Shown here: one piece after another, positions 1 to 64,000 of the stretch
How positions within the stretch are numbered: the stretch's first letter is position 1
Layout of the letters: every line of letters begins with the position of its first letter
DNA from: Pseudomonas putida
GTDB taxonomy: Bacteria > Pseudomonadota > Gammaproteobacteria > Pseudomonadales > Pseudomonadaceae
Direction of reading: 5' to 3'
Length of the DNA stretch: 64,000 nucleotides
NCBI RefSeq assembly: GCF_001636055.1
Contig: NZ_CP011789.1
Span: 4,340,001-4,404,000, forward strand
The notes under the pieces: model-generated
What the model was told of the DNA's origin: nothing
Database searches by the model: none
The model's input: the letters and a program-made list of their open reading frames with translations, nothing else
Translations under genes and position numbers: made by a program

Positions 1-177
1 GCCGCCCGCTTTACCGCGACCACCAGCGTGGACCTGGGCTTTGACAACCCACTCGGAACCGCCGATCTTGTCGCAGGCTTCTGCGGCTTGCTCAGGGGTA
101 TCTACAGCGAAACCCTTGGAAACTGGCAGGCCGTACTCAGCGAACAGCTGTTTACCCTGATACTCGTGAAGATTCAT
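1..177 (-). CDS. sucC: Succinate-CoA ligase (ADP-forming) beta subunit, N-terminal part
   Basis: This is the first 59 codons of SucC; the gene runs off the left edge. The protein begins [19 protein letters not shown] and reaches the ATP-grasp nucleotide-binding stretch [15 protein letters not shown]. SucCD converts succinyl-CoA to succinate with substrate-level ATP formation in the TCA cycle. It is the next gene after lpd in the same direction, as in other Pseudomonas suc clusters. The ATG lies at 177-175. Only the N-terminus is visible, but the match to the family is clear. Confidence 0.93.
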
Positions 178-317
178 GCTTTTTACCGTCTTCGTTAGGT
201 ACTGCGCTTCGGCGCTGCGCTGTTTCCAGAGCCGCGCCACCTGTGACCGTTAACCCCGGATTTTTCCGGTGGCCCGGTCCGGCGGACATTCCGCGGTGGA
301 TCTTGCACGCAAGACCC

Positions 318-345
318 ACGACGGGCAGCCCGCCGTGGTTTTTAT
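318..345 (-). terminator. Possible hairpin terminator after lpd
   Basis: A GC-rich inverted repeat (CCACGGCGGGC / GCCCGTCGTGG on the minus strand) lies just after the lpd stop, followed by only a short T-rich stretch. It may attenuate rather than end transcription before sucC. Confidence 0.4.
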
Positions 346-347
346 AA

Positions 348-1879
<1,532 letters not shown>

Positions 1880-3100
1880 TTAGATGTCCAGCAGCAGACG
1901 GGACGGATCTTCCAGCAGGTTCTTGATGGTCACCAGGAAGGTTACCGCTTCCTTGCCGTCGATCAGGCGGTGGTCATAGGACAGCGCCAGGTACATCATC
2001 GGGCGAATGACCACTTGGCCATTGATCGCCATCGGACGCTGGATGATGTTGTGCATACCCAGGATCGCGGCCTGCGGCGGGTTGACGATCGGGGTCGACA
2101 TCATCGAACCGAAGGTACCACCGTTGGTGATGGTGAAGGTACCGCCGGTCATCTCTTCGATCGACAGCTTGCCGTCACGGGCCTTCTTGCCGAAGGTGGC
2201 GATGCCGTTCTCGATCTCGGCCAGCGACATGGACTCGGCATTGCGCAGCACCGGTACCACCAGGCCACGGTCGCTGGAGACGGCAACGCCGACGTCCGCG
2301 TAGCCATGGTAGACGATGTCGTTGCCATCAATCGAAGCGTTGACTGCCGGGAAGCGCTTCAGCGCCTCGGTGGCGGCCTTGACGAAGAACGACATGAAGC
2401 CCAGGCGTACGCCGTTGTGGGTCTTCTCGAACAGGTCCTTGTACTTCGAACGCAGGGCCATGACTTCGGTCATGTCGACTTCGTTGAAGGTGGTCAGCAT
2501 GGCCATGCTCGACTGGGCTTCGACCAGACGCTCGGCGATCTTGGCGCGCAGGCGGGTCATCGGCACGCGCTTCTCGGTGCGATCGCCAGCAGCGACGACA
2601 ACCGGAGCAGCGGCAGCAGCAGCCGGCTTGGCAGCAGGTGCGGCAGGGGCCGACTTCTTGTTGGCGACTGCAGCCACCACGTCTTCCTTGGTGATGCGAC
2701 CGCCTTTACCGGTACCGGAAACGGTCGCCAGGTCGATGCCGTTCTCTTCGGCCAGCTTGCGCGCGGCAGGGGCGGCAACCGGGTCGTCTTCGCCAGCGTC
2801 GGCGCCAGCAGCGGCCGGAGCGGCAGCAGGAGCAGCGGCGGCAGGTGCTGCAGCAGCAGCGCCACCTTCAACGATCGAACCCAGGACTTCGTCGGACAGG
2901 ACGGTGTCGCCCTCGCCCTTGACGATGTCGCCCAGCACGCCATCGGCGGTGGCCAGGACTTCCAGGACGACCTTGTCGGTCTCGATGTCGACGATCAGCT
3001 CGTCACGCTTGACGGCTTCGCCCGGCTTCTTGTGCCAGGTGGCAACGGTGCCATCGGCAACCGATTCCGGGAAGGTTGGGGCTTTGATCTCGATAGCCAT
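1880..3100 (-). CDS. sucB: 2-oxoglutarate dehydrogenase E2, dihydrolipoyl succinyltransferase
   Basis: E2 core of the 2-oxoglutarate dehydrogenase complex, 406 residues; it transfers the succinyl group from lipoamide to CoA. The lipoyl domain (1-75) carries the modified lysine in ETDKVVLEV (Lys43). An Ala/Pro-rich linker leads to the peripheral subunit-binding domain (about 108-145). The catalytic domain (about 175-406) ends with the CoA acyltransferase motif SYDHRLIDG, with catalytic His377. It lies between sucA and lpd on the same strand and is probably cotranscribed with them. Confidence 0.97.
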
Positions 3101-3142
3101 TATCAGTGTTTCCTTAAATTCGGTTTCAGGTGCGCGAAGGCA

Positions 3143-5974
3143 TTAGACAGTGAACGCGTCTTGCAGCAGCTTTTCCTGCTGTTCGGCGTGCTTCGATGCG
3201 TAACCACAGGCTGGCGCGGCAGAAGCGTCGCGACCGGCGTACTCCAGGACCAGCGCCTTGTTGTGGCGGCCCAGGATACGGCGCATGTGATGCTGGCTGC
3301 TGTACCAGGCGCCCTGGTTCATCGGCTCTTCCTGACACCACACTGCATGCTTGAGGTTGGTGTAAGGCGCCAGGATCTCGACCAGGTCGTCCTCAGGGAA
3401 CGGATACAGCTGCTCGATACGCACGATGGCGATGTCTTCGCGGCCTTCGGCACGGCGTTTTTCCAGCAGGTCGTAGTAGACCTTGCCGCTGCACAGCACC
3501 AGGCGCTCGACCTTGGCCGGATCGATGGCATCGATTTCCGGGATCACGGTCTGGAACGAGCCTTCTGCCAGATCTTCCAGCGTCGAGATGGCCAGCTTGT
3601 GGCGCAGCAGCGACTTTGGCGTCAGCACGATCAGCGGCTTGCGCAGCGGACGGATGACCTGACGACGCAGCAGGTGGTAGATCTGCGCCGGCGTGGTCGG
3701 TACGCACACCTGAATGTTGTGCTCGGCGCACAGCTGCAGGTAGCGCTCCAGACGCGCCGAGGAGTGCTCGGGGCCCTGGCCTTCGTAGCCGTGTGGCAGC
3801 AGCATGGTCAGGCCGCACAGACGACCCCACTTGTGCTCGCCGCTGGTGATGAACTGGTCGATCACCACCTGCGCACCGTTGGCGAAGTCACCGAACTGAG
3901 CTTCCCAGATCACCAGTGCGTTCGGCGTGGTGGTGGAGTAGCCGTATTCGAAGGCCAGTACAGCTTCTTCCGAGAGGTAGGAGTCGTACAGTTCGAACTT
4001 CGGCTGGCCCGGGAACAGGTTCTTCAGCGGAACGTAGGTGCTGGCGTCCTTCTGGTTGTGCAGCACCGCGTGACGGTGCGAGAAGGTGCCACGGCCGATG
4101 TCCTGGCCGGTCATGCGGATCGGGTGACCTTCGAACTGCAGAGTGGCGTAGGCCATGGTCTCTGCGTAACCCCAGTTGATCGGCAAGCCACCGGCCTGCA
4201 TCTTCTGGCGATCTTCGTAGATCTTCGCGACCTGGCGCTGGACGACGAAACCTTCCGGCAGCTCGAGCAGCTTGGCCGACAGTTCCTGCAGGGTCTTGAG
4301 GTCGAAGCGCGTGTCGTGACGCGCGGTCCAGGCATGGCCCAGGTACGGACGCCAATCGACGAACAGCTCGCGGTTCGGTTCCTTGACCAGGCTCTTGACC
4401 ACGTGCAGGCCATTGTCCAGCGCGTTGCGGTACTCGTCGATCTTGGCCTGAGCGCGCTCGGCGTCGATGCGACCGGCTTGAATCAGCGCGTCGGCGTACA
4501 GCTCACGGGTGGTGCGCTGCTTGGTGATCTGCTGGTACATCAGCGGCTGGGTGCCATTCGGCTCGTCGGCCTCGTTGTGGCCGCGACGACGGTAGCAGAC
4601 CAGGTCAATCACCACGTCACGCTTGAACTGCATGCGGTAGTCGATGGCCAGTTGCGTCACGAACAGCACAGCTTCCGGATCGTCGCCGTTCACGTGCAGG
4701 ATCGGCGCCTGGATCATCTTGGCCACGTCGGTGGCGTACTCGGTGGAGCGCGCGTCCAGCGGGTTGCTGATGGTGAAACCGACCTGGTTGTTGATCACGA
4801 TGTGCACGGTACCGCCGGTCTTGAAACCGCGGGTCTGCGACATCTGGAAGGTTTCCATGACCACGCCCTGGCCTGCGAAGGCCGCGTCGCCGTGGATCGA
4901 GATCGGCAGGACCTTGTCGCCGACAGTGTCGTTGCGGCGGTCCTGGCGGGCACGAACCGAACCCTCTACCACTGGCGAGACGATTTCCAGGTGGGACGGG
5001 TTGAACGCCATTGCCAGGTGGACTTCACCACCAGGGGTCATGACGTTGCTGGAGAAGCCCTGGTGATACTTCACGTCACCGGAGCCCAGCTCGTTCATCT
5101 TCTTGCCTTCGAACTCGTCGAACAGCTCGCGCGGGTTCTTGCCGAAGGTGTTGACGAGCACGTTCAGACGGCCACGGTGGGCCATGCCGATCACGACTTC
5201 CTTGGTGCCGTAGGAGCCGGAACGCTGGATCATTTCGTCCAGCATCGGAATCAGGCTTTCGCCGCCTTCCAGACCGAAGCGCTTGGTACCCGGGTACTTG
5301 GTGCCCAGGTATTTCTCCAGGCCTTCACCCGCGGTAACGCGCTCGAGCAGGTGAGTCTGCACGTCAACGGAGAAATCAGGACGGCCACGAACGCTTTCGA
5401 GGCGCTGCTGGAACCAGCTGCGTTGCTCGGAATCGACGATGTGGGTGAACTCGGCGCCAATGGTGCGACAATATGTCTTCTGCAGCGCCTCGAAGATTTC
5501 GCGTAGGCTCGCTTCCTCTTTGCCGATGAACAGGTCGCCGGCACGGAAGGTCGTATCAAGGTCGGCATTGGTCAAGCCGTAGTGATTGATCGACAGGTCT
5601 ACAGGCGCAGGGCGCTGCCACAACCCCAACGGGTCGAGCTTGGCAGCCTGATGGCCGCGCATACGATAGGCCTGGATCAGTCGCAGCACTTCAACCTGCT
5701 TCTTCTCGTGTTCACTGCTCACGCTCCCGGCGGAAACCGGTTGGGCGCGGCGCTGGTTCTTTGCCAGCAGTACGAAATGGTCGCGGATCGTAGAGTGCGA
5801 TACGTCGGTAGCGGTGCTGCCGTCGGCGGGCAACTTCTGGAAGTAGGTGCGCCACTCTTCTGGCACAGCGTTAGGGTCGTGCAGGTAGAGCTCGTAGAGC
5901 TCTTCCACATATGCAGCGTTACCACCTGAAAGGTGGGCGCTTTCCCACATGCGCTGCATCACGCTTTCTTGCAT
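3143..5974 (-). CDS. sucA: 2-oxoglutarate dehydrogenase E1
   Basis: Thiamine diphosphate-dependent E1 subunit, 943 residues; it decarboxylates 2-oxoglutarate and succinylates the lipoyl group of SucB. The N-terminus (MQESVMQRMWESAHLSG) is the E2-binding segment of the family. The central part has MAHRGRLNVLVN and the thiamine/Mg region HGDAAFAGQGV. The transketolase-like C-terminal domain begins near GHPIRMTGQDIGRGTFSHRH. Length matches Pseudomonas orthologues. It follows sdhB by about 245 bases with no strong terminator between them. Confidence 0.97.
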   Translation of the reverse strand: MQESVMQRMWESAHLSGGNAAYVEELYELYLHDPNAVPEEWRTYFQKLPADGSTATDVSHSTIRDHFVLLAKNQRRAQPVSAGSVSSEHEKKQVEVLRLIQAYRMRGHQAAKLDPLGLWQRPAPVDLSINHYGLTNADLDTTFRAGDLFIGKEEASLREIFEALQKTYCRTIGAEFTHIVDSEQRSWFQQRLESVRGRPDFSVDVQTHLLERVTAGEGLEKYLGTKYPGTKRFGLEGGESLIPMLDEMIQRSGSYGTKEVVIGMAHRGRLNVLVNTFGKNPRELFDEFEGKKMNELGSGDVKYHQGFSSNVMTPGGEVHLAMAFNPSHLEIVSPVVEGSVRARQDRRNDTVGDKVLPISIHGDAAFAGQGVVMETFQMSQTRGFKTGGTVHIVINNQVGFTISNPLDARSTEYATDVAKMIQAPILHVNGDDPEAVLFVTQLAIDYRMQFKRDVVIDLVCYRRRGHNEADEPNGTQPLMYQQITKQRTTRELYADALIQAGRIDAERAQAKIDEYRNALDNGLHVVKSLVKEPNRELFVDWRPYLGHAWTARHDTRFDLKTLQELSAKLLELPEGFVVQRQVAKIYEDRQKMQAGGLPINWGYAETMAYATLQFEGHPIRMTGQDIGRGTFSHRHAVLHNQKDASTYVPLKNLFPGQPKFELYDSYLSEEAVLAFEYGYSTTTPNALVIWEAQFGDFANGAQVVIDQFITSGEHKWGRLCGLTMLLPHGYEGQGPEHSSARLERYLQLCAEHNIQVCVPTTPAQIYHLLRRQVIRPLRKPLIVLTPKSLLRHKLAISTLEDLAEGSFQTVIPEIDAIDPAKVERLVLCSGKVYYDLLEKRRAEGREDIAIVRIEQLYPFPEDDLVEILAPYTNLKHAVWCQEEPMNQGAWYSSQHHMRRILGRHNKALVLEYAGRDASAAPACGYASKHAEQQEKLLQDAFTV

Positions 5975-6218
5975 GCTTGGTCACCCTCGGTTAGGGGACG
6001 GATCGGCAAGAACCACGCAAACCTGGAAAAGTCCGAACACAGCGACTAACCACGCCACCTGGATCCTGCAGATTTTCCGGGTACCAGCCCGGAAGCCCCT
6101 GCTGGTCTCATATCTTCATAGGTAATGAGCGCGGGCTTTTTGGGCCCTTGCTCGGGTTTTACCTCGGCGCGGGCTCACCACCCGCGCTTCGGCTTACTGC
6201 TGGTGCAACATTTTTGAA
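5975..6218 (-). promoter_or_regulatory. sdhB-sucA leader region, possible sucA-II type RNA
   Basis: The 244-base gap holds several hairpins on the coding strand, including a perfect GCGCGGG / CCCGCGC stem at 6167-6187 and CCAGC / GCTGG around 6080-6105. A conserved structured RNA called sucA-II is known upstream of sucA in Pseudomonadales, and this is the position where it would lie. I could not align it to the family model, so the assignment rests on position. Confidence 0.35.
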
Positions 6219-6923
6219 TCAGGTGCCGCTCTGCAGCAGCATGTTACGTACGTGGCCGATCGCCTTGGTCGGGTTCAGACCCTTCGGGCAGACGTTCACG
6301 CAGTTCATGATCCCGCGGCAGCGGAACACGCTGAACGGGTCATCCAGCGACGCCAGACGCTCTTGCGTCTTGGTGTCACGGCTGTCGGCCAGGAAACGAT
6401 AGGCCTGCAACAACGCGGCGGGACCCAGGAACTTGTCCGGGTTCCACCAGAACGATGGGCAGGAGGTCGAGCAGCAAGCGCACAGGATGCACTCGTACAG
6501 ACCGTCCAGCTTGTCGCGATCTTCCGGCGACTGCAGACGCTCGATGGCCGGAGCCGGAGTGTCGTTCTGCAGGAATGGCTTCACCTTCTCGTACTGCTTG
6601 TAGAAGATGCTCATATCGACGACCAGGTCACGAATGACCGGCAAGCCTGGCAGCGGACGCAGGACCAGCTTGTTGCCCTTGACCACACCCGAGAGCGGGG
6701 TGATGCAGGCCAGGCCGTTCTTGCCGTTCATGTTCATGCCATCGGAACCGCAAACGCCTTCACGGCAGGAGCGACGGTACGAGAAGCCCTCGTCCTTCTC
6801 CTTGATCAGCGCCAGTACGTCCAGCACCATCAGGTCCTTGCCACCGGTATCGACGTCGAACGACTCCATCTTGGGCGCCGAGTCGGTGTCCGGGTTGTAA
6901 CGATAAACTTCGACTTTCAACAT
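6219..6923 (-). CDS. sdhB: Succinate dehydrogenase iron-sulfur subunit
   Basis: SdhB, 234 residues from the ATG at 6923 (MLKVEVYRYNPD), preceded by AAGGGTGG. A GTG nine bases upstream is in frame but has no better site. The [2Fe-2S] cysteines lie in SCREGVCGSDG and the following GLAC. The [4Fe-4S] and [3Fe-4S] cysteines lie in CILCACCSTSCP and CRGIMNCVNVCPKGLNP. It passes electrons from SdhA flavin to ubiquinone at the SdhCD membrane anchor. sdhA ends 11 bases upstream. Confidence 0.97.
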   Translation of the reverse strand: MLKVEVYRYNPDTDSAPKMESFDVDTGGKDLMVLDVLALIKEKDEGFSYRRSCREGVCGSDGMNMNGKNGLACITPLSGVVKGNKLVLRPLPGLPVIRDLVVDMSIFYKQYEKVKPFLQNDTPAPAIERLQSPEDRDKLDGLYECILCACCSTSCPSFWWNPDKFLGPAALLQAYRFLADSRDTKTQERLASLDDPFSVFRCRGIMNCVNVCPKGLNPTKAIGHVRNMLLQSGT

Positions 6924-6934
6924 AGCGGCCACCC

Positions 6935-8707
6935 TTAGTAAGTCCGGACTTTTGGTTCGAAGGCAGGAACTGTCTTCGGCGCAAAGTTGACGCCACGCTT
7001 GGCGACGCGCTTCTCACCCGGGTAGTACAGGGTGTGGCACAGCCAGTTCTCGTCGTCACGGTCTTCGAAGTCTTCACGGGCGTGCGCGCCGCGGGACTCT
7101 TTACGGGCTTCGGCTGCGATGGCGGTCGCTTCGGCAACTTCCAGCAGGTTCTGCAGCTCCAGCGCTTCGATACGCGCGGTGTTGAAGGCCTGGGACTTGT
7201 CGTTGATCTTGACGTTGGCAATGCGGTCACGCAGGCCGGCCAACTGCTCGATACCCTTCTGCATGTATTCGCCAGTACGGAATACACCGAAGTAGTTCTG
7301 CATGCAGCTCTGCAGCTCGCGCTTGAGGCTTGCGACATCTTCGCCAGTGGTGCGCTCGTTGAGCTTGTTCAGGCGGTTCAGGGCAACGTCGACATCGGTG
7401 TCGCTCGCGTCGCGGTACTCGACGCCGTCGCTCAGTGCCTTTTCCAGGTGCAGGCCGGCAGCGCGACCGAATACCACCAGGTCGAGCAGCGAGTTGCCGC
7501 CCAGGCGGTTGGCACCGTGAACCGATACGCACGCCACTTCACCCACAGCGAACAGGCCTGGGATGATCTGATCCTTGCCTTCGGCGTCCATGGTGATGGC
7601 CTGGCCATGAATGTTGGTGGCAACGCCGCCCATCATGTAGTGGCAGGTCGGCACGACCGGAACCGGCGCGACCACCGGGTCGACGTGGGCGAAGGTCTTG
7701 GACAGCTCGCAGATGCCTGGCAGGCGGCTGTGCAGCACTTCCTCGCCCAGGTGGTCCAGCTTCAGCAGTACGTGGTCCTTGTTCGGACCCACGCCGTTTC
7801 CGGCGATGATTTCCTTGACCATGGAACGGGCGACCACGTCGCGGCCAGCCAGGTCCTTCGCGTTCGGCGCATAACGCTCCATGAAGCGCTCGCCGTGGGC
7901 GTTGATCAGGTAGCCACCCTCACCGCGGCAACCTTCGGTGACCAGTACGCCGGCGCCGGCAATACCGGTCGGGTGGAACTGCCACATCTCGATGTCCTGC
8001 ACCGGCACGCCTGCACGCAGGGCCATGCCGATACCGTCGCCGGTGTTGATCAGGGCGTTGGTTGTGGAGGCGTAGATACGGCCCGCACCGCCGGTGGCCA
8101 GAACGGTGGCCTTGGACTTGATGTACATGGTTTCGCCGGTTTCGATGCAGATCGCGATCACACCGACGAAAGCGCCGTCCTGGTTCTTGACCAAGTCAAC
8201 GGCGTAGTACTCGTTGAGGAAGGTGGTGCCCGCCTTAAGGTTGCCCTGATAGAGGGTGTGCAGCAGGGCGTGACCGGTACGGTCGGACGCGGCGCAAGTA
8301 CGCGCAGCCTGGCCGCCCTTGCCGAAGTCCTTGGACTGGCCACCGAACGGACGCTGGTAGATACGGCCGGTTTCGGTACGCGAGAACGGCAGGCCCATGT
8401 GGTCCAGCTCGAAAACCGCAGCCGGGCCTTCCTGACACATGTATTCGATAGCGTCCTGGTCACCGATGTAGTCGGAACCCTTGACGGTATCGTACATGTG
8501 CCAGCGCCAGTCGTCGTTCGGGTCGGCCGAAGCGATGGCGCAGGTGATGCCGCCCTGGGCGGATACAGTGTGCGAACGGGTCGGGAACACCTTGGTGACT
8601 ACTGCGGTCTTGTGGCCGCCTTGAGCCAGCTGCAGTGCTGCGCGCATGCCCGCACCGCCGCCACCGATGATGATGGCGTCGAAGGAAATGGTTGGAATGT
8701 TAGCCAT
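6935..8707 (-). CDS. sdhA: Succinate dehydrogenase flavoprotein subunit
   Basis: SdhA, 590 residues, oxidises succinate to fumarate with covalently bound FAD. The FAD fold has [11 protein letters not shown] near residue 16. The flavinylated histidine lies in [10 protein letters not shown] (about residue 47). The dicarboxylate site includes [14 protein letters not shown] and the HPTG motif. The C-terminal domain ends [11 protein letters not shown], as in proteobacterial SdhA. It lies between sdhD and sdhB in a tight operon. Confidence 0.97.
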
Positions 8708-8710
8708 GAA

Positions 8711-9079
8711 TCAGATACCCCAGAGAATCTGCACACCCCAGACGAAGTAAGCGAACATCGCAACGCCGCATACCGCCTGGAACAGGAAACGAATCGCAGT
8801 CGCCGACTTGCCGAACGACATCGGCGTCAGGTAGTCGGTGGCAATGGTCCACATGCCGACCCAGGCGTGAGCGCCCAGGGCAACGAGTGCCAGCAGACTG
8901 AAGATCCGCATCGCGTTGTTGGAGAACAGAGCGTGCCACTGGGCATAGTCGATGCCCGGGTGGATCGCGAGGTAGCCGATCAGGAAGATGAAGTAAGCCG
9001 CGAGAACGACCGCCGAGACGCGCTGCGCCATCCAGTCATAGAGGCCCGAACGCGACAGGTTCGTGACATTAGTTACCAT
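8711..9079 (-). CDS. sdhD: Succinate dehydrogenase membrane anchor subunit
   Basis: SdhD, 122 residues from the ATG at 9079; an in-frame TTG at 9085 is the only upstream alternative. Three membrane helices are visible: about 20-40, 55-75 and 95-118. The haem-ligand region is LVALGAHAWVGMW, and GLYDWMAQR is a typical N-terminal quinone-site motif. The start overlaps the end of sdhC by seven bases, which suggests translational coupling. Confidence 0.94.
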   Translation of the reverse strand: MVTNVTNLSRSGLYDWMAQRVSAVVLAAYFIFLIGYLAIHPGIDYAQWHALFSNNAMRIFSLLALVALGAHAWVGMWTIATDYLTPMSFGKSATAIRFLFQAVCGVAMFAYFVWGVQILWGI

Positions 9080-9459
9080 ACCCAAACTCCCGCCAGAACG
9101 ATCAGCACCACGGAGATGACGATCACGATTTTCGAGCCCAGCTTGCCGCCTTCCAGCGTCTCACCGACACCCATGTCCATGATCAGGTGGCGAACACCTG
9201 CGACGAGGTGATACAGCAGGCCGGACAGCAGGCCCCAGGTCACCAGTTTGGCCAGCGGACTGGTCAGACACGCCTTCACCTCGGCAAAGCCCTCCTCGGA
9301 ACCCAGCGACTTGCCCAATGCGTACAGCATGATGGCAAGGCCGAGGAACAGGATGACGCCGGAAATACGGTGAAGAATGGACGTGTACGCGGTGATCGGG
9401 AGTTTGATGGTCCTTAGGTCTAGGTTTACAGGTCGTTGGCTTTTCACGGCTTTTTTCAC
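9073..9459 (-). CDS. sdhC: Succinate dehydrogenase cytochrome b556 subunit
   Basis: SdhC, 128 residues, first gene of the sdh operon. It shows the family signature RPVNLDLRTIKLPITAYTS with SILHRISGV (quinone-site Ser and Arg), and the haem-ligand histidine in LLYHLVAGVRHLIMD. There are three membrane helices. The operon promoter should lie in the 350-base gap shared with gltA. Confidence 0.95.
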   Translation of the reverse strand: MKKAVKSQRPVNLDLRTIKLPITAYTSILHRISGVILFLGLAIMLYALGKSLGSEEGFAEVKACLTSPLAKLVTWGLLSGLLYHLVAGVRHLIMDMGVGETLEGGKLGSKIVIVISVVLIVLAGVWVW

Positions 9460-9810
9460 ACTGAAGAGCCCCTAGCGAACAGGGCAAAGTTGTTGGTAAG
9501 TGTACTGGTCAGGTACCCACCACCGAAGAGAACACGACACCCAGCAGGGCGGGCTGGAAAGCCCCTGGGAGTCGGCTGCCGAGTATAGACAGTTAGGCTG
9601 CTTATGACAACGTAAGGGGCTAGCCCGAATAGCGCATTGCCTTTAGCGAACAAAAGGCGTAAACGGGCGGCAATTTCGTGAAAATCATGGGCTTGGAGGG
9701 TGTTTCAACCAGCCTTTAGGCAAATTGACATTCGAATTTATCCCTCTATAGTGGTGCGGGCCCTGCGTGGGGGGTCTGTCTGATGATTTCAAGCATTAAT
9801 AGGAGGCCAC
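9460..9810. promoter_or_regulatory. Divergent sdhC / gltA intergenic region with gltA promoter
   Basis: No gene is seen in these 351 bases. On the plus strand there is a good sigma-70 promoter: TTGACA at 9725-9730, 16 bases, TATAGT at 9747-9752. AGGAGG at 9801-9806 is the ribosome-binding site of gltA. The sdhC promoter must lie on the other strand in the left half, but I could not place it. Confidence 0.65.
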
Positions 9811-11100
9811 ATGGCTGACAAAAAAGCGCAGTTGGTCATCGAGGGCGCAGCCCCCGTAGAGCTGCCCATTTTAACCGGCACCGTTGGTCCCGATGTTATC
9901 GACGTCCGCGGGTTGGGGGCATCCGGTCACTTCACCTTCGACCCCGGTTTCATGGCGACCGCCTCGTGCGAGTCGAAGATCACCTACATCGACGGCGACA
10001 AGGGCGTGCTGCTGCACCGCGGCTACCCGATCGAACAGCTCGCCGAGCAATCGGACTACCTGGAAACCTGCTACCTGCTGCTCAACGGCGAACTGCCGAA
10101 CGCAGAGCAGAAGGCCCAGTTCGTCAGCACCGTGAAGAACCACACCATGGTCCACGAGCAGCTGAAGTCCTTCTTCAACGGTTTCCGCCGCGACGCCCAC
10201 CCGATGGCCGTCATGTGCGGTGTGGTCGGCGCCCTCTCGGCGTTCTATCACGACTCGCTGGACATCAATAATCCGCAGCACCGCGAAATCTCCGCCGTGC
10301 GCCTGGTCGCGAAGATGCCGACGCTTGCAGCGATGGTGTACAAGTACTCCATGGGCCAACCCATGATGTACCCGCGCAACGACCTGTCGTACGCAGAAAA
10401 CTTCCTGCACATGATGTTCAACACCCCGTGCGAGATCAAACCGATCAGCCCGGTGCTGGCCAAGGCGATGGACCGGATCTTCATCCTCCACGCCGACCAC
10501 GAGCAGAACGCCTCCACCTCCACCGTGCGCCTGGCCGGGTCTTCGGGTGCCAACCCGTTCGCCTGTATCGCCGCCGGTATCGCCGCACTGTGGGGCCCTG
10601 CCCACGGCGGTGCGAACGAAGCGGTCCTGACCATGCTCGATGAAATCGGCGATGTCTCGAACATCGACAAGTTCATCGCCAAGGCCAAGGACAAGAACGA
10701 TCCGTTCAAACTGATGGGCTTCGGTCACCGCGTTTACAAGAACCGCGACCCGCGCGCCACCGTGATGAAGCAGACCTGCGACGAAGTCCTGCGCGAGCTG
10801 GGCATCAAGGACGATCCGCAGCTGGAACTGGCGATGCGCCTGGAAGAGATCGCCCTGACCGATCCGTACTTCATCGAGCGCTCGCTGTACCCGAACGTCG
10901 ACTTCTACTCGGGGATCATCCTCAAGGCGATCGGCATTCCAACCAGCATGTTCACCGTGATCTTCGCCCTGGCACGTACCGTGGGCTGGATCTCGCACTG
11001 GAAGGAAATGCTCTCCGGCCCGTACAAGATTGGCCGTCCGCGCCAGCTGTACACCGGCGAGCCGCAGCGCGACATCACCGCACTGAAAGACCGCAAGTAA
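9811..11100 (+). CDS. gltA: Citrate synthase (type II, hexameric)
   Basis: Citrate synthase of 429 residues, condensing acetyl-CoA and oxaloacetate. Visible family features are the N-terminal [32 protein letters not shown] with a catalytic histidine, the second catalytic histidine in [14 protein letters not shown], and the C-terminal aspartate region in [10 protein letters not shown]. The length is that of Gram-negative type II enzymes. AGGAGG precedes the ATG and a terminator follows the stop. It is divergent from sdhC. Confidence 0.97.
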
Positions 11101-11118
11101 GCCGCCCAGGCTGAACGC

Positions 11119-11149
11119 AAAAAGGCTGCCCTCGGGCAGCCTTTTTCAT
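11119..11149 (+). terminator. Intrinsic terminator of gltA
   Basis: AAAAAGGCTGCC / GGCAGCCTTTTT stem with a CTCG loop and a T run, 18 bases after the gltA stop. It is nearly symmetric, so it may also serve the convergent START-domain gene. Confidence 0.88.
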
Positions 11150-11171
11150 TGGGCCATTCGACGAAAGAACC

Positions 11172-11780
11172 TCAGTTCTTCTCGGCCCGCTCACGCAAGC
11201 CTTTCAGCGTATTGAACGGCGCATCCACCACGAACTTGTTGGCCAACCACGAAGGCACGCTACCACCTGGCTCGGTGTGCACCTGATAAGTCACCTCGGT
11301 GCTGTCGCCCTTGGGCACCAGCTTCCAGAAGCCCTCGACCTGCGCCACGCGCACGAAGCCCTTCTCCTCCGGCAGGTACTTCGGATCACCCTCGAGCTTG
11401 CGGGTCAGGCTACCGTCGGCTTCCTGCACCGTGGTCACGTGCAGGATCGAATCGCGCGGCGTCACCGGCCAGGGCGTGTTGAACTGGGTGTAGGTCCAGC
11501 TCTGGTCGCCCTCATGCTTGAGCAGCTTCTGCGACTTGCACTCATGCACCCAGGCGCAGGCGCCGGCTACATCCTCCTGCAGCGCCTTGACCTTGGCCAG
11601 CGGCGCCTTGATGACGGTCACCCCACGGTAGGCCTTGTACTTGGAACCCGACACCTCGCTGAGGGACACCTTGATGCCCTCCTCGTCCTTGGCCACCTGC
11701 CAGCTCTCGGCCCAGGCCGTCGGCGCCAGCATGACACCCATGCCACACAGCAGTACAACGCGCTTGATCGATCTCATCAT
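11172..11780 (-). CDS. START-domain (SRPBCC) lipid-binding-like periplasmic protein
   Basis: A 202-residue protein with a signal peptide (hydrophobic VVLLCGMGVMLAPTAWA, cleavage after TAWA near residue 24), followed by one START/SRPBCC domain filling the rest. Such domains form a hydrophobic pocket for lipids or other apolar ligands; the ligand is not known here. Two adjacent ATG codons (11780, 11777) both fit the AAGGA upstream. It is convergent with gltA. Confidence 0.8.
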   Translation of the reverse strand: MMRSIKRVVLLCGMGVMLAPTAWAESWQVAKDEEGIKVSLSEVSGSKYKAYRGVTVIKAPLAKVKALQEDVAGACAWVHECKSQKLLKHEGDQSWTYTQFNTPWPVTPRDSILHVTTVQEADGSLTRKLEGDPKYLPEEKGFVRVAQVEGFWKLVPKGDSTEVTYQVHTEPGGSVPSWLANKFVVDAPFNTLKGLRERAEKN

Positions 11781-11808
11781 CTTGTTCCTTTTGTCGAAGA
11801 TCCAAACG

Positions 11809-12063
11809 TCACGCCGCCGTCATCTGCTCCAGCCAGCCAATGATCCTGATCGCATCGTCGCGATCACGGCCGCAGACATCCACCTCGGCCTTGAACCCGC
11901 CACAGACCTTTGGCCGTTCGGGCTTGCCGAACAAGGCGCAGAGATAGTCCACGGACAGGTGCAGGCAACGCTCGCCCGCCGGCTTGCCCTGAGGCATACC
12001 GGGGATCGGCGAACTGATGGACGGGGCAATGCAGCAGGCACCGCAGCCCTCACGGCATTTCAT
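11809..12063 (-). CDS. YkgJ-family cysteine cluster protein
   Basis: An 84-residue protein with the YkgJ-type N-terminal cluster MKCREGCGACC (Cys3, Cys7, Cys10, Cys11) and a later Cys pair around GERCLHL and YLCALF. The spacing suggests Zn2+ or Fe-S binding. Its role is unknown. It is 28 bases upstream of the START-domain gene and may be cotranscribed with it. Confidence 0.82.
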   Translation of the reverse strand: MKCREGCGACCIAPSISSPIPGMPQGKPAGERCLHLSVDYLCALFGKPERPKVCGGFKAEVDVCGRDRDDAIRIIGWLEQMTAA

Positions 12064-12170
12064 GACAACTGGACTCCCTGGAACTGGACGGGACGGACAT
12101 CCCTGGATACTAACCGCTCAAACATATGTTTGAAATTACCGAACCGATGAAATCCGCGGTGACTCGGCAG

Positions 12171-12641
12171 TCAGTTGCGAAATTCGAAATCGATGGCGGC
12201 ACCCTCGACATCACGGCGACTGTCGTTGCGCAACTGCAACTGCATTTCGTTGCTGATGAGCCGGCCGTTGAGCTGGAACGGGCTGTCATCGGACGCGGGC
12301 TTTTCGGGGAACATCGATGGCAGCAGGGGTTTGCGCGTCGACGAGGCATTGCCAACATCCGGCTTGAGGTTCTTCACCATCTCGGTCGGCAGGCTCAGAT
12401 CAAGCTTGGGATTGGACAGTGGCTTGCTCGCCGCCTTGCTGACCTGCTTGCTCTTCGGCTTTGGCTTAGGCTTGCTTGCGGGTTTACTGGCCGTCTTCGC
12501 CGGGGTCTTGACCGCCGGTTTGGCGGTCTTGCTCTGGGAGACTTCGCTCTTGGCCTGCACCTGCGCAGCCCGCACCGACGCACCCGGCAACCAGGGCAGC
12601 GCAAGACACAGGATCAGGGCAATAGGGCGAAACGCATTCAT
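12171..12641 (-). CDS. Lysine/alanine/proline-rich exported protein of unknown function
   Basis: About 156 residues from the ATG at 12641 (MNAFRPIALILCLALPWLPG); in-frame ATGs at 12647 and 12656 are possible but give an odd pre-signal extension. A signal peptide is followed by a low-complexity Lys/Ala/Pro/Ser stretch (about 30-75) and then a conserved-looking C-terminal part ending VEGAAIDFEFRN. Similar Pseudomonas proteins are sometimes named translation initiation factor 2 because of the low-complexity region; that name should not be trusted. Confidence 0.65.
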   Translation of the reverse strand: MNAFRPIALILCLALPWLPGASVRAAQVQAKSEVSQSKTAKPAVKTPAKTASKPASKPKPKPKSKQVSKAASKPLSNPKLDLSLPTEMVKNLKPDVGNASSTRKPLLPSMFPEKPASDDSPFQLNGRLISNEMQLQLRNDSRRDVEGAAIDFEFRN

Positions 12642-12701
12642 GGGCATCAAGAGCATGGCATCAAAATGCCTATGCTCCCTGTTCCCTGCCCTTATGACAA
12701 G

Positions 12702-14144
12702 CTACAAAATCGAGACAGCAGACTCTCGACACAATTGTTGGGCCAGCAGCCCCAAGGTCATCACCGCCCGCTCTGCCTCCTTGCTCCAGGGAATCCCGCA
12801 ATTGAGGCGGATGCAGTGGTTGAATTGCTCGGTGTTGCTGAAGATCAGGCCAGGCGCGATGCTGATGCCCTGCTCCAGCGCCCGCACATGCAACTCCTGG
12901 GTATTGACTCGCCCCGGCAGGCTGACCCAGAGAATGAACCCACCCGTAGGCCGAGTCATCTGCGTGCCGTCCGGGAAGTGCTGCTGCACCGCCAGCTGAT
13001 AGGCACTGAGATTTTTGCGGTACTCCTGGCGAATGAAACGCAGGTGGCGGTCGTAGCCGCCATTCTCGAGATAGGCCGCCACTCCCATCTGGGTGACACT
13101 GCAGGCCGAATGCGTGGTGAAGGTCTGCAGGCGCTGGATCTCGTCCTGGTAGCGCCCAGGAATCATCCAGCCGACCCGAACCCCTGGCGACAGCGTCTTG
13201 GAGAAGCTCGAACAGTAAATCACTCGATCCAGCCGGTCGAACGCCTTCAGCGCCTTGGTTCGCCCCTGCTCGAACATCAGCTCGCCATAGATGTCGTCCT
13301 CGACGATCTGGATATCGAAGTCTGACGCCAGGCGCAGCAACTGTTTCTGCCGCTCTTCCGGAATGGTCCCACCCAGAGGGTTGCTCAGGCGCGCCGTCAG
13401 CACCAGGGCCTTGATCGACCACTGGTTGGCCGCCAGTTGCAGCGCCTCGAGGCTGATGCCGGTGGACGGGTCGCTGGGAATCTCGATCACCTTCAGGCCC
13501 AGCAAGTCCGCCAACTGCAGCAGCCCGTAGTAGGTCGGCGACTCGGCGGCGATCAGGTCGCCGGGACGCGTCAACACGCGCAGCGCCATTTGCAGGGCAT
13601 CGACACAGCCATGGGTGACAATCACCTCGCGCGGGTCGACCAGCACGCCAGCGTCACGCATGCGAATGGCGATCTGCCGGCGCAGCGGCTCGAACCCCGG
13701 GCTGAACATGTAGCTGAAGGCACGCGGGCTGTGGAACCGCGTCACCTTGGCGATCTGCTGGTGCAGGGCCCGAACCGGCAGATAGTCCACATGGGGAACA
13801 GCAGCGCCAAACGGGAACACGCCATCGCGGCGCGCTTCAGTGAGCACTTGCTGGATGATACTGGCCCGGGTGACCAACCCAGGGCGCTCGACCCGGGCGA
13901 TATCCGGAGTCTGCGCGGTCAGGGCGGGCGTCTGGTGGACATAGTAGCCAGACTGCGGGCGGGCACGGATCAGCCCCTGATCCTCGAGGTTGGCGTAGGC
14001 CTGCAGCACCGTGGCATGGCTGACATTGAGCTGGGCGCTCATCTTGCGCACGGAAGGCACGCGCTCGCCTGGCTGGTAGACACCGCGACGGATGTCATCG
14101 GCCAGTTGCTGGGCAATGCGCTGGTACAACAGCAGGTTGGTCAT
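12702..14144 (-). CDS. MocR/GntR-type transcriptional regulator with aminotransferase domain
   Basis: 480 residues. An N-terminal GntR winged helix-turn-helix (about 1-75; QQLADDIRRGVYQPGERVPS and LNVSHATVLQAYANLE) is fused to a fold-type I aminotransferase domain, with the PLP lysine expected in SSFSKTLSPGVRVGW. MocR proteins use PLP or an amino compound as effector and usually control a nearby gene; the target is not evident here. The ATG at 14144 was chosen because the domain starts directly there. Confidence 0.9.
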   Translation of the reverse strand: MTNLLLYQRIAQQLADDIRRGVYQPGERVPSVRKMSAQLNVSHATVLQAYANLEDQGLIRARPQSGYYVHQTPALTAQTPDIARVERPGLVTRASIIQQVLTEARRDGVFPFGAAVPHVDYLPVRALHQQIAKVTRFHSPRAFSYMFSPGFEPLRRQIAIRMRDAGVLVDPREVIVTHGCVDALQMALRVLTRPGDLIAAESPTYYGLLQLADLLGLKVIEIPSDPSTGISLEALQLAANQWSIKALVLTARLSNPLGGTIPEERQKQLLRLASDFDIQIVEDDIYGELMFEQGRTKALKAFDRLDRVIYCSSFSKTLSPGVRVGWMIPGRYQDEIQRLQTFTTHSACSVTQMGVAAYLENGGYDRHLRFIRQEYRKNLSAYQLAVQQHFPDGTQMTRPTGGFILWVSLPGRVNTQELHVRALEQGISIAPGLIFSNTEQFNHCIRLNCGIPWSKEAERAVMTLGLLAQQLCRESAVSIL

Positions 14145-14179
14145 GGTGATTCTCGAAGCGCGGACGGGTTCGTTGTTCT

Positions 14180-14260
14180 TGTACGACTCACAGTCGAGAC
14201 AGAATACCGTAACAGTTGCAAAGTGTACTGGGACAGTTCCGAGAATAGTCGACATTACAC
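14180..14260 (-). promoter_or_regulatory. Possible operator of the MocR-type gene
   Basis: On the minus strand AACTGT occurs twice at a spacing of about 20 bases and a related GACTGT lies further on, upstream of the MocR-type gene. Direct repeats of this kind are typical MocR operators and suggest self-regulation. The assignment is inference from repeat and position. Confidence 0.4.
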
Positions 14261-14323
14261 TTGCTTGACAGCGGCGAACAGACGAACCGTCAGCGCGGGT
14301 GCCAGGCAACACCCGAACAGCAC

Positions 14324-15139
14324 TCAGCGCGGCGGCGCGAGCTTGCCCTTCTCATCGGAGAACACGATCTCCACACGGCGGTTCTGCGCCCTGCCCCGCT
14401 CCGAGGCGTTGACCTCGACCGGGTACTGATCGCCATACCCCTCGACCTCGATCCGCTTTTCATCGATGCCCAGGTCGACCAGCATGTCCGCCACCGACTG
14501 CGCACGGTCACGGGACAGCTTCAGGTTGTCTTCGGACGCCCCGGTGCTGTCGGTGTAGCCCTCGATCCGCACCACGCGGCGCGGGTTGAGCTGCAGGAAC
14601 TGCACCAGCTTGAGCACCGTGCGACTGGCGGAGTTCTTGAGCTCCGCCTCGCCGGTGTCGAACAGCACGTCCCCCAGCGTCATCACAAGGCCGCGATCGG
14701 CCTGCTCCGATGCCAGGGCGGCGATCTGCGATTCGACCCACTTGCCCTGCTGCTGCACGCTGGCCAGCTTCGCCTCACGCAGCGCCAGTTGCAGACGCTG
14801 GCGCTCCAGATCGAGCTTGGCCAGGCGCTCCTGGTTCAGTGCCAGATTGGCGTGCTCGCGGGCGATCTCGCTGTAGCGCTGGCTGAGGTAGGCATAGTGA
14901 CGTACATCGGTGCCGCTGCCGACATAACTGGCCAGACGCTCTGCACGCGCCAGCGACTCACCGGCACGGATCACATCGCGCGGTGCACTGCGCAGCACGT
15001 CGGAGTTGTCCTTGACCTTCTGGAACGCAGCCGTGGCATCGTCCAACGCCGACTCGCTGCGCTGGCTCGCGCAACCCGGCAGACCGGCAGCCAACGCCAG
15101 CACGACCAGGGCAGCACCGGGCTTGAATGTTCGGCTCAT
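14324..15139 (-). CDS. OmpA-family lipoprotein with DUF4398-like N-terminus
   Basis: 271 residues. A lipoprotein signal peptide with lipobox LPGC (Cys23) is followed by a helical DUF4398-like region (about 30-135) and a C-terminal OmpA peptidoglycan-binding domain (about 150-265; GDVLFDTGEAEL, IEGYTDSTGA, and the NRRVEIVF end). It probably links the outer membrane to peptidoglycan. Its ATG overlaps the stop of the next lipoprotein gene by four bases, so the two are translationally coupled. Confidence 0.9.
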   Translation of the reverse strand: MSRTFKPGAALVVLALAAGLPGCASQRSESALDDATAAFQKVKDNSDVLRSAPRDVIRAGESLARAERLASYVGSGTDVRHYAYLSQRYSEIAREHANLALNQERLAKLDLERQRLQLALREAKLASVQQQGKWVESQIAALASEQADRGLVMTLGDVLFDTGEAELKNSASRTVLKLVQFLQLNPRRVVRIEGYTDSTGASEDNLKLSRDRAQSVADMLVDLGIDEKRIEVEGYGDQYPVEVNASERGRAQNRRVEIVFSDEKGKLAPPR

Positions 15140-15489
15140 GGCTGCACCTCCAGCTGCTTGCGCAGGCGCTTGATACGCGACTCGGTCACCTTCAACTGTT
15201 CTTCACTTTTCTGGGTCAACACCTGAGCCTCGGCCAGGCGTGCATCCAGCTCGGCCTGCTCAGCGCGCATGCGCGCATCACGAAAGTCTTCGCTGACCAT
15301 GTTGGTCTTGGCTCGGGCGAACTTGTCTTCGGCCAGCTTGAACGCCTCGACCTGCTCGGTCGCGCCGACAGCCTTGGCCTGCTCCAGCGCCTGCTCGGAC
15401 AGGCGCATCTGCTCATGAGGAGCCGGATCGTTGGCACAACCGGCCAGGGCTGCAACAGCCAGGACCAGGATCAGTGGTTGGATTCTCAC
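15136..15489 (-). CDS. DUF4398 lipoprotein
   Basis: 117 residues with lipobox LAGC (Cys18) and a charged, coiled-coil-like body (about 25-115) matching the DUF4398 type. It is the upstream partner of the OmpA-family lipoprotein and overlaps it by four bases. The function is unknown; the pairing suggests a shared envelope role. Confidence 0.85.
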   Translation of the reverse strand: MRIQPLILVLAVAALAGCANDPAPHEQMRLSEQALEQAKAVGATEQVEAFKLAEDKFARAKTNMVSEDFRDARMRAEQAELDARLAEAQVLTQKSEEQLKVTESRIKRLRKQLEVQP

Positions 15490-15498
15490 GCATTCTTC

Positions 15499-16320
15499 CT
15501 ACTGTTTGGGGGCGTCCCCGGTCATCTGCATCTGCGCTTTCCAGCGCTCCACATTCCGCTGCAGCACCGCCTCGGAGGCGCCAGAGATCGGCAATTCTGT
15601 CAGCTTTTTCGCCAGTTGCCCACGCAGCCAGGCATCGTTACAGGCCGAATTGTGTGACACCGCCAGGTACAGCCCCGGACGATCCACCGGCAGGCCGCGT
15701 GCGACGAGGTCGTTGCTCATGCCCAGGCTTTGGGTCATGGCCATCCCCGAATAGCGCCCCGCCAATACGTAGTCGACCTGCCCCAGCACCAGCTTCTGGA
15801 AGGCCTGGGTGAGATTCTGCGCAGGCACCAGCTTGAGCTGGGACTTGGCGAACGCCTCGAACGCCGGGGTCAGCCGGGCCTTCTCCGAAAGGCTGCCCTG
15901 ATAGCGGGCCAGATCCGCCGGACCGTCGAAATCCAATGCCGAATCATGGCGAGTCCAGACCAGGTATTCGTTGAGCTGCAAGGGGGGATGGATGTAGTCC
16001 AGCGCGGTCAACTGACCGATTTGCATCGGCGTGTCCAGCAACAGGTCCATGCGCCCGCTGCGCACCTCCTCCAGCGCCTGCTCGCGGCGCCCGGCATGCA
16101 GCACCTCGACCCTCACCCCCAACTCGCCCGCCACCTGGCGCAACAGGTCGACATTGGCACCGATCAGGTGCCGCGGGTCTTGCGGGTCCTGCCAGGAGTA
16201 CGGCGGTGCATCCGGGCTGCCAGTGGCCACCAGCTTTTCACACTTGCCGGCGGCCATCGCCTGCGAGGATAACAAGGCCACCATGCAGGTCAGCAAGCGA
16301 CCCGTTCTGCCAAACGCCAT
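15499..16320 (-). CDS. Periplasmic solute-binding protein (SBP_bac_3 type)
   Basis: 273 residues from the ATG at 16320; upstream in-frame codons lie in the terminator hairpin. A signal peptide ending SSQAMA is followed by a single family-3 solute-binding domain (APPYSWQDPQ, LIGANVDLLRQVAGELG, RSGRMDLLLDTPMQIG). No permease or ATPase is near, so it may act alone as a sensor or serve a distant transporter. It ends ten bases before the DUF4398 gene and may belong to that operon. Confidence 0.8.
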   Translation of the reverse strand: MAFGRTGRLLTCMVALLSSQAMAAGKCEKLVATGSPDAPPYSWQDPQDPRHLIGANVDLLRQVAGELGVRVEVLHAGRREQALEEVRSGRMDLLLDTPMQIGQLTALDYIHPPLQLNEYLVWTRHDSALDFDGPADLARYQGSLSEKARLTPAFEAFAKSQLKLVPAQNLTQAFQKLVLGQVDYVLAGRYSGMAMTQSLGMSNDLVARGLPVDRPGLYLAVSHNSACNDAWLRGQLAKKLTELPISGASEAVLQRNVERWKAQMQMTGDAPKQ

Positions 16321-16342
16321 TACCTTACTCCTTGCCAGCCAT

Positions 16343-16386
16343 GCAAAAAAAAGCCCGACCCCTGTCACGAGGGTCGGGCTTCTTTA
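16343..16386. terminator. Bidirectional terminator between etfA and the solute-binding protein gene
   Basis: Stem AAGCCCGACCC / GGGTCGGGCTT with loop CTGTCACGA, flanked by an A run on the left and a T-rich run on the right. It can end etfBA transcripts. Confidence 0.85.
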
Positions 16387-16403
16387 TAAGTGAAGCGCTC
16401 GGA

Positions 16404-17333
16404 TCAGACCAGCTTTTCCAGCTCCGGCACCGCCTCGAAGAGGTCGGCAACCAGGCCGTAGTCGGCCACCTGGAAGATCGGGGCTTCTTCGTCCTTGTTG
16501 ATCGCGACGATCACCTTGGAGTCCTTCATGCCCGCCAGGTGCTGGATCGCGCCGGAGATACCGACGGCGATGTACAGCTGCGGTGCGACGATCTTGCCGG
16601 TCTGGCCGACCTGCATGTCGTTCGGCACGAAGCCTGCGTCGACCGCAGCGCGCGAAGCGCCGACAGCGGCGCCGAGCTTGTCGGCCAGGGCGTACAGGTG
16701 CTTGAAGTTGTCACCGTTGCCCATGCCACGGCCGCCGGAGACGACGATCTTGGCAGCGGTCAGCTCGGGACGGTCGGACTTGGCCAACTCTTCGTTGACG
16801 AAGGCCGACTTCCCGGCGTCGTGGGCGGCAGCAACGGCTTCCACCGCAGCCGAACCACCTTCGGCGGCCACGGCGTCGAAGCCGGTGGTGCGCACGGTGA
16901 TGACCTTGACCGCAGCACTCGATTGCACGGTGGCAATGGCGTTACCGGCATAGATCGGACGCTTGAAGGTGTCGGCGGATTCGACCGAGACGATCTCGGA
17001 GATCTGGTCGACGTCCAGCAGCGCGGCGACGCGCGGCAGGATGTTCTTGCCGTTGGTGGTGGCCGGGGCCAGCACGTGGCTGTAGCCCTTGGCCAGCTCG
17101 ACGATCAGTGGCGCGACGTTTTCCGGCAGGGCGTGCGCATAGGCCGCATTGTCAGCGACCAGCACCTTGGCAACGCCAGCGATCTTGGCCGCAGCCTCGG
17201 CTACGCCGCCGACGTTCTGGCCTGCGACCAGCACGTGGACGTCGCCACCGATCTTGGCGGCAGCAGCGACAGTGTTCAGGGTGGCCGGGGCTACGGCACC
17301 GTTCTCGTGTTCAGCGACAACCAGGATAGTCAT
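16404..17333 (-). CDS. etfA: Electron transfer flavoprotein alpha subunit
   Basis: EtfA, 309 residues, with the C-terminal FAD-binding domain ([14 protein letters not shown], then [29 protein letters not shown]). With EtfB it carries electrons from acyl-CoA and other dehydrogenases to ETF-ubiquinone oxidoreductase. Its ATG directly follows the etfB stop with no gap. It ends before the bidirectional terminator. Confidence 0.96.
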
Positions 17334-18083
17334 TTAGATTACCTTCGCTTCGTTCTTCAGCTTCTCGACCAGTTCGGCCACCGACTTGACCTTGATACCG
17401 GCGCTGCGTGCAGCAGGCGCTTCGACTTTGATGGTCTTGGTGGTGGAGGCGGTGGATACGCCCAGCGCATCTGGAGTCACGGTCTCCAGCGGCTTCTTCT
17501 TGGCCTTCATGATGTTCGGCAGCGACGCATAGCGCGGCTCGTTCAGACGCAGGTCGGTGGTGACGATCGCCGGCAGGTTCAGCGCGACGGTCTGCAGGCC
17601 GCCATCGATCTCACGGGTGACGTTCAGCTTGTCGCCAGCCACTTCGACCTTGGAGGCGAAGGTACCCTGGGCGTAGCCGGTCAGCGCAGCCAGCATCTGG
17701 CCGGTCTGGTTGTTGTCACTGTCGATGGCCTGCTTGCCGAGGATGACCAGCTGCGGCTGCTCTTTATCGACGATGGCCTTCAGCGCCTTGGCCACGGCCA
17801 GGGAGTTAAGCTCCTCGCTGGTCTCGACCAGGATGGCACGATCGGCACCCAGTGCCAGGGCGGTACGCAGTTGCTCCTGGGCGGCGGTCGGGCCGACGGC
17901 AACGGCGACGATCTCGGTCGCAACGCCCTTCTCTTTCAGGCGTACGGCTTCTTCCACGGCGATTTCGCAGAAGGGGTTCATGGACATCTTGACGTTTGCA
18001 AGGTCGACGCCGGAGTTGTCCGCCTTGACGCGAACCTTGACGTTGTAGTCGACCACTCGTTTGACAGCTACAAGAACCTTCAT
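17334..18083 (-). CDS. etfB: Electron transfer flavoprotein beta subunit
   Basis: EtfB, 249 residues from [19 protein letters not shown] (ATG at 18083). It shows the AMP-binding region [13 protein letters not shown] and the recognition-loop segment [22 protein letters not shown]. Longer in-frame upstream codons lack family similarity. It is first in the etfBA operon and divergent from the ETF-QO gene. Confidence 0.96.
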
Positions 18084-18622
18084 GGATTCCTCGTTACTCT
18101 CCGGTGAAAAGAATGTCGCCTGGGGCGTGCCCGGCGAATGCGCGTGGGTACAAGGACACCTCTGAAAACGTTCCGGGTCGAGCGAATTTGCCATGACCGA
18201 TCAGTCCTGTGCGAACTGGCGGGGCAAAACCCGCGGGTCATTTCCTGTCGTGGCGTGTAGACTCCACTACAAAAAGGGTTTCGGCCTGTATTCCCTGCTC
18301 TACGCCTGGTTTTTAGAGGTGCACCTGCGCCCGACGGTCAGCCTACGGCGAGCGTAAAACCGCTCGTATCTTGACCGTAACACCCAATCCGGTCAATACG
18401 GCAAATTGGCCAGCCTCCAGCCGCCCTCCTGTGATTTTACTGGGCTGCGGCAAATTCAAACAAACGTTTGTATTGGACCCGCCAAGTGGTGTAGATATAA
18501 TGCGCGGCCAAGACAAAACGGTGTAGTCCGCCACCGGCACGGCTACAGCTGCCCCGACCGTGAGCGGGCATCCGACACCCATAAGACAAGCAACGCGATG
18601 AGCCTTGAGTAGGAGAGAACCT
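18084..18622. promoter_or_regulatory. Divergent etfB / ETF-QO region with promoter and palindromic operator
   Basis: No gene is seen in these 539 bases. On the plus strand TTGGAC (18473-18478), 17 bases, TATAAT (18496-18501) is a strong sigma-70 promoter for ETF-QO. The palindrome ACAAACGTTTGT (18460-18471) touches its -35 element. It resembles the binding site of PsrA, a TetR-family fatty-acid-responsive regulator known in Pseudomonas to act on etf genes. The protein assignment is inference. Confidence 0.7.
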
Positions 18623-20287
18623 GTGGAACGCGAATACATGGAATTCGACGTGGTCATCGTCGGCGCAGGCCCGGCGGGCCTGTCTGCCGCCTGCCGCCTG
18701 AAGCAGAAGGCCGCCGAAGCCGGTAACGAGATCAGCGTCTGCGTGGTCGAGAAAGGCTCCGAGGTCGGCGCCCACATCCTCTCCGGCGCGGTCTTCGAAC
18801 CCCGCGCGCTGAACGAACTGTTCCCCGATTGGAAAGAACTCGGCGCCCCGCTGAACACCGAGGTCAAGCGCGACGACATCTATGTGCTCAAGGACCAGGG
18901 CAGTTCGGTCAAGGTGCCGGACCTGTTCGTGCCCAAGACCATGCACAACCAGGGCAACTACATCATCTCGCTGGGTAACCTGTGCCGCTGGCTGGCCCAG
19001 CAGGCCGAGAACCTGGGCGTGGAAATCTACCCGGGCTTCGCCGCCCAGGAAGCGCTGTTCGACGAGAACGGCGTAGTCCGTGGCATCGTCACCGGCGACC
19101 TGGGTGTCGACCGCGAAGGTCAGCCCAAGGACGGCCTGTACACCCCCGGCATGGAGCTGCGCGCCAAGTACACCCTGTTCGCCGAAGGTTGCCGCGGCCA
19201 CATCGGCAAGCAGCTGATCAAGCGCTTCGACCTGGACAGCGAAGCCGACGTGCAGCACTACGGCATCGGCATCAAGGAAATCTGGGAGATCGACCCGAGC
19301 AAGCACGAGCAAGGCCTGGTCGTGCACACCGCCGGCTGGCCGCTGGATGTGGTGAGCGCCGAGAACACCGGCGGCTCGTTCCTCTACCACCTGGAGAACA
19401 ACCAGGTAGTAGTTGGCTTGATCGTCGACCTGTCCTACGCCAATCCCTACCTGTCGCCGTTCGACGAGTTCCAGCGCCTGAAGCACCACCCGGTGATCAG
19501 CCAGTACCTGGAAGGCGGCAAGCGCATCAGCTACGGCGCCCGCGCCATCTGCAAGGGCGGCCTGAACTCGCTGCCGAAGATGGTGTTCAACGGCGGCGCG
19601 CTGATCGGCTGCGACCTGGGCACCCTGAACTTCGCCAAGATCAAGGGCAGCCACACGGCGATGAAGTCCGGCATGCTGGCCGCCGATGCAGTGGCCGATG
19701 CCCTGTTCGCCGGCAGCGAAGGTGGCGACGCCCTCAACAGCTACGTCGAGGCGTTCAAGGCCAGCTGGCTGTATGAAGAGCTGTACGCCAGCCGCAACTT
19801 CGGCCCGGCCATGCACAAGTTCGGGCCACTGTTCGGCGCTGCGTTCAACTATGTCGACCAGAACTGGTTCGGCGGCAAGCTGCCGTTCACCCTGCACGAC
19901 ACCAAGCCCGACTACGCCTGCATGAAGCTGGCTGCCGACGCGAAAAAGATCGACTACCCAAAGCCCGACGGCAAGCTCAGCTTCGACAAGCTCAGCTCGG
20001 TGTTCCTCTCCAGCACCAACCATGAAGAGGAACAACCCTGCCACCTGAAGCTGACCGATCCGAACGTGCCGATCGCCACCAACCTGCCACTGTACGACGA
20101 GCCGGCCCAGCGTTACTGCCCGGCCGGGGTCTACGAAGTGGTCACCCAGGAAGACGGCAGCAAGCGCTTCCAGATCAACGCGCAGAACTGCGTGCACTGC
20201 AAGACCTGCGACATCAAGGATCCGTCGCAGAACATCACCTGGGTCACCCCAGAAGGTGCCGGCGGCCCTAACTACCCCAACATGTAA
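18623..20287 (+). CDS. Electron transfer flavoprotein-ubiquinone oxidoreductase
   Basis: 554 residues from a GTG at 18623 preceded by AGGAGAG; the protein reads VEREYMEFDVVIVGAGPAGL. The FAD site is GAGPAGLSAA. The C-terminal [4Fe-4S] domain has CPAGVYEV and the cluster motif QNCVHCKTCDIKDP. It passes electrons from reduced ETF to the membrane quinone pool in fatty-acid and amino-acid oxidation. An ATG at residue 6 would give a protein five residues shorter. Confidence 0.96.
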   Translation: MEREYMEFDVVIVGAGPAGLSAACRLKQKAAEAGNEISVCVVEKGSEVGAHILSGAVFEPRALNELFPDWKELGAPLNTEVKRDDIYVLKDQGSSVKVPDLFVPKTMHNQGNYIISLGNLCRWLAQQAENLGVEIYPGFAAQEALFDENGVVRGIVTGDLGVDREGQPKDGLYTPGMELRAKYTLFAEGCRGHIGKQLIKRFDLDSEADVQHYGIGIKEIWEIDPSKHEQGLVVHTAGWPLDVVSAENTGGSFLYHLENNQVVVGLIVDLSYANPYLSPFDEFQRLKHHPVISQYLEGGKRISYGARAICKGGLNSLPKMVFNGGALIGCDLGTLNFAKIKGSHTAMKSGMLAADAVADALFAGSEGGDALNSYVEAFKASWLYEELYASRNFGPAMHKFGPLFGAAFNYVDQNWFGGKLPFTLHDTKPDYACMKLAADAKKIDYPKPDGKLSFDKLSSVFLSSTNHEEEQPCHLKLTDPNVPIATNLPLYDEPAQRYCPAGVYEVVTQEDGSKRFQINAQNCVHCKTCDIKDPSQNITWVTPEGAGGPNYPNM

Positions 20288-20302
20288 GGCCCGCGCCGCA
20301 TG

Positions 20303-20342
20303 TAAAAAAGCCCCCTGGCAGCGATGTCAGGGGGCTTTTTCA
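20303..20342 (+). terminator. Intrinsic terminator of the ETF-QO gene
   Basis: AAAAAAGCCCCCTG / CAGGGGGCTTTTT stem with a GCAGCGATGT loop, directly after the gene. The symmetric form can also serve the convergent ABC transporter gene. Confidence 0.88.
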
Positions 20343-20356
20343 TCTGCTGCCGATAC

Positions 20357-22168
20357 TCAGGACAGCACCACCGCGTCCTGCTCGAACAACGCCCAACCAC
20401 CCTTGCCATCGACCTCCAGCCGGTGGCTGTGAAAGCCAGCCAGCGTGCTGCGGTGCCCGACACTCACCAGCAAGGTTTCCGGCATTTCGTTGCGTAGCAG
20501 CGAATACAAGGCATGTTCCAAACCTTCATCCATCGCCGAAGTGGACTCATCGAGAAACACCACATGCGGCTGGTTGAACAGCACCCGGGCAAACGCCAGG
20601 CGCTGCTGCTCGCCGATCGACAGGATGCGCGTCCAGTCGCGGCTTTCCTCCAGGCGCTCGGCCAGATGCGCCAGGTTCACTTGCCGCAATGCCTGCTGCA
20701 TCCGTGCATCCTGCTCCTGGCCGACCTGGGCCGGGTAGGCGATGGCGGTGCGCAGATCCCCCAACGGCAGGTAAGGCCGCTGCGACAGGAACAGCGCCTG
20801 CTCCCCCAAAGGCCTCGCGACCGCCCCTTCTGCATAAGGCCACAATCCCGCCAGGGCTCGAAGCAGCGTGGTCTTGCCGCTGCCCGAAGGCCCCTTGATC
20901 AGCAATGCCTGCCCGGCCTGCAGGTTCAGGCTCAGGTCGGCAATCAACCGATGGCCATCCGGGCGCAGCACCTGCAAACCCGCGATATCCAGGGCCCGCG
21001 GCAGCTCGCGGGTTGCCACGTGCGGCAGCTCGCTGGCCTGGTGGTTGGCATCGAGAAAACCGGTGAGACGATCGAGGGTCGCGCGGTAGCTGGCAAAGGT
21101 GTCGTAGGACTCCCGGAAAAACGATAACGAATCCTGCACCTGCCCGAACGCCTGCGACGTCTGCATCACATCACCCAGCTTGATCGCTCCGCTGAAAAAG
21201 CGCGGCGCCTGCAGGATGAACGGGAACACCACCGCCACCTGGCTGACACCCAGGTTGAAACCGTTGAACTTCAGGCTCCGCCAGACCAGTGCCCAGACAT
21301 TGCCGATCAAGGCGAAGAAACGCCCGAGCAACGTGCCCCGCTCGACCTGCGCGCCCTGGTAGAAGGCAATGTTCTCGGCATTCTCGCGCAAGCGCATCAG
21401 TGCGTAGCGAAAGTTCGCCGTGAGCTTTTCGTTGAGGAAGTTCAGGCGAATCAACGGCCGCCCGAGGCGGAAAGCGATCCAGGTGGCGATGAGCACATAG
21501 ACGTACACCGCAAACACCATCGCCCGCGGCACCTCGACTCCAGCCACTGTCAGCGGCGCCGACAGCCCCCAGAGAATGCCGGTGAAGGCAACCAGCGAGA
21601 CCAACGCACTCACTGCCCCGAGGGCCAGCGACACCGAGCCGGTAACGAAGGCGTTGACGTCCAGTTCGATACGTTGGTCCGGGTTGTCCACCGGCTCTTC
21701 GAGGAACTGCCCGCGGTAGTAGGCATCGCCATGCATCCAGTCGGCGGTCAGGCGCTCGGTCAGCCAAACCCGCCAATGGATGTTGAACGACTGGGTGACG
21801 TAGTAGTTGAACAGAGAACGCAGCACATGAATGGTCGCCAGTACCGCGAACACCCCGAGCAGGTACCAGAACGCGGTCTGGTCCAGGCCCTGCAGGGCGC
21901 TATAGAAACCGTTGTACCAGAACGAGAACAGCACGTTCATGCGCACCGAGAACAGCGCCAGGAACAGCAGCAGGGCAAACACCAACAGCGGACGCCAACT
22001 GCGCCTGAAGCTGAAGTAATCGCCTGCCAGTTGCCAGAACTGCTGGCCCCAGCGAGTAAAGCGCACCGCCAGGAAAGCGGCGGCGGTGAAGCCGACAAGG
22101 GTGATCAATGAAGCGACTGCAAGCCAGCTCAGGCTCTCTTGCAGGGCCTGGTGCCAGTTCATTTCCAT
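20357..22168 (-). CDS. SbmA/BacA-like ABC transporter, fused permease and ATPase
   Basis: 603 residues. The N-terminal half (about 15-340) has six hydrophobic segments of the ABC_membrane_2 (SbmA/BacA) type, with DNPDQRIELDVNAF. The C-terminal ATPase has Walker A GPSGSGKTT, signature LSIGEQQRLAFA and Walker B VVFLDESTSAMDE. E. coli YddA has this layout. The substrate could be a peptide or very-long-chain lipid but cannot be read from sequence. An ATG two codons downstream (22162) is an alternative start. Confidence 0.88.
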   Translation of the reverse strand: MEMNWHQALQESLSWLAVASLITLVGFTAAAFLAVRFTRWGQQFWQLAGDYFSFRRSWRPLLVFALLLFLALFSVRMNVLFSFWYNGFYSALQGLDQTAFWYLLGVFAVLATIHVLRSLFNYYVTQSFNIHWRVWLTERLTADWMHGDAYYRGQFLEEPVDNPDQRIELDVNAFVTGSVSLALGAVSALVSLVAFTGILWGLSAPLTVAGVEVPRAMVFAVYVYVLIATWIAFRLGRPLIRLNFLNEKLTANFRYALMRLRENAENIAFYQGAQVERGTLLGRFFALIGNVWALVWRSLKFNGFNLGVSQVAVVFPFILQAPRFFSGAIKLGDVMQTSQAFGQVQDSLSFFRESYDTFASYRATLDRLTGFLDANHQASELPHVATRELPRALDIAGLQVLRPDGHRLIADLSLNLQAGQALLIKGPSGSGKTTLLRALAGLWPYAEGAVARPLGEQALFLSQRPYLPLGDLRTAIAYPAQVGQEQDARMQQALRQVNLAHLAERLEESRDWTRILSIGEQQRLAFARVLFNQPHVVFLDESTSAMDEGLEHALYSLLRNEMPETLLVSVGHRSTLAGFHSHRLEVDGKGGWALFEQDAVVLS

Positions 22169-22261
22169 GGTGGGGTTTCCGTGGCGAGTATTTACTCGAG
22201 CCTAGCACCGGCCGGGGCTGGCGAAGATGACGGAGGTTTCATGTTGGGCGTGCCATGAACG

Positions 22262-22870
22262 CTAAACAGGCGACAAGCCGATGATGGTCCGCCCGATGCA
22301 CTTGTCGAAAACCGCTTCCAGCGGCGAATAATCGCAAACAACTGCCGCTATGTTCGCAGCCACCCACTCATCAGGATCGACCGACCACCAGTCGATTTCA
22401 AAACCCGCGTTCAAGATCACGTGTTCGTAAAGAATCCGCTGAGCTCGCCCATTTCCCTCGCGAAAGGGATGGACCATGTTCAAATCGCCAAAGCTTTCTG
22501 CCACGGCGCGGATCAGATCCGCACGCGAATAGCCCTCATACCAGCTTTGCCGTGCAAGGCTGCTGAATACTTTTGAAGCTTCGGCTTCAATGCGACTCAT
22601 ATTGCAGAAACGCGTGTGGCCTTTGGAAATATCGAGCGTGCGGATTTCTCCAGCCCACGCATAAATATCCTGAAAAAGCGCGCGATGAAGCCTCTGGAGA
22701 TAGGGAAGATCGTAAGGAGGAAGCTCGAATGGGAGCTGGCTGGCGGCGAGCTCGGAAAAGTCCCGCTCGGCCCTGGCAAGCGCTGACTCATCACGAAGAT
22801 CAAGTAGATTGCACAGGACGACCGTACCGGGATAACAGTAGGCGTCCTGTCCGACACCGTACTTGTCCAA
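22262..22870 (-). CDS. fic: Fic-family AMP transferase (toxin)
   Basis: 202 residues with the Fic active-site motif HPFREGNGRAQR (134-145), meaning adenylyl transfer to a target protein hydroxyl. The start is a TTG at 22870 (reads MDKYGVGQDAYCYPGT); three bases separate it from the stop of the yhfG-type gene, so translation is probably coupled. In class I Fic systems the inhibitory helix lies on a separate small protein, here the upstream gene. The target is unknown; related Pseudomonas Fic toxins act on DNA gyrase and topoisomerase IV. Confidence 0.9.
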   Translation of the reverse strand: MDKYGVGQDAYCYPGTVVLCNLLDLRDESALARAERDFSELAASQLPFELPPYDLPYLQRLHRALFQDIYAWAGEIRTLDISKGHTRFCNMSRIEAEASKVFSSLARQSWYEGYSRADLIRAVAESFGDLNMVHPFREGNGRAQRILYEHVILNAGFEIDWWSVDPDEWVAANIAAVVCDYSPLEAVFDKCIGRTIIGLSPV

Positions 22871-22873
22871 GGA

Positions 22874-23041
22874 TCAAACCTGCTTGCGGTAGTGACGCAA
22901 CAACTCTTCCTTGGACGGGAGCTTACGCTCGGCGGAGTCAGGCGTGACATCAAAACCCTCAAGGCGCAGACTGGCTGCGTAGTTCGAGCGGCGAGTCTTT
23001 TCCCAAGCTGCTTTTTTGGTTTCCAAGCTGATGCCTTTCAC
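22874..23041 (-). CDS. yhfG: YhfG-family antitoxin of Fic
   Basis: 55-residue protein from a GTG at 23041 with GAGAGG nine bases upstream. It reads VKGISLETKKAAWEKTRRSN, then YAASLRLEGFDV and ends LLRHYRKQV. The KTRRSNYAASLRLEGF core is the YhfG signature. YhfG binds the Fic protein and blocks ATP. The gene lies three bases upstream of fic. A TTG five codons downstream is a weaker alternative start. Confidence 0.85.
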   Translation of the reverse strand: MKGISLETKKAAWEKTRRSNYAASLRLEGFDVTPDSAERKLPSKEELLRHYRKQV

Positions 23042-23104
23042 CGTTCAACGCCTCTCACGGGGTGATGGAAGTTCGATTATAGCGAAAACGGCTAATGCCT
23101 GCGC

Positions 23105-23131
23105 GGCCTCGGCATGGGTCATGCCGAGGCC
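23105..23131 (-). terminator. Strong hairpin after the formate dehydrogenase operon
   Basis: Perfect 11-base stem GGCCTCGGCAT / ATGCCGAGGCC with a five-base loop, just after fdsD. It lacks a T run on the fds side, so it may protect the mRNA end or act in a factor-dependent way. Confidence 0.6.
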
Positions 23132-23137
23132 CGATCA

Positions 23138-23341
23138 CTATCCCAACGCCTCCCGCACCTTCGAATCGAGCCCCTCCCCCGCATGGGCCTCGCTCCATTC
23201 GCTCAACTGCCGGCGCATCGCTGGGGTCCAGAAACTCTGCAAGTGCTGCCTCACCCCCTGCACCGCCAGCGCCCGGTCCGGCTCGCTGTCGAAGTAGTGG
23301 GCGATCTGGTTGGCCATCTTGACCAGGTTGTCACTGCTCAT
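23138..23341 (-). CDS. fdsD: Formate dehydrogenase delta subunit
   Basis: 67 residues (MSSDNLVKMANQIAHYFDSE), typical of FdsD, the small subunit of the soluble NAD-dependent molybdenum formate dehydrogenase. Its ATG overlaps the fdsA stop by four bases. In many bacteria fdsC lies between fdsA and fdsD; here it is absent. Confidence 0.9.
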   Translation of the reverse strand: MSSDNLVKMANQIAHYFDSEPDRALAVQGVRQHLQSFWTPAMRRQLSEWSEAHAGEGLDSKVREALG

Positions 23342-26226
23342 CGGCGGACCTCGGCTTTTTCCTGTCCTTCGACCTGGCGTCGCTCCTTGAGCAAGCGCTG
23401 CTGTTCGTCACTGAAATGCTGATAGCGCTTCTGCCATTCAGAGGGCTGGAACACCCGCACCACCTCAACCGCCGTGACTTTGTACTCGGGGCAGTTGGTG
23501 GCCCAGTCGGAGTTGTCGGTGGTGATCACGTTGGCACCGGACTCGGGGAAGTGGAAGGTGGTGTACACCACGCCCGGCGCCACCCGCGCACTGACCCGCG
23601 CACGCAATACGCTCTGCCCCGCACGGCTGCCCACGCCAACCCAGTCGCCGTCGCGGATGCCGCGGCTTTCGGCATCGCTGGCGTGGATCTCCAGGCGATC
23701 CTCATCGTGCCAGGCAACGTTGTGGGTGCGACGGGTCTGGGCGCCGACGTTGTATTGGCTGAGGATGCGGCCGGTGGTCAGCAACAACGGATAACGGGCA
23801 TTGACCTTCTCGTCGGTGGGTACATAACCGGTGAGCATGAATCGCCCCTTGCCGCGCACGAACTGGTCGATGTGCATGGTCGGGGTGCCGTCGGGCGCGG
23901 CTTCGTTGCACGGCCATTGCAGGCTGCCATGGCGGTCGATCTCCGCGTAGCTGACGCGGTGGAAGCTCGGCGTCAGGCGGGCGATCTCGTCCATGATCTC
24001 GGACGGATGCCGGTAGTCCATGCGGTAGCCCAAGGCATTGGCCAGGGCCACGGTCGCCTCCCAGTCGGCCTTGCCGGCCAGCGGCTCCATCACCTTGCGC
24101 ACCCGCGAGATGCGGCGTTCGGCGTTGGTGAAGGTACCGTCCTTTTCCAGGAACGAGCTGCCCGGCAGGAACACATGGGCGAACTTGGCGGTTTCGTTGA
24201 GGAAGATGTCCTGCACCACCACGCACTCCATGGCCATCAGTGCCGCAGTGACGTGCTGGGTGTTCGGGTCACTCTGGGCGATATCCTCGCCCTGGCAGTA
24301 CAGCGCCTTGAAGCTGCCATCGAGCGCGGCCTCGAACATGTTGGGAATGCGCAGACCAGGATCAGGCTGCAAGGTAACGCCCCAGGCCTGCTCGAATTCA
24401 CTGCGCACGGTCTCGTTGGAGATATGCCGGTAGCCCGGCAATTCGTGGGGGAAGGAGCCCATGTCGCACGAGCCCTGGACGTTGTTCTGACCACGCAACG
24501 GATTGACGCCCACGCCTTCGCGACCGATGTTGCCGGTTGCCATGGCCAGGTTGGCGATGCCCATCACCGCCGTGCTGCCCTGGCTGTGTTCGGTGACGCC
24601 CAGGCCATAGTAGATCGCCGCATTGCCAGCGCCCGCGTACAACCGTGCCGCCTCGCGGATCTGCTCGGCAGGCACGCCGCAGATCGGCCCAAGCGCCTCG
24701 GGTGAGTTCTCGGCCAGGCTGACGAACTCACGCCAACGCGTGAACTCGGCACTCTCGCAGCGCGCGTCGATGAAGGCCTGGTCGAGCAGCCCTTCATCGA
24801 CGATCACATGGGCCAAGGCATTGAGCATGGCGACGTTGGTGCCCGGACGCAGCTGCAGGTGCAGCTCGGCGCGGGCGTGAGGCGAGTCGACCAGGTCGAT
24901 GCGGCGCGGGTCGATGACGATCAGCCGCGCGCCCTGGCGCAGGCGGCGCTTGAGCTGCGAGCCGAACACCGGGTGAGCGTCGGTCGGGTTGGCGCCGATC
25001 ACCAGGATCACGTCGGCCTGCATGACCGAGTCGAAGCTCTGGGTGCCGGCCGATTCGCCCAGGGTCTGCTTCAGGCCATAACCGGTCGGCGAATGGCAGA
25101 CCCGCGCGCAGGTGTCGACGTTGTTGTTGCCGAAGGCGGCACGCACCAGCTTCTGCACCAGATAGGCTTCTTCGTTGGTGCAACGGCTGGAGGTGATACC
25201 GCCGATCGAGTCGCGTCCGTACTTGAGCTGGATGCGTCGGAACTCACTGGCGGCATAGGCCAGCGCCTCATCCCAACTGACTTCCTGCCATGGGTCTTCA
25301 AGGCGCTTGCGGATCATCGGCGTGGTGATGCGATCCGGGTGGGTGGCGTAGCCCCAGGCGAAGCGCCCCTTGACGCAGGCGTGACCGTGGTTGGCGCCGC
25401 CGTTCTTGTCCGGGACCATGCGCACCAGTTGATCGCCCTTCATCTCGGCGCGGAACGAGCAGCCCACCCCGCAATAGGCGCAGGTGGTGATCACCGCACG
25501 CTCCGGCTGGCCGAGCTGGACCAAACTCTTCTCAGTCAGGGTCGCTGTCGGGCAGGCCTGCACGCAGGCGCCGCACGACACGCACTCGGAGGCGAGGAAA
25601 TTCTCGCCACCGGCCGCTGCCACCCGCGACTCGAAGCCTCGACCACTGATGGTCAGGGCGAAGGTGCCCTGAATGTCTTCGCAGGCACGCACACAGCGGC
25701 TGCAGACGATGCACTTGCTGGGCTCGTAGTCGAAGTACGGGTTGGAGACGTCCTTGGCCTCGTCAAGATGGTTGGCGCCGTCATAGCCATAGCGCACCTC
25801 GCGCAGGCCCACCTGGCCGGCGACCGTTTGCAACTCGCAGTTGCCATTGGCCGAGCAGGTCAGGCAGTCCAGCGGGTGATCGGAGATGTACAGCTCCATG
25901 ACATTGCGCCGCAGGCCGGCCAGGCGCGGCGTCTGGGTGCGCACCACCATGCCTTCGCTGACCGGCGTGGTGCATGAAGCCGGATAACCACGCATACCGT
26001 CGATCTCGACCATGCACATGCGGCACGAGCCGAAGGCTTCGAGGCTGTCGGTGGCGCACAGCTTGGGGATGCTGGTGCCCAGCAGCGCGGCGGCGCGCAT
26101 CACCGAGGTGCCTGCGGGGACGCTGATCGCACGGCCGTCGATGTTCAGGCTGACCTGCAGCTCACTGTCGCGGGCAGGCGTGCCCAGGTCGATGTCGCTG
26201 TTGGCGGGGTCGAAATAGTGGATCAT
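23338..26226 (-). CDS. fdsA: NAD-dependent formate dehydrogenase alpha subunit
   Basis: 962 residues from the ATG at 26226. An N-terminal [2Fe-2S] ferredoxin domain (GSCRMCMVEI) and a His/Cys cluster are followed by two [4Fe-4S] sets (CSRCVRACEDIQG and CVSCGACVQACPTATL), the MopB cluster CAYCGVGC, and the molybdenum site with Cys in NVDTCARVCHSPTGYG. It oxidises formate to CO2 at the molybdopterin centre. The start overlaps the fdsB stop by four bases. Confidence 0.95.
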   Translation of the reverse strand: MIHYFDPANSDIDLGTPARDSELQVSLNIDGRAISVPAGTSVMRAAALLGTSIPKLCATDSLEAFGSCRMCMVEIDGMRGYPASCTTPVSEGMVVRTQTPRLAGLRRNVMELYISDHPLDCLTCSANGNCELQTVAGQVGLREVRYGYDGANHLDEAKDVSNPYFDYEPSKCIVCSRCVRACEDIQGTFALTISGRGFESRVAAAGGENFLASECVSCGACVQACPTATLTEKSLVQLGQPERAVITTCAYCGVGCSFRAEMKGDQLVRMVPDKNGGANHGHACVKGRFAWGYATHPDRITTPMIRKRLEDPWQEVSWDEALAYAASEFRRIQLKYGRDSIGGITSSRCTNEEAYLVQKLVRAAFGNNNVDTCARVCHSPTGYGLKQTLGESAGTQSFDSVMQADVILVIGANPTDAHPVFGSQLKRRLRQGARLIVIDPRRIDLVDSPHARAELHLQLRPGTNVAMLNALAHVIVDEGLLDQAFIDARCESAEFTRWREFVSLAENSPEALGPICGVPAEQIREAARLYAGAGNAAIYYGLGVTEHSQGSTAVMGIANLAMATGNIGREGVGVNPLRGQNNVQGSCDMGSFPHELPGYRHISNETVRSEFEQAWGVTLQPDPGLRIPNMFEAALDGSFKALYCQGEDIAQSDPNTQHVTAALMAMECVVVQDIFLNETAKFAHVFLPGSSFLEKDGTFTNAERRISRVRKVMEPLAGKADWEATVALANALGYRMDYRHPSEIMDEIARLTPSFHRVSYAEIDRHGSLQWPCNEAAPDGTPTMHIDQFVRGKGRFMLTGYVPTDEKVNARYPLLLTTGRILSQYNVGAQTRRTHNVAWHDEDRLEIHASDAESRGIRDGDWVGVGSRAGQSVLRARVSARVAPGVVYTTFHFPESGANVITTDNSDWATNCPEYKVTAVEVVRVFQPSEWQKRYQHFSDEQQRLLKERRQVEGQEKAEVRR

Positions 26227-27773
26227 TGTGCGGCCTCCGAGCTGGCCAGACCGAAATCGGCGGGGAAGTGCTTGAGGGCGCTGGCCACCGGGTAAGCGGT
26301 CATCCCGCCCATGGCGCACAGCGAGCCGTACTGCATCGTGTCGCACAAATCGCGCAGCAGGTGCGCCTGGTCTTCGCGCGCAGCAGGGTCGCTGCTGGCG
26401 ATCAGGCGATCCACCACCTCCATGCCGCGGGTCGACCCGATGCGGCAGGGCGTGCACTTGCCGCAGGATTCCTCGGCGCAGAACTGCAGGGCGAAACGCG
26501 CCATGCCGGCCATGTTAAGCGTGTCGTCGGCGACTACCACACCACCATGGCCGATCATCGCGCCGATGGCAGCGAAGGCCTCGTAGTCCAGCGGCGTATC
26601 GAACTGCGACGGCGGCACCCAGGCACCCAGCGGGCCACCGACCTGCGCAGCTTTCAGCGGACGACCACTGGCGGTACCCCCGCCATACCCCTCGACCAGC
26701 TCACGCAGGGTCAGGCCAAAGGCACGCTCGACCAACCCGCCCTGGCGCACGTTGCCCGCCAGTTGGAACGGCAACGTGCCCAGCGAACGGCCCATGCCAA
26801 AGTCGCGATAGAACGCTGCACCTCTTGCCAGGATGATCGGCACAGAAGCCAAGGTCAGGACGTTATGCACCAGCGTCGGCTGGCCGAACAGGCCCTCGAG
26901 CGCCGGCAGCGGCGGCTTGGCGCGCACGATGCCGCGCTTGCCTTCGATCGACTCCAGCAGCGCCGTTTCCTCGCCGCAAATATAAGCACCAGCCCCCACA
27001 CGCACTTCGAGCTCGAAGGCCACGCCGCTGCCGGTGACGTCCAGATAACCGGCCTCGCGCGCCAGCATGACGGCCTCGTCGAGCACTCGAATGGCGTCCG
27101 GGTATTCGGAGCGCACATAGATATAGCCCTTGCTAGCGCCAACCGCGAGGCCGGCGATGATCATGCCTTCGATCAGCAGGAACGGATCGCCTTCCATCAG
27201 CATGCGGTCGGCAAAGGTGCCGGAGTCGCCTTCGTCGGCGTTGCAGACGATGTACTTCTGCCCGGCCGGTGCCTGGCGCACGGTGCGCCATTTGATACCC
27301 GCTGGAAACGCAGCCCCGCCTCGGCCACGCAGGCCGGAATCCAGAACCGCGGCAACCACTGCATCGCCGTCCATCAATGCAGCCTTGCGCAAGCCCTCGA
27401 AGCCCCCATGGGCTTGATAGTCGTCCAGCGAACATGGCCGGGTGATGCCTGCGCGGGCAAACAGCAGGCGCTGCTGGGTCTTCAGGTAAGGGATCTGTTC
27501 GACAGGGCCCAATGCCAGTGGATGCTCAGCCCCTTTGTCCAGGGCCTCCAGAAGGCCCGGCACGTCTTCGGGCATGACCGGTCCGAAGCCCAGGCGCCCT
27601 TCGGCGCTTTCCAGCTCCAGCAATGGCTCGAGCCAATACAGGCCACGCGAGCTGGTGCGCTGGATCTGCAGCGGCAGTTGCCGCTTCGCGGCCTCACGTT
27701 CGAACGCCTCGGCGAGCTGGTCGGCGCCCACTGCGCGAGCCAGCGAATCGCAGGAAATACACAGCTTGATCAT
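26223..27773 (-). CDS. fdsB: NAD-dependent formate dehydrogenase beta subunit
   Basis: 516 residues. An N-terminal thioredoxin-like [2Fe-2S]-type part (about 1-120; MIKLCISCDSLARAVGA) is fused to a NuoF-like domain with the FMN/NADH motifs GLRGRGGAAFPAGIKW and GAGAYICGEETALLESIEGK and the [4Fe-4S] site EESCGKCTPCR. It passes electrons to NAD+. It overlaps both fdsG and fdsA by four bases. Confidence 0.94.
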   Translation of the reverse strand: MIKLCISCDSLARAVGADQLAEAFEREAAKRQLPLQIQRTSSRGLYWLEPLLELESAEGRLGFGPVMPEDVPGLLEALDKGAEHPLALGPVEQIPYLKTQQRLLFARAGITRPCSLDDYQAHGGFEGLRKAALMDGDAVVAAVLDSGLRGRGGAAFPAGIKWRTVRQAPAGQKYIVCNADEGDSGTFADRMLMEGDPFLLIEGMIIAGLAVGASKGYIYVRSEYPDAIRVLDEAVMLAREAGYLDVTGSGVAFELEVRVGAGAYICGEETALLESIEGKRGIVRAKPPLPALEGLFGQPTLVHNVLTLASVPIILARGAAFYRDFGMGRSLGTLPFQLAGNVRQGGLVERAFGLTLRELVEGYGGGTASGRPLKAAQVGGPLGAWVPPSQFDTPLDYEAFAAIGAMIGHGGVVVADDTLNMAGMARFALQFCAEESCGKCTPCRIGSTRGMEVVDRLIASSDPAAREDQAHLLRDLCDTMQYGSLCAMGGMTAYPVASALKHFPADFGLASSEAAQ

Positions 27774-28252
27774 GCGCCCGCCTCCACCCTGCAGCTGTTC
27801 ACCAAAGCCTGCAGACGCTCGGGCGTGAGCCGCGCATGCACCTGCCCGTCCAGCTCCAGCGCTGGCGAGCAGGCGCAAGCGCCGAGGCAGTACACCGGGC
27901 GCAGACTCAACGCTCCATCTGCAGTGGTGCCATGGTCGTCCAGCCCAAGCTGTTCGCGCAGCTGCGCGGCCAGGGCTTCGGCGCCGCGGCTCTGGCACGA
28001 CTCGGCGCGGCACAGGCGCAGGGTATGGCGTGCCGGGGGCGAAGTGCGGAAATCATGGTAGAAGCTGATCACCCCACGCACCTCGGCGAGGCTGAGGTTC
28101 AGCGCATGGGCGATCTCGGGGACTGCTTCATCGGGTACATGGCCCAGGCCTTGCTGGATGGCGTGGAGGATCGGCAACAGCGCGCCGGGCACCTCCTTGT
28201 GGTTGTCCAGCACACGCTGGATCAAGGGCAGGTCAAGCGTCTCTTCAGGCAT
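27770..28252 (-). CDS. fdsG: NAD-dependent formate dehydrogenase gamma subunit
   Basis: 160 residues of the NuoE-like thioredoxin-fold [2Fe-2S] family. The cluster ligands are in CRAESCQ and CLGACACSP. First gene of fdsGBA-D. The ATG at 28252 follows a region with no other gene on this strand; the operon promoter should lie just above it. Confidence 0.93.
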   Translation of the reverse strand: MPEETLDLPLIQRVLDNHKEVPGALLPILHAIQQGLGHVPDEAVPEIAHALNLSLAEVRGVISFYHDFRTSPPARHTLRLCRAESCQSRGAEALAAQLREQLGLDDHGTTADGALSLRPVYCLGACACSPALELDGQVHARLTPERLQALVNSCRVEAGA

Positions 28253-28780
28253 ACAGCGGACCTCGGCAACCCGGATCCGCCCGAAGGTGCGGGCAGGTGT
28301 CCGGCGGTGTTCTGCTGTGGCGTTCCGGGCCTGTCACGGTCACAGGATCACGGTCGCCCTCCTCGTCCAAGCCGGTGCGTCTGTGCGCACTCGGTCCTCG
28401 GACATCCTGATAAGAATGGCACCGTTGGCCGAAAACGATAGCGCGCAAGCGACAGGGCACATCCTGAAACCGACGCATGCGAGACTGCACATAAGCTCAC
28501 CTCCACAAGCGCAGTGCCAATCCGGGAAAGATAGTTACGAGTAATTTCACAACATTTCACTTAGTTAATAGCTTGCCGATAACAATGGCGATTTACCAAA
28601 CAACACTTCACTTGACAGGCAACTAAATTCACAACTTCCGCCGCGGCAATCACATCATTTAGCAAACGCGTGAAAACGATAGTGAACTCACGCTTCGCAC
28701 GTTTATTTTACAATTTGAAACAAATATGACTTATTGCCTCCTTATCGTCGGAATCCTCCTGTATCACTAGGTCCGGCCCC
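28253..28780. other. Divergent fdsG / HrpK-like intergenic region
   Basis: 528 bases without a gene. The right half (about 28530-28740) is clearly more AT-rich than the surroundings, with runs such as TTCACAACATTTCACTTAG, and probably holds the promoter of the large plus-strand gene. I looked for a hrp-box type element (GGAAC and CCAC) and saw none. Confidence 0.5.
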
Positions 28781-31700
28781 ATGAAAACCTCGAACACCGA
28801 CGCCCCTGGCACAACGTCCTCGGACAATCCCCTCGCCCGCTTCGAAACTGCGGTCACCCGCTCGCTTTCCAACTTCAAGGACACGCCAGACCCCACGCCG
28901 GCCGGCAACAAACGCTTCGTCGTCGCCGCCGCGGTCGACAACAAGAAGGAAGCGGAAATCGCCGCCGCACTGGCCACTAACGACCCGGAAGTCATCAAGC
29001 ACCTCAACGATCCCAACCTCGCCGATATCGGCAACACCGGCATCCCGCTGGCCAACATCGCCTCGATCACCAAGCTCTCCGACAACGTCCTGGACCTCAA
29101 GACCCGCGACGGCCGCGACATCGTCATCATCAAGCAGATGACCCCCTACCTGTTCGACGGCATGGCCAGCAAGACCGACGCCGTGGACGCCCTGAACAAG
29201 AGCAAGGCCGAGGGCTATCGCATCGCCCAGGCCGGCGATGTGCCACCGGGCATGGACGACTACAAGTTCATCGGCCCTGCCGACGAGGTCGGCCCCGGCC
29301 TGATTCGCTACGAAACCCAGTCCGGCGACAAGGTGATCGTCGCCAACGAGACCAACCATGCCCTGTTCGACCAGGTGAAGTCCGACGGCGAAGCCCTCAC
29401 CCTGATCAACAAGAGCGAGCAGGAAGGCTATCGCCTGGCCAGGGCCGACGAGCCCGCCGATGGCATCAAGGCCATCGGTACGCCCGAGGAACTGGGCCAC
29501 GGCCTGATTCGCTACGAAACCGAAAGCGGCGAGAAGATCATCGTCTCCCAAGGCATCAGCCCGGATCTCTATGCCTCGATGAGCAAGGCGTCCAACGGCA
29601 TCTTCGGTGTCGACGGCGCGGTCGACACCAGCTGGATCGACAACTCCAAGTACGCCAGCGGTGTGCGCGACTGGGACACCATCACCGGCAACAAGGGCGG
29701 CGACAAGCCCACCCAGGCCGAAAAAGACCTGGAGCGTCCGCGCGCCGCATCCAAGATGCTCAGCGATAACTGGGACAAATGGGGCCTTCACGACCGCAAG
29801 ATCGACTTCGCCAACCCACCCAGCGACCTGCCGCCCGAGGCGCAGGCCACGCTCAAGTACCTGGCGGGCAGCCCGAGCCTGATGAACGCCCTGGACAGCG
29901 GCGGCCTGGGCAAGAGCGATGGCGTCATCACCCACGCCGATGTCGACAAGTTCATCAGCCAGCAGAACAAGGACCTGTCGGCTGCCTCCTCTTCCTATTC
30001 GAAGTTCCTCTCGAAAAACCCGGGCGCCTCCGACCTGGCCAAGGAAAACGCCAAGTCCGCAGCCATCGTCATGGCCAACATCTCGCTGGTCAGCAGCGCC
30101 GGCCCGCAGATGGAAGGCGCCAACCAGCGCGCCAACAACGGTAGCCTGACCACCGACAACCTAAACGCGATCAAGTCCGACAGCGGCCTGAGCCCCGAGC
30201 TGACAGGCGCTGCCGGTTACTGGTCCAACCCAGGCATGTGGCACGTGATGGACTCGGCGGGCGACCACCCCGCGACCGCCTCCTCCGACGGCATCGTCCA
30301 GCAGAAGAACATCGGCGCCTGGCTGGAAAACCAGGCGCCGAAGGACGACCACGGCGTGCTGATGATGCTCAGCAACGCCTCGATTCGCGGCTCTCTGGCG
30401 GGCGTGGACACCTCCAAGCTGACCAAGGACGTGCTCGAGCACCCCGAGAACTACGACGGCAAGACCAAGGCCGCGGCCATGCTGGAGATCACTGACGCAC
30501 GTGCGCGCCTGCAGGCCAGCGACAAGGTCGACGGCGACCTGTATGCCGGCATCACCGCCGACAGCCAGTACCACCTCAACCCGACCAAGTCCAAGGTCAT
30601 GAAGCAACTGGACGATGCCATCTCCAAGCTGGGCAACGACGCGGACGTCAAGGCCTACATGGCAGCAAACCAGGGCCCGGGCATGCGCGACATCATCAAC
30701 GCCGACCCGGCGATGAAGAAAGCGCTGCAGCACAGCCAGGACAGCCAGATCAACAGCGGCAACATCATCAACACCGCCCTGGCCACCAAGGACGCCAATG
30801 GCAACCCCTTGTCGCTGCCCGACGCCCTGGCCCTGGCCGGCACCGATGCCACCCTGACCGACCTGGCCCTGGGCGGCGACGGCAACATCGACCTGGCATC
30901 GATCGCCGACAAGTCGGGCAAGTCCGGGGATATCGAGCAGTATTTCCGCGAGCACACCCTCAACGGCAAGGACCTGGAGGACGGCCTGTCCAAGGGCGGC
31001 GACCCGATGACCGTCATCGGCCAGTACGCCTCCAATGCCGCGCTGTTCAAAGAGTTCCTGGGCGACAAGGTGACGCCGCAGGAGGCCTCCGAGGTCGGCC
31101 AGCGCATCAACCAGGCGGTGTCCGATTCGCTGATCGACGGTGCCGACAAGAATACGCTCAAGGATATCTTTGGCGACGGCAACGGCAACTTCGATGAAAA
31201 CAAGGCCAAGGCCATCATCGACAAGGCCATGGCCGACGATCCAGACATGTTCAAGGACTCCAGCGGTGCGCCGATCCGCCCGCAGGATGTGATCTCGATG
31301 CTGCGCTCGGTGTGGGACACCAACCGCCAGGGCGAGAAGATCAGCGACGTCCTGCCCAAGTCGATCGACGGTCTGAAGCTCAATGTCAGCGAGTCCTACA
31401 AGCAAGGCCTGCTGCACATCGGCAGCGCCCTGCTCGCCGGTGGTGTGCTGGCCGCACGTTCCGCCACCGGTGGCAACAGCCCGACCGACAACGCCTCGCG
31501 GGTTTCGGCAGGCATGCAGTTCGCCGGCCTGATCATCGAGGGCGGTACCAAGTACGCCAAGGAAGCCGGTTATGGCATGGTCTGGAAACCCACCCCGGTC
31601 GATCCATCCAAACCCGCGCCGATCGGCGAGTTCCCGACCGGCAACATGGTGCAGAACACCGACGGTATCAACCGCCTGGGCAACCTAGGCAAGGTCATCG

Positions 31701-32098
31701 GCGGTGCGGGCAGCTTCATCGGCGGCGTGCTGGGCCTGATCAGCGGCGTCAACAGCGCCTTCGCCGGTGACAAGGTCGGGGCCGGCTTCTCGCTGACCAC
31801 CGGCGCGCTGGGTACAGGTGCAGCGATCACCTCGATCATCGAAGGCGGTGCGGGGCTGTTTGGCCTGGCCGATGTCGGCGCCATCGCCGGTGCCTTCTCC
31901 GGCGTGTTGGGCTGGGCCACGGCGGGGATCGGGCTGGTGGCAGGGATCGTGCTGCCGATCATCGAAGTGGCCAAGCGCGAGAAGATGCAGGACCAGTTCT
32001 TCGGCGAACTCAAGCCGGTGCTGGACAAGTACGACCTCACCGGCGGACCGATTACCAAGGAGGATCGCGACGAGGAGTACAACTTCGCCTACGGCTGA
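28781..32098 (+). CDS. HrpK/HrpF/NolX-type (type III translocator-like) protein
   Basis: 1105 residues with no cysteine. Residues 107-270 hold two full copies and a third partial copy of a roughly 70-residue unit (core GLIRYETQSGDKVIV; also KSKAEGYRIA and KSEQEGYRLA). An EF-hand-like loop KSDGVITHADVD lies near 378. The C-terminal part has a hydrophobic segment at 876-895 and a Gly/Ala-rich hydrophobic region at 974-1065, as in HrpF/NolX translocators. No signal peptide is seen. No type III apparatus gene is in the window. The family call rests on overall layout, so a repeat-rich exported toxin is the main alternative. Confidence 0.6.
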   Translation: MKTSNTDAPGTTSSDNPLARFETAVTRSLSNFKDTPDPTPAGNKRFVVAAAVDNKKEAEIAAALATNDPEVIKHLNDPNLADIGNTGIPLANIASITKLSDNVLDLKTRDGRDIVIIKQMTPYLFDGMASKTDAVDALNKSKAEGYRIAQAGDVPPGMDDYKFIGPADEVGPGLIRYETQSGDKVIVANETNHALFDQVKSDGEALTLINKSEQEGYRLARADEPADGIKAIGTPEELGHGLIRYETESGEKIIVSQGISPDLYASMSKASNGIFGVDGAVDTSWIDNSKYASGVRDWDTITGNKGGDKPTQAEKDLERPRAASKMLSDNWDKWGLHDRKIDFANPPSDLPPEAQATLKYLAGSPSLMNALDSGGLGKSDGVITHADVDKFISQQNKDLSAASSSYSKFLSKNPGASDLAKENAKSAAIVMANISLVSSAGPQMEGANQRANNGSLTTDNLNAIKSDSGLSPELTGAAGYWSNPGMWHVMDSAGDHPATASSDGIVQQKNIGAWLENQAPKDDHGVLMMLSNASIRGSLAGVDTSKLTKDVLEHPENYDGKTKAAAMLEITDARARLQASDKVDGDLYAGITADSQYHLNPTKSKVMKQLDDAISKLGNDADVKAYMAANQGPGMRDIINADPAMKKALQHSQDSQINSGNIINTALATKDANGNPLSLPDALALAGTDATLTDLALGGDGNIDLASIADKSGKSGDIEQYFREHTLNGKDLEDGLSKGGDPMTVIGQYASNAALFKEFLGDKVTPQEASEVGQRINQAVSDSLIDGADKNTLKDIFGDGNGNFDENKAKAIIDKAMADDPDMFKDSSGAPIRPQDVISMLRSVWDTNRQGEKISDVLPKSIDGLKLNVSESYKQGLLHIGSALLAGGVLAARSATGGNSPTDNASRVSAGMQFAGLIIEGGTKYAKEAGYGMVWKPTPVDPSKPAPIGEFPTGNMVQNTDGINRLGNLGKVIGGAGSFIGGVLGLISGVNSAFAGDKVGAGFSLTTGALGTGAAITSIIEGGAGLFGLADVGAIAGAFSGVLGWATAGIGLVAGIVLPIIEVAKREKMQDQFFGELKPVLDKYDLTGGPITKEDRDEEYNFAYG

Positions 32099-32158
32099 GG
32101 CAAGGCTGCCCGCGCCTGCAGCCCCGCGATACAGGGTTCTCAAAACCTGCGCGGACCT

Positions 32159-32182
32159 TGTGGGAGCGGGCTTGCCCGCGAA
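32159..32182 (+). repeat. REP element (P. putida type)
   Basis: TGTGGGAGCGGGCTTGCCCG followed by CGAA, the standard P. putida-group REP core, downstream of the HrpK-like gene. A second hairpin, CACGGGC / GCCCGTG at 32203-32219, follows and may help end transcription. Confidence 0.85.
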
Positions 32183-32382
32183 AAAGACACCGCGCTCCCT
32201 GGCACGGGCTACGCCCGTGTTCTCGGGACAAACCGGGCCGCCGAACCGCCGCTACCCTCCACTACACCCTCAGAAAATTCCGAATCTCTCCGCCAATACT
32301 TCAGCTTAAGGCCACCTGGGAATTATCCTACGCAGCACGCAGCCGTTTCTCTGTTGTTGAAGATAAGCATCAGGGCTAATTT

Positions 32383-32588
32383 CCCCGGGTCGTCCCTATG
32401 GCGACCGGGGGTGAGAGCCCGGCTTTACTGAAGAGTTGGCGGCACTGCTATGGCAGCAGTGCGTGGGCAGGCTTCTGCCTGGCCGGTTTTTGCTAACTCT
32501 CGCCGGTCTCTCACCCCACGCACCGCTGCCACCCTTGTCCTGTGAGAGGGATGATGAAGGTGGCTACTTTGCTTAATGGGAGTTAGCC
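32383..32588 (+). promoter_or_regulatory. Highly structured RNA leader with a possible switch at the ribosome-binding site
   Basis: Hairpin H1 is CCCCGGGTCG / CGACCGGGG (32383-32410). A closing stem pairs GGTGAGAG and CCGGC (32410-32423) with GCCGG and CTCTCACC (32502-32515), 13 pairs with one mismatch. Inside it GAGTTGGC (32433-32440) pairs with GCTAACTC (32492-32499), and two hairpins follow: GCACTGCT / AGCAGTGC (32442-32462) and CAGGC / GCCTG (32468-32481). GAGTTAGC at 32580-32587, overlapping the ribosome-binding site, is a perfect alternative partner for 32492-32499. The pairing is read directly; a regulatory function is inferred. Confidence 0.6.
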
Positions 32589-32837
32589 ATGAAAAAGATC
32601 GTCCCCGATCCACCCCGCCTCAAACTCGTCAACAACCTCTACTTCTCCATCCATTCCGACCTCATTCCGCCCGACGCCTTGGCTCACGCCAGCGAACTGT
32701 TGCGCGGCGTCAGCGAAACCCTCGACGAACACTGCCGGGCCCTGGCCGGTACTCCTGGCCTGAACATGCTCGCCAACGCAGCGCACGCCGCAGAAACGGC
32801 TCGCGCCTTGATCGAACATGCACTGAGGCGGATGTGA
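32589..32837 (+). CDS. Small Pseudomonas-restricted protein (DUF6124-like)
   Basis: 82 residues, MKKIVPDPPRLKLVNNLYFS, then an all-helical part (PPDALAHASELLRGVSETL ... AAETARALIEHALRRM). The MKKIVPDPP start and helical tail are typical of small orphan families found almost only in Pseudomonas (DUF6124/DUF3077 type). The function is unknown. GGGAG precedes the ATG and lies inside the structured leader. The next gene follows after 13 bases. Confidence 0.7.
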   Translation: MKKIVPDPPRLKLVNNLYFSIHSDLIPPDALAHASELLRGVSETLDEHCRALAGTPGLNMLANAAHAAETARALIEHALRRM

Positions 32838-32850
32838 AAGAGGTTCGCTG

Positions 32851-33090
32851 ATGAATGAAGGCACCACACCCGGCATCGCCACTGCGCTAGGGATTTTCCG
32901 CGTGCAACCCGGCATTCCCGTCGGCCAGGCTTTCGACGAAGTCTCGCTACTACTGGGATGCGTGCGCGACCTGAGCGAAATGGGTGATGAATCAATCACG
33001 CCTGCGGCCATGGTCGCCCTGAGGTATCTGAGCGCCATGGCCAAAGCATTGATGAACGACCTGGAAGTCGCCAGAAATCAGTCGCCTTGA
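32851..33090 (+). CDS. DUF3077-family small protein
   Basis: 79 residues with the DUF3077 pattern FRVQPGIPVGQAFDEVSLLLGCV followed by a second helix-rich part. Function unknown; restricted to Pseudomonas as far as known. AAAGAGG precedes the ATG. It probably forms an operon with the DUF6124-like gene under the same structured leader. Confidence 0.78.
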   Translation: MNEGTTPGIATALGIFRVQPGIPVGQAFDEVSLLLGCVRDLSEMGDESITPAAMVALRYLSAMAKALMNDLEVARNQSP

Positions 33091-33132
33091 GTAACCGCCG
33101 CGGCCACAAAGCCTGCAATCCACTGCCCGCCC

Positions 33133-33172
33133 CTGTAGGGGCGGCGGTTCGGCGCCCCGACTTGCCCACGAA
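33133..33172 (+). repeat. Degenerate REP-like element
   Basis: CTGTAGGGGCGGCGGTTCGG ... CGACTTGCCCACGAA resembles the P. putida REP core with a changed arm. It lies between convergent genes. Confidence 0.5.
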
Positions 33173-33243
33173 GCAGACACCTCGGCAAATGGAACCGGCA
33201 TGCTGGTCATCGCAGGACAATAACCACTTGATCCTACGCGCGC

Positions 33244-34485
33244 TTACTTCGCCGCCTCAGACAATTGCTGGATCAATGCCACTGTCAGATAAAGCCTCGG
33301 CGCGATGCTCGACAGCTCGATGTACTCGTCATCGGCATGCAATCCCGCTCCAACCACGCCCATGGTTTCAAGCACTGCCGGCTTCTCGCTGCCGGGCACG
33401 TAGGCATAGCCCGCATCAGTCCCGAAACGCATGGCGATCGGCTCGATGTTGCGATCGATCTTCGCGTAGAGCGTCTGGGCGGTTTTCGCCAACTGCTCGG
33501 AGCCGGCGTTCTTCGCCAACGGCGGGCGGCCCTTGTCGAGGCGCACCGTCACTTCGGTGCCGTCGATGAGTTTTTTCTGCACCAGGCGTTGCGCGTCGGC
33601 CAGCACTCGGTCGCTTTCGCTCAGGTCCGAGTAGCGCATGTCCGCCTCGGCCGTGGCGCTGGCGGGAATGATGTTGCGCTTGTCGCCTGCCTTGACCATC
33701 GTCCAGTTGACCGTGGTGCCTTTGGCCGGGTCACCGAGGTCCTTCAACTGCAGCATCTGGTGGGCCAGCTCCATGGCGGCATTACGCCCAGCCTCGGGTG
33801 CGGAGCCTGCGTGGGAAGACTTGCCTTTCACTTCGAGAAATACGCCATTGATGCCATTGGTCGCGACCGTCACCGCATCCTTGTCCGGTGGCTCGTACGA
33901 GAACACGTAGTCATGCTTGCGCGCCAGTTCCGCGATGATCGCCTTCGAGCCGCTGGAGCCGGTTTCCTCATCCGGGTTGAACAGTACGGTCAAGGTGCCG
34001 AAGCCTTTGAACTTCTCGTCCTGCAGCAGCTTCAGCGAATGCAGGATCATCGCCACACCACCTTTGGCATCGGCCACGCCAGGCCCATAGGCACGCTCGC
34101 CCTCGACCTTGAACGGCCGCTTGGCAGCGGTGCCCGGCAGGAACACCGTGTCGTAGTGGACCATCAGCAGGAACGACTTGCTGCCGGTGCCCTTGAAGGT
34201 GCCGACGATATTGTCGCCCGCCGAGGGGCTTGCAGGGCTGGTCTTGACCTCGGCACCCAACGCCTTGAGCCGCTCGACCAGCAGGGCGCTGACGGTTTTC
34301 AGCCCCGGCGCCTGGCCAGTTCCGGTATCGACATTGACCAGTTGCTTGACGGTGGCGAGATAGGCCTTCTGCTCGGCTTCGGCCTTTTTCAGTAGAGCGT
34401 CGGGAGTCAGGTTGGCGGCAAGGGCGGAAAACGACAGGAATGACAAGGCGATGGCAGCGGCGATCGGTGAGCGTCGGATGGGCAT
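33244..34485 (-). CDS. M20-family metallopeptidase, glutamate carboxypeptidase type
   Basis: 413 residues from the ATG at 34485, beginning with a signal peptide (MPIRRSPIAAAIALSFLSFS, cleaved near ALAA). Zinc-site motifs of the M20 family are MVHYDTVF, GPGVADAKGG and NPDEETGSSGS; the dimerisation domain has GKSSHAGSAPEAGRNA. It resembles carboxypeptidase G2, a periplasmic enzyme that removes C-terminal glutamate from folates and peptides. Exact substrate not known. Confidence 0.88.
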   Translation of the reverse strand: MPIRRSPIAAAIALSFLSFSALAANLTPDALLKKAEAEQKAYLATVKQLVNVDTGTGQAPGLKTVSALLVERLKALGAEVKTSPASPSAGDNIVGTFKGTGSKSFLLMVHYDTVFLPGTAAKRPFKVEGERAYGPGVADAKGGVAMILHSLKLLQDEKFKGFGTLTVLFNPDEETGSSGSKAIIAELARKHDYVFSYEPPDKDAVTVATNGINGVFLEVKGKSSHAGSAPEAGRNAAMELAHQMLQLKDLGDPAKGTTVNWTMVKAGDKRNIIPASATAEADMRYSDLSESDRVLADAQRLVQKKLIDGTEVTVRLDKGRPPLAKNAGSEQLAKTAQTLYAKIDRNIEPIAMRFGTDAGYAYVPGSEKPAVLETMGVVGAGLHADDEYIELSSIAPRLYLTVALIQQLSEAAK

Positions 34486-34596
34486 GCGAAGTCCTTTATC
34501 AATGCAAGGGGAACCTGCAGCTTTGACCATCGATGGCGCTGGCGCCAGCTTTGTAGACCATTTGATGAAGTGCAGGCCATTGGCCTTGATGCAAGA

Positions 34597-34620
34597 AACC
34601 CCGCGATTGCGGGGCTGGGG
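34597..34620 (-). terminator. Terminator of the small membrane protein gene
   Basis: On the minus strand CCCCGC AATC GCGGGG followed by TTTCTT, directly after the 66-residue membrane protein gene. Confidence 0.75.
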
Positions 34621-34622
34621 AT

Positions 34623-34823
34623 TCAGGCAAAGACCTTGATTGTCAGTGCGGTGATGCCCGCCACTGCTGTCACCAGACCGGTCGCGATGCCGATCGGGTA
34701 CCAGAAAGTTTCTCGGGTCAATTTGCCTGCTTCGGCATTGAGCTTGCGAGTCTCTGCCATCAGTTTGGCGATTTCGACGTGAATCTTCTCCGCTTCGGCT
34801 TGGGGCATGTCGTATGGATGCAT
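34623..34823 (-). CDS. Small coiled-coil protein with one membrane helix
   Basis: 66 residues from the ATG at 34823 with GAAGGGAAG upstream. Residues 8-40 are a charged helix (AEKIHVEIAKLMAETRKLNA), followed by WYPIGIATGLVTAVAGITAL, a C-terminal membrane segment. Longer in-frame starts have no ribosome-binding site. Function unknown. Confidence 0.68.
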   Translation of the reverse strand: MHPYDMPQAEAEKIHVEIAKLMAETRKLNAEAGKLTRETFWYPIGIATGLVTAVAGITALTIKVFA

Positions 34824-35134
34824 GAGTCTTCCCTTCGGATGTGGGCTGTTTGTGGGTTTCGACATGGCGCGGGTTGGTTGGGACGAATAACTTATCTTAA
34901 GGCGAACGTTCGGCAAAATCAGCTGGGAGCTACCCAAGCCGTAGGTTGTTTCGCAGGCAATGGTTCCATACCGGACTGACCACCGGGGCCGCGGCAAGCA
35001 AGGCTATACAGGCAAATACGTGGTGCTCTTGGTAAACTGGCGCCTTGAACGCCTCCTGTCGCTGTTTTGTTGGTACAGCGCCCCGAGCGAAGGGTACAAC
35101 GCGACAAAATTGTTGGTAATCGGTACTGAATACG
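34824..35134. other. Intergenic region with native dusA upstream sequence
   Basis: No gene is seen in these 311 bases. The right end (35110-35134) resembles the sequence before the functional dusA at 47640-47664 (AATCGGTAC...ACGTTGA), so this is probably the original dusA promoter region, now 12.5 kb away from the dusA body. Confidence 0.5.
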
Positions 35135-35278
35135 TTGAACGAACGCACTGCTTCACAAGCCTCAAACCCACAAACCACGCGCCCTGAACCCTCCCGCCGG
35201 TTCAGCGTTGCACCGATGATGGATTGGGCGCATATATCTCACAGGCCTTTATTCTCGTACCACGCAGCACTGGTGTAG
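35135..35278 (+). pseudogene. dusA: 5' remnant of dusA at the left island boundary
   Basis: TTG-started frame giving LNERTASQASNPQTTRPEPS then RRFSVAPMMDW, which matches the N-terminus of DusA up to MMDW, then leaves the family (AHISHRPLFSYHAALV, stop at 35276). It is the original 5' end of dusA, cut by island insertion. Confidence 0.82.
35185..35227 (+). repeat. dusA attachment site, left copy
   Basis: TGAACCCTCCCGCCGGTTCA, then GCGTTGCACCGATGATGGAT and TGG. The same sequence with few changes occurs at 40906 and 47715. The similarity to the right copy extends upstream over CAAACCACGCGCCCTGA. Confidence 0.85.
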
Positions 35279-35566
35279 CGGTTAAGTACCAATTTTGTAC
35301 CACCCAACCCCTTCAATTTGACCAGCCATCTTGCAATGCTGGATGACGAGGCGGGTTGGCCGCTGTTCGGCATTCACAAAACGTCAAGGCCTCCACATTG
35401 CCCCTCTCATAGCTAATTGCTATCTTAACTTTTTGACACCCAAGCGACAGAGCTAGACTCCTTACCAACCGAAAACTCGCAGATACAAGTGCTAACTCCG
35501 CACAGTCGAAATGGTTCTGCATAGGTGATTAACTTCTCTTTACATCCGACATAAAGGACTTGTAAC

Positions 35567-37982
35567 GTGGCTGGAAATCGCAAAGTCATCAGTTTTTTTT
35601 CTTGCGTCCCCTGGCGACTTGGACGAAGAGCGAAAAATTGTAAAAAACGTCATTGATGATCTGAATCTGATGTTTGGTGCTAAGCTTAGCATCTTCATAG
35701 AACTCGTCGGCCGGGAAGATACAGGATCAAAAATAGGCCGACCTCAAGCACTAATTAACAAGGAGCTTGAGCGCTGCGACGTATTCATCGGCCTCATTTG
35801 GAAGAGGTGGGGCACACCACCCGATACCGAAGGAAAGTTCTCTTCAGGGTTCGAAGAAGAGTTTTACGTGGCATCAGAAAGTCATAGAAAAGATAAAAAA
35901 CCTCTAATGAGCTTGTTTTTTAAAGAGGTAGAGCAACAGCTGCTGACCGACCCAGGCGAGCATCTCCAAAAGGTAATAAAATTCAGAAAGAAAATAATAG
36001 ACGAAAAAAAAATTCTGTTCGAAACCTTCAAGGGAAAAGAAGATCTAGAAAGGCTTGTGCGCAGATGCATAACCAAGTACGCACTAGAACACATTGAGTT
36101 TACCACGCCAGACACTCTTGAAGCGCAAAACCCCGAACAGAGTGACAAACCCACAAAGACAGGGAATGGACCTTTCCCGACTTTAAGCGCAAATTTCATA
36201 AAAGATCTTCTTACGAGGACCGTAACGAACGATGAGCAACCCAAGCTAAAGCCTTTTGAGGTAGCGCGATTTAGGCTGGTAGCATCTTCAGTCGGCGATA
36301 GCACCAATGATACCACTTACATTGGCGCTCACGATGCCAACCTTTTATTTAAATATCGGGCCGAGTGCAATTTTGAATTTTCGGAAGTTCTACACTTAAT
36401 CCTTGCAGGCGCCAAAAATCTCGGCCATGAGAACATGCCATTCTGGCATTGGCTTACACTAGCCACTAACCCAGCAATCGACCTCAGCTTTCTAACGTGG
36501 ATGTTCCCTGACAATGAAGCTGTAACAAAAAGTTCAATTATCGACCTGATGACATTAACAGGCACAGAAATCAAAAGCGACGAACACTTCAAAAGAGCAG
36601 ACTACCTCAGCGACTGGCTTAACTCAAAGACCAAAATTCCCACCCGAAACGCCGCCTTAAAATATTTGGCCAAATACGGTAAAACAGAAGACCTGGATCT
36701 AATAAAAGCTGTAATCGACGAGAACGAATCACAGAGCATTACTCCAGCAAATGAAGCCTACATATCTATCAAACTTCGTGACGGAGCAGATGCCGCAATA
36801 GAGTCCGCTCAAGCTCTGCAACCCGCCGCACTTAGCACTAAACTCGTCGACGATATATTCGAAAACCCAGGCGCAATATCTAATCTTCGCCTAGAACAGG
36901 CTATAGAAAATCGCAATAGTAATATTAGACGCAAGGCCCTTAAACTTGCCGTAACCAGAAAGATCATTAGCCTTGAGAAAGCTGACGAACTGAGACTAGA
37001 CCCAGACGTAAAAATTCGACTACTGGCACTTGAAGCACTCAACAGCCACAATGTAAAGATTGGCGAAAATGAGGCTAAAGCATTACTCATGTCGGATACA
37101 AACAAGCCAACCCAGGAAGAAACTGAAGCCTGGGACAAATATCGCCCCCTTGCGATGCAAAGCATAAGCGACAATGAACTATTAAGTAGAGCAGAGCGCG
37201 AATCACCCCTGGTGATAAGCTCTTACATTGAATATTACCGCCGAAACAAAAACAGACTTCGCAAGGAAATCGAGGCAAGGATTGAGGACGGTTTCAAAGC
37301 CCACTACGAATCGAGCATACAAGCATGGGCCCGGCATTACAACCGCGAACTCAGCACTGCCAAGGAAAACTTTGCCTCGCTTGAAGAATTCATGATCACT
37401 CGCATTAAACGCGCCACGCTTACTCTTCTAATAGAAAGCAACAGCAAAGTAGACCTTTTTGTAGTCCGACGATTACTAGAAGACACAGCAATAAAACCAA
37501 CTGATGAAGATATTCAATATTTCTGGCATGCTGGTGAATGGCAAGATATCCCACGAGTTATTTCTTTATCACAACGCATCCGCAGCTCAACAAGCCTCCT
37601 AGGCCAAGTAATGACAGAAAAAACACTGCAAACAACTGTTAAAGTCATAATGAAGCTTGCGCGAAACCGAGCAGCTGAAATACTTGAAATAAGCTGTCCC
37701 GCACAAATACGCCAACATCTTATTTCTTCAATGCCCGACAAGGACTTTGTCAACCTCGGACTGGGGCGTTTAAAAGCGCTATTGCAGGATGAAGATAGCG
37801 GCATAAGAAAACACTGCGCATTGAAGTGTTGCAAGACCCTCCCGCGAAAAACACTCAAGGAGATTTTTGAGGAACACATGAGGTCTCCAACCACCTATTA
37901 CAACGTCACGCACTGGCTCGACTTCGGAGTTTCAGCAAAAAAAGATCAAATTCGAAATCTGTGCTCCGAGACCTTTATCTGA
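35567..37982 (+). CDS. Putative defence protein: SPGDLDEER effector-like domain plus helical repeats
   Basis: The clean frame starts at a TTG (35619), but the family start is earlier: GTG at 35567 with AAAGGA eight bases upstream reads MAGNRKVIS, and one T fewer in the T8 run at 35593-35600 would join it to FFLASPGDLDEERKIVKNV. That motif opens DUF4062-type, TIR-like nucleotide-processing domains (about the first 130 residues). The remaining 650 residues are helix-rich with HEAT-like parts (SNLRLEQAIENRNSNIRRKA, DPDVKIRLLALEAL). Much lower GC than core genes. The TTG-started product has 787 residues. Defence role is inference. Confidence 0.6.
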
Positions 37983-38221
37983 AAAAGACATATTACCTTT
38001 ACACAGACCAAACCTTACCGAAACGTGAAATCTCATCAAGGCACCTACACTCGCATACAGCATACCTCCCCGATTGTGCTTGAGTATTAACGTAAAAAAG
38101 CGCCCAAACCCTTATGTACTAAGGGCTTGGGCGCTTTTTATCTTTGCGGGGGAGGCCAACAAAAGTCATGGAGGGGCATAGAACAGCGCTCAGTTTGCCC
38201 CTTTTTTTGCGCCATGCCCCG
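37983..38221. terminator. Terminator region between the effector-like gene and umuC
   Basis: AAGCGCCCAAaCCCTT / AAGGGcTTGGGCGCTTTTT (38098-38140) is a strong terminator for the plus-strand gene and, by symmetry, for umuC. The rest of this gap holds nothing recognisable. Confidence 0.85.
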
Positions 38222-39493
38222 CTACCGAACTCGCCACAATTGATCGATCTGCGTGGTATATGACCTACTCATCAGCTCGCGGCGCATACCCCAATCGGGG
38301 GCCCTGGGTACACTGCCCGACCTCATTGTCCCTCGCCCATATCGGTCGTTGATCTGGTCCACCACCGACATCAGTCTGTCGCTCGCCACAGGCTGCGTGA
38401 TCACGAAGAGATCATCCGTGAATTCACCTGGCTGCCGCAAATCGAGCAGCAGCACTTCGGCCTTGCTGTAACGATAGCCCTCCCTGAAAACACGCTCCAC
38501 CGCGCTTGTCGCCGCCCTGGTGAGCAGCAGCGTATCGTTCGTAGGGTAAGGCAGCTCCACAAGCGCTCCCTGCGCATGGTGCAGCTCATCAGGGTTGAAC
38601 ATGCCAGTACGGATACTCACCCGCATGCGCTTGCATACCGAGCCCTGCGCCCGCAGCTTTTCAGCTGCTCGGCCGGTGTAGGTGGCCACGGCCTGCTTGA
38701 TCGGGGCAAGATCACTCAGTCGCTTGCCGAACATCCTGCTGCAGCAGATCTCCTGTTTCGGGGGTGCTGCCTCGTCCAGTTCGAGGCAGGGAACGCCAGC
38801 CAGCTCGCGCGCGGTCTTCTCCACCACCACGCTGAACTTGTCCCGCAACATGCGCGGATCAGCCTTTGCCAGGTCCATGGCTTTCTGAATCCCCATGCTC
38901 CTCAGGTGCTCGGTCATCCGCCGCCCAATACCCCACACCTCCTTGATCTCGGTATTACGCAGCACCCAGTCACGCTCGAAGTCCGTCGTGATATCGACCA
39001 CGCCGCCCGTGTGCGCCTGCAGCCGCTTTGCGGTGTGGTTGGCGAGCTTCGCGAGGGTCTTGGTGCGGGCGATGCCGACACCGACCGGTATGCCGGTACG
39101 CTGCAGCACCTTGGCCCGCACGTCGCGGCCGAACTGGCTCAAGCTGCCCTGCACGCCGGTGAGATCGGCGAAGCATTCGTCGATCGAATAGACCTCAGCC
39201 GCAGGCACCATCGATTCGATGATCGACATTACGCGCTCACTCATGTCGCCATACAGCGCGTAATTAGAGGAGAACGCCACCACGCCGTGCCGCTTCAGCC
39301 TCTCGCGGCATTGGAAGTACGGTTCTCCCATCTTCACGAACGGTTTGGCGTCGTAGCTGCGCGCGATCACGCAGCCGTCGTTATTGCTCAGTACCACGAT
39401 AGGTGTCTTAGCCAGATCCGGCCGGAACACGCGTTCGCAGCTCGCGTAGAACGAGTTGCAATCGATCAGCGCAAACACCTGGTCACTGCGCAT
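38222..39493 (-). CDS. umuC: DNA polymerase V catalytic subunit, UmuC type (RulB-like)
   Basis: 423 residues from the ATG at 39493 (MRSDQVFALIDCNSFYASCE). The Y-family polymerase metal sites are ALIDCNSFYASCE and YSIDECFADL. The thumb and little-finger regions follow, ending with the UmuC-type C-terminus RRELMSRSYTTQIDQLWRVR. With processed UmuD it performs error-prone lesion bypass. Its start overlaps the umuD end by 11 bases. The operon is under a LexA box. Confidence 0.95.
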   Translation of the reverse strand: MRSDQVFALIDCNSFYASCERVFRPDLAKTPIVVLSNNDGCVIARSYDAKPFVKMGEPYFQCRERLKRHGVVAFSSNYALYGDMSERVMSIIESMVPAAEVYSIDECFADLTGVQGSLSQFGRDVRAKVLQRTGIPVGVGIARTKTLAKLANHTAKRLQAHTGGVVDITTDFERDWVLRNTEIKEVWGIGRRMTEHLRSMGIQKAMDLAKADPRMLRDKFSVVVEKTARELAGVPCLELDEAAPPKQEICCSRMFGKRLSDLAPIKQAVATYTGRAAEKLRAQGSVCKRMRVSIRTGMFNPDELHHAQGALVELPYPTNDTLLLTRAATSAVERVFREGYRYSKAEVLLLDLRQPGEFTDDLFVITQPVASDRLMSVVDQINDRYGRGTMRSGSVPRAPDWGMRRELMSRSYTTQIDQLWRVR

Positions 39494-39911
39494 GATCGCG
39501 CACGCTGTAGCGAACCACACCCCAGATGACCAGGTCATCGCCCTCCATCACGTACCGGGGTGGATAGCTGGGGTTCTCGGACAGAAGCATCACCACCCCA
39601 CCCCGCTTGTGCAGGCGTTTGCAGACAGGCTCAGCGTTGATCGCAGCGATCACGATGTCGCCATGCTCTGCTTCCTTGCTGCGGTCTACGATAAGAAGGT
39701 CGCCGGAAAAAATGCCAGCGCCCTGCATGCTGTCACCCTCCACTTGCACCAGGTACACATGGGGCGCCCGTAGCTCGAATAGCTCATCGAGTGAGATGTG
39801 ACGTTCCAGATGATCCGCCGCTGGTGAGGGGAAGCCTGCGGGCACTCGAAACGAATACACGGGCAGCAATGCAGGGCCACCGGTCGGGACTCCCAGGAAA
39901 GTGATGGTCAT
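39483..39911 (-). CDS. umuD: UmuD-type S24 peptidase (RulA-like)
   Basis: 142 residues. Self-cleavage site PAG-FPSPA (Ala25-Gly26); catalytic Ser61 in EGDSMQGAG and Lys98 in PVCKRL match the S60/K97 spacing of E. coli UmuD. After RecA-stimulated cleavage it forms UmuD'2C. It is promoter-proximal to umuC, with the LexA box 24 bases before its ATG. Confidence 0.95.
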   Translation of the reverse strand: MTITFLGVPTGGPALLPVYSFRVPAGFPSPAADHLERHISLDELFELRAPHVYLVQVEGDSMQGAGIFSGDLLIVDRSKEAEHGDIVIAAINAEPVCKRLHKRGGVVMLLSENPSYPPRYVMEGDDLVIWGVVRYSVRDHAQ

Positions 39912-39934
39912 GAGGGGTTATTCCAGATAAATAA

Positions 39935-39950
39935 CTGTATATATGTACAG
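39935..39950. promoter_or_regulatory. LexA (SOS) box shared by umuDC and the SRAP gene
   Basis: CTGTATATATGTACAG, a CTG-N10-CAG palindrome with an AT-rich centre, between the divergent umuD (ATG 39911) and SRAP (ATG 40018) genes. Both units are therefore predicted to be SOS-induced. Confidence 0.9.
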
Positions 39951-40017
39951 TTAACGGTCAGATCGTTCCCCCGTCAACGCCAGGCGTGTGGAAGCCGACG
40001 AACGAGCGAGGTGAGAT

Positions 40018-40707
40018 ATGTGCGGCCGTTACTCGATCTACGAATCCATGGACAACTACCTCCGGCAGTTGAGCCTCGACCTGGTCGTGATCAATGGCTA
40101 TGACCACGAGCAGATCAATCGATACAACGTCGCCCCATCCACCCGATTGGAGATAATACGAGCGGTACCAGAAGGGTTGAGGGTAGATCGAGTGAAATGG
40201 GGATGGGCGCCGTTTTGGGCGAAGGGGAAGCGTCCTGACCCGATCAATGCGCGGGCAGAAACGGTGGTGACGGGGAAGTTTTTCAAATCACTTTGGCCGA
40301 ATGGCCGAGCCTTGGCACCGGCGAATGGCTGGTTCGAGTGGATAGCTGATCCTGCGGACCCAAAGCGCAAGCAACCCTACTACATCCAGGCAACGGACGA
40401 AGCCCCGCTGTTCTTCGCGGCGCTGGCCGAAGCTCACTCAGCACTTGAACCAGACGAACGGGACGGCTTCGTGATCATCACCGCTGCAGCTGACCAAGGT
40501 CTCGTCGATATACACGACCGCAAACCTCTTGTGCTCTCGCCCGAGGTTGCTCGTGAGTGGATCTCGCCAGATACATCAATGGAGCGCGCAGAAGAGATAG
40601 TGCGTACCGGTTGCCGAGCCGCAGGTGATTTCAAGTGGCATGCAGTCCGTAAGGATGTAGGCAGTGTCCGCAACCAGGGTCCTGAATTGATATTACCTGC
40701 GGATTGA
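40018..40707 (+). CDS. SOS response-associated peptidase (SRAP, YedK/HMCES family)
   Basis: 229 residues. Catalytic Cys2 (MCGRYS), Asn77 in DPINARAET, Glu107 in NGWFEW and His166 in DIHDRKPLVL correspond to C2/N75/E105/H160 of E. coli YedK. The family crosslinks to abasic sites in single-stranded DNA and shields them. The HDRKPLVL variant replaces the usual HDRMP. GAGGTGA precedes the ATG. The shared LexA box links it to umuDC. Confidence 0.93.
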   Translation: MCGRYSIYESMDNYLRQLSLDLVVINGYDHEQINRYNVAPSTRLEIIRAVPEGLRVDRVKWGWAPFWAKGKRPDPINARAETVVTGKFFKSLWPNGRALAPANGWFEWIADPADPKRKQPYYIQATDEAPLFFAALAEAHSALEPDERDGFVIITAAADQGLVDIHDRKPLVLSPEVAREWISPDTSMERAEEIVRTGCRAAGDFKWHAVRKDVGSVRNQGPELILPAD

Positions 40708-40772
40708 TTGAAAGAGCCTCAGCCAGTCCTCGGACAGCTCTTGCGCCTGTCTTGGTACCTGGCTTGAGTTAC

Positions 40773-40892
40773 TTGCGTTCGGGCGAACGCCTGACACTCT
40801 TGGTAGACTAGGAGACCTTTTATCTTGAGGCCGATCTGGACGGTATAGCTGACCGTTCCATCGGCCTTTTTCCTTGCTTTGATCGTTGCCAT
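40773..40892 (-). pseudogene. N-terminal remnant of the island A tyrosine integrase
   Basis: Forty codons from an ATG at 40892: MATIKARKKADGTVSYTVQI then GLKIKGLLVYQECQAFARTQ. This matches the N-terminal arm-binding domain of the integrase at 46496-47574 (MATIRPRKKADGTISYTAQI). The remainder of the gene is gone. It sits 14 bases from the middle attachment site, which identifies the right end of island A. Confidence 0.8.
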
Positions 40893-40905
40893 ATTTTCCG
40901 GTGGC

Positions 40906-40950
40906 TGAACCCTCCCGCCGGTTCAGCGTTGCACCCATGATTGACTGGAC
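40906..40950 (+). repeat. dusA attachment site, middle copy
   Basis: TGAACCCTCCCGCCGGTTCA, then GCGTTGCACCCATGATTGAC and TGGAC. It marks the border between islands A and B. The upstream extension shared by the outer copies is lost here. Confidence 0.83.
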
Positions 40951-40992
40951 CAGTGCTTCCTGAATACCCAATTTTGCTGGAGTGGTGATAGA

Positions 40993-41039
40993 AAAGGCGC
41001 CCAAGCCCCGGCATATCGGAGCTTGGGCGCCTTTTTTTT
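40993..41039. terminator. Terminator at the left end of island B
   Basis: AAGGCGCCCAAGC / GCTTGGGCGCCTTTTTTTT stem with a 13-base loop. It closely resembles the terminator at 38098-38140 and lies at the 3' end of the repeat-SH3 gene (minus strand). Confidence 0.85.
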
Positions 41040-41055
41040 GCATTCAGCTATCATC

Positions 41056-42153
41056 TCACTTCCGCACCTTTCTCAAAAATTTGGTCGAAACATAGCCATC
41101 TATCACATACCCCTGATATTCATATGAAACGTAAAGCCAGGTCCTATCTTCTTTACTTAACACAACGACAGGTGCACCAGGAGGCAAAAGCAGTATCACA
41201 TCGAACTTTGTTCCCGGCCCTTCTCTGAGACGCACGTTCTTGCCTTTGACCAGCCGTATATCGCCCGGCTTTCCGGCGAGATGTGTTCGGACAAAATTTC
41301 TTATTTCCGCGAACACTTCAGTTTGCGGGAGCCGAGCATTCAGGTCGACCAAACTTCCACGTGCGCCTTCCCAGTTAATGACCACTAACACTAGTGGGGT
41401 TAAGATGTACAACCAAAAAAATAGTGCCCAGGTAGGCACACCTGTGAGGGCTTGGTTCGGGGCAGTCACTAGAGCCGGTTTAACCGGGCCAAGCTCCGCT
41501 ACTTCCGATAGACTTTGGTCACCACTGGTCTGTAGATCAGCAGACTGCTCTTTAGGAGGTGCGGCGCGATTTGCTAGCTCATCGAGAACTGCGTCAACAG
41601 TTACTGCGCCTGTAACCCCCCATCTCTCTAGAGATAAGCTCGACCTCGCACGCCTCTCTAGATTCGGAGAGATTCCCAAAGTTTGAGCCGCGACGACTGC
41701 TGCCTTGAAGGATGGACTACTTATCCAAGCGCTGGAAGCCGACTCCAGTGCTTTCAACGCAGGGCTTTCCGCCCAGGCCCTGTTCATCGCCTCGATCGCT
41801 TTCAGCGCAGGGCTTTCCGCCCAGGTCCTGCTCATCGCCCCGATAGCTTCCAGCGCAGGGCTTTCCGCCCAGGTCTTGTTCATCGCCTCGATCGCTTTCA
41901 GCGCAGGGCTTTCCGCCCAGTTCCTGTTCATCGCCTCGATCGCTTTCAGCGCAGGACTTTCCGCCCAAGGCCTATTCATCGCCTCGATCGCTTTCAGCGC
42001 AGGACTTTCCGCCCAGTTCCTGTTCATCGCCTCGATCGCTTTCAGCGCAGGACTTTCCGCCCAAGGCCTATTCATCGCCTCGATTGCTTTTAGCACAGAG
42101 TTTTCATCCCGAGAGCTACTCGTCGCTTTGGGAAGTACGTCCTTCTTGCTCAA
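41056..42153 (-). CDS. 16-residue tandem-repeat protein with membrane segment and SH3 domain
   Basis: 365 residues from a TTG at 42153 with AAGGAGAG six bases upstream. Residues 21-148 are copies of a 16-residue unit (LKAIEAMNRPWAESPA), predicted amphipathic helices. A linker leads to one membrane helix (240-261, TWALFFWLYILTPLVLVVIN) and a C-terminal bacterial SH3 domain (299-363; VRLREGPGTKFDVILLLPPG). Orientation would put repeats and SH3 on opposite sides of the membrane. I do not recognise the family. It may be an envelope-linked island effector or sensor; that is speculation. Confidence 0.7.
   Translation of the reverse strand: MSKKDVLPKATSSSRDENSVLKAIEAMNRPWAESPALKAIEAMNRNWAESPALKAIEAMNRPWAESPALKAIEAMNRNWAESPALKAIEAMNKTWAESPALEAIGAMSRTWAESPALKAIEAMNRAWAESPALKALESASSAWISSPSFKAAVVAAQTLGISPNLERRARSSLSLERWGVTGAVTVDAVLDELANRAAPPKEQSADLQTSGDQSLSEVAELGPVKPALVTAPNQALTGVPTWALFFWLYILTPLVLVVINWEGARGSLVDLNARLPQTEVFAEIRNFVRTHLAGKPGDIRLVKGKNVRLREGPGTKFDVILLLPPGAPVVVLSKEDRTWLYVSYEYQGYVIDGYVSTKFLRKVRK
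41750..42085 (-). repeat. Seven tandem 48-base repeats
   Basis: Unit starts lie at 41750, 41798, 41846, 41894, 41942, 41990 and 42038, with a partial unit at 42086, each exactly 48 bases and most over 90% alike. They encode the 16-residue helix repeat. Alternating variants (GTTCCTGTTC and AAGGCCTATTC types) point to duplication in pairs. Confidence 0.95.
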
Positions 42154-42173
42154 CTGGGACTCTCCTTGCCGAT

Positions 42174-42347
42174 CTATTGGCTATTGGTAAGCGGAATTAG
42201 GATCTCACGGCGTGTCATCTTCTGCCACTCGAAGATCTGGCGAGAGCTGAGCGCCCATTTGAACTGGCGCACGACCTCCAAGAGGGGGATCAAGCGGTCG
42301 GCCAAGCGGCGTTTCCCACCCATCCAGGGAATAATTGGAGAAGTCAT
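42174..42347 (-). pseudogene. Remnant of a D12-class DNA adenine methyltransferase
   Basis: 57 codons from an ATG at 42347: MTSPIIPWMGGKRRLADRLI, then PLLEVVRQFKWALSSRQIFEW and a short tail, stop at 42174. The first part matches the Dam/D12 N-terminal SAM motif (IIPWMGGKRRL), and RQFKWALSSRQIFEW matches a later segment of the same family. The middle is deleted. Confidence 0.65.
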
Positions 42348-42529
42348 AGGTATGCAAGTCTCTACTGTATGGGTAAATAGGTGATAGGCTCACCGCGCTT
42401 TGCGCAAAAGGCAGGAGCCACGACTGGACTTGCAGGAACAGTCTGCGGGTTCAGCGAGCCTGGGTGGATGTTGGCGCATCCGACTAGGCTCGCTCTTTTC
42501 ATTTGTTAATTAGGCATGGGGGAATTTTG

Positions 42530-43105
42530 ATGAATGCTAAAGAATTCGCTAGGCAACTTAGAGCTGAAATTGAAAGCTTCGCAGCGCAGGGCCAAGACTC
42601 TGTGAGTATTGAGATCCTTACCTCAGGCCTTGATAAATTCATCGATAGTGCCAATGAGGAAAGTGAAAGCATTTTAATTGAACGTCTCAAAGCATATCTC
42701 CAGACCCAAGTTGAGAAAGAGAAGTATAATCTCTCGGCCGCCCTAGAGATGTTCAAATCAGTAGTCCATACAGGCCAGAACGCCCTGCGAGCCATTGTCC
42801 TCTTAAACGGAGGTGCCGCGGTGGCCTTGCTAGCTTTCATTGGAAAGCTAGCAGACGTTAGCCGATTGAACATTCCCCTGTTTGCGGTACCACTGACTAT
42901 ATTTGTAGTCGGCGCTTTCCTATCAACGATATCGTCGGGCCTGACATACCTCACCCAGGTGCTTTATTCTGAACAGCGCAAATGGCGAAACCGCACTGGC
43001 GTTTTCTTGCAAATGGTCTCAATAATCCTCGGCGCAACATCCCTGTGCTCTTTTGGATATGGGACCTATCGCGCCTACGGAGCGTTCCTAGCCTTAGGGA
43101 GCTGA
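42530..43105 (+). CDS. Three-helix membrane protein of unknown function
   Basis: 191 residues from the ATG at 42530 with GGGGGAA upstream. The N-terminal 80 residues are a charged helical cytoplasmic part (ESESILIERLKAYLQTQVEK), followed by membrane segments at about 86-106, 115-140 and 157-182. No family recognised. Island location next to other membrane proteins of unknown role fits accessory functions such as phage exclusion, but nothing proves it. Confidence 0.68.
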   Translation: MNAKEFARQLRAEIESFAAQGQDSVSIEILTSGLDKFIDSANEESESILIERLKAYLQTQVEKEKYNLSAALEMFKSVVHTGQNALRAIVLLNGGAAVALLAFIGKLADVSRLNIPLFAVPLTIFVVGAFLSTISSGLTYLTQVLYSEQRKWRNRTGVFLQMVSIILGATSLCSFGYGTYRAYGAFLALGS

Positions 43106-43662
43106 GATCGTCCTGGCGTAGTCTTGGCATGCATTCAATGCTATCAGGGCCCGGTCGCCGTCGTTGGTGATGGCGACAATTCTTTGAGCATGCGCTCCGT
43201 CAAGTTGGGCGGGAAAGGCTCCATGTACCACTCTTCCGGAGCTGGTGGCTTCTCGCACCCCACCGCCACAACCCTGGGCAGCAAAGGTTCCGGCGTCGAC
43301 AAGGACTGACAGCCGTAGATCAGCGGTAGCAAGCCGGTCACGCAGACGAGCCTGAGCTTGTTGAGCATCGTTCCTTTCCTTCCAGTGCATTTTGGTTTGG
43401 TCTTGCAGGCGAGCCTCCAGGACGCGGCGCGGCGCACCCCCTGCTGCTCTGCCAGTTGGTTGAGTGCTGCTGTAGCGGCCTCCTCCCGCTCTCGGCCGTA
43501 AACGCGGTCATTCTTCGCCAACTGCCTGCCATAGTCGTCGGCCTGTTCGGCAAGCTGCTTCCCATAGACGTTGGCCTGCCAGACCCAGGCTCCCCGGGCA
43601 CCAAGGGCACACACGAGCACCAGGGTTGCCAGGGCAATCAGGCGACCGCCCCAGGCGCTCAT
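43094..43662 (-). pseudogene. Phage i-spanin Rz, frameshifted
   Basis: The N-terminal part starts at the ATG at 43662 with a membrane anchor (MSAWGGRLIALATLVLVCAL) and a helical part (LAEQADDYGRQLAKNDRVYG). After RRAAS near 43420 the family sequence continues in another frame (EARLQDQTKMHWKERNDAQQ ... RIVAITNDGDRALIALNACQ, stop at 43094). One small insertion or deletion separates them. Rz spans the periplasm and acts with Rz1 in outer-membrane disruption during lysis. The ATG overlaps the lysozyme stop. Confidence 0.75.
43144..43368 (-). CDS. Phage o-spanin Rz1-like lipoprotein
   Basis: 74 residues from the ATG at 43368 with AGGAAAGGA upstream. It has a lipoprotein signal (MLNKLRLVCVTGLLPLIYGC, lipidated Cys20) and a short proline-rich body (STPEPLLPRV, EKPPAPEEWYMEPFPPN). 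It is nested out of frame in the Rz gene, the classical Rz/Rz1 arrangement. Unlike its partner it appears intact. Confidence 0.78.
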   Translation of the reverse strand: MLNKLRLVCVTGLLPLIYGCQSLSTPEPLLPRVVAVGCEKPPAPEEWYMEPFPPNLTERMLKELSPSPTTATGP

Positions 43663-44083
43663 TGCAGCACCTCAAGTGCACGCTCATACAGCGCCTTGCG
43701 ATCATCAAAGCCGCTGTACCGCCGTTGATGCGCTTTGTGATTGCGAGCAGGTCACCCTTGTCAGCCAGGCTATTCAGCCCTTCTTTCTGCCAAAACCAAC
43801 CCGCCGACAACGCGGCGTATACAGGATGCTCGAGGAGCTCCGGCGTGTTCAGCAAACGGCTGTCACCGAACAGCGCTTCGCTGCAGGCGGCGTAGTTGCC
43901 CCGTCCGGTCACTTGGATAAGCCCGCGACCACGGAACAACCATCCGTCCCCACTGGCCTCCGGCCGGTTGCCCATGCGACCGCCGTACGCTGCATTGGCG
44001 AAGCGCTCAGGCTTACCCAAGCAGATCTTGCAGGCACCTTGGCCGACGCGCTCTCGGGGCTGGCCAAGCGCATCCACGCCCAC
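43659..44083 (-). pseudogene. Phage lysozyme (GH19-type endolysin), degenerate
   Basis: The central part is well kept: KPERFANAAYGGRMGN, DGWLFRGRGLIQVTGRGNYA, YAALSAGWFWQKEGLN and ITKRINGG. At about 43724 a one-base deletion shifts the frame: the expected end YSGFDDRKALYERALEVLQ is in another frame, with its stop at 43659-43661. The N-terminal catalytic part before KPERFAN is lost or scrambled. It probably cannot make an active enzyme. Confidence 0.72.
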
Positions 44084-44130
44084 CTCCGTAACCCCCCCGT
44101 TGGCGCACCAAGCGCAGGTGCGGAGGCCGT

Positions 44131-44316
44131 ATGAGCACTAACGACCACCCCACGTCATGCCCCGAGGAACGCGTCGCTGCTTGGCTCGGCCAAGCCGGGC
44201 TGTACCGCACCCGATTGGAAGCCGTACAGAACGGCGGGCAGCTCTTGAAACCGATTAACACCGCAGAGTTGATTGATATCGCACGCAACAGCGCCAAAGG
44301 GGTAAGCCATGAATGA
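44131..44316 (+). CDS. Small phage-derived protein, first gene of the prtN operon
   Basis: 61 residues (MSTNDHPTSCPEERVAAWLG), CGGAGG upstream. No family recognised. The stop overlaps the next start, forming an operon of three genes that ends with prtN. Confidence 0.6.
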   Translation: MSTNDHPTSCPEERVAAWLGQAGLYRTRLEAVQNGGQLLKPINTAELIDIARNSAKGVSHE

Positions 44317-44503
44317 GCGCATCCGCCCGCCCATGACCTCAAACAGCCTTGACCTGCCCGCTATCTACGATGTTTGCGGCAAAGGCAGGTCTACTCGCCG
44401 ACATACGCAAAGCAGTCTTACACGCCAACAACGGGAGGTTGACCAGTGGGCGGCGAAGATGGCGAACGTGGCCGCAAAACGAGCAATGCGGAGACGAGTA
44501 TGA
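44309..44503 (+). CDS. Small phage-derived protein, second gene of the prtN operon
   Basis: 64 residues (MNERIRPPMTSNSLDLPAIY ... RRHTQSSLTRQQREVDQWAAKMAN), basic and helical. It overlaps the upstream gene by eight bases and prtN by four. Function unknown. Confidence 0.6.
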   Translation: MNERIRPPMTSNSLDLPAIYDVCGKGRSTRRHTQSSLTRQQREVDQWAAKMANVAAKRAMRRRV

Positions 44504-44775
44504 ACACCGCCTTCGTTCTGATGGCGCAATACAACGGCAAAGCCATCATCTCAATCGAGCAGGTGTGCACCGATTACTTCACCCATCTCACGCCCGATAT
44601 GTTTCAACGCAAGGTGTTGGCCGGGCAGATCCACATCCCGATCACCAGGCTCGAAGCTAGCCAGAGAAGCGCGAGAGGCATTCATATTGCCGATCTGGCG
44701 CAATACTTGGATCAGCAGCGGGAGGCCGCCCGTAAGGAGTGCGCGCAGTTGAACAAGAAGCTTCGCGCCGGCTAA
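44500..44775 (+). CDS. prtN: PrtN-family pyocin/prophage activator
   Basis: 91 residues from the ATG at 44500: MNTAFVLMAQYNGKAIISIE, then YFTHLTPDMFQRKVLAGQIHI, the PrtN signature. PrtN switches on pyocin and lysis genes of P. aeruginosa after DNA damage by binding P-box repeats. Here the lysis genes on the other strand are degenerate, so the present target is uncertain. It looks intact. Confidence 0.85.
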   Translation: MNTAFVLMAQYNGKAIISIEQVCTDYFTHLTPDMFQRKVLAGQIHIPITRLEASQRSARGIHIADLAQYLDQQREAARKECAQLNKKLRAG

Positions 44776-45074
44776 CCGGAAGATTGCACCTCGCCAGGCC
44801 AAGTGTCGGTGGCCGTCAACATCGTCGACCACCAACCCGGACCGGCCTTTGGCGAGGGCAACTAACGACCCAGAGCAGGCATATTTTTCGGGTGCTGAAC
44901 ATCGCGTAAGGCACCTGGGCACTGACTGCGCCAGCCCTGACGACATTGTCAATGCATTGGCGGTCATAGTAACTGCACAATAGACAGGGTGATGGCAAAT
45001 GAGTAGCGTGCTTACCTAGCGAACCTCGGGCGTACGCACTGGGGACAACTTCTCTTCTATCAAAGCCATCCAAT
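44776..45074. other. Gap between prtN and the coiled-coil membrane protein gene
   Basis: 299 bases. No gene, repeat or clear promoter seen. One ATTGGCGGTC (near 44954) looks like a single P-box half but is not repeated. Confidence 0.4.
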
Positions 45075-46208
45075 ATGAGCAAAGACGCGTTGCAGATCTC
45101 GATGTACGACTACCTTGTGAAAATTAGGGCAACGCTCTCACGACTCGGGGAGGGTTTGGACAATCAATCTGTTAGCATCGAGGGCATCAACCGCCTGAGC
45201 GAGCTTGAGCGTAGCGTCCTTACGATGTTGGATGCGCCCGAAGTGCGGATAGACGAGCACAGGCTACCTCTCTTTCAGCAAATCGCTATGGACACGGTTG
45301 CTTGCGCTACGGAGTTCGCTACCCATATTGATGACAGGCTCCAATCCCTAGGGAAAGATTTATCGAATTTCGGCATCGGATTAATGCAGCTGGCTACGCA
45401 AGCCTCTGTGCAAATGGTGCGGTCACGTGCTGAACGCACCGGGTTAGAGTCCTTCCAAGTAACTCCCAATGAAGCTTTTCGCGAGCAGCAGGCTCATATC
45501 TCTCAAGTCAGCCACATGCTCAAAGAGAGCGAGTTTAGAGCGAGTGAGCTTAAATCCCAGTTCGCTGAACTAAAGCTGGTAGCGGACGGTGAGATAGAGA
45601 AGATTACCGCAGCGTATGCTGCAGCAGTTATAGACATTGACCAGAAAACTGAACACATCAACCGCGTAACAGGGCAGGCGGCAGCGCGGATGATTGCAGG
45701 CGACTATGAGGGAAGCGCTGCGTCCGAAAAAGAGGCTGCGGACTACCTACGGCTCGGCGCACTAGCCTGCATGCTATTGATCGTGGCGATTCTAGGATGG
45801 GCGCTTTATGAAACAACTGGCGCGATTTTTGAGTGGGATAGATTCCTGAGCAAGATTAGCCTTGTGTTCCTGCTAGGTGTGCCTGCTGCCTACTTGGCAC
45901 GTGAGTCGGCAAAGCACCGGGAACAGCAGTACCAACATTTACAGACGTCGCTAGACATGAAAGCCATCTCGCCGTTCCTGGCGTCCATGCCTGACGAAGA
46001 ACAGCACAAACTCAAGGCGATCATCGCCACGCGGATCTTCGGTGGCCGGGATTTCTCAAAGGTAGGCAACGACCCTTACCCGATCAACACCCATGAAATC
46101 CTCATGAAGATCATCGACAAGCTAGACCTCTCGACGAGTAAGCCTGTAATGGCAAAAAAGGTGCAGCCAGCACTAGGCGCGACAGCTGCTTCTGAGCCCT
46201 CCACCTAA
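45075..46208 (+). CDS. Coiled-coil protein with a membrane hairpin, unknown function
   Basis: 377 residues. A helical N-terminal domain (1-130) is followed by a coiled coil (about 133-200; REQQAHISQVSHMLKESEFR), two membrane segments (226-245 and 259-276) close together, and a cytoplasmic tail with MKAISPFLASMPDEEQHKLK and IIATRIFGGRDF. Both large parts would lie in the cytoplasm. No family recognised. No good ribosome-binding site is seen before the ATG. Confidence 0.68.
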   Translation: MSKDALQISMYDYLVKIRATLSRLGEGLDNQSVSIEGINRLSELERSVLTMLDAPEVRIDEHRLPLFQQIAMDTVACATEFATHIDDRLQSLGKDLSNFGIGLMQLATQASVQMVRSRAERTGLESFQVTPNEAFREQQAHISQVSHMLKESEFRASELKSQFAELKLVADGEIEKITAAYAAAVIDIDQKTEHINRVTGQAAARMIAGDYEGSAASEKEAADYLRLGALACMLLIVAILGWALYETTGAIFEWDRFLSKISLVFLLGVPAAYLARESAKHREQQYQHLQTSLDMKAISPFLASMPDEEQHKLKAIIATRIFGGRDFSKVGNDPYPINTHEILMKIIDKLDLSTSKPVMAKKVQPALGATAASEPST

Positions 46209-46495
46209 CCAACGGGCGTGCCTGCTTCAAATGCCAGCAAAAATTCGGCCTCTGTAGAAAAGGCCCTTTGTCTCCATCGGTCACAGTTATAGCCAGCGGC
46301 AGTTTGTAACTGACTGCCAAGGGCTGTTGACGAGTTCAGGAGCGTGGCGAGCCTGACGCGCTTGAGTAAGATCCAGTCGTTCTCGCTTGTTGTTCGAAAG
46401 CGGATGCCTACCAGGAATAAGCGCTGATGGAGATAGCATTGTTACCCATCCGCCTACTCAGCCCGGGCGCCGAGTTTAACCGACGCCTTAATGAT
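46209..46495. other. Gap between the membrane protein gene and the integrase
   Basis: 287 bases without a recognised gene. AATTCGGCCTCTGTAGAAAA followed by GGCC forms only a weak hairpin after the plus-strand gene. Confidence 0.35.
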
Positions 46496-47574
46496 CTAAT
46501 CGAGCCACTTCCAGCCTTTATACCCATCCCCTCGCCCACGTAAATGGGTATACCGCCGCAGCGAGTTCCAATCACGATGACCAGATACCCTTGAGACCCT
46601 CAGTATGTCCCAGCCCATTTCGAACAACCGACTCACCCCTTCATGACGCAAGTCGTGGAAGTGCAGATCCTCTATCCCTTTCATCTTGCATGCCTTCGAC
46701 CAGGCTGTGCCGATTGAGTCCGTGTTGTACGGGAATATCTCGCGACACTCTCTGGGCATGCTCTGCACGATGATCCACGCCTCATTCGGCAAGTAACACC
46801 AGACATCGTTGCCGATCTTCTGGCCGGGGTTTTTCATGTCCCGCACCTTCACCGCCTGCCGGTGCTCATCCAAATCTTCCCATCGTATGCGTGTGATCTC
46901 GCCCATTCGGCGGGTCGAAAAGATCGCGAAGGCCACAACCTTGGCATGTGGATGACGCTGGGACGCCGCTGCAACATCTCGAAGAAGTGCTCCATCACCT
47001 TATCGATCTCATCCAGCGTAGGATGCCGATCCCGCTCCCGGCTCTTCAGGTTGTAGCCGAACGTCTTCAGCACGAGGCGCGCATCTGGCATTGCTTGTGC
47101 GTCAATCTCATACCCCCACGCCGCCCTGGCCAGGGACAGTACCGAACCCAGGTGCGCCAACTCATTCCCGGCCGTCTGCGGCTTAATGCCTCCACCCTCT
47201 GGACTCATGCGGCACAGCGCGTAGTCCACTAGCACCTGCTGGGTGAGGTCGGAATGCACCTTCTCACCCAGGTAGCTGTTCTTAATAGCATTCAATGTGC
47301 GCCGCTTCGTCTCAGCCAGCGGCCGGGCTTTCTCGGCCTCGATAAGGTAGCGGTCGATCATCTGCTTAACCGTATGCCCCGCCCGGATCGCCCGTTCGAT
47401 TGCACCAGGCTCTGCCAACTCGGTTTCTCGTCGCTTCGCCCAGGCCACGGCGGCCTGTTTGCGGACGAACGTCTGGCTCTCTTGGTAGACTGTCACCTTG
47501 TCGCGGTGGACGCGGATCTGAGCTGTGTAGCTGATGGTGCCGTCGGCCTTTTTACGGGGTCTGATCGTTGCCAT
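46496..47574 (-). pseudogene. dusA-type tyrosine integrase of island B, one frameshift
   Basis: The N-terminal part (from the ATG at 47574; MATIRPRKKADGTISYTAQI, core-binding domain to HFFEMLQRRPSVIHMP) and the C-terminal part (KVVAFAIFSTRRMGEITRIR ... HDLRHEGVSRLFEMG ... SGHRDWNSLRRYTHL, stop at 46496) are in different frames. One missing base near 46943-46945 explains it. All catalytic residues (Arg in STRRMGE, HDLRH, SGH, Tyr in RRYTHL) are in the C-terminal part. Restored length about 359 residues. It lies 141 bases from the right attachment site and points away from dusA. Confidence 0.85.
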
Positions 47575-47664
47575 GAGAATTGGTACACGTCCTATTTCGC
47601 TTGGTACATTGCACCAAGCGCTCGGTAAAAACGCCTCCCCCCCCGAAAATCGGTACGAAACACG

Positions 47665-48684
<1,020 letters not shown>

Positions 48685-48880
48685 GGGAACCCTGGGCGGG
48701 GGCTGGACTCGAAGGGGGAGTCGACGCCCCATCCAGGGGCTGCCATGTGGCCATCGCGGGGCCAGCTCGCGCCCCCCATGACGCAGGATAGCCTTAGCCG
48801 GTGTTTGGCCTTGAGTGGCCGCCAGGGCTCGGGTAATGTCAAGACACTCACAGGACAGAGCATCAGGACAGAGCACGCCC

Positions 48881-49807
48881 ATGACCTCAAAGCTGGAACA
48901 ACTCAAGCAGTTCACCACCGTGGTCGCCGACACTGGGGACCTGGATGCCATCACCCGCCTCAAGCCGGTCGATGCCACCACCAACCCGTCGCTGCTGCTC
49001 AAGGCCGCGGCCATCTCGGGTTACGCCGACCTGCTCAAACAGGTCAAGGCTGATGCCAAGGGCAACGTCGACCTGGCCTGCGACAAATTCGCGGTGGCCG
49101 TGGGCGCGGGCATTCTCAAGGTCATCCCCGGGCGTATCTCCACCGAAGTGGATGCACGCCTGTCGTTCGATGAGCCGGCGTTGCTGAACAAGGCGCGCCA
49201 GCTGATCGCCCTGTACGAAGCTGCCGGTATTTCCAAGGATCGCGTGCTGATCAAGCTGGCCTCCACCTGGGAAGGCATCCGCGCCGCCGAGAAGCTGGAA
49301 AAGGAAGGCATCCAGACCAACCTCACGCTGCTGTTCTCCTTCGCCCAGGCCCAGGCCTGTGCCGATGCCGGGGTGTTCCTGATCTCGCCGTTCGTGGGCC
49401 GGATCTACGACTGGTACAAGAAGAGCACCGGCAAGGAGTACGTCGGCGCCGAGGATCCAGGCGTGCAGTCGGTGACACGCATCTACGATTACTACAAGAC
49501 CAACGGCTACGACACCGTGGTCATGGGCGCGAGCTTCCGCAACGTCGGGCAGATCGAGCAACTGGCCGGGTGCGATCGCCTGACCATCAGCCCCGAGCTG
49601 CTGCAACAGTTGAGCGACGACCAAGGCGAGCTGCCGCGCATCCTCAAGCCGGGCAATACCGGCGAAGCCAAGCAAGTGCTGAACGAGAGCCAGTTCCGCT
49701 GGGCGATGAACGAGGATGCCATGGCCACCGAGAAGCTGGCCGAAGGCATTCGCCAGTTTGCACGCGACCAGGAGAAGCTCGAGGCGTTGATGGCCGACAA
49801 AGGCTGA
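48881..49807 (+). CDS. tal: Transaldolase
   Basis: 308 residues from [20 protein letters not shown] (ATG at 48881). Family motifs: [13 protein letters not shown] near the N-terminus; [13 protein letters not shown] with the Schiff-base lysine; [29 protein letters not shown]. Length as TalB. It moves dihydroxyacetone units in the pentose phosphate pathway. Upstream in-frame codons lack similarity. dusA-tal-rssC order agrees with other Pseudomonas. Confidence 0.96.
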
Positions 49808-49826
49808 CACATATCCGAGTTGTGGA

Positions 49827-49862
49827 ACGGGCGGGAAGTACTGAGTATTTCCCGCCCGTTTG
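49827..49862 (+). terminator. Terminator of tal
   Basis: ACGGGCGGGAA / TTCCCGCCCGT stem with a GTACTGAGTA loop and a short T-rich end, 20 bases after the tal stop. Confidence 0.8.
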
Positions 49863-49884
49863 CGTTTGTGTATTCGAAAAAGAA

Positions 49885-49990
49885 GCTGCCGGCCCATCGC
49901 GGGACAAGCCCGCTCCCACAGAAGCATGTGCCCTGCCACGGAATAGGTGCTGCTGTGGGAGCGGGCTTGTCCCGCGATGGGGCCGGCAGC
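49885..49990. repeat. Inverted REP pair (BIME)
   Basis: GCTGCCGGCCCATCGCGGGA then CAAGCCCGCTCCCACA (49885-49920) and its reverse complement (49953-49990) face each other across about 32 bases. They are P. putida-type REPs in opposite orientation, able to form one long hairpin, directly before the PhoD-like gene. Confidence 0.9.
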
Positions 49991-50009
49991 CTCCCAACAG
50001 ATGGAAGCA

Positions 50010-51902
50010 ATGACCACCACCCTCCCCCTCGTCCTAGCCGGCCCCGTGCTGCGCCGCCTGGAACCGCAACGCCTGGCCATCTGGCTGGTCGCTTCACGAC
50101 CACTGAACCCCAAGTTCGTGCTGGACTGCCCGCACGTCGGTAGCCAACTGGAGTGCCAGGTCGTCGCCATCGGCGAACATGCTCATGTACACCTGCTGAA
50201 CCTGCACTTCGACCAGCCCTTGCCCGAAGATGTGCTGCTGGAGTACGACCTGCACCTGGACAATGATCAGAGCATCGCCGACTGGGCGCCGCACCTGCTC
50301 TACCCCGGCGCCAGTCGTCCGAGCTTCGTGTTGCGCAAGCGTATCGATCCATTGCTGCACGGCTCGTGCCGCAAACCCCATCACCCCGCCGCCGACGGCC
50401 TGCTCTGCGCCGACCGCCTGCTGCTCGACAACCCACCCCCTGAACAACGCCCGGCACTGCTGATGATGACCGGCGACCAGGTGTATGCCGACGATGTGGC
50501 CGGCCCCACCCTCAAGGCCATCCACGGCTTGATCGAACGCCTGAAGCTGTTCGACGAGCCTCTCGACGGCGCGCTGGTCGACAGCGGCCAGGCGCTCTAT
50601 CGTCATCCCGCCTGCTACTACCATCGCGCCGACCTGCTGCCAGCCCAGCAGGGCAATGAGCCGCTGCGCCGGCGTTTCTTCCGGGGCAAGCGCAAGCCGA
50701 TCTTCTCGTCGAGCAATGCCGACAATCATCTGGTGACCTTCGCCGAGGTCATGGCCATGTACCTGCTGGTCTGGTCGCCCACACCCTGGACACTGGTGGG
50801 GCTGGAGGCGCCCGAAGGGCTCTCTGTCAGGCGCCAGCAGCGCTACCAGCACGAACTGCCGCTGATCGAGGCGTTCCGCGACGGCCTGGGCCAAGTGGCG
50901 CGCGTCATGGCACACCTGCCCTGCCTGATGATCTTCGACGACCACGACATCACCGATGACTGGAACCTGTCGGCGCAATGGGAGCAGACCGCCTATGGCC
51001 ACCCCTTCTCGCGCCGGATCATCGGCAACGCCCTGCTCGGCTACCTGTTGTGCCAAGGCTGGGGCAATGACCCCAAGGGCTGCACAACGCTGGTCGAGGG
51101 ATTGCAGACACTGACTGCAAATACACCGCAGGGCGCACTGGACGGTGAGGCCCTGGATACACTGATCGGTGATCTGCTGCGTTTCCAAGGCTGGCAATAC
51201 GACCTGCCCAGCGACCCACCGCTACGCGTACTGGACACCCGCACCCGACGCTGGCGCAGCGAACGCAAGCTGAGCAAGCCGTCCGGGCTGCTTGACTGGG
51301 AAGCGCTATGCGAACTGCAGCAGGCCCTGCTCGATCATCCGTCAGCGATCATCGTGTCACCGGCGCCGATTTTCGGGGTCAAGCTGATCGAGACGGTGCA
51401 GCGGATTTTTACTGCACTGGGCTACCCGCTGCTGGTGGATGCCGAGAACTGGATGGCCCATCGCGGCGCCGCTCAGGTGATCCTGAATATCTTCCGCCAT
51501 TCCCGCACGCCGGGACACTATGTGATCCTGTCCGGGGACGTGCATTATTCATTCGTCTACGAAGTGCTGATCCGCCACCACCAACGCAGCCCCCACCTGT
51601 GGCAGGTCACCAGCAGCGGGATCAAGAACACCTTTCCAGTGCGCCTGCTGGATGTGCTCGACCGTCTGAACCGCTGGCTGTACTCACCGCGCTCGCCGCT
51701 CAACTGGTTCACCCAGCGCCGATCGATGGAAGTGGTGCCTCGAGTGCCAAGCCGAAGCAAGGCCGGGGAGCGGCTGTGGAATGGTGCGGGCCTGGGGGAG
51801 GTATTCTTCGACGAGCAGGGGCGGCCGGCGCGGGTTGTCCAGCTGAGTGCCGAGGGCGATGAAGCGACGGAGTTCGTACGGTGTGGTGAGAGGGACCGCT
51901 AG
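50010..51902 (+). CDS. PhoD-like metallophosphatase family protein
   Basis: 630 residues from the ATG at 50010; another ATG at 50001 (MEAMTTT) is equally possible, and earlier codons lie in the REP. The PhoD-like phosphoesterase core is marked by MMTGDQVYADDVAG, CLMIFDDHDITDDWNLS and ILSGDVHYSFVYEV (metal-binding Asp/His). No signal peptide is seen, unlike secreted PhoD. Substrate unknown. Confidence 0.8.
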   Translation: MTTTLPLVLAGPVLRRLEPQRLAIWLVASRPLNPKFVLDCPHVGSQLECQVVAIGEHAHVHLLNLHFDQPLPEDVLLEYDLHLDNDQSIADWAPHLLYPGASRPSFVLRKRIDPLLHGSCRKPHHPAADGLLCADRLLLDNPPPEQRPALLMMTGDQVYADDVAGPTLKAIHGLIERLKLFDEPLDGALVDSGQALYRHPACYYHRADLLPAQQGNEPLRRRFFRGKRKPIFSSSNADNHLVTFAEVMAMYLLVWSPTPWTLVGLEAPEGLSVRRQQRYQHELPLIEAFRDGLGQVARVMAHLPCLMIFDDHDITDDWNLSAQWEQTAYGHPFSRRIIGNALLGYLLCQGWGNDPKGCTTLVEGLQTLTANTPQGALDGEALDTLIGDLLRFQGWQYDLPSDPPLRVLDTRTRRWRSERKLSKPSGLLDWEALCELQQALLDHPSAIIVSPAPIFGVKLIETVQRIFTALGYPLLVDAENWMAHRGAAQVILNIFRHSRTPGHYVILSGDVHYSFVYEVLIRHHQRSPHLWQVTSSGIKNTFPVRLLDVLDRLNRWLYSPRSPLNWFTQRRSMEVVPRVPSRSKAGERLWNGAGLGEVFFDEQGRPARVVQLSAEGDEATEFVRCGERDR

Positions 51903-51930
51903 CGGATCCCGGGGCGCCATTGGCGCCGAA

Positions 51931-52413
51931 TCAGGAACGCTCCAGCGCACTCACCAGATCACGAAACGCTTCGCGGTTGGAGTCGTTCAGGCCCATGAGG
52001 ATCTTGTGCGCCTCCAGCACCTTGGAGCGCACCACTTCTTCGTTCTGATCCTGCGATGGCAAGTCGCTCAGGCAATCCGGGCATGGCAGCGGACGGTCGA
52101 CGATGTTGAATACCTGGTCGAACCCCATCGACTGCAATAGCCGGGAAATGTCCGGGTTGGTGGTGACCACGGTCGGCAGCAGGCCGACCTTCTGCCGCGA
52201 CAGGATCGACAGCTTGGCCAGCAGGCCCAGGGTGGTACTGTCGATGCTTTCGGTTTCGGTCAGGTCGATGACGATGGCCGAGAAATTCAGTGCGGTGAAG
52301 ATCTTCTCGATCGTCGCATCCAGCGCCGAACACAGGGTCAGGCGCACTTCACCGACGAATTTCAGCACGAAGGTACCGCTCTGCTCGGCGAACTGGATTC
52401 TACCGGTACTCAT
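51931..52413 (-). CDS. rssC: STAS-domain anti-sigma factor antagonist
   Basis: 160 residues. STAS domain (about 1-100) with the phospho-acceptor region TESIDSTTLGLL, followed by a tail with CPDC. With RssB it forms a partner-switching pair that in P. aeruginosa (PA2797-PA2798, beside tal) acts on RpoS-dependent control. Its start overlaps the rssB stop by four bases. The symbol is by synteny. Confidence 0.85.
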   Translation of the reverse strand: MSTGRIQFAEQSGTFVLKFVGEVRLTLCSALDATIEKIFTALNFSAIVIDLTETESIDSTTLGLLAKLSILSRQKVGLLPTVVTTNPDISRLLQSMGFDQVFNIVDRPLPCPDCLSDLPSQDQNEEVVRSKVLEAHKILMGLNDSNREAFRDLVSALERS

Positions 52414-53594
52414 TGAAGGTTCCTGCTCAACACCAATAGGGCGATATCATCCGGCATCTCCCCAAGCGTAGCCAATCCGAATCGTTGGCGCAGCCCGTCC
52501 AGGCTGCCCCCCGCGGTCTTGACGATTTCCGGCAAGGCCGCTTCCTTATCTTTGAGTGTATCCCCGGGCAAAAGGTCCAGAATGCCGTCGGACATGAGCG
52601 TGAGACTGAAGCGCGGCGGCAGCTCGAGCACATGGTCCTGGTAGGTGGCTTCATCGAACAGCCCCACCGGCAGGCCACGGCCTTCCAGATAGCGGGCCTG
52701 CCCCGGGGTGTAGAGCACAGGCAGCGGCAGGTGGCCGCCGACGCTGTAGGTCATCAGGCCGGTGTCTTCGTCGATCACCCCGCCGACCATGGTCACATGC
52801 TTGCCCAGCTTGCAGTTGATCAGGCCACGGTTGATGTGCGCCAACACCTGCGACGGCTTGAACTCGCGCATCTTGCCGTTGCGCTTGAATTCGAACAGCA
52901 GGCGGGTGGTCATGAACTTGAGCAGCACGGTGACGAAGGCCGAAGACGCGCCATGGCCGGACACGTCGGCCAGGTAGAAGGCGATGCGGCGCTCGTCGAC
53001 GCGGAAATAATCGGTGAAATCGCCGGAGAGGTAGAGCGAGGGAATGATCTGGTGGTCGAACGACAGATCGCCCGCAGTCCACGGCTTTTCCGGCAGCATG
53101 TTCATCTGCACCTGGCGACCGGCGGTCTGGTCTTCCTGCAGCAGGTGCAGACTGGCTTCCAGCTCTCGGTTGGCAGCTTCGAGCTTGTCGCGATAGCGCT
53201 GGTTCTCGAGCACCAGGCGCGAACGGTCGAGCGCACGGCGCACCGAGTGCTCGAGCACGGCAAGGTCTTCCAACGGCTTGATCAGGTAGTCGGCCGCGCC
53301 CAGGCGCAGGGCCTCGACCGCATCGCTCATGACGCCGGCACCGGATACCACGATCACGGGCAACTGCGGAGCGTGCTCGGTGATCCGGCGGATCAATTCG
53401 AGGCCGCCCATCTGCGGCATGCGCAGATCGCAGATCACGAGGTCGGGCTGGTGTTCTTCGAAGACCTGGAGCCCCTGCTGGCCATTACCGGCCTGGAGGA
53501 CGCTGAAGCCACTGTCTTCCAGATAGGCGGCGAGGCTTGCACGGACCACGTCGTCGTCATCGATGATCAGCAGCGTTGCACTGGTTTTCTGCAT
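52410..53594 (-). CDS. rssB: Response regulator fused to PP2C/SpoIIE phosphatase
   Basis: 394 residues. Receiver domain (1-125) with phospho-acceptor Asp56 in VICDLRMPQMGG; a coiled-coil linker (about 140-170, RYRDKLEAANRELEASLHLL); a SpoIIE-type PP2C phosphatase (about 190-390; YLADVSGHGASSAF, LMSDGILDLLPGD, PDDIALLVL). It should dephosphorylate the STAS partner encoded next. No C-terminal kinase domain as in HsbR is present, supporting the RssB assignment. Confidence 0.9.
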   Translation of the reverse strand: MQKTSATLLIIDDDDVVRASLAAYLEDSGFSVLQAGNGQQGLQVFEEHQPDLVICDLRMPQMGGLELIRRITEHAPQLPVIVVSGAGVMSDAVEALRLGAADYLIKPLEDLAVLEHSVRRALDRSRLVLENQRYRDKLEAANRELEASLHLLQEDQTAGRQVQMNMLPEKPWTAGDLSFDHQIIPSLYLSGDFTDYFRVDERRIAFYLADVSGHGASSAFVTVLLKFMTTRLLFEFKRNGKMREFKPSQVLAHINRGLINCKLGKHVTMVGGVIDEDTGLMTYSVGGHLPLPVLYTPGQARYLEGRGLPVGLFDEATYQDHVLELPPRFSLTLMSDGILDLLPGDTLKDKEAALPEIVKTAGGSLDGLRQRFGLATLGEMPDDIALLVLSRNLQ

Positions 53595-53926
53595 GTGGGC
53601 GAACGGCGCCGATTGGTTGGCGTAGCGGACATCGGCAAGGGCGACGGACGGCTACTGGAATACTCTGTGACCACTTCTCTTTGAGGTGTAGGACAAGAAA
53701 ACCTGTCCGGCAAATCGCAGTGGTGCCCTGTAAGGCGCAGACGGTACTCCCATCCGCGGGGCGTTTCAAGCATACGAGGGTCGAGTTCGCTGTGCTAATC
53801 ACCAGCGGTTATTTGGCGGGGCCGTTTGGCATAAGGTTGGGTATAGAAAAGCCCTTGAGCAGCCAGACAATTACAGGATGTAAATGCCTGAGGCTACTCG
53901 CGGGCAGGTCTGGAGAAGATCAGGTT
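53595..53926. other. Gap between rssB and the aldo/keto reductase gene
   Basis: 332 bases without a recognised gene; it should hold the rssB promoter and the 3' end of the aldo/keto reductase transcript. No convincing hairpin or promoter was seen. Confidence 0.4.
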
Positions 53927-54967
<1,041 letters not shown>

Positions 54968-55121
54968 CAAGTCCACCTCTTGGTCTGGTTACATGCTAGG
55001 CAGTGCGCAGCCTGTCGGCGCGACCACCGCTGAGTCCATTCAATCAGCAAACGCGCGAACTTCAGACAGAAAAGAACTCAGCGCCATGCTGAACCATTTT
55101 CATCATTTAGTCAGACTAGGC

Positions 55122-56030
55122 TCATGAAAGGCCCTGATCGGCTCGAATCAACTCGATCAGCTGACGCAGGGCGGGTGGCGTCTGGCGGCGACTGGGGTAG
55201 TACATCACCAGCGGCTCGTCGCTGGAGGCCCATTGCGGCATCACCACCTCCAGCGCACCACTGCGCAGCTCTTCGCGCACGCGCATTTCCAGGCAATACG
55301 CCAGGCCCAACCCCGCAACTGCGGTGCCAATGGCCATGTCGCTGGCGTTCAAGCGCAGCGGCCCTGGCCCTTCGATGCGCACCTGCCGTTCTCCGTCACC
55401 CAGCTCCCAGGGGTAGACCGAATCGTCGCCGATACGCATCTGGATGCAGCGATGCTGCATGAGCTCGGCGGGCGATGTCGGCCGGCCGTGCTTGTCCAGG
55501 TATGCCGGCGCGCCAACCACGACCCAACGCAACGCGCCGGTCAGCGGGATGGCGATCATGTCCTGGGGCACGGTTGCACCGAAGCGGATGCCGGCATCGA
55601 AGCCTTCGGCAACGATGTCGAGCATGCGGTCGTCCATCACCAGGTCGAGGTGTACCTGGGGAAAGCGCGACAGGAACCGATCAAGCACCGGCAGGATCAG
55701 CAGGCGCCCCGCGTCATGGGGAATGTTCAGGCGCAGGCGACCGACGGGCGCCTTGCGGTGGTCTTCGAGGGCATTGAGGCCGTGACCGATGGCTTCGAAG
55801 CCCTGGGCCAAGGACTGCATGAGGTCGCTGCCGGCGGCCGTCAGCGCGACCGAGCGGTTGGTGCGATTGAGCAGGCGGACTTCGAGGCGATCTTCGAGCT
55901 TCTTCATCGTATGACTCAACGCCGAGGCGGTCAGCCCGAGCTCGTTGGCGGCATCGACGAAACTGCCGCGACGTGCAATGGTGAAAAATACGTTCAGGTC
56001 CGCCAGATCGGAGCGCTTGAATGCCGCCAT
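55122..56030 (-). CDS. LysR-family transcriptional regulator
   Basis: 302 residues from MAAFKRSDLADLNVFFTIAR (ATG at 56030). The N-terminal helix-turn-helix is SFVDAANELGLTASALSHTM; the rest is a LysR substrate-binding domain, ending VMYYPSRRQTPPALRQLIEL. This is the aldo/keto-reductase-associated LysR subgroup. Same direction as the aldo/keto reductase 150 bases away, so it may regulate it; no operator was identified. Confidence 0.9.
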   Translation of the reverse strand: MAAFKRSDLADLNVFFTIARRGSFVDAANELGLTASALSHTMKKLEDRLEVRLLNRTNRSVALTAAGSDLMQSLAQGFEAIGHGLNALEDHRKAPVGRLRLNIPHDAGRLLILPVLDRFLSRFPQVHLDLVMDDRMLDIVAEGFDAGIRFGATVPQDMIAIPLTGALRWVVVGAPAYLDKHGRPTSPAELMQHRCIQMRIGDDSVYPWELGDGERQVRIEGPGPLRLNASDMAIGTAVAGLGLAYCLEMRVREELRSGALEVVMPQWASSDEPLVMYYPSRRQTPPALRQLIELIRADQGLS

Positions 56031-56129
56031 GGGGCCAGCCACCCTTGAGAATGAGAACGACGGCCATTGTGCCGTCAATCAGGAAGAAGCTGAACGCACA
56101 GGTGCATCACCTTCACACTGCGCCAAAAC

Positions 56130-56160
56130 GAAGAAGGCGACCCTTGCGGTCGCCTTCTTC
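56130..56160. terminator. Bidirectional hairpin upstream of the LysR gene and after mlaA
   Basis: GAAGAAGGCGACC / GGTCGCCTTCTTC stem with a CTTGC loop; on the minus strand it closes the mlaA transcript. Confidence 0.75.
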
Positions 56161-56172
56161 TGCTTGCCTGAC

Positions 56173-56880
56173 TCAGAAGTCGTCTTCGACTTCCCCGTCC
56201 TTGACCTTGAACTCGCGGTTCTGCAGGTAGGCGTTGCGGATGAAGATGTACTTGTCGCCCTGCATCAGCTTCTCTGCCGACAGCAGGCTGGCGCGGGTGT
56301 CGATCACGTCCAGGGCGAAGATCGAGTTGCGGGTTGGTACATGATCGATATAGCGGTAGGGTTCGGTGAAGGAGTCCGGGTACTTGGACAGGCCGTCACG
56401 CACAGTGCTCGGCCCCAGCAGCGGGATGACCACGTATGGCCCGCTGGGCACGCCCCAGTAACCGAGCGTCTGGCCGAAATCTTCGTCGTTGCGCTGCAGC
56501 CCCATGCGGGTCCCGACGTCGATGAAGCCGCCCAGGCCGAACGTGGTATTGACGATCAGCCGCGCCGTGTCGATGCCTGCGGCGCGAGGCTTGAGCTGCA
56601 GGACATTGTTGGCCAGGTTGCCGACGTCGCCCAGGTTCCGGAAGACATTGTGAATGCCGTCCTCGAGGAACTGCGGGGTGATCGCCTGATAGCCCTGGGC
56701 CAACGGCTTGAGGGCGTAGGTATCAATGGTGTCGTTGAACCTGAAGATCGGTCGATTGACCACTTCCCAGGGATCTTCCTCGGTGGCCGCCTGGGTGGCG
56801 GCCACAGGCGCCAGCAACAGAGTGGCACAGACACAGGCCTGGGTGATTCGCTCGATCACACCGGCACCGATCCTCTGCAT
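56173..56880 (-). CDS. mlaA: MlaA/VacJ-family outer-membrane lipid asymmetry protein
   Basis: 235 residues from the ATG at 56880 with GGAGAAA upstream. Signal sequence ends ATQAA; no lipobox cysteine is evident in that position, unlike E. coli MlaA. The domain starts DPWEVVNRPIFRFND and contains ARLIVNTTFGLGGFIDVG and LGYWGVPSGPYVVIPLLGPS. MlaA removes phospholipids from the outer leaflet and hands them to MlaC. Confidence 0.92.
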   Translation of the reverse strand: MQRIGAGVIERITQACVCATLLLAPVAATQAATEEDPWEVVNRPIFRFNDTIDTYALKPLAQGYQAITPQFLEDGIHNVFRNLGDVGNLANNVLQLKPRAAGIDTARLIVNTTFGLGGFIDVGTRMGLQRNDEDFGQTLGYWGVPSGPYVVIPLLGPSTVRDGLSKYPDSFTEPYRYIDHVPTRNSIFALDVIDTRASLLSAEKLMQGDKYIFIRNAYLQNREFKVKDGEVEDDF

Positions 56881-57079
56881 AGATGTTTCTCCATCGGATT
56901 TCACGGTGGCAGCCGCCTGAAGGCGCTGCTGGATAGTGCGCCAGTATAAAGGCAATCTGGCAGGCAGCCAGCATTACACACCTTTGTTCAACATTTTGTG
57001 AACAAGAGTTTCATCTTCCAACTGTCATCCGACCGTCATGAAGGGCGTTTAGCCTGCGGTGTATTTCAGGGATGTTGCC

Positions 57080-57643
57080 ATGCACGAAGCGCCCGCCCTC
57101 ACTGCTGTGCTGTTCGGCCTGCGCGGTTGCCTGGTCCAGGCCGCGAACGGCAGCCCCCTGCCCGCCCCCGGTGCTCTGGATACCCTCGAACAACTGCGGC
57201 GTCAGCAAGTACCTTGCATCTGGCTGGACGACCTGAGCGACCATCAGGGCGAGCACCTGGCCAGCGTGCTCCCCGACTGGCTGCCCGGCCAGGTTGCCAA
57301 CGGTTCGCCATGGCCCTCACCGAATGCTTGCTGGCATGCCTTGATGTCATTGAACAGCGATCGCCTCGATGGCTGCGTGCTGGTCAGTGGCGAGCCGCGC
57401 CTGTTGCAGTCGGGCCTGAACGCCGGATTGTGGACGGTCGGCCTTGCCGCCTGTAGCCCAACCTGCGACCTGGCATCGAGTCTGTGGCAAGCCATGAGCA
57501 CGCAGGAGCAGGAGTTGGCCCGCGGCAAGGCTACCCTCGAGCTGTTCGGCCTGGGCGTGCATTCGGTGATTGACCACCTGGAGTCACTGGACACCTGCCT
57601 TGCGGACATCGCTCAGCGCCGACGCAAGGGTGAAAAACCCTGA
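57080..57643 (+). CDS. HAD-like protein lacking the catalytic aspartates
   Basis: 187 residues from MHEAPALTAVLFGLRGCLVQ (ATG at 57080). Position and pattern fit a HAD (phosphonatase-like) fold, but the nucleophile motif FDLDGTLV reads LFGLRGCLV, so both Asp are replaced. Pseudomonas proteins of this type are named phosphonoacetaldehyde hydrolase-related. Hydrolase activity is unlikely; a binding or regulatory role is inference. Confidence 0.6.
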   Translation: MHEAPALTAVLFGLRGCLVQAANGSPLPAPGALDTLEQLRRQQVPCIWLDDLSDHQGEHLASVLPDWLPGQVANGSPWPSPNACWHALMSLNSDRLDGCVLVSGEPRLLQSGLNAGLWTVGLAACSPTCDLASSLWQAMSTQEQELARGKATLELFGLGVHSVIDHLESLDTCLADIAQRRRKGEKP

Positions 57644-57766
57644 CACAGCGTCGTTGATGCCGGTCATGCAAAGCGCCAGCAAGTGGATTACGCTTGAAGT
57701 CAGGCCAGAACCTTTGCCGCTTCGCCGAGGTCCATGGCTTGCCAAGTCATTGATGGAGAACAGCCA

Positions 57767-58030
57767 ATGCCCGCCCGCGAATTGCAAGAGCGCCTGAACA
57801 GCCTGCGCGAGCAACTGGATCGAAACGTACCGCTGTCGGAAGAAGAACTCGCCAGCCTGCATGAGGAAGCGCGACAGATCGAAGCGCAACTGAAGCTCGA
57901 AGAGGCCACGCCAGACAACAACCTGGTCGATGGCGTGAATCTGGCCATCGAGCGTTTCGAAGCCGATCACCCGGACCTCACGGCGACGCTGCGCAGCATT
58001 GCCAACTCGCTGCACAGCATGGGGATCTGA
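57767..58030 (+). CDS. DUF4404 family protein
   Basis: 87 residues from the ATG at 57767 with GGAGAA upstream: MPARELQERLNSLREQLDRN, charged, coiled-coil-like, ending IANSLHSMGI. Fits DUF4404. Function unknown; small cytoplasmic. Confidence 0.82.
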   Translation: MPARELQERLNSLREQLDRNVPLSEEELASLHEEARQIEAQLKLEEATPDNNLVDGVNLAIERFEADHPDLTATLRSIANSLHSMGI

Positions 58031-58083
58031 TTTCATCACCAGGAGCCGCCCCTGCAGTTATCACCTGCCGGAGCGGCCTCGCG

Positions 58084-58112
58084 CTACGCTGGGGGTATAA
58101 CGCCCCCAAGCA
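58084..58112. terminator. Hairpin between the DUF4404 gene and queF
   Basis: GCTGGGGG TATAACG CCCCCAAGC stem between convergent genes, with no long T run on either side. Confidence 0.55.
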
Positions 58113-58118
58113 TTGCGC

Positions 58119-58949
58119 TTACTGGCGCACCAACCGCCCGTTGCTCGGACTGATCGGCCGATTGCTGCGGTAGGGGTTGATGTCCAGCCCGCCCCGACGC
58201 ACATAACGCGCATACACCGTCAGATGCTCAGGCTGCAGCAGGCGCAGCAGGTCCAGGTAGATCCGCTCGACGCACTGCTCGTGGAAGTCGGCATGCTGGC
58301 GGAAGCTCACCAGATAGGTCAGCAGGCTGGCATGATCCAGCGCGCGCCCCTTGTACTCGACCACCACACTCCCCCAGTCAGGCTGGCCGGTGACCGGGCA
58401 GTTGGACTTGAGCAGGTGGCTGTGCAGGGTTTCCTCGACGATACGCTGCGAGTCGCAGCGCAGCAGTTCAGGCTGCGGTTGCTCGTAGTTGCTGATGCTC
58501 ACGTCCAGCCCATCGATGCACTGGCCCGGCAAGGCCACCACACCCTGCTGCTCGACCTCACCCAGCGTTCGAACCTGAACCTTCACAGGCTTGCCTGCAG
58601 CAGCGGACAAGTCCTTCTCCAGGCACGCCTGCAGCTCGCCGGTCGATGCGAACACCGTCTGGTTCAACGAGTTGAGGTAGAGCTTGAACGACTTGGACTC
58701 GATGATGTTAGGCGAGTCGGCCGGGATGGCGAACTCGCCGATGGCCACCACCGGTTTGCCGGAGGGCAGCAACCACGACAGCTCGAAGCAGTTCCAGTAG
58801 TCCACGCCCTGCCACGGCAGGGTCTGCGCGGTCACGCCCAGCTCGGCCCATTTGGCCGTGCGTGGGATCGGAAACAGCAGCGACGGGGTGTAAGTGGCGA
58901 TGTATTCGCTGGACTTGCCCAGCGGGGAGTGTTCGGCGGCGGGATGCAT
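58119..58949 (-). CDS. queF: NADPH-dependent 7-cyano-7-deazaguanine reductase
   Basis: 276 residues from [20 protein letters not shown] (ATG at 58949). Bimodular type II QueF. Catalytic Cys184 and Asp191 in [16 protein letters not shown] match E. coli C190/D197. It reduces preQ0 to preQ1 in queuosine biosynthesis. The bordering substrate motif [13 protein letters not shown] is present. In-frame codons upstream of 58949 lack family similarity. Confidence 0.96.
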
Positions 58950-59016
58950 GTATCTGACCTGAAAGCGCGGGAATGGCGCCATTCTACCGGTTTTGCAGCC
59001 CGCCTTGGGGATGATG

Positions 59017-59511
59017 TCACTCGATGGTCAACTGACCAACCATGCCTGCCTGATAGTGGCCCGGTACATTGCAGGCGAACTCGATGGGCGCCGACTTGCG
59101 GAAGGTCCAGGTCAGCTCGGCGCGCTGCCCGGGCTGGACCAGCACAGTGTTGCCCTGATTATGCCCGTTACCGCCATGGCCCATCTGGCTGTGGTCCATC
59201 CCGGCCATGTTGCCATGGTCCATGCCCGCCATGGCCGCCATCTCCTTCTGGTGCTCGACGTGCATCGCCTTGTCACCCAGGTTGAACTCATGAGCCAGCT
59301 TGCCTTCGTTGATCACCACGAAGCGCACCGTCTCGCCGGCCTTGACCTGCAGGCTCTTGGGCTCGAAGGCGATATCCTTGAGCACCACATCGACGGTACG
59401 GGTGGCCTTGGAGGCCGGCGCCGGTTCGCCGAAGCCAAAGGTCTTGGCGCCATCGGCGAAGACCGGCAGGCTGGCCACGGCGAGGGTGGCGGCGAGGATC
59501 AGGTGTTTCAT
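59017..59511 (-). CDS. Periplasmic cupredoxin, probable copper tolerance protein
   Basis: 164 residues. Signal peptide ([20 protein letters not shown]); plastocyanin-like domain with copper ligands His74 (KLAHEF), Cys147 ([14 protein letters not shown]), His152 and Met157. A Met/His-rich insert (84-117, [18 protein letters not shown]) adds copper binding. CopI-like. Divergent from a copper-type two-component system, which probably controls it. Confidence 0.88.
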
Positions 59512-59570
59512 GGCAACTCCGGTTTGTGCGCTAGAGATGGAGCCACTCTAGGGTCATGGGACTGGCGGCT

Positions 59571-59601
59571 AGCTGACAGGCAGATTACAAGTTTGTCAGC
59601 T
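59571..59601. promoter_or_regulatory. Inverted repeat between cupredoxin and response regulator genes
   Basis: AGCTGACA (59571-59578) and TGTCAGCT (59594-59601), a perfect 8-base inverted repeat with a 15-base spacer around ATTACAAG. Likely binding site of the adjacent CopR/CusR-type regulator for the divergent pair; inference from position and symmetry. Confidence 0.55.
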
Positions 59602-59718
59602 TGGGCGCGCTTGCCGATCGTCACGTATCATTTGAGCCAATGCTGCGGCACGACACTCCGGCCTGTTCTATGAAAACTGGAGTGCTTGTGCGCTTACCTT
59701 TTTGACAATGGACAGTAC

Positions 59719-60399
59719 ATGAAACTGCTGATCGTCGAGGACCAGGCCAGGACCGGCCAATACCTGCGCCAGGGCCTGAGCGAGGCCGGTTTTGCCACGG
59801 AACTGGCCGGTGACGGTGAAACGGGGCAATTCCTCGCGCTCACCGGCGACCACGACCTGCTGATCCTGGATGTCATGCTGCCGGGCCGGGATGGCTGGCA
59901 GATCCTTCAGGCGGTGCGCCAGGCGGGGCTGGACACGCCGGTACTGTTCCTTACCGCGCGTGACGCTGTCGAAGACCGCGTCCATGGCCTGGAGCTGGGG
60001 GCCGACGATTATCTGGTCAAACCCTTTGCCTTCTCCGAGCTGCTGGCCCGGGTACGTAGCCTGCTGCGCCGCGGTGCCAGCCCTTCTCAGGACACCACCC
60101 TGGCCCTGGCCGACCTGCGCCTGGACCTGATCCGTCGCCGCGCCGAGCGCGCCGGCAGCCGCATCGACCTGACCGCCAAGGAATTCGCCCTGCTCGAGCT
60201 GCTGCTGCGGCGCCAGGGCGAGGTGCTGCCCAAATCGCTGATCGCTTCGCAGGTGTGGGACATGAATTTCGACAGCGATACCAATGTGATCGAGGTCGCG
60301 ATCCGTCGCCTGCGCCTGAAGATCGACGACAACCACCCCAACAAGCTGATCCATACCGTGCGCGGCATGGGCTACGTGCTCGAGGAGCGCCACGACTGA
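59719..60399 (+). CDS. Copper/heavy-metal response regulator (OmpR family)
   Basis: 226 residues from [20 protein letters not shown] (ATG at 59719). Receiver with phospho-acceptor Asp51 ([11 protein letters not shown]) and VKPF; C-terminal winged-helix (about 128-223; [20 protein letters not shown]). CopR/CusR/IrlR subgroup. The stop overlaps the kinase start by one base. Confidence 0.92.
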
Positions 60400-61733
60400 T
60401 GCCCCGACTCTCCCTCAGCGGGCGCCTGGCCCTGCTGTTCGCGGCCTGCACCGCCGCCGTGTCGCTGAGCGCCGGGTTGCTGTTCAGCCATGCCAGTGAA
60501 CGTCACTTCGTCGAGCTCGACCAGCAGTTGCTCAGCGCCCGCCTCTCGCAATTGCGTGCGCACCTGGCCGATGTCGACTCCCGCACCGCGTTGGACGTCC
60601 ACCTGCCGACGCTGCGCAGCGAGCTCAGCCACCAGTCGGACCTGGCCCTGCGTATCCGCGGCAACGACGGTACGCTGTGGTTCGACAGCCGCGCAGGCTT
60701 GCCGCAGGAGCCCCGTCAGCCGGGCCTGGCCACCCTGCACAGTGACGGCATGGACTACCGCAGCCTGTGCCAGGCGTTGCCAAACGCCCAGGTCACCTTG
60801 TTTCTCGACATCACCCACCACCAGCACTTTCTGCAACGCATGCAGCAGTTGATCTGGCTGACCGTCGGGCTCTGCGCGTTGGCTACAGCCCTCCTCGGCG
60901 CCTGGGCTGCGCGCCGCGGATTGCAACCGTTGCGCCAGATGGGCGCGGTGGCCGCCAGCGTCAATGCGCGCTCGCTGACCACGCGCCTGCCAGTGGCGCA
61001 ACTGCCTGAAGAACTCGCCGAGCTCGGCCACACCGTCAACGCCATGCTGCAACGCCTGGACGATGCTTTTCAGCGCCTCTCGGCCTTTTCCGCCGACATC
61101 GCCCATGAACTGCGCACGCCGCTGTCAAATCTGCTCACCCACACCCAGGTCACCCTCACCCGCCCCCGCAGCCTGGAGGAGTACCGCGAAGCCCTTCACG
61201 GCAACCTTGAGGAACTGCAACACATGGCGCAGATGGTCAATGACATGCTGTTCCTGGCCAAGGCCGACCATGGTCTGCTGATGCCCAGCCGACAGGCTTT
61301 GGACCTGGCGACCGAGACCGATGCTCTGCTGGAGTACTACGCGCCGCTGGCCGAAGATGCCGGCATCATCCTGCGACGCCGCGGTGAAGCACAGACAGAG
61401 GGCGACCGGCACATGCTGCGCCGGGCCATGTCCAACCTGCTGGACAACGCACTGCGCTTCACTCCACCTGGCGGGACCATCGAAGTGACGCTGTCACCGG
61501 GGCTGCACATAGAGATCGCCAATACCGGCCCCGCGATTGCAGCGCAGGCCCTGCCACGCCTGTTCGACCGGTTCTACCGAGAGGATCCGACACGCCATGA
61601 AGGCAGCAGCGAACATGCGGGGCTGGGGCTTGCGATCACCCGGTCCATCGTGCAGGCCCATGGCGGGGGGATTCACGCTCACTGTGAAGGAGGATGGACA
61701 CGTTTTGTGATCGACCTGCCCCCGAAGCGCTGA
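60399..61733 (+). CDS. Heavy-metal sensor histidine kinase
   Basis: 444 residues. Two membrane segments (about 8-30 and 150-172) border a periplasmic sensor part; HAMP; phospho-acceptor His236 in SADIAHELRTPLSNLL; ATPase N-box SNLLDNALRF and G-box HAGLGLAITRSIV. CopS/CusS type. ATG overlaps the regulator stop (TGATG). Confidence 0.92.
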   Translation: MPRLSLSGRLALLFAACTAAVSLSAGLLFSHASERHFVELDQQLLSARLSQLRAHLADVDSRTALDVHLPTLRSELSHQSDLALRIRGNDGTLWFDSRAGLPQEPRQPGLATLHSDGMDYRSLCQALPNAQVTLFLDITHHQHFLQRMQQLIWLTVGLCALATALLGAWAARRGLQPLRQMGAVAASVNARSLTTRLPVAQLPEELAELGHTVNAMLQRLDDAFQRLSAFSADIAHELRTPLSNLLTHTQVTLTRPRSLEEYREALHGNLEELQHMAQMVNDMLFLAKADHGLLMPSRQALDLATETDALLEYYAPLAEDAGIILRRRGEAQTEGDRHMLRRAMSNLLDNALRFTPPGGTIEVTLSPGLHIEIANTGPAIAAQALPRLFDRFYREDPTRHEGSSEHAGLGLAITRSIVQAHGGGIHAHCEGGWTRFVIDLPPKR

Positions 61734-61816
61734 GGCAGTGCAACGGCTGGCGCGGGCTTCGTTTACGCTCGCGCCAGCGCAGGGATCGCGCCCACCTTCA
61801 TGCGCAGACCACGACG

Positions 61817-63061
61817 TCACTCGTAACGCAATGCCATCGCAGGCTCGATCTGCGATGCGCGATACGCCGGGTACAACGTGGCCAGGAAACTCATCACCAG
61901 GCCGGCGATACAGATGATCGCGACATCACCCCACTGCAACTGCGATGGCAGGCTGCTGATGAAGTACATGTCGGAGGTGAAGATATGCTGGCCGCTGGTG
62001 CGTTCCAGCCAACCGACGATGGCGCTGACATTGAGCGCACCGATCACGCCCAACACCCCGCCAATCAGGGTGCCGACGATACCGATCAGGCTGCCCTGGA
62101 CCATGAAGGTCCCCATGATCTGCGCCGGCGTCGCGCCGATGGTGCGTAGAATCGCGATGTCGGCACCCTTGTCGTTCACCACCATCACCAGGGTGGCGAT
62201 GATGTTGAACGCCGCCACGGCAATGATCATCAGCAACAGCAGACCGATCATGGTCTTTTCCATCTTCATCGCGCTGAACAAGCTGCCCTGGGTGTGCGAC
62301 CAGTCATCGGCGCGGTAGGCATCACCCAGGCCCGAAGCGATCGCCTTGGACACCTGCGGCGCAGCGTACAGGTCGTGCAGCTTAAGGCGTACGCCCTGCA
62401 CCTGGCCCGGTGCCCAGCGTTGCATCTCGCCGGCGTCGGCCATGTGGATGTAGGCCTGCGAACCGTCCAGCTCGGCACCGACCTTGAAGATGCCGACCAC
62501 GGTCAGGCGCTGCATGCGTGGGGTAATACCACCGGGCGCACTGCTCACTTCCGGCACGATCAGGGTGACCTTGTCGCCGGTGTTCAGGCGAAAACGGCGC
62601 GCCGTCAGCTCCCCGAGCACCACGCCATACTCACCGGGCTGCAGCGCTTGCAGGGCACCCTGAACGATATGCTGGCCGACAATGGAGACCTTGCCCTCCT
62701 GCGCCGGATCGATACCGCTGACCTGGATCGGCTGCATCGCCCCCTTGTAGGAGAGCATGCCTTCCATTTCCGTCAGGGGCGCCGCGGCGATCACCGCCGG
62801 ATTCTTCAGCGCGGCCTCGGCAACACGCTGCCAGTTATCCAGCGGCTGTACGCCAAGGATGCTGGCATGCGGCACCAGCCCCAGCACGCGCGAGCTCATT
62901 TCACGCTGGAAACCGTTCATCACCGACAACACCACGATCATCGCCAGCACGCCCAAAGAGAGGCCGATCATCGAGGTCATGGAGATGAACGAGATGAAGT
63001 GATTGCGGCGCTTGGCACGGGTGTAACGGGCACCGATGAACAAGGGCAAGGGTCTGAACAT
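61817..63061 (-). CDS. lolE: Lipoprotein-releasing ABC transporter permease
   Basis: 414 residues from MFRPLPLFIGARYTRAKRRN (ATG at 63061). Layout of LolC/LolE: one N-terminal membrane segment (about 22-45), a large periplasmic domain, and three C-terminal segments with MacB_PCD/FtsX motifs, ending YPAYRASQIEPAMALRYE. Third gene after lolC and lolD; lolC/lolE naming is by order. It detaches lipoproteins from the inner membrane. Confidence 0.9.
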   Translation of the reverse strand: MFRPLPLFIGARYTRAKRRNHFISFISMTSMIGLSLGVLAMIVVLSVMNGFQREMSSRVLGLVPHASILGVQPLDNWQRVAEAALKNPAVIAAAPLTEMEGMLSYKGAMQPIQVSGIDPAQEGKVSIVGQHIVQGALQALQPGEYGVVLGELTARRFRLNTGDKVTLIVPEVSSAPGGITPRMQRLTVVGIFKVGAELDGSQAYIHMADAGEMQRWAPGQVQGVRLKLHDLYAAPQVSKAIASGLGDAYRADDWSHTQGSLFSAMKMEKTMIGLLLLMIIAVAAFNIIATLVMVVNDKGADIAILRTIGATPAQIMGTFMVQGSLIGIVGTLIGGVLGVIGALNVSAIVGWLERTSGQHIFTSDMYFISSLPSQLQWGDVAIICIAGLVMSFLATLYPAYRASQIEPAMALRYE

Positions 63062-63117
63062 GTACGCGAACACCCAGTTGAACAGTAGATTGGGGCCGCG
63101 CAGGCGGCCCCATGCAA

Positions 63118-63816
63118 TCAGATCGAGATCAGACGACCGTCTTCCAGGCTCAGCACACGGTCCATCTTGCGTGCCAGGCTCAGGTCGTGGGTCACCACCA
63201 GGAACGCCGTGCGCGACGCCGTCGACAGCTCCTGCATCAGCTCCTGGATACCCAGCGCGGTATGGTGGTCAAGGTTGCCGGTGGGCTCGTCGAGCATCAC
63301 CAGGCCCGGCTGGTTGACCAGCGCACGGGCAATCGCCACGCGCTGGCGCTCACCGCCAGACAGTTCGGCAGGCTTGTGATTCAGGCGATGGCTGAGGCCT
63401 ACACGCTTGAGCAGCGCCTCTGCGCGCTGGCGCGCCTCCGGGATGGGTGTACGACCGATCAGCAGCGGCATGCAGACGTTTTCCAGGGCCGTGAATTCTG
63501 CCAGCAGGTGGTGGAACTGGTAGACGAAGCCCAAGGCGCGGTTGCGCAGCAAGCCGCGATCACGTTCGCCGAGCGCCGAAAGCTCTTCCCCGGCCAGCCA
63601 GACGCTGCCCTGGGTTGGCGTGTCGAGGCCGCCAAGCAGGTTGAGCAGCGTGCTCTTGCCCGAGCCGGAGCTACCGACGATGGCCACCCGCTCCCCCGGG
63701 TGCAGCTCCAGGCTCAGGCCCGACAGCACCTGCACCGACTCCGGCCCCTCGTCATAGGACTTGCCCAGGTTGCGGCAACTCAGTACGGCTTTATCACTCA
63801 TGCGCGACTCACTCAT
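63118..63816 (-). CDS. lolD: Lipoprotein-releasing ABC transporter ATPase
   Basis: 232 residues from the ATG at 63816 with GAGG nine bases upstream; the internal ATG at 63801 lacks a site. Walker [10 protein letters not shown], signature [16 protein letters not shown], Walker [13 protein letters not shown], switch VTHD. Overlaps the end of the upstream permease gene by eight bases. Confidence 0.95.
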
Positions 63817-64000
63817 AACGTAGCGCCTCTGCAGGCTGGGTGCGGGCGGCACGCCAGGCCGGATACAGGGTGGCGAGGAAACTCAGGACCAGTGCCGCAC
63901 CGCAGACCATCCACACGTCCTGGGCGATGATCTGCGACGGCAGGTAATCGATGAAGTACACATCGGCATTGAGGAACTTGTGCCCGATCAAGGTCTCGAC
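63809..64000 (-). CDS. lolC: Lipoprotein-releasing ABC transporter permease, C-terminal end
   Basis: Partial; runs off the right edge. The visible 63 residues are the last periplasmic loop ([20 protein letters not shown]) and final membrane segment with the family ending [18 protein letters not shown]. First gene of lolCDE. Confidence 0.88.

Follow-up and report, generated by a model that had tools for sequence, protein, structure and literature searches.

The window, i.e. the whole stretch of 64,000 nucleotides of Pseudomonas putida DNA that was analysed, carries ahead of two small genes an RNA leader with one strand that can pair either with an upstream partner inside the leader or with the ribosome-binding site (RBS) of the first gene. 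This arrangement raises the question of what kind of regulator the leader encodes. An earlier note, which had recognised the two partners by eye, likened them to the alternative partners in riboswitches and attenuators. The leader is indeed strongly structured (-123.4 kcal/mol, z = -6.56, with 0 of 200 shuffles folding as well), and the helices described in that note are present. The closing stem is formed by GGGGTGAGAGCCCGGC (32408-32423) and GCCGGTCTCTCACCCC (32502-32517) with 15 of 16 positions paired, and corresponds to a1 paired with a' in the nomenclature of C4 RNAs; the inner stem, between GAGTTGGC and GCTAACTC with one G-U pair, corresponds to b1 paired with b'. Further, GCTAACTC is perfectly complementary to GAGTTAGC (32580-32587), a part of b2 that lies over the Shine-Dalgarno sequence, and the match grows to an 11-position run (32492-32502 with 32577-32587) when G-U pairs are allowed. 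Since the upstream and downstream pairings are both real, mutually exclusive alternatives, the latter covering the RBS, the idea of a switch is partly right, and it is the class of the element that has to be revised.

A search of the whole window against Rfam assigns 32446-32536 to the C4 antisense RNA family (RF01695; 73 bits, cut-off 45, E 2.5e-12), and the C4 core reaches 82.8 bits with the covariance model R1, the core itself being part of the R1 alignment. At a relaxed threshold (E <= 1), C4 and the c4-a1b1 module (RF03163 at 32376-32425, with 32.1 bits and hence under its cut-off of 46.7) are the sole Rfam matches in 32300-32700. The architecture agrees with this assignment, as the closing stem encloses two inner hairpins, with b' occupying the second loop and a' the 3' junction. 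Copies of the targets (a1 and b1), recognised by complementarity, lie 5' of C4, and the RBS region of the gene behind it contains a2 and b2, which a' and b' complement. Because of the Rfam match and an order of parts known from phage P1, the proposed switch can be identified with the known alternative-partner pair of the C4 loops. A free-standing riboswitch or attenuator was rejected in view of these sole Rfam matches and of a switching strand that varies from locus to locus. The leader is thus interpreted, with a probability of roughly 0.86, as a chromosomal locus that encodes a C4 antisense RNA together with the targets of that RNA, and from which C4 would be cut and would block the downstream RBS, processing and repression being projected from P1. 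The C4 fold, the upstream a1-b1 decoy/target pair, the downstream a2-b2 pair with b2 over the RBS of ORF1 and the locus-specific complementarity of a' and b' are read directly from the DNA (Table 1).

Table 1. Elements of the C4 locus in the window, with positions counted from its first letter.
Feature	Position	Strand	Basis or remark
Possible promoter (TTGTTG, 17 nt, TAATTT)	32354-32382	+	By eye, low confidence; transcription start near 32389
Upstream hairpin GGTCG...CGACC of c4-a1b1 module	32388-32406	+	Sub-cut-off RF03163 match
a1 target GTGAGAG, in loop of hairpin 32406-32421	32411-32417	+	Complementary to a'
b1 target GAGTTGGC (inner 5' strand of the earlier note)	32433-32440	+	Pairs with b' with one G-U; same order position as P1 b1
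C4 antisense RNA, Rfam model span	32446-32536	+	RF01695
Predicted mature C4, 82 nt, from 5' G of GGC to 3' GCC-ACC, as in a tRNA acceptor end	32452-32533	+	Analogy with P1 misc_RNA 48343-48419
C4 closing stem (32451-32467/32515-32531)	32451-32531	+	Rfam consensus alignment; covariation
Hairpin P2 of C4	32468-32481	+	Rfam consensus alignment
Helix P3 of C4	32482-32486/32503-32507	+	Rfam consensus alignment
b' loop, with b' core GCTAACTC at 32492-32499	32487-32502	+	Rfam alignment; complementary to b2
a' strand CTCTCAC, unpaired in C4 fold	32508-32514	+	Complementary to a1 and a2
a2 target GTGAGAG	32542-32548	+	Complementary to a'
b2 target TGGGAGTTAGC, over Shine-Dalgarno GGAG 32579-32582	32577-32587	+	11-position run with b'
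ORF1, 82 aa, MKKIVPDPP..., presumed controlled gene	32589-32837	+	Two-helix hairpin predicted
ORF2, 79 aa, DUF3077, second gene of unit	32851-33090	+	Two-helix hairpin predicted

The closest known counterpart is the immI region of phages P1 and P7, with which the window shares the fold, the spacing, the order a1-b1-C4-a2-b2-small ORF and the position of b2 over the RBS. In the GenBank record of P1, a1 (48255) and b1 (48269), both annotated as ‘putative’, precede C4 (48343-48419, 77 nt), which is followed by a2 (48423, starting 4 nt after C4), b2 (48452), icd (48470) and then ant1. In P1 as in the window, the predicted mature RNA begins at the GG of the closing stem and ACC follows the stem. 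The two systems differ in location (phage versus chromosomal loci with up to 42 copies per genome) and in cargo (the icd-ant antirepressor versus DUF6124/DUF3077-type genes); at the window locus, an ORF without Pfam match and a DUF3077 gene stand in place of the antirepressor in a prophage that marks P1/P7 immI. The c4-a1b1 module listed by Weinberg et al. in 2010 (PMC2864571) likewise has a1 in a hairpin loop followed by b1, the window match to it being sub-cut-off. Further upstream elements recur as well: a motif ending in GCGA(C/T)CGGG begins 32-34 nt 5' of a1 in 142 of 146 aligned loci, and in all 148 loci folded the sequence just around a1 has a folding energy of -3 kcal/mol or lower. A consensus promoter scan recovered no sigma-70 site. 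Antisense control of antirepressor translation is also attributed to the sar RNA of phage P22 (PMC12197685), which is a separate RNA from the C4 of the window.

By analogy with P1, transcription would start upstream of a1, RNase P would cleave 5' of the closing-stem GG, and a C4 RNA of ~82 nt would be released by a second cleavage. Using a' and b', the freed C4 would bind a2 and b2 of mRNAs of this kind and so block translation of ORF1, and expression of the DUF3077 gene behind it would be lowered by coupling or polarity; in P1, translational coupling and Rho polarity both play a part. Pairing of a1-b1 with a'-b' would be an alternative precursor fold that hides the antisense loops and leaves the RBS free, and the leader could therefore yield either an active mRNA or an active repressor. 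As C4 would arise from the same transcript that it silences, control is likely to be self-limiting and locus-specific, with an early pulse of expression followed by silencing. The processing step is consistent with the C4 ends, since NCC follows the C4 stem in 148 of 148 loci and N is A or G in 141 of them, giving A/G-CC ends of the RNase P type; an RCC motif is reported to be used by RNase P (PMC12710915). The C4 of P1 is described as a 77-nt, RNase P-processed, trans-acting RNA (PMC5320573, PMC12197685, PMC8546580).

Conservation of the fold was assessed on 27 C4 cores, and the covariance check proposed in the earlier note came out in favour of a retained structure: 94.1% of the cells are paired, 16 of the 27 pairs are changed on both sides and 0 of 500 shuffles score as high. 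Helix P3 by itself shows little covariation (two-sided change in 1 of 5 pairs). A covariance model built from the 27 cores, which come from three same-genus genomes and exclude P1, recovers the P1 C4 with 47.3 bits (E 4.7e-8). When the target stretch is shuffled 20000 times, 13 shuffles equal the window locus in b'-b2 complementarity and 425 equal it in a'-a2 complementarity. Among 77 loci of named genomes (the C4-bearing subset of the best 80 of at least 123 ORF1 relatives), b' follows its own b2, with a mean score of 19.48 against 12.81 for the b2 of other loci and 13.95 for the best of 2000 permutations. The earlier note had expected the complement GAGTTAGC near the start codon to be conserved; taken literally it is not, yet most homologues carry the complement of their own b' at this place. 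Covariation together with the match of b' to its own b2 indicates selection.

The source genome (5.81 Mb, one contig) harbours 11 C4 loci, all above the cut-off. At least 275 of 298 same-genus genomes have a C4 match and 23 have none, the counts being lower bounds with at most 14 candidates scored per genome. A deeper search of 39 same-genus genomes (84 candidates scored per genome) found matches in 35, of which 34 have matches above the cut-off, with 0 to 42 copies, a median of 12 and at least 10 copies in 25 of the 39 (median and last count tallied by hand); five picked genomes hold 42, 32, 29, 26 and 10 matches, three of these matches being under the cut-off. At the level of the order, C4 was found in 36 of 244 genomes, and outside the genus of the source genome in 1-6 copies, except for one same-family genome with 14. 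With such copy numbers, a functionless dispersed repeat or a decaying prophage remnant has to be considered, the more so as one copy lies on a viral contig and one locus of genome G019 carries a Bro-N gene; nevertheless, two-sided stem changes and the b'/own b2 match point to selection, the ORFs are intact and the element is present in nearly all same-genus genomes searched, which makes this explanation scarcely credible. The viral copy (contig L256, IMGVR_UViG_2517487005_000001) is the only ORF1 relative confirmed in a viral-contig scan (1 of 22 stretches); its C4 (749-838, 82.2 bits) lies just 5' of the MKKIVPDPP start, with phage-like ORFs, judged by eye, on the opposite strand. Neither ORF1 nor ORF2 was matched in the INPHARED phage genomes by tblastn at E <= 1e-5. 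In G019, four tandem C4 loci with near-identical proteins and differing b' loops occupy ~6.4 kb (C1:1820921-1827285).

With respect to the cargo, the proposed two-gene unit, ORF1 followed by ORF2 on the forward strand, stands, and its description as Pseudomonas-only is nearly right, since the best 80 of at least 123 ORF1 relatives comprise 78 from Pseudomonas, one from Pantoea and one from a Paucimonas MAG. A C4 lies upstream of the gene on the same strand in 77 of these 80; the exceptions are L178, L206 and L217, the last two with the gene at a contig edge. ORF1 gave no match in Pfam (E <= 0.001) or in NCBIfam, PHROG or PADLOC (E <= 1), and its homologue P0067 (65% identical) bears a precomputed DUF6124 label (PF19619), ORF1 itself being without a DUF6124 match. 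ORF2 matches DUF3077 and PHROGs of unknown function, and has no PADLOC or NCBIfam match at E <= 1. The profiles of the two proteins are related (hhalign 96.1%, E 3.3e-9), structure prediction gives a two-helix hairpin for each (mean pLDDT 85.6 for ORF1 and 90.0 for ORF2), and a fold search of the ORF2 model against the PDB returned no match at E <= 0.001.

In five genomes, 98 of 119 DUF6124 matches sit within 700 nt downstream of a same-strand C4. The converse expectation, that the leader always precedes DUF6124/DUF3077 genes, fails, as a DUF6124 match follows within 700 nt at 94 of 140 C4 loci of the five genomes. In the source genome only 1 of 11 C4s is followed by a DUF6124 match because ORF1 and its kin score under the Pfam model, and 6 of 7 DUF3077 matches, compared by hand, lie behind a C4. 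A feature common to most first ORFs is an N-terminus that fits P-x-P-P, seen at 57 of 71 C4 loci (9/11 in the source genome, 35/42 in G019 and 13/18 in G237). Nine further first ORFs compared with Pfam comprise three DUF3077 proteins (L081, L095, L127), one Bro-N protein (L082) and five without a match. Genes without a C4 were represented by 15 of the 21 DUF6124 matches lacking a C4 within 700 nt upstream (14 stand-alone, one tandem copy) plus one DUF3077 gene. Apart from a weak match of 17.9 bits in L271, which overlaps the gene itself, no C4 appears at E <= 1 in the 14 stand-alone regions (L257, L258, L260-L271), and none of their ORFs of at least 60 aa begins with a P-x-P-P peptide. At L082 of G019 (442-954, +), C4 precedes the Bro-N gene (PF02498, E 3.3e-12), a possible link to a phage arrangement. 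Only 22 and 25 codons are left of the first ORF at L013 and L015 of the source genome, where it overlaps the start of the DUF3077-like gene in the manner of a leader peptide; the overlap of 4 nt between icd and ant1 of P1 may be compared.

The specificity of a' and b' as the address of a C4 was compared for own and foreign targets in all 11 loci of the source genome, all 42 of G019 and 18 of the 32 of G237. Specificity was scored by ungapped complementary runs with b' trimmed to the loop. RNA duplex energies were set aside as a measure because the stretches took in flanking stem (own b' target best in 7/11, 10/42 and 6/18, respectively). By the joint a'+b' score, the own target is best for 11/11, 36/42 and 17/18 loci, or for 11, 34 and 16 when ties are not counted, and foreign targets as good as the own target occupy 0/110, 12/1722 and 3/306 cells; a better foreign target exists for 6/42 loci in G019 and 1/18 in G237. 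The b' loop alone selects its own downstream region for 10/11, 29/42 and 10/18 C4s, and a' alone for 6/11, 12/42 and 10/18, the low specificity of a' being due to a' types that many loci have in common. The picture is less sharp when the 77 loci of different species are pooled (own target best for 37/77 by b' and 48/77 by the joint score; a better foreign target for 29/77); in this set, addresses recur between species where the loci are closely related. At some loci (e.g. L098, L107, L133, L134, L136, L184, L186), the scan gave no convincing own b2. These results bear on the proposal, made for C4-like RNAs of Acinetobacter baumannii (PMC5320573), that C4 RNAs are re-aimed at unrelated host mRNAs with the linked gene being incidental. 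For the Pseudomonas loci such re-aiming appears unlikely, as the own linked target is the best of the 11 C4-linked targets for every C4 of the source genome and the b2 regions co-diverge with b' in recent paralogues.

Complementary sequence by itself does not distinguish a trans-acting RNA from pairing inside a single transcript. When 75 nt of leader plus C4 were folded for 148 loci, the a1:a' fold was the minimum free energy structure at 60 loci, as against 88 with the C4 stem, these energies being for single strands without kinetics or proteins. The window leader prefers the a1:a' fold (-86.9 kcal/mol for the whole versus -83.8 for C4 and the upstream part folded apart, a difference of 3.1), and among the 11 loci of the source genome L010, L014 and L019 favour the a1:a' fold and the other eight the C4 stem. 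Such near-equal energies make a bistable precursor plausible at some loci, the window included. The same closeness of folds, with a1:a' as the minimum in 60 of 148 leaders including that of the window, would also suit a purely cis-acting riboswitch or attenuator, in which a1b1:a'b' and a'b':a2b2 interchange within one molecule through a ligand or the speed of transcription and no free antisense RNA is formed. Against this, the 77 loci hold 64 distinct b' loops with no conserved ligand core in the switching strand, and a strand that differs at most loci suits an antisense address rather than such a core; moreover, the C4 fold and its tRNA-like NCC ends are kept as for an excised RNA, and the P1 C4 is described as a processed RNA of 77 nt acting in trans (PMC12197685, PMC5320573). 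A cis switch is hence judged quite improbable, and the C4 antisense reading is retained.

Divergence after duplication was followed in 27 same-genome pairs whose first ORFs are at least 80% identical; the pairs, which are not independent, were drawn from the 55 loci where the first ORF has the P-x-P-P peptide. In these pairs, the b' loops (mean identity 0.52) and the RBS regions (0.57) are less alike than the ORF DNA (0.87) or the two halves of the C4 frame (0.81 and 0.84); among loci whose proteins are under 60% identical, 596 pairs have b' loops with a mean identity of 0.45. At the extreme, L083 and L086 have ORFs that are 98% identical and b' loops that are 45% identical. The b2 regions diverge along with b' in recent paralogues. 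The C4 frame is a fair internal control for the divergence of b', and gene conversion of the ORFs may also contribute. As a tentative extension, most Pseudomonas genomes could be running up to ~40 self-silencing loci with private addresses, in which selection quickly re-addresses duplicates (b' and b2 changing together, protein and frame near-constant) in the way that temperate phages diverge in their immunity specificities. Such loci might be independent immunity- or addiction-type units, each silenced by its own C4 and switched on when entering a cell that lacks the address or when the RNA is lost.

A related possibility is a module resembling type I toxin-antitoxin systems, in which C4 would act as antitoxin RNA against a small protein that is harmful, and the many addresses would let each module work independently. 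Small genes in many copies, largely non-overlapping addresses and a linked antisense RNA that covers the RBS of its own unit are what such a module would be expected to display, and icd, which holds the equivalent position in P1, is annotated as an inhibitor of cell division. However, neither PADLOC nor NCBIfam gives a match at E <= 1, ORF2 resembles only PHROGs of unknown function and the predicted protein fold is a plain two-helix hairpin; a toxin role is thus considered rather unlikely. From an evolved, furfural-tolerant P. putida, a base insertion in the DUF3077 pseudogene PP_RS01475 has been described (PMC9630843).

The C4 RNA family is already known, and Weinberg et al. (2010), cited in PMC5320573, had predicted that it occurs in Pseudomonadales. 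The new findings are that targets are linked to the RNA, that addresses within a genome are largely non-overlapping and diverge fast, and that the cargo is of the DUF6124/DUF3077 type. A literature search, confined to open-licence papers, found C4 RNA nowhere tied to DUF3077 or DUF6124 in Pseudomonas and no description of a Pseudomonas C4 set. C4 has been known as the RNA of one phage immunity system and from chromosomal copies in Acinetobacter. In A. baumannii AB5075, many Group 1 C4-like sRNAs are chromosomal, expressed and apparently processed at GG (PMC5320573). They resemble the Pseudomonas loci in being multi-copy and differ in that the account in PMC5320573 identifies no targets for them, while the Pseudomonas C4s mostly have linked a2 and b2 of their own and a downstream gene. 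Since these C4s adjoin their targets, the question of what chromosomal C4 RNAs regulate becomes directly testable. Furthermore, the 11 to 42 largely non-overlapping antisense-target pairs per genome provide a natural data set for the divergence of RNA-RNA specificity after duplication, and DUF6124 and DUF3077 gain a regulatory context.

As regards the surroundings, the C4 locus of the window is flanked by an HrpK1-type gene and an M20 peptidase gene. The former encodes a protein of 1105 aa (28781-32098, +) with a translocator domain of the HrpK1/HrpF type (PF16937), and ends 347 bases 5' of the C4 model span. Elsewhere in the window, a sucA-II leader RNA (5978-6192, -) and a sucC leader RNA (179-247, -) are matched by Rfam above their cut-offs.
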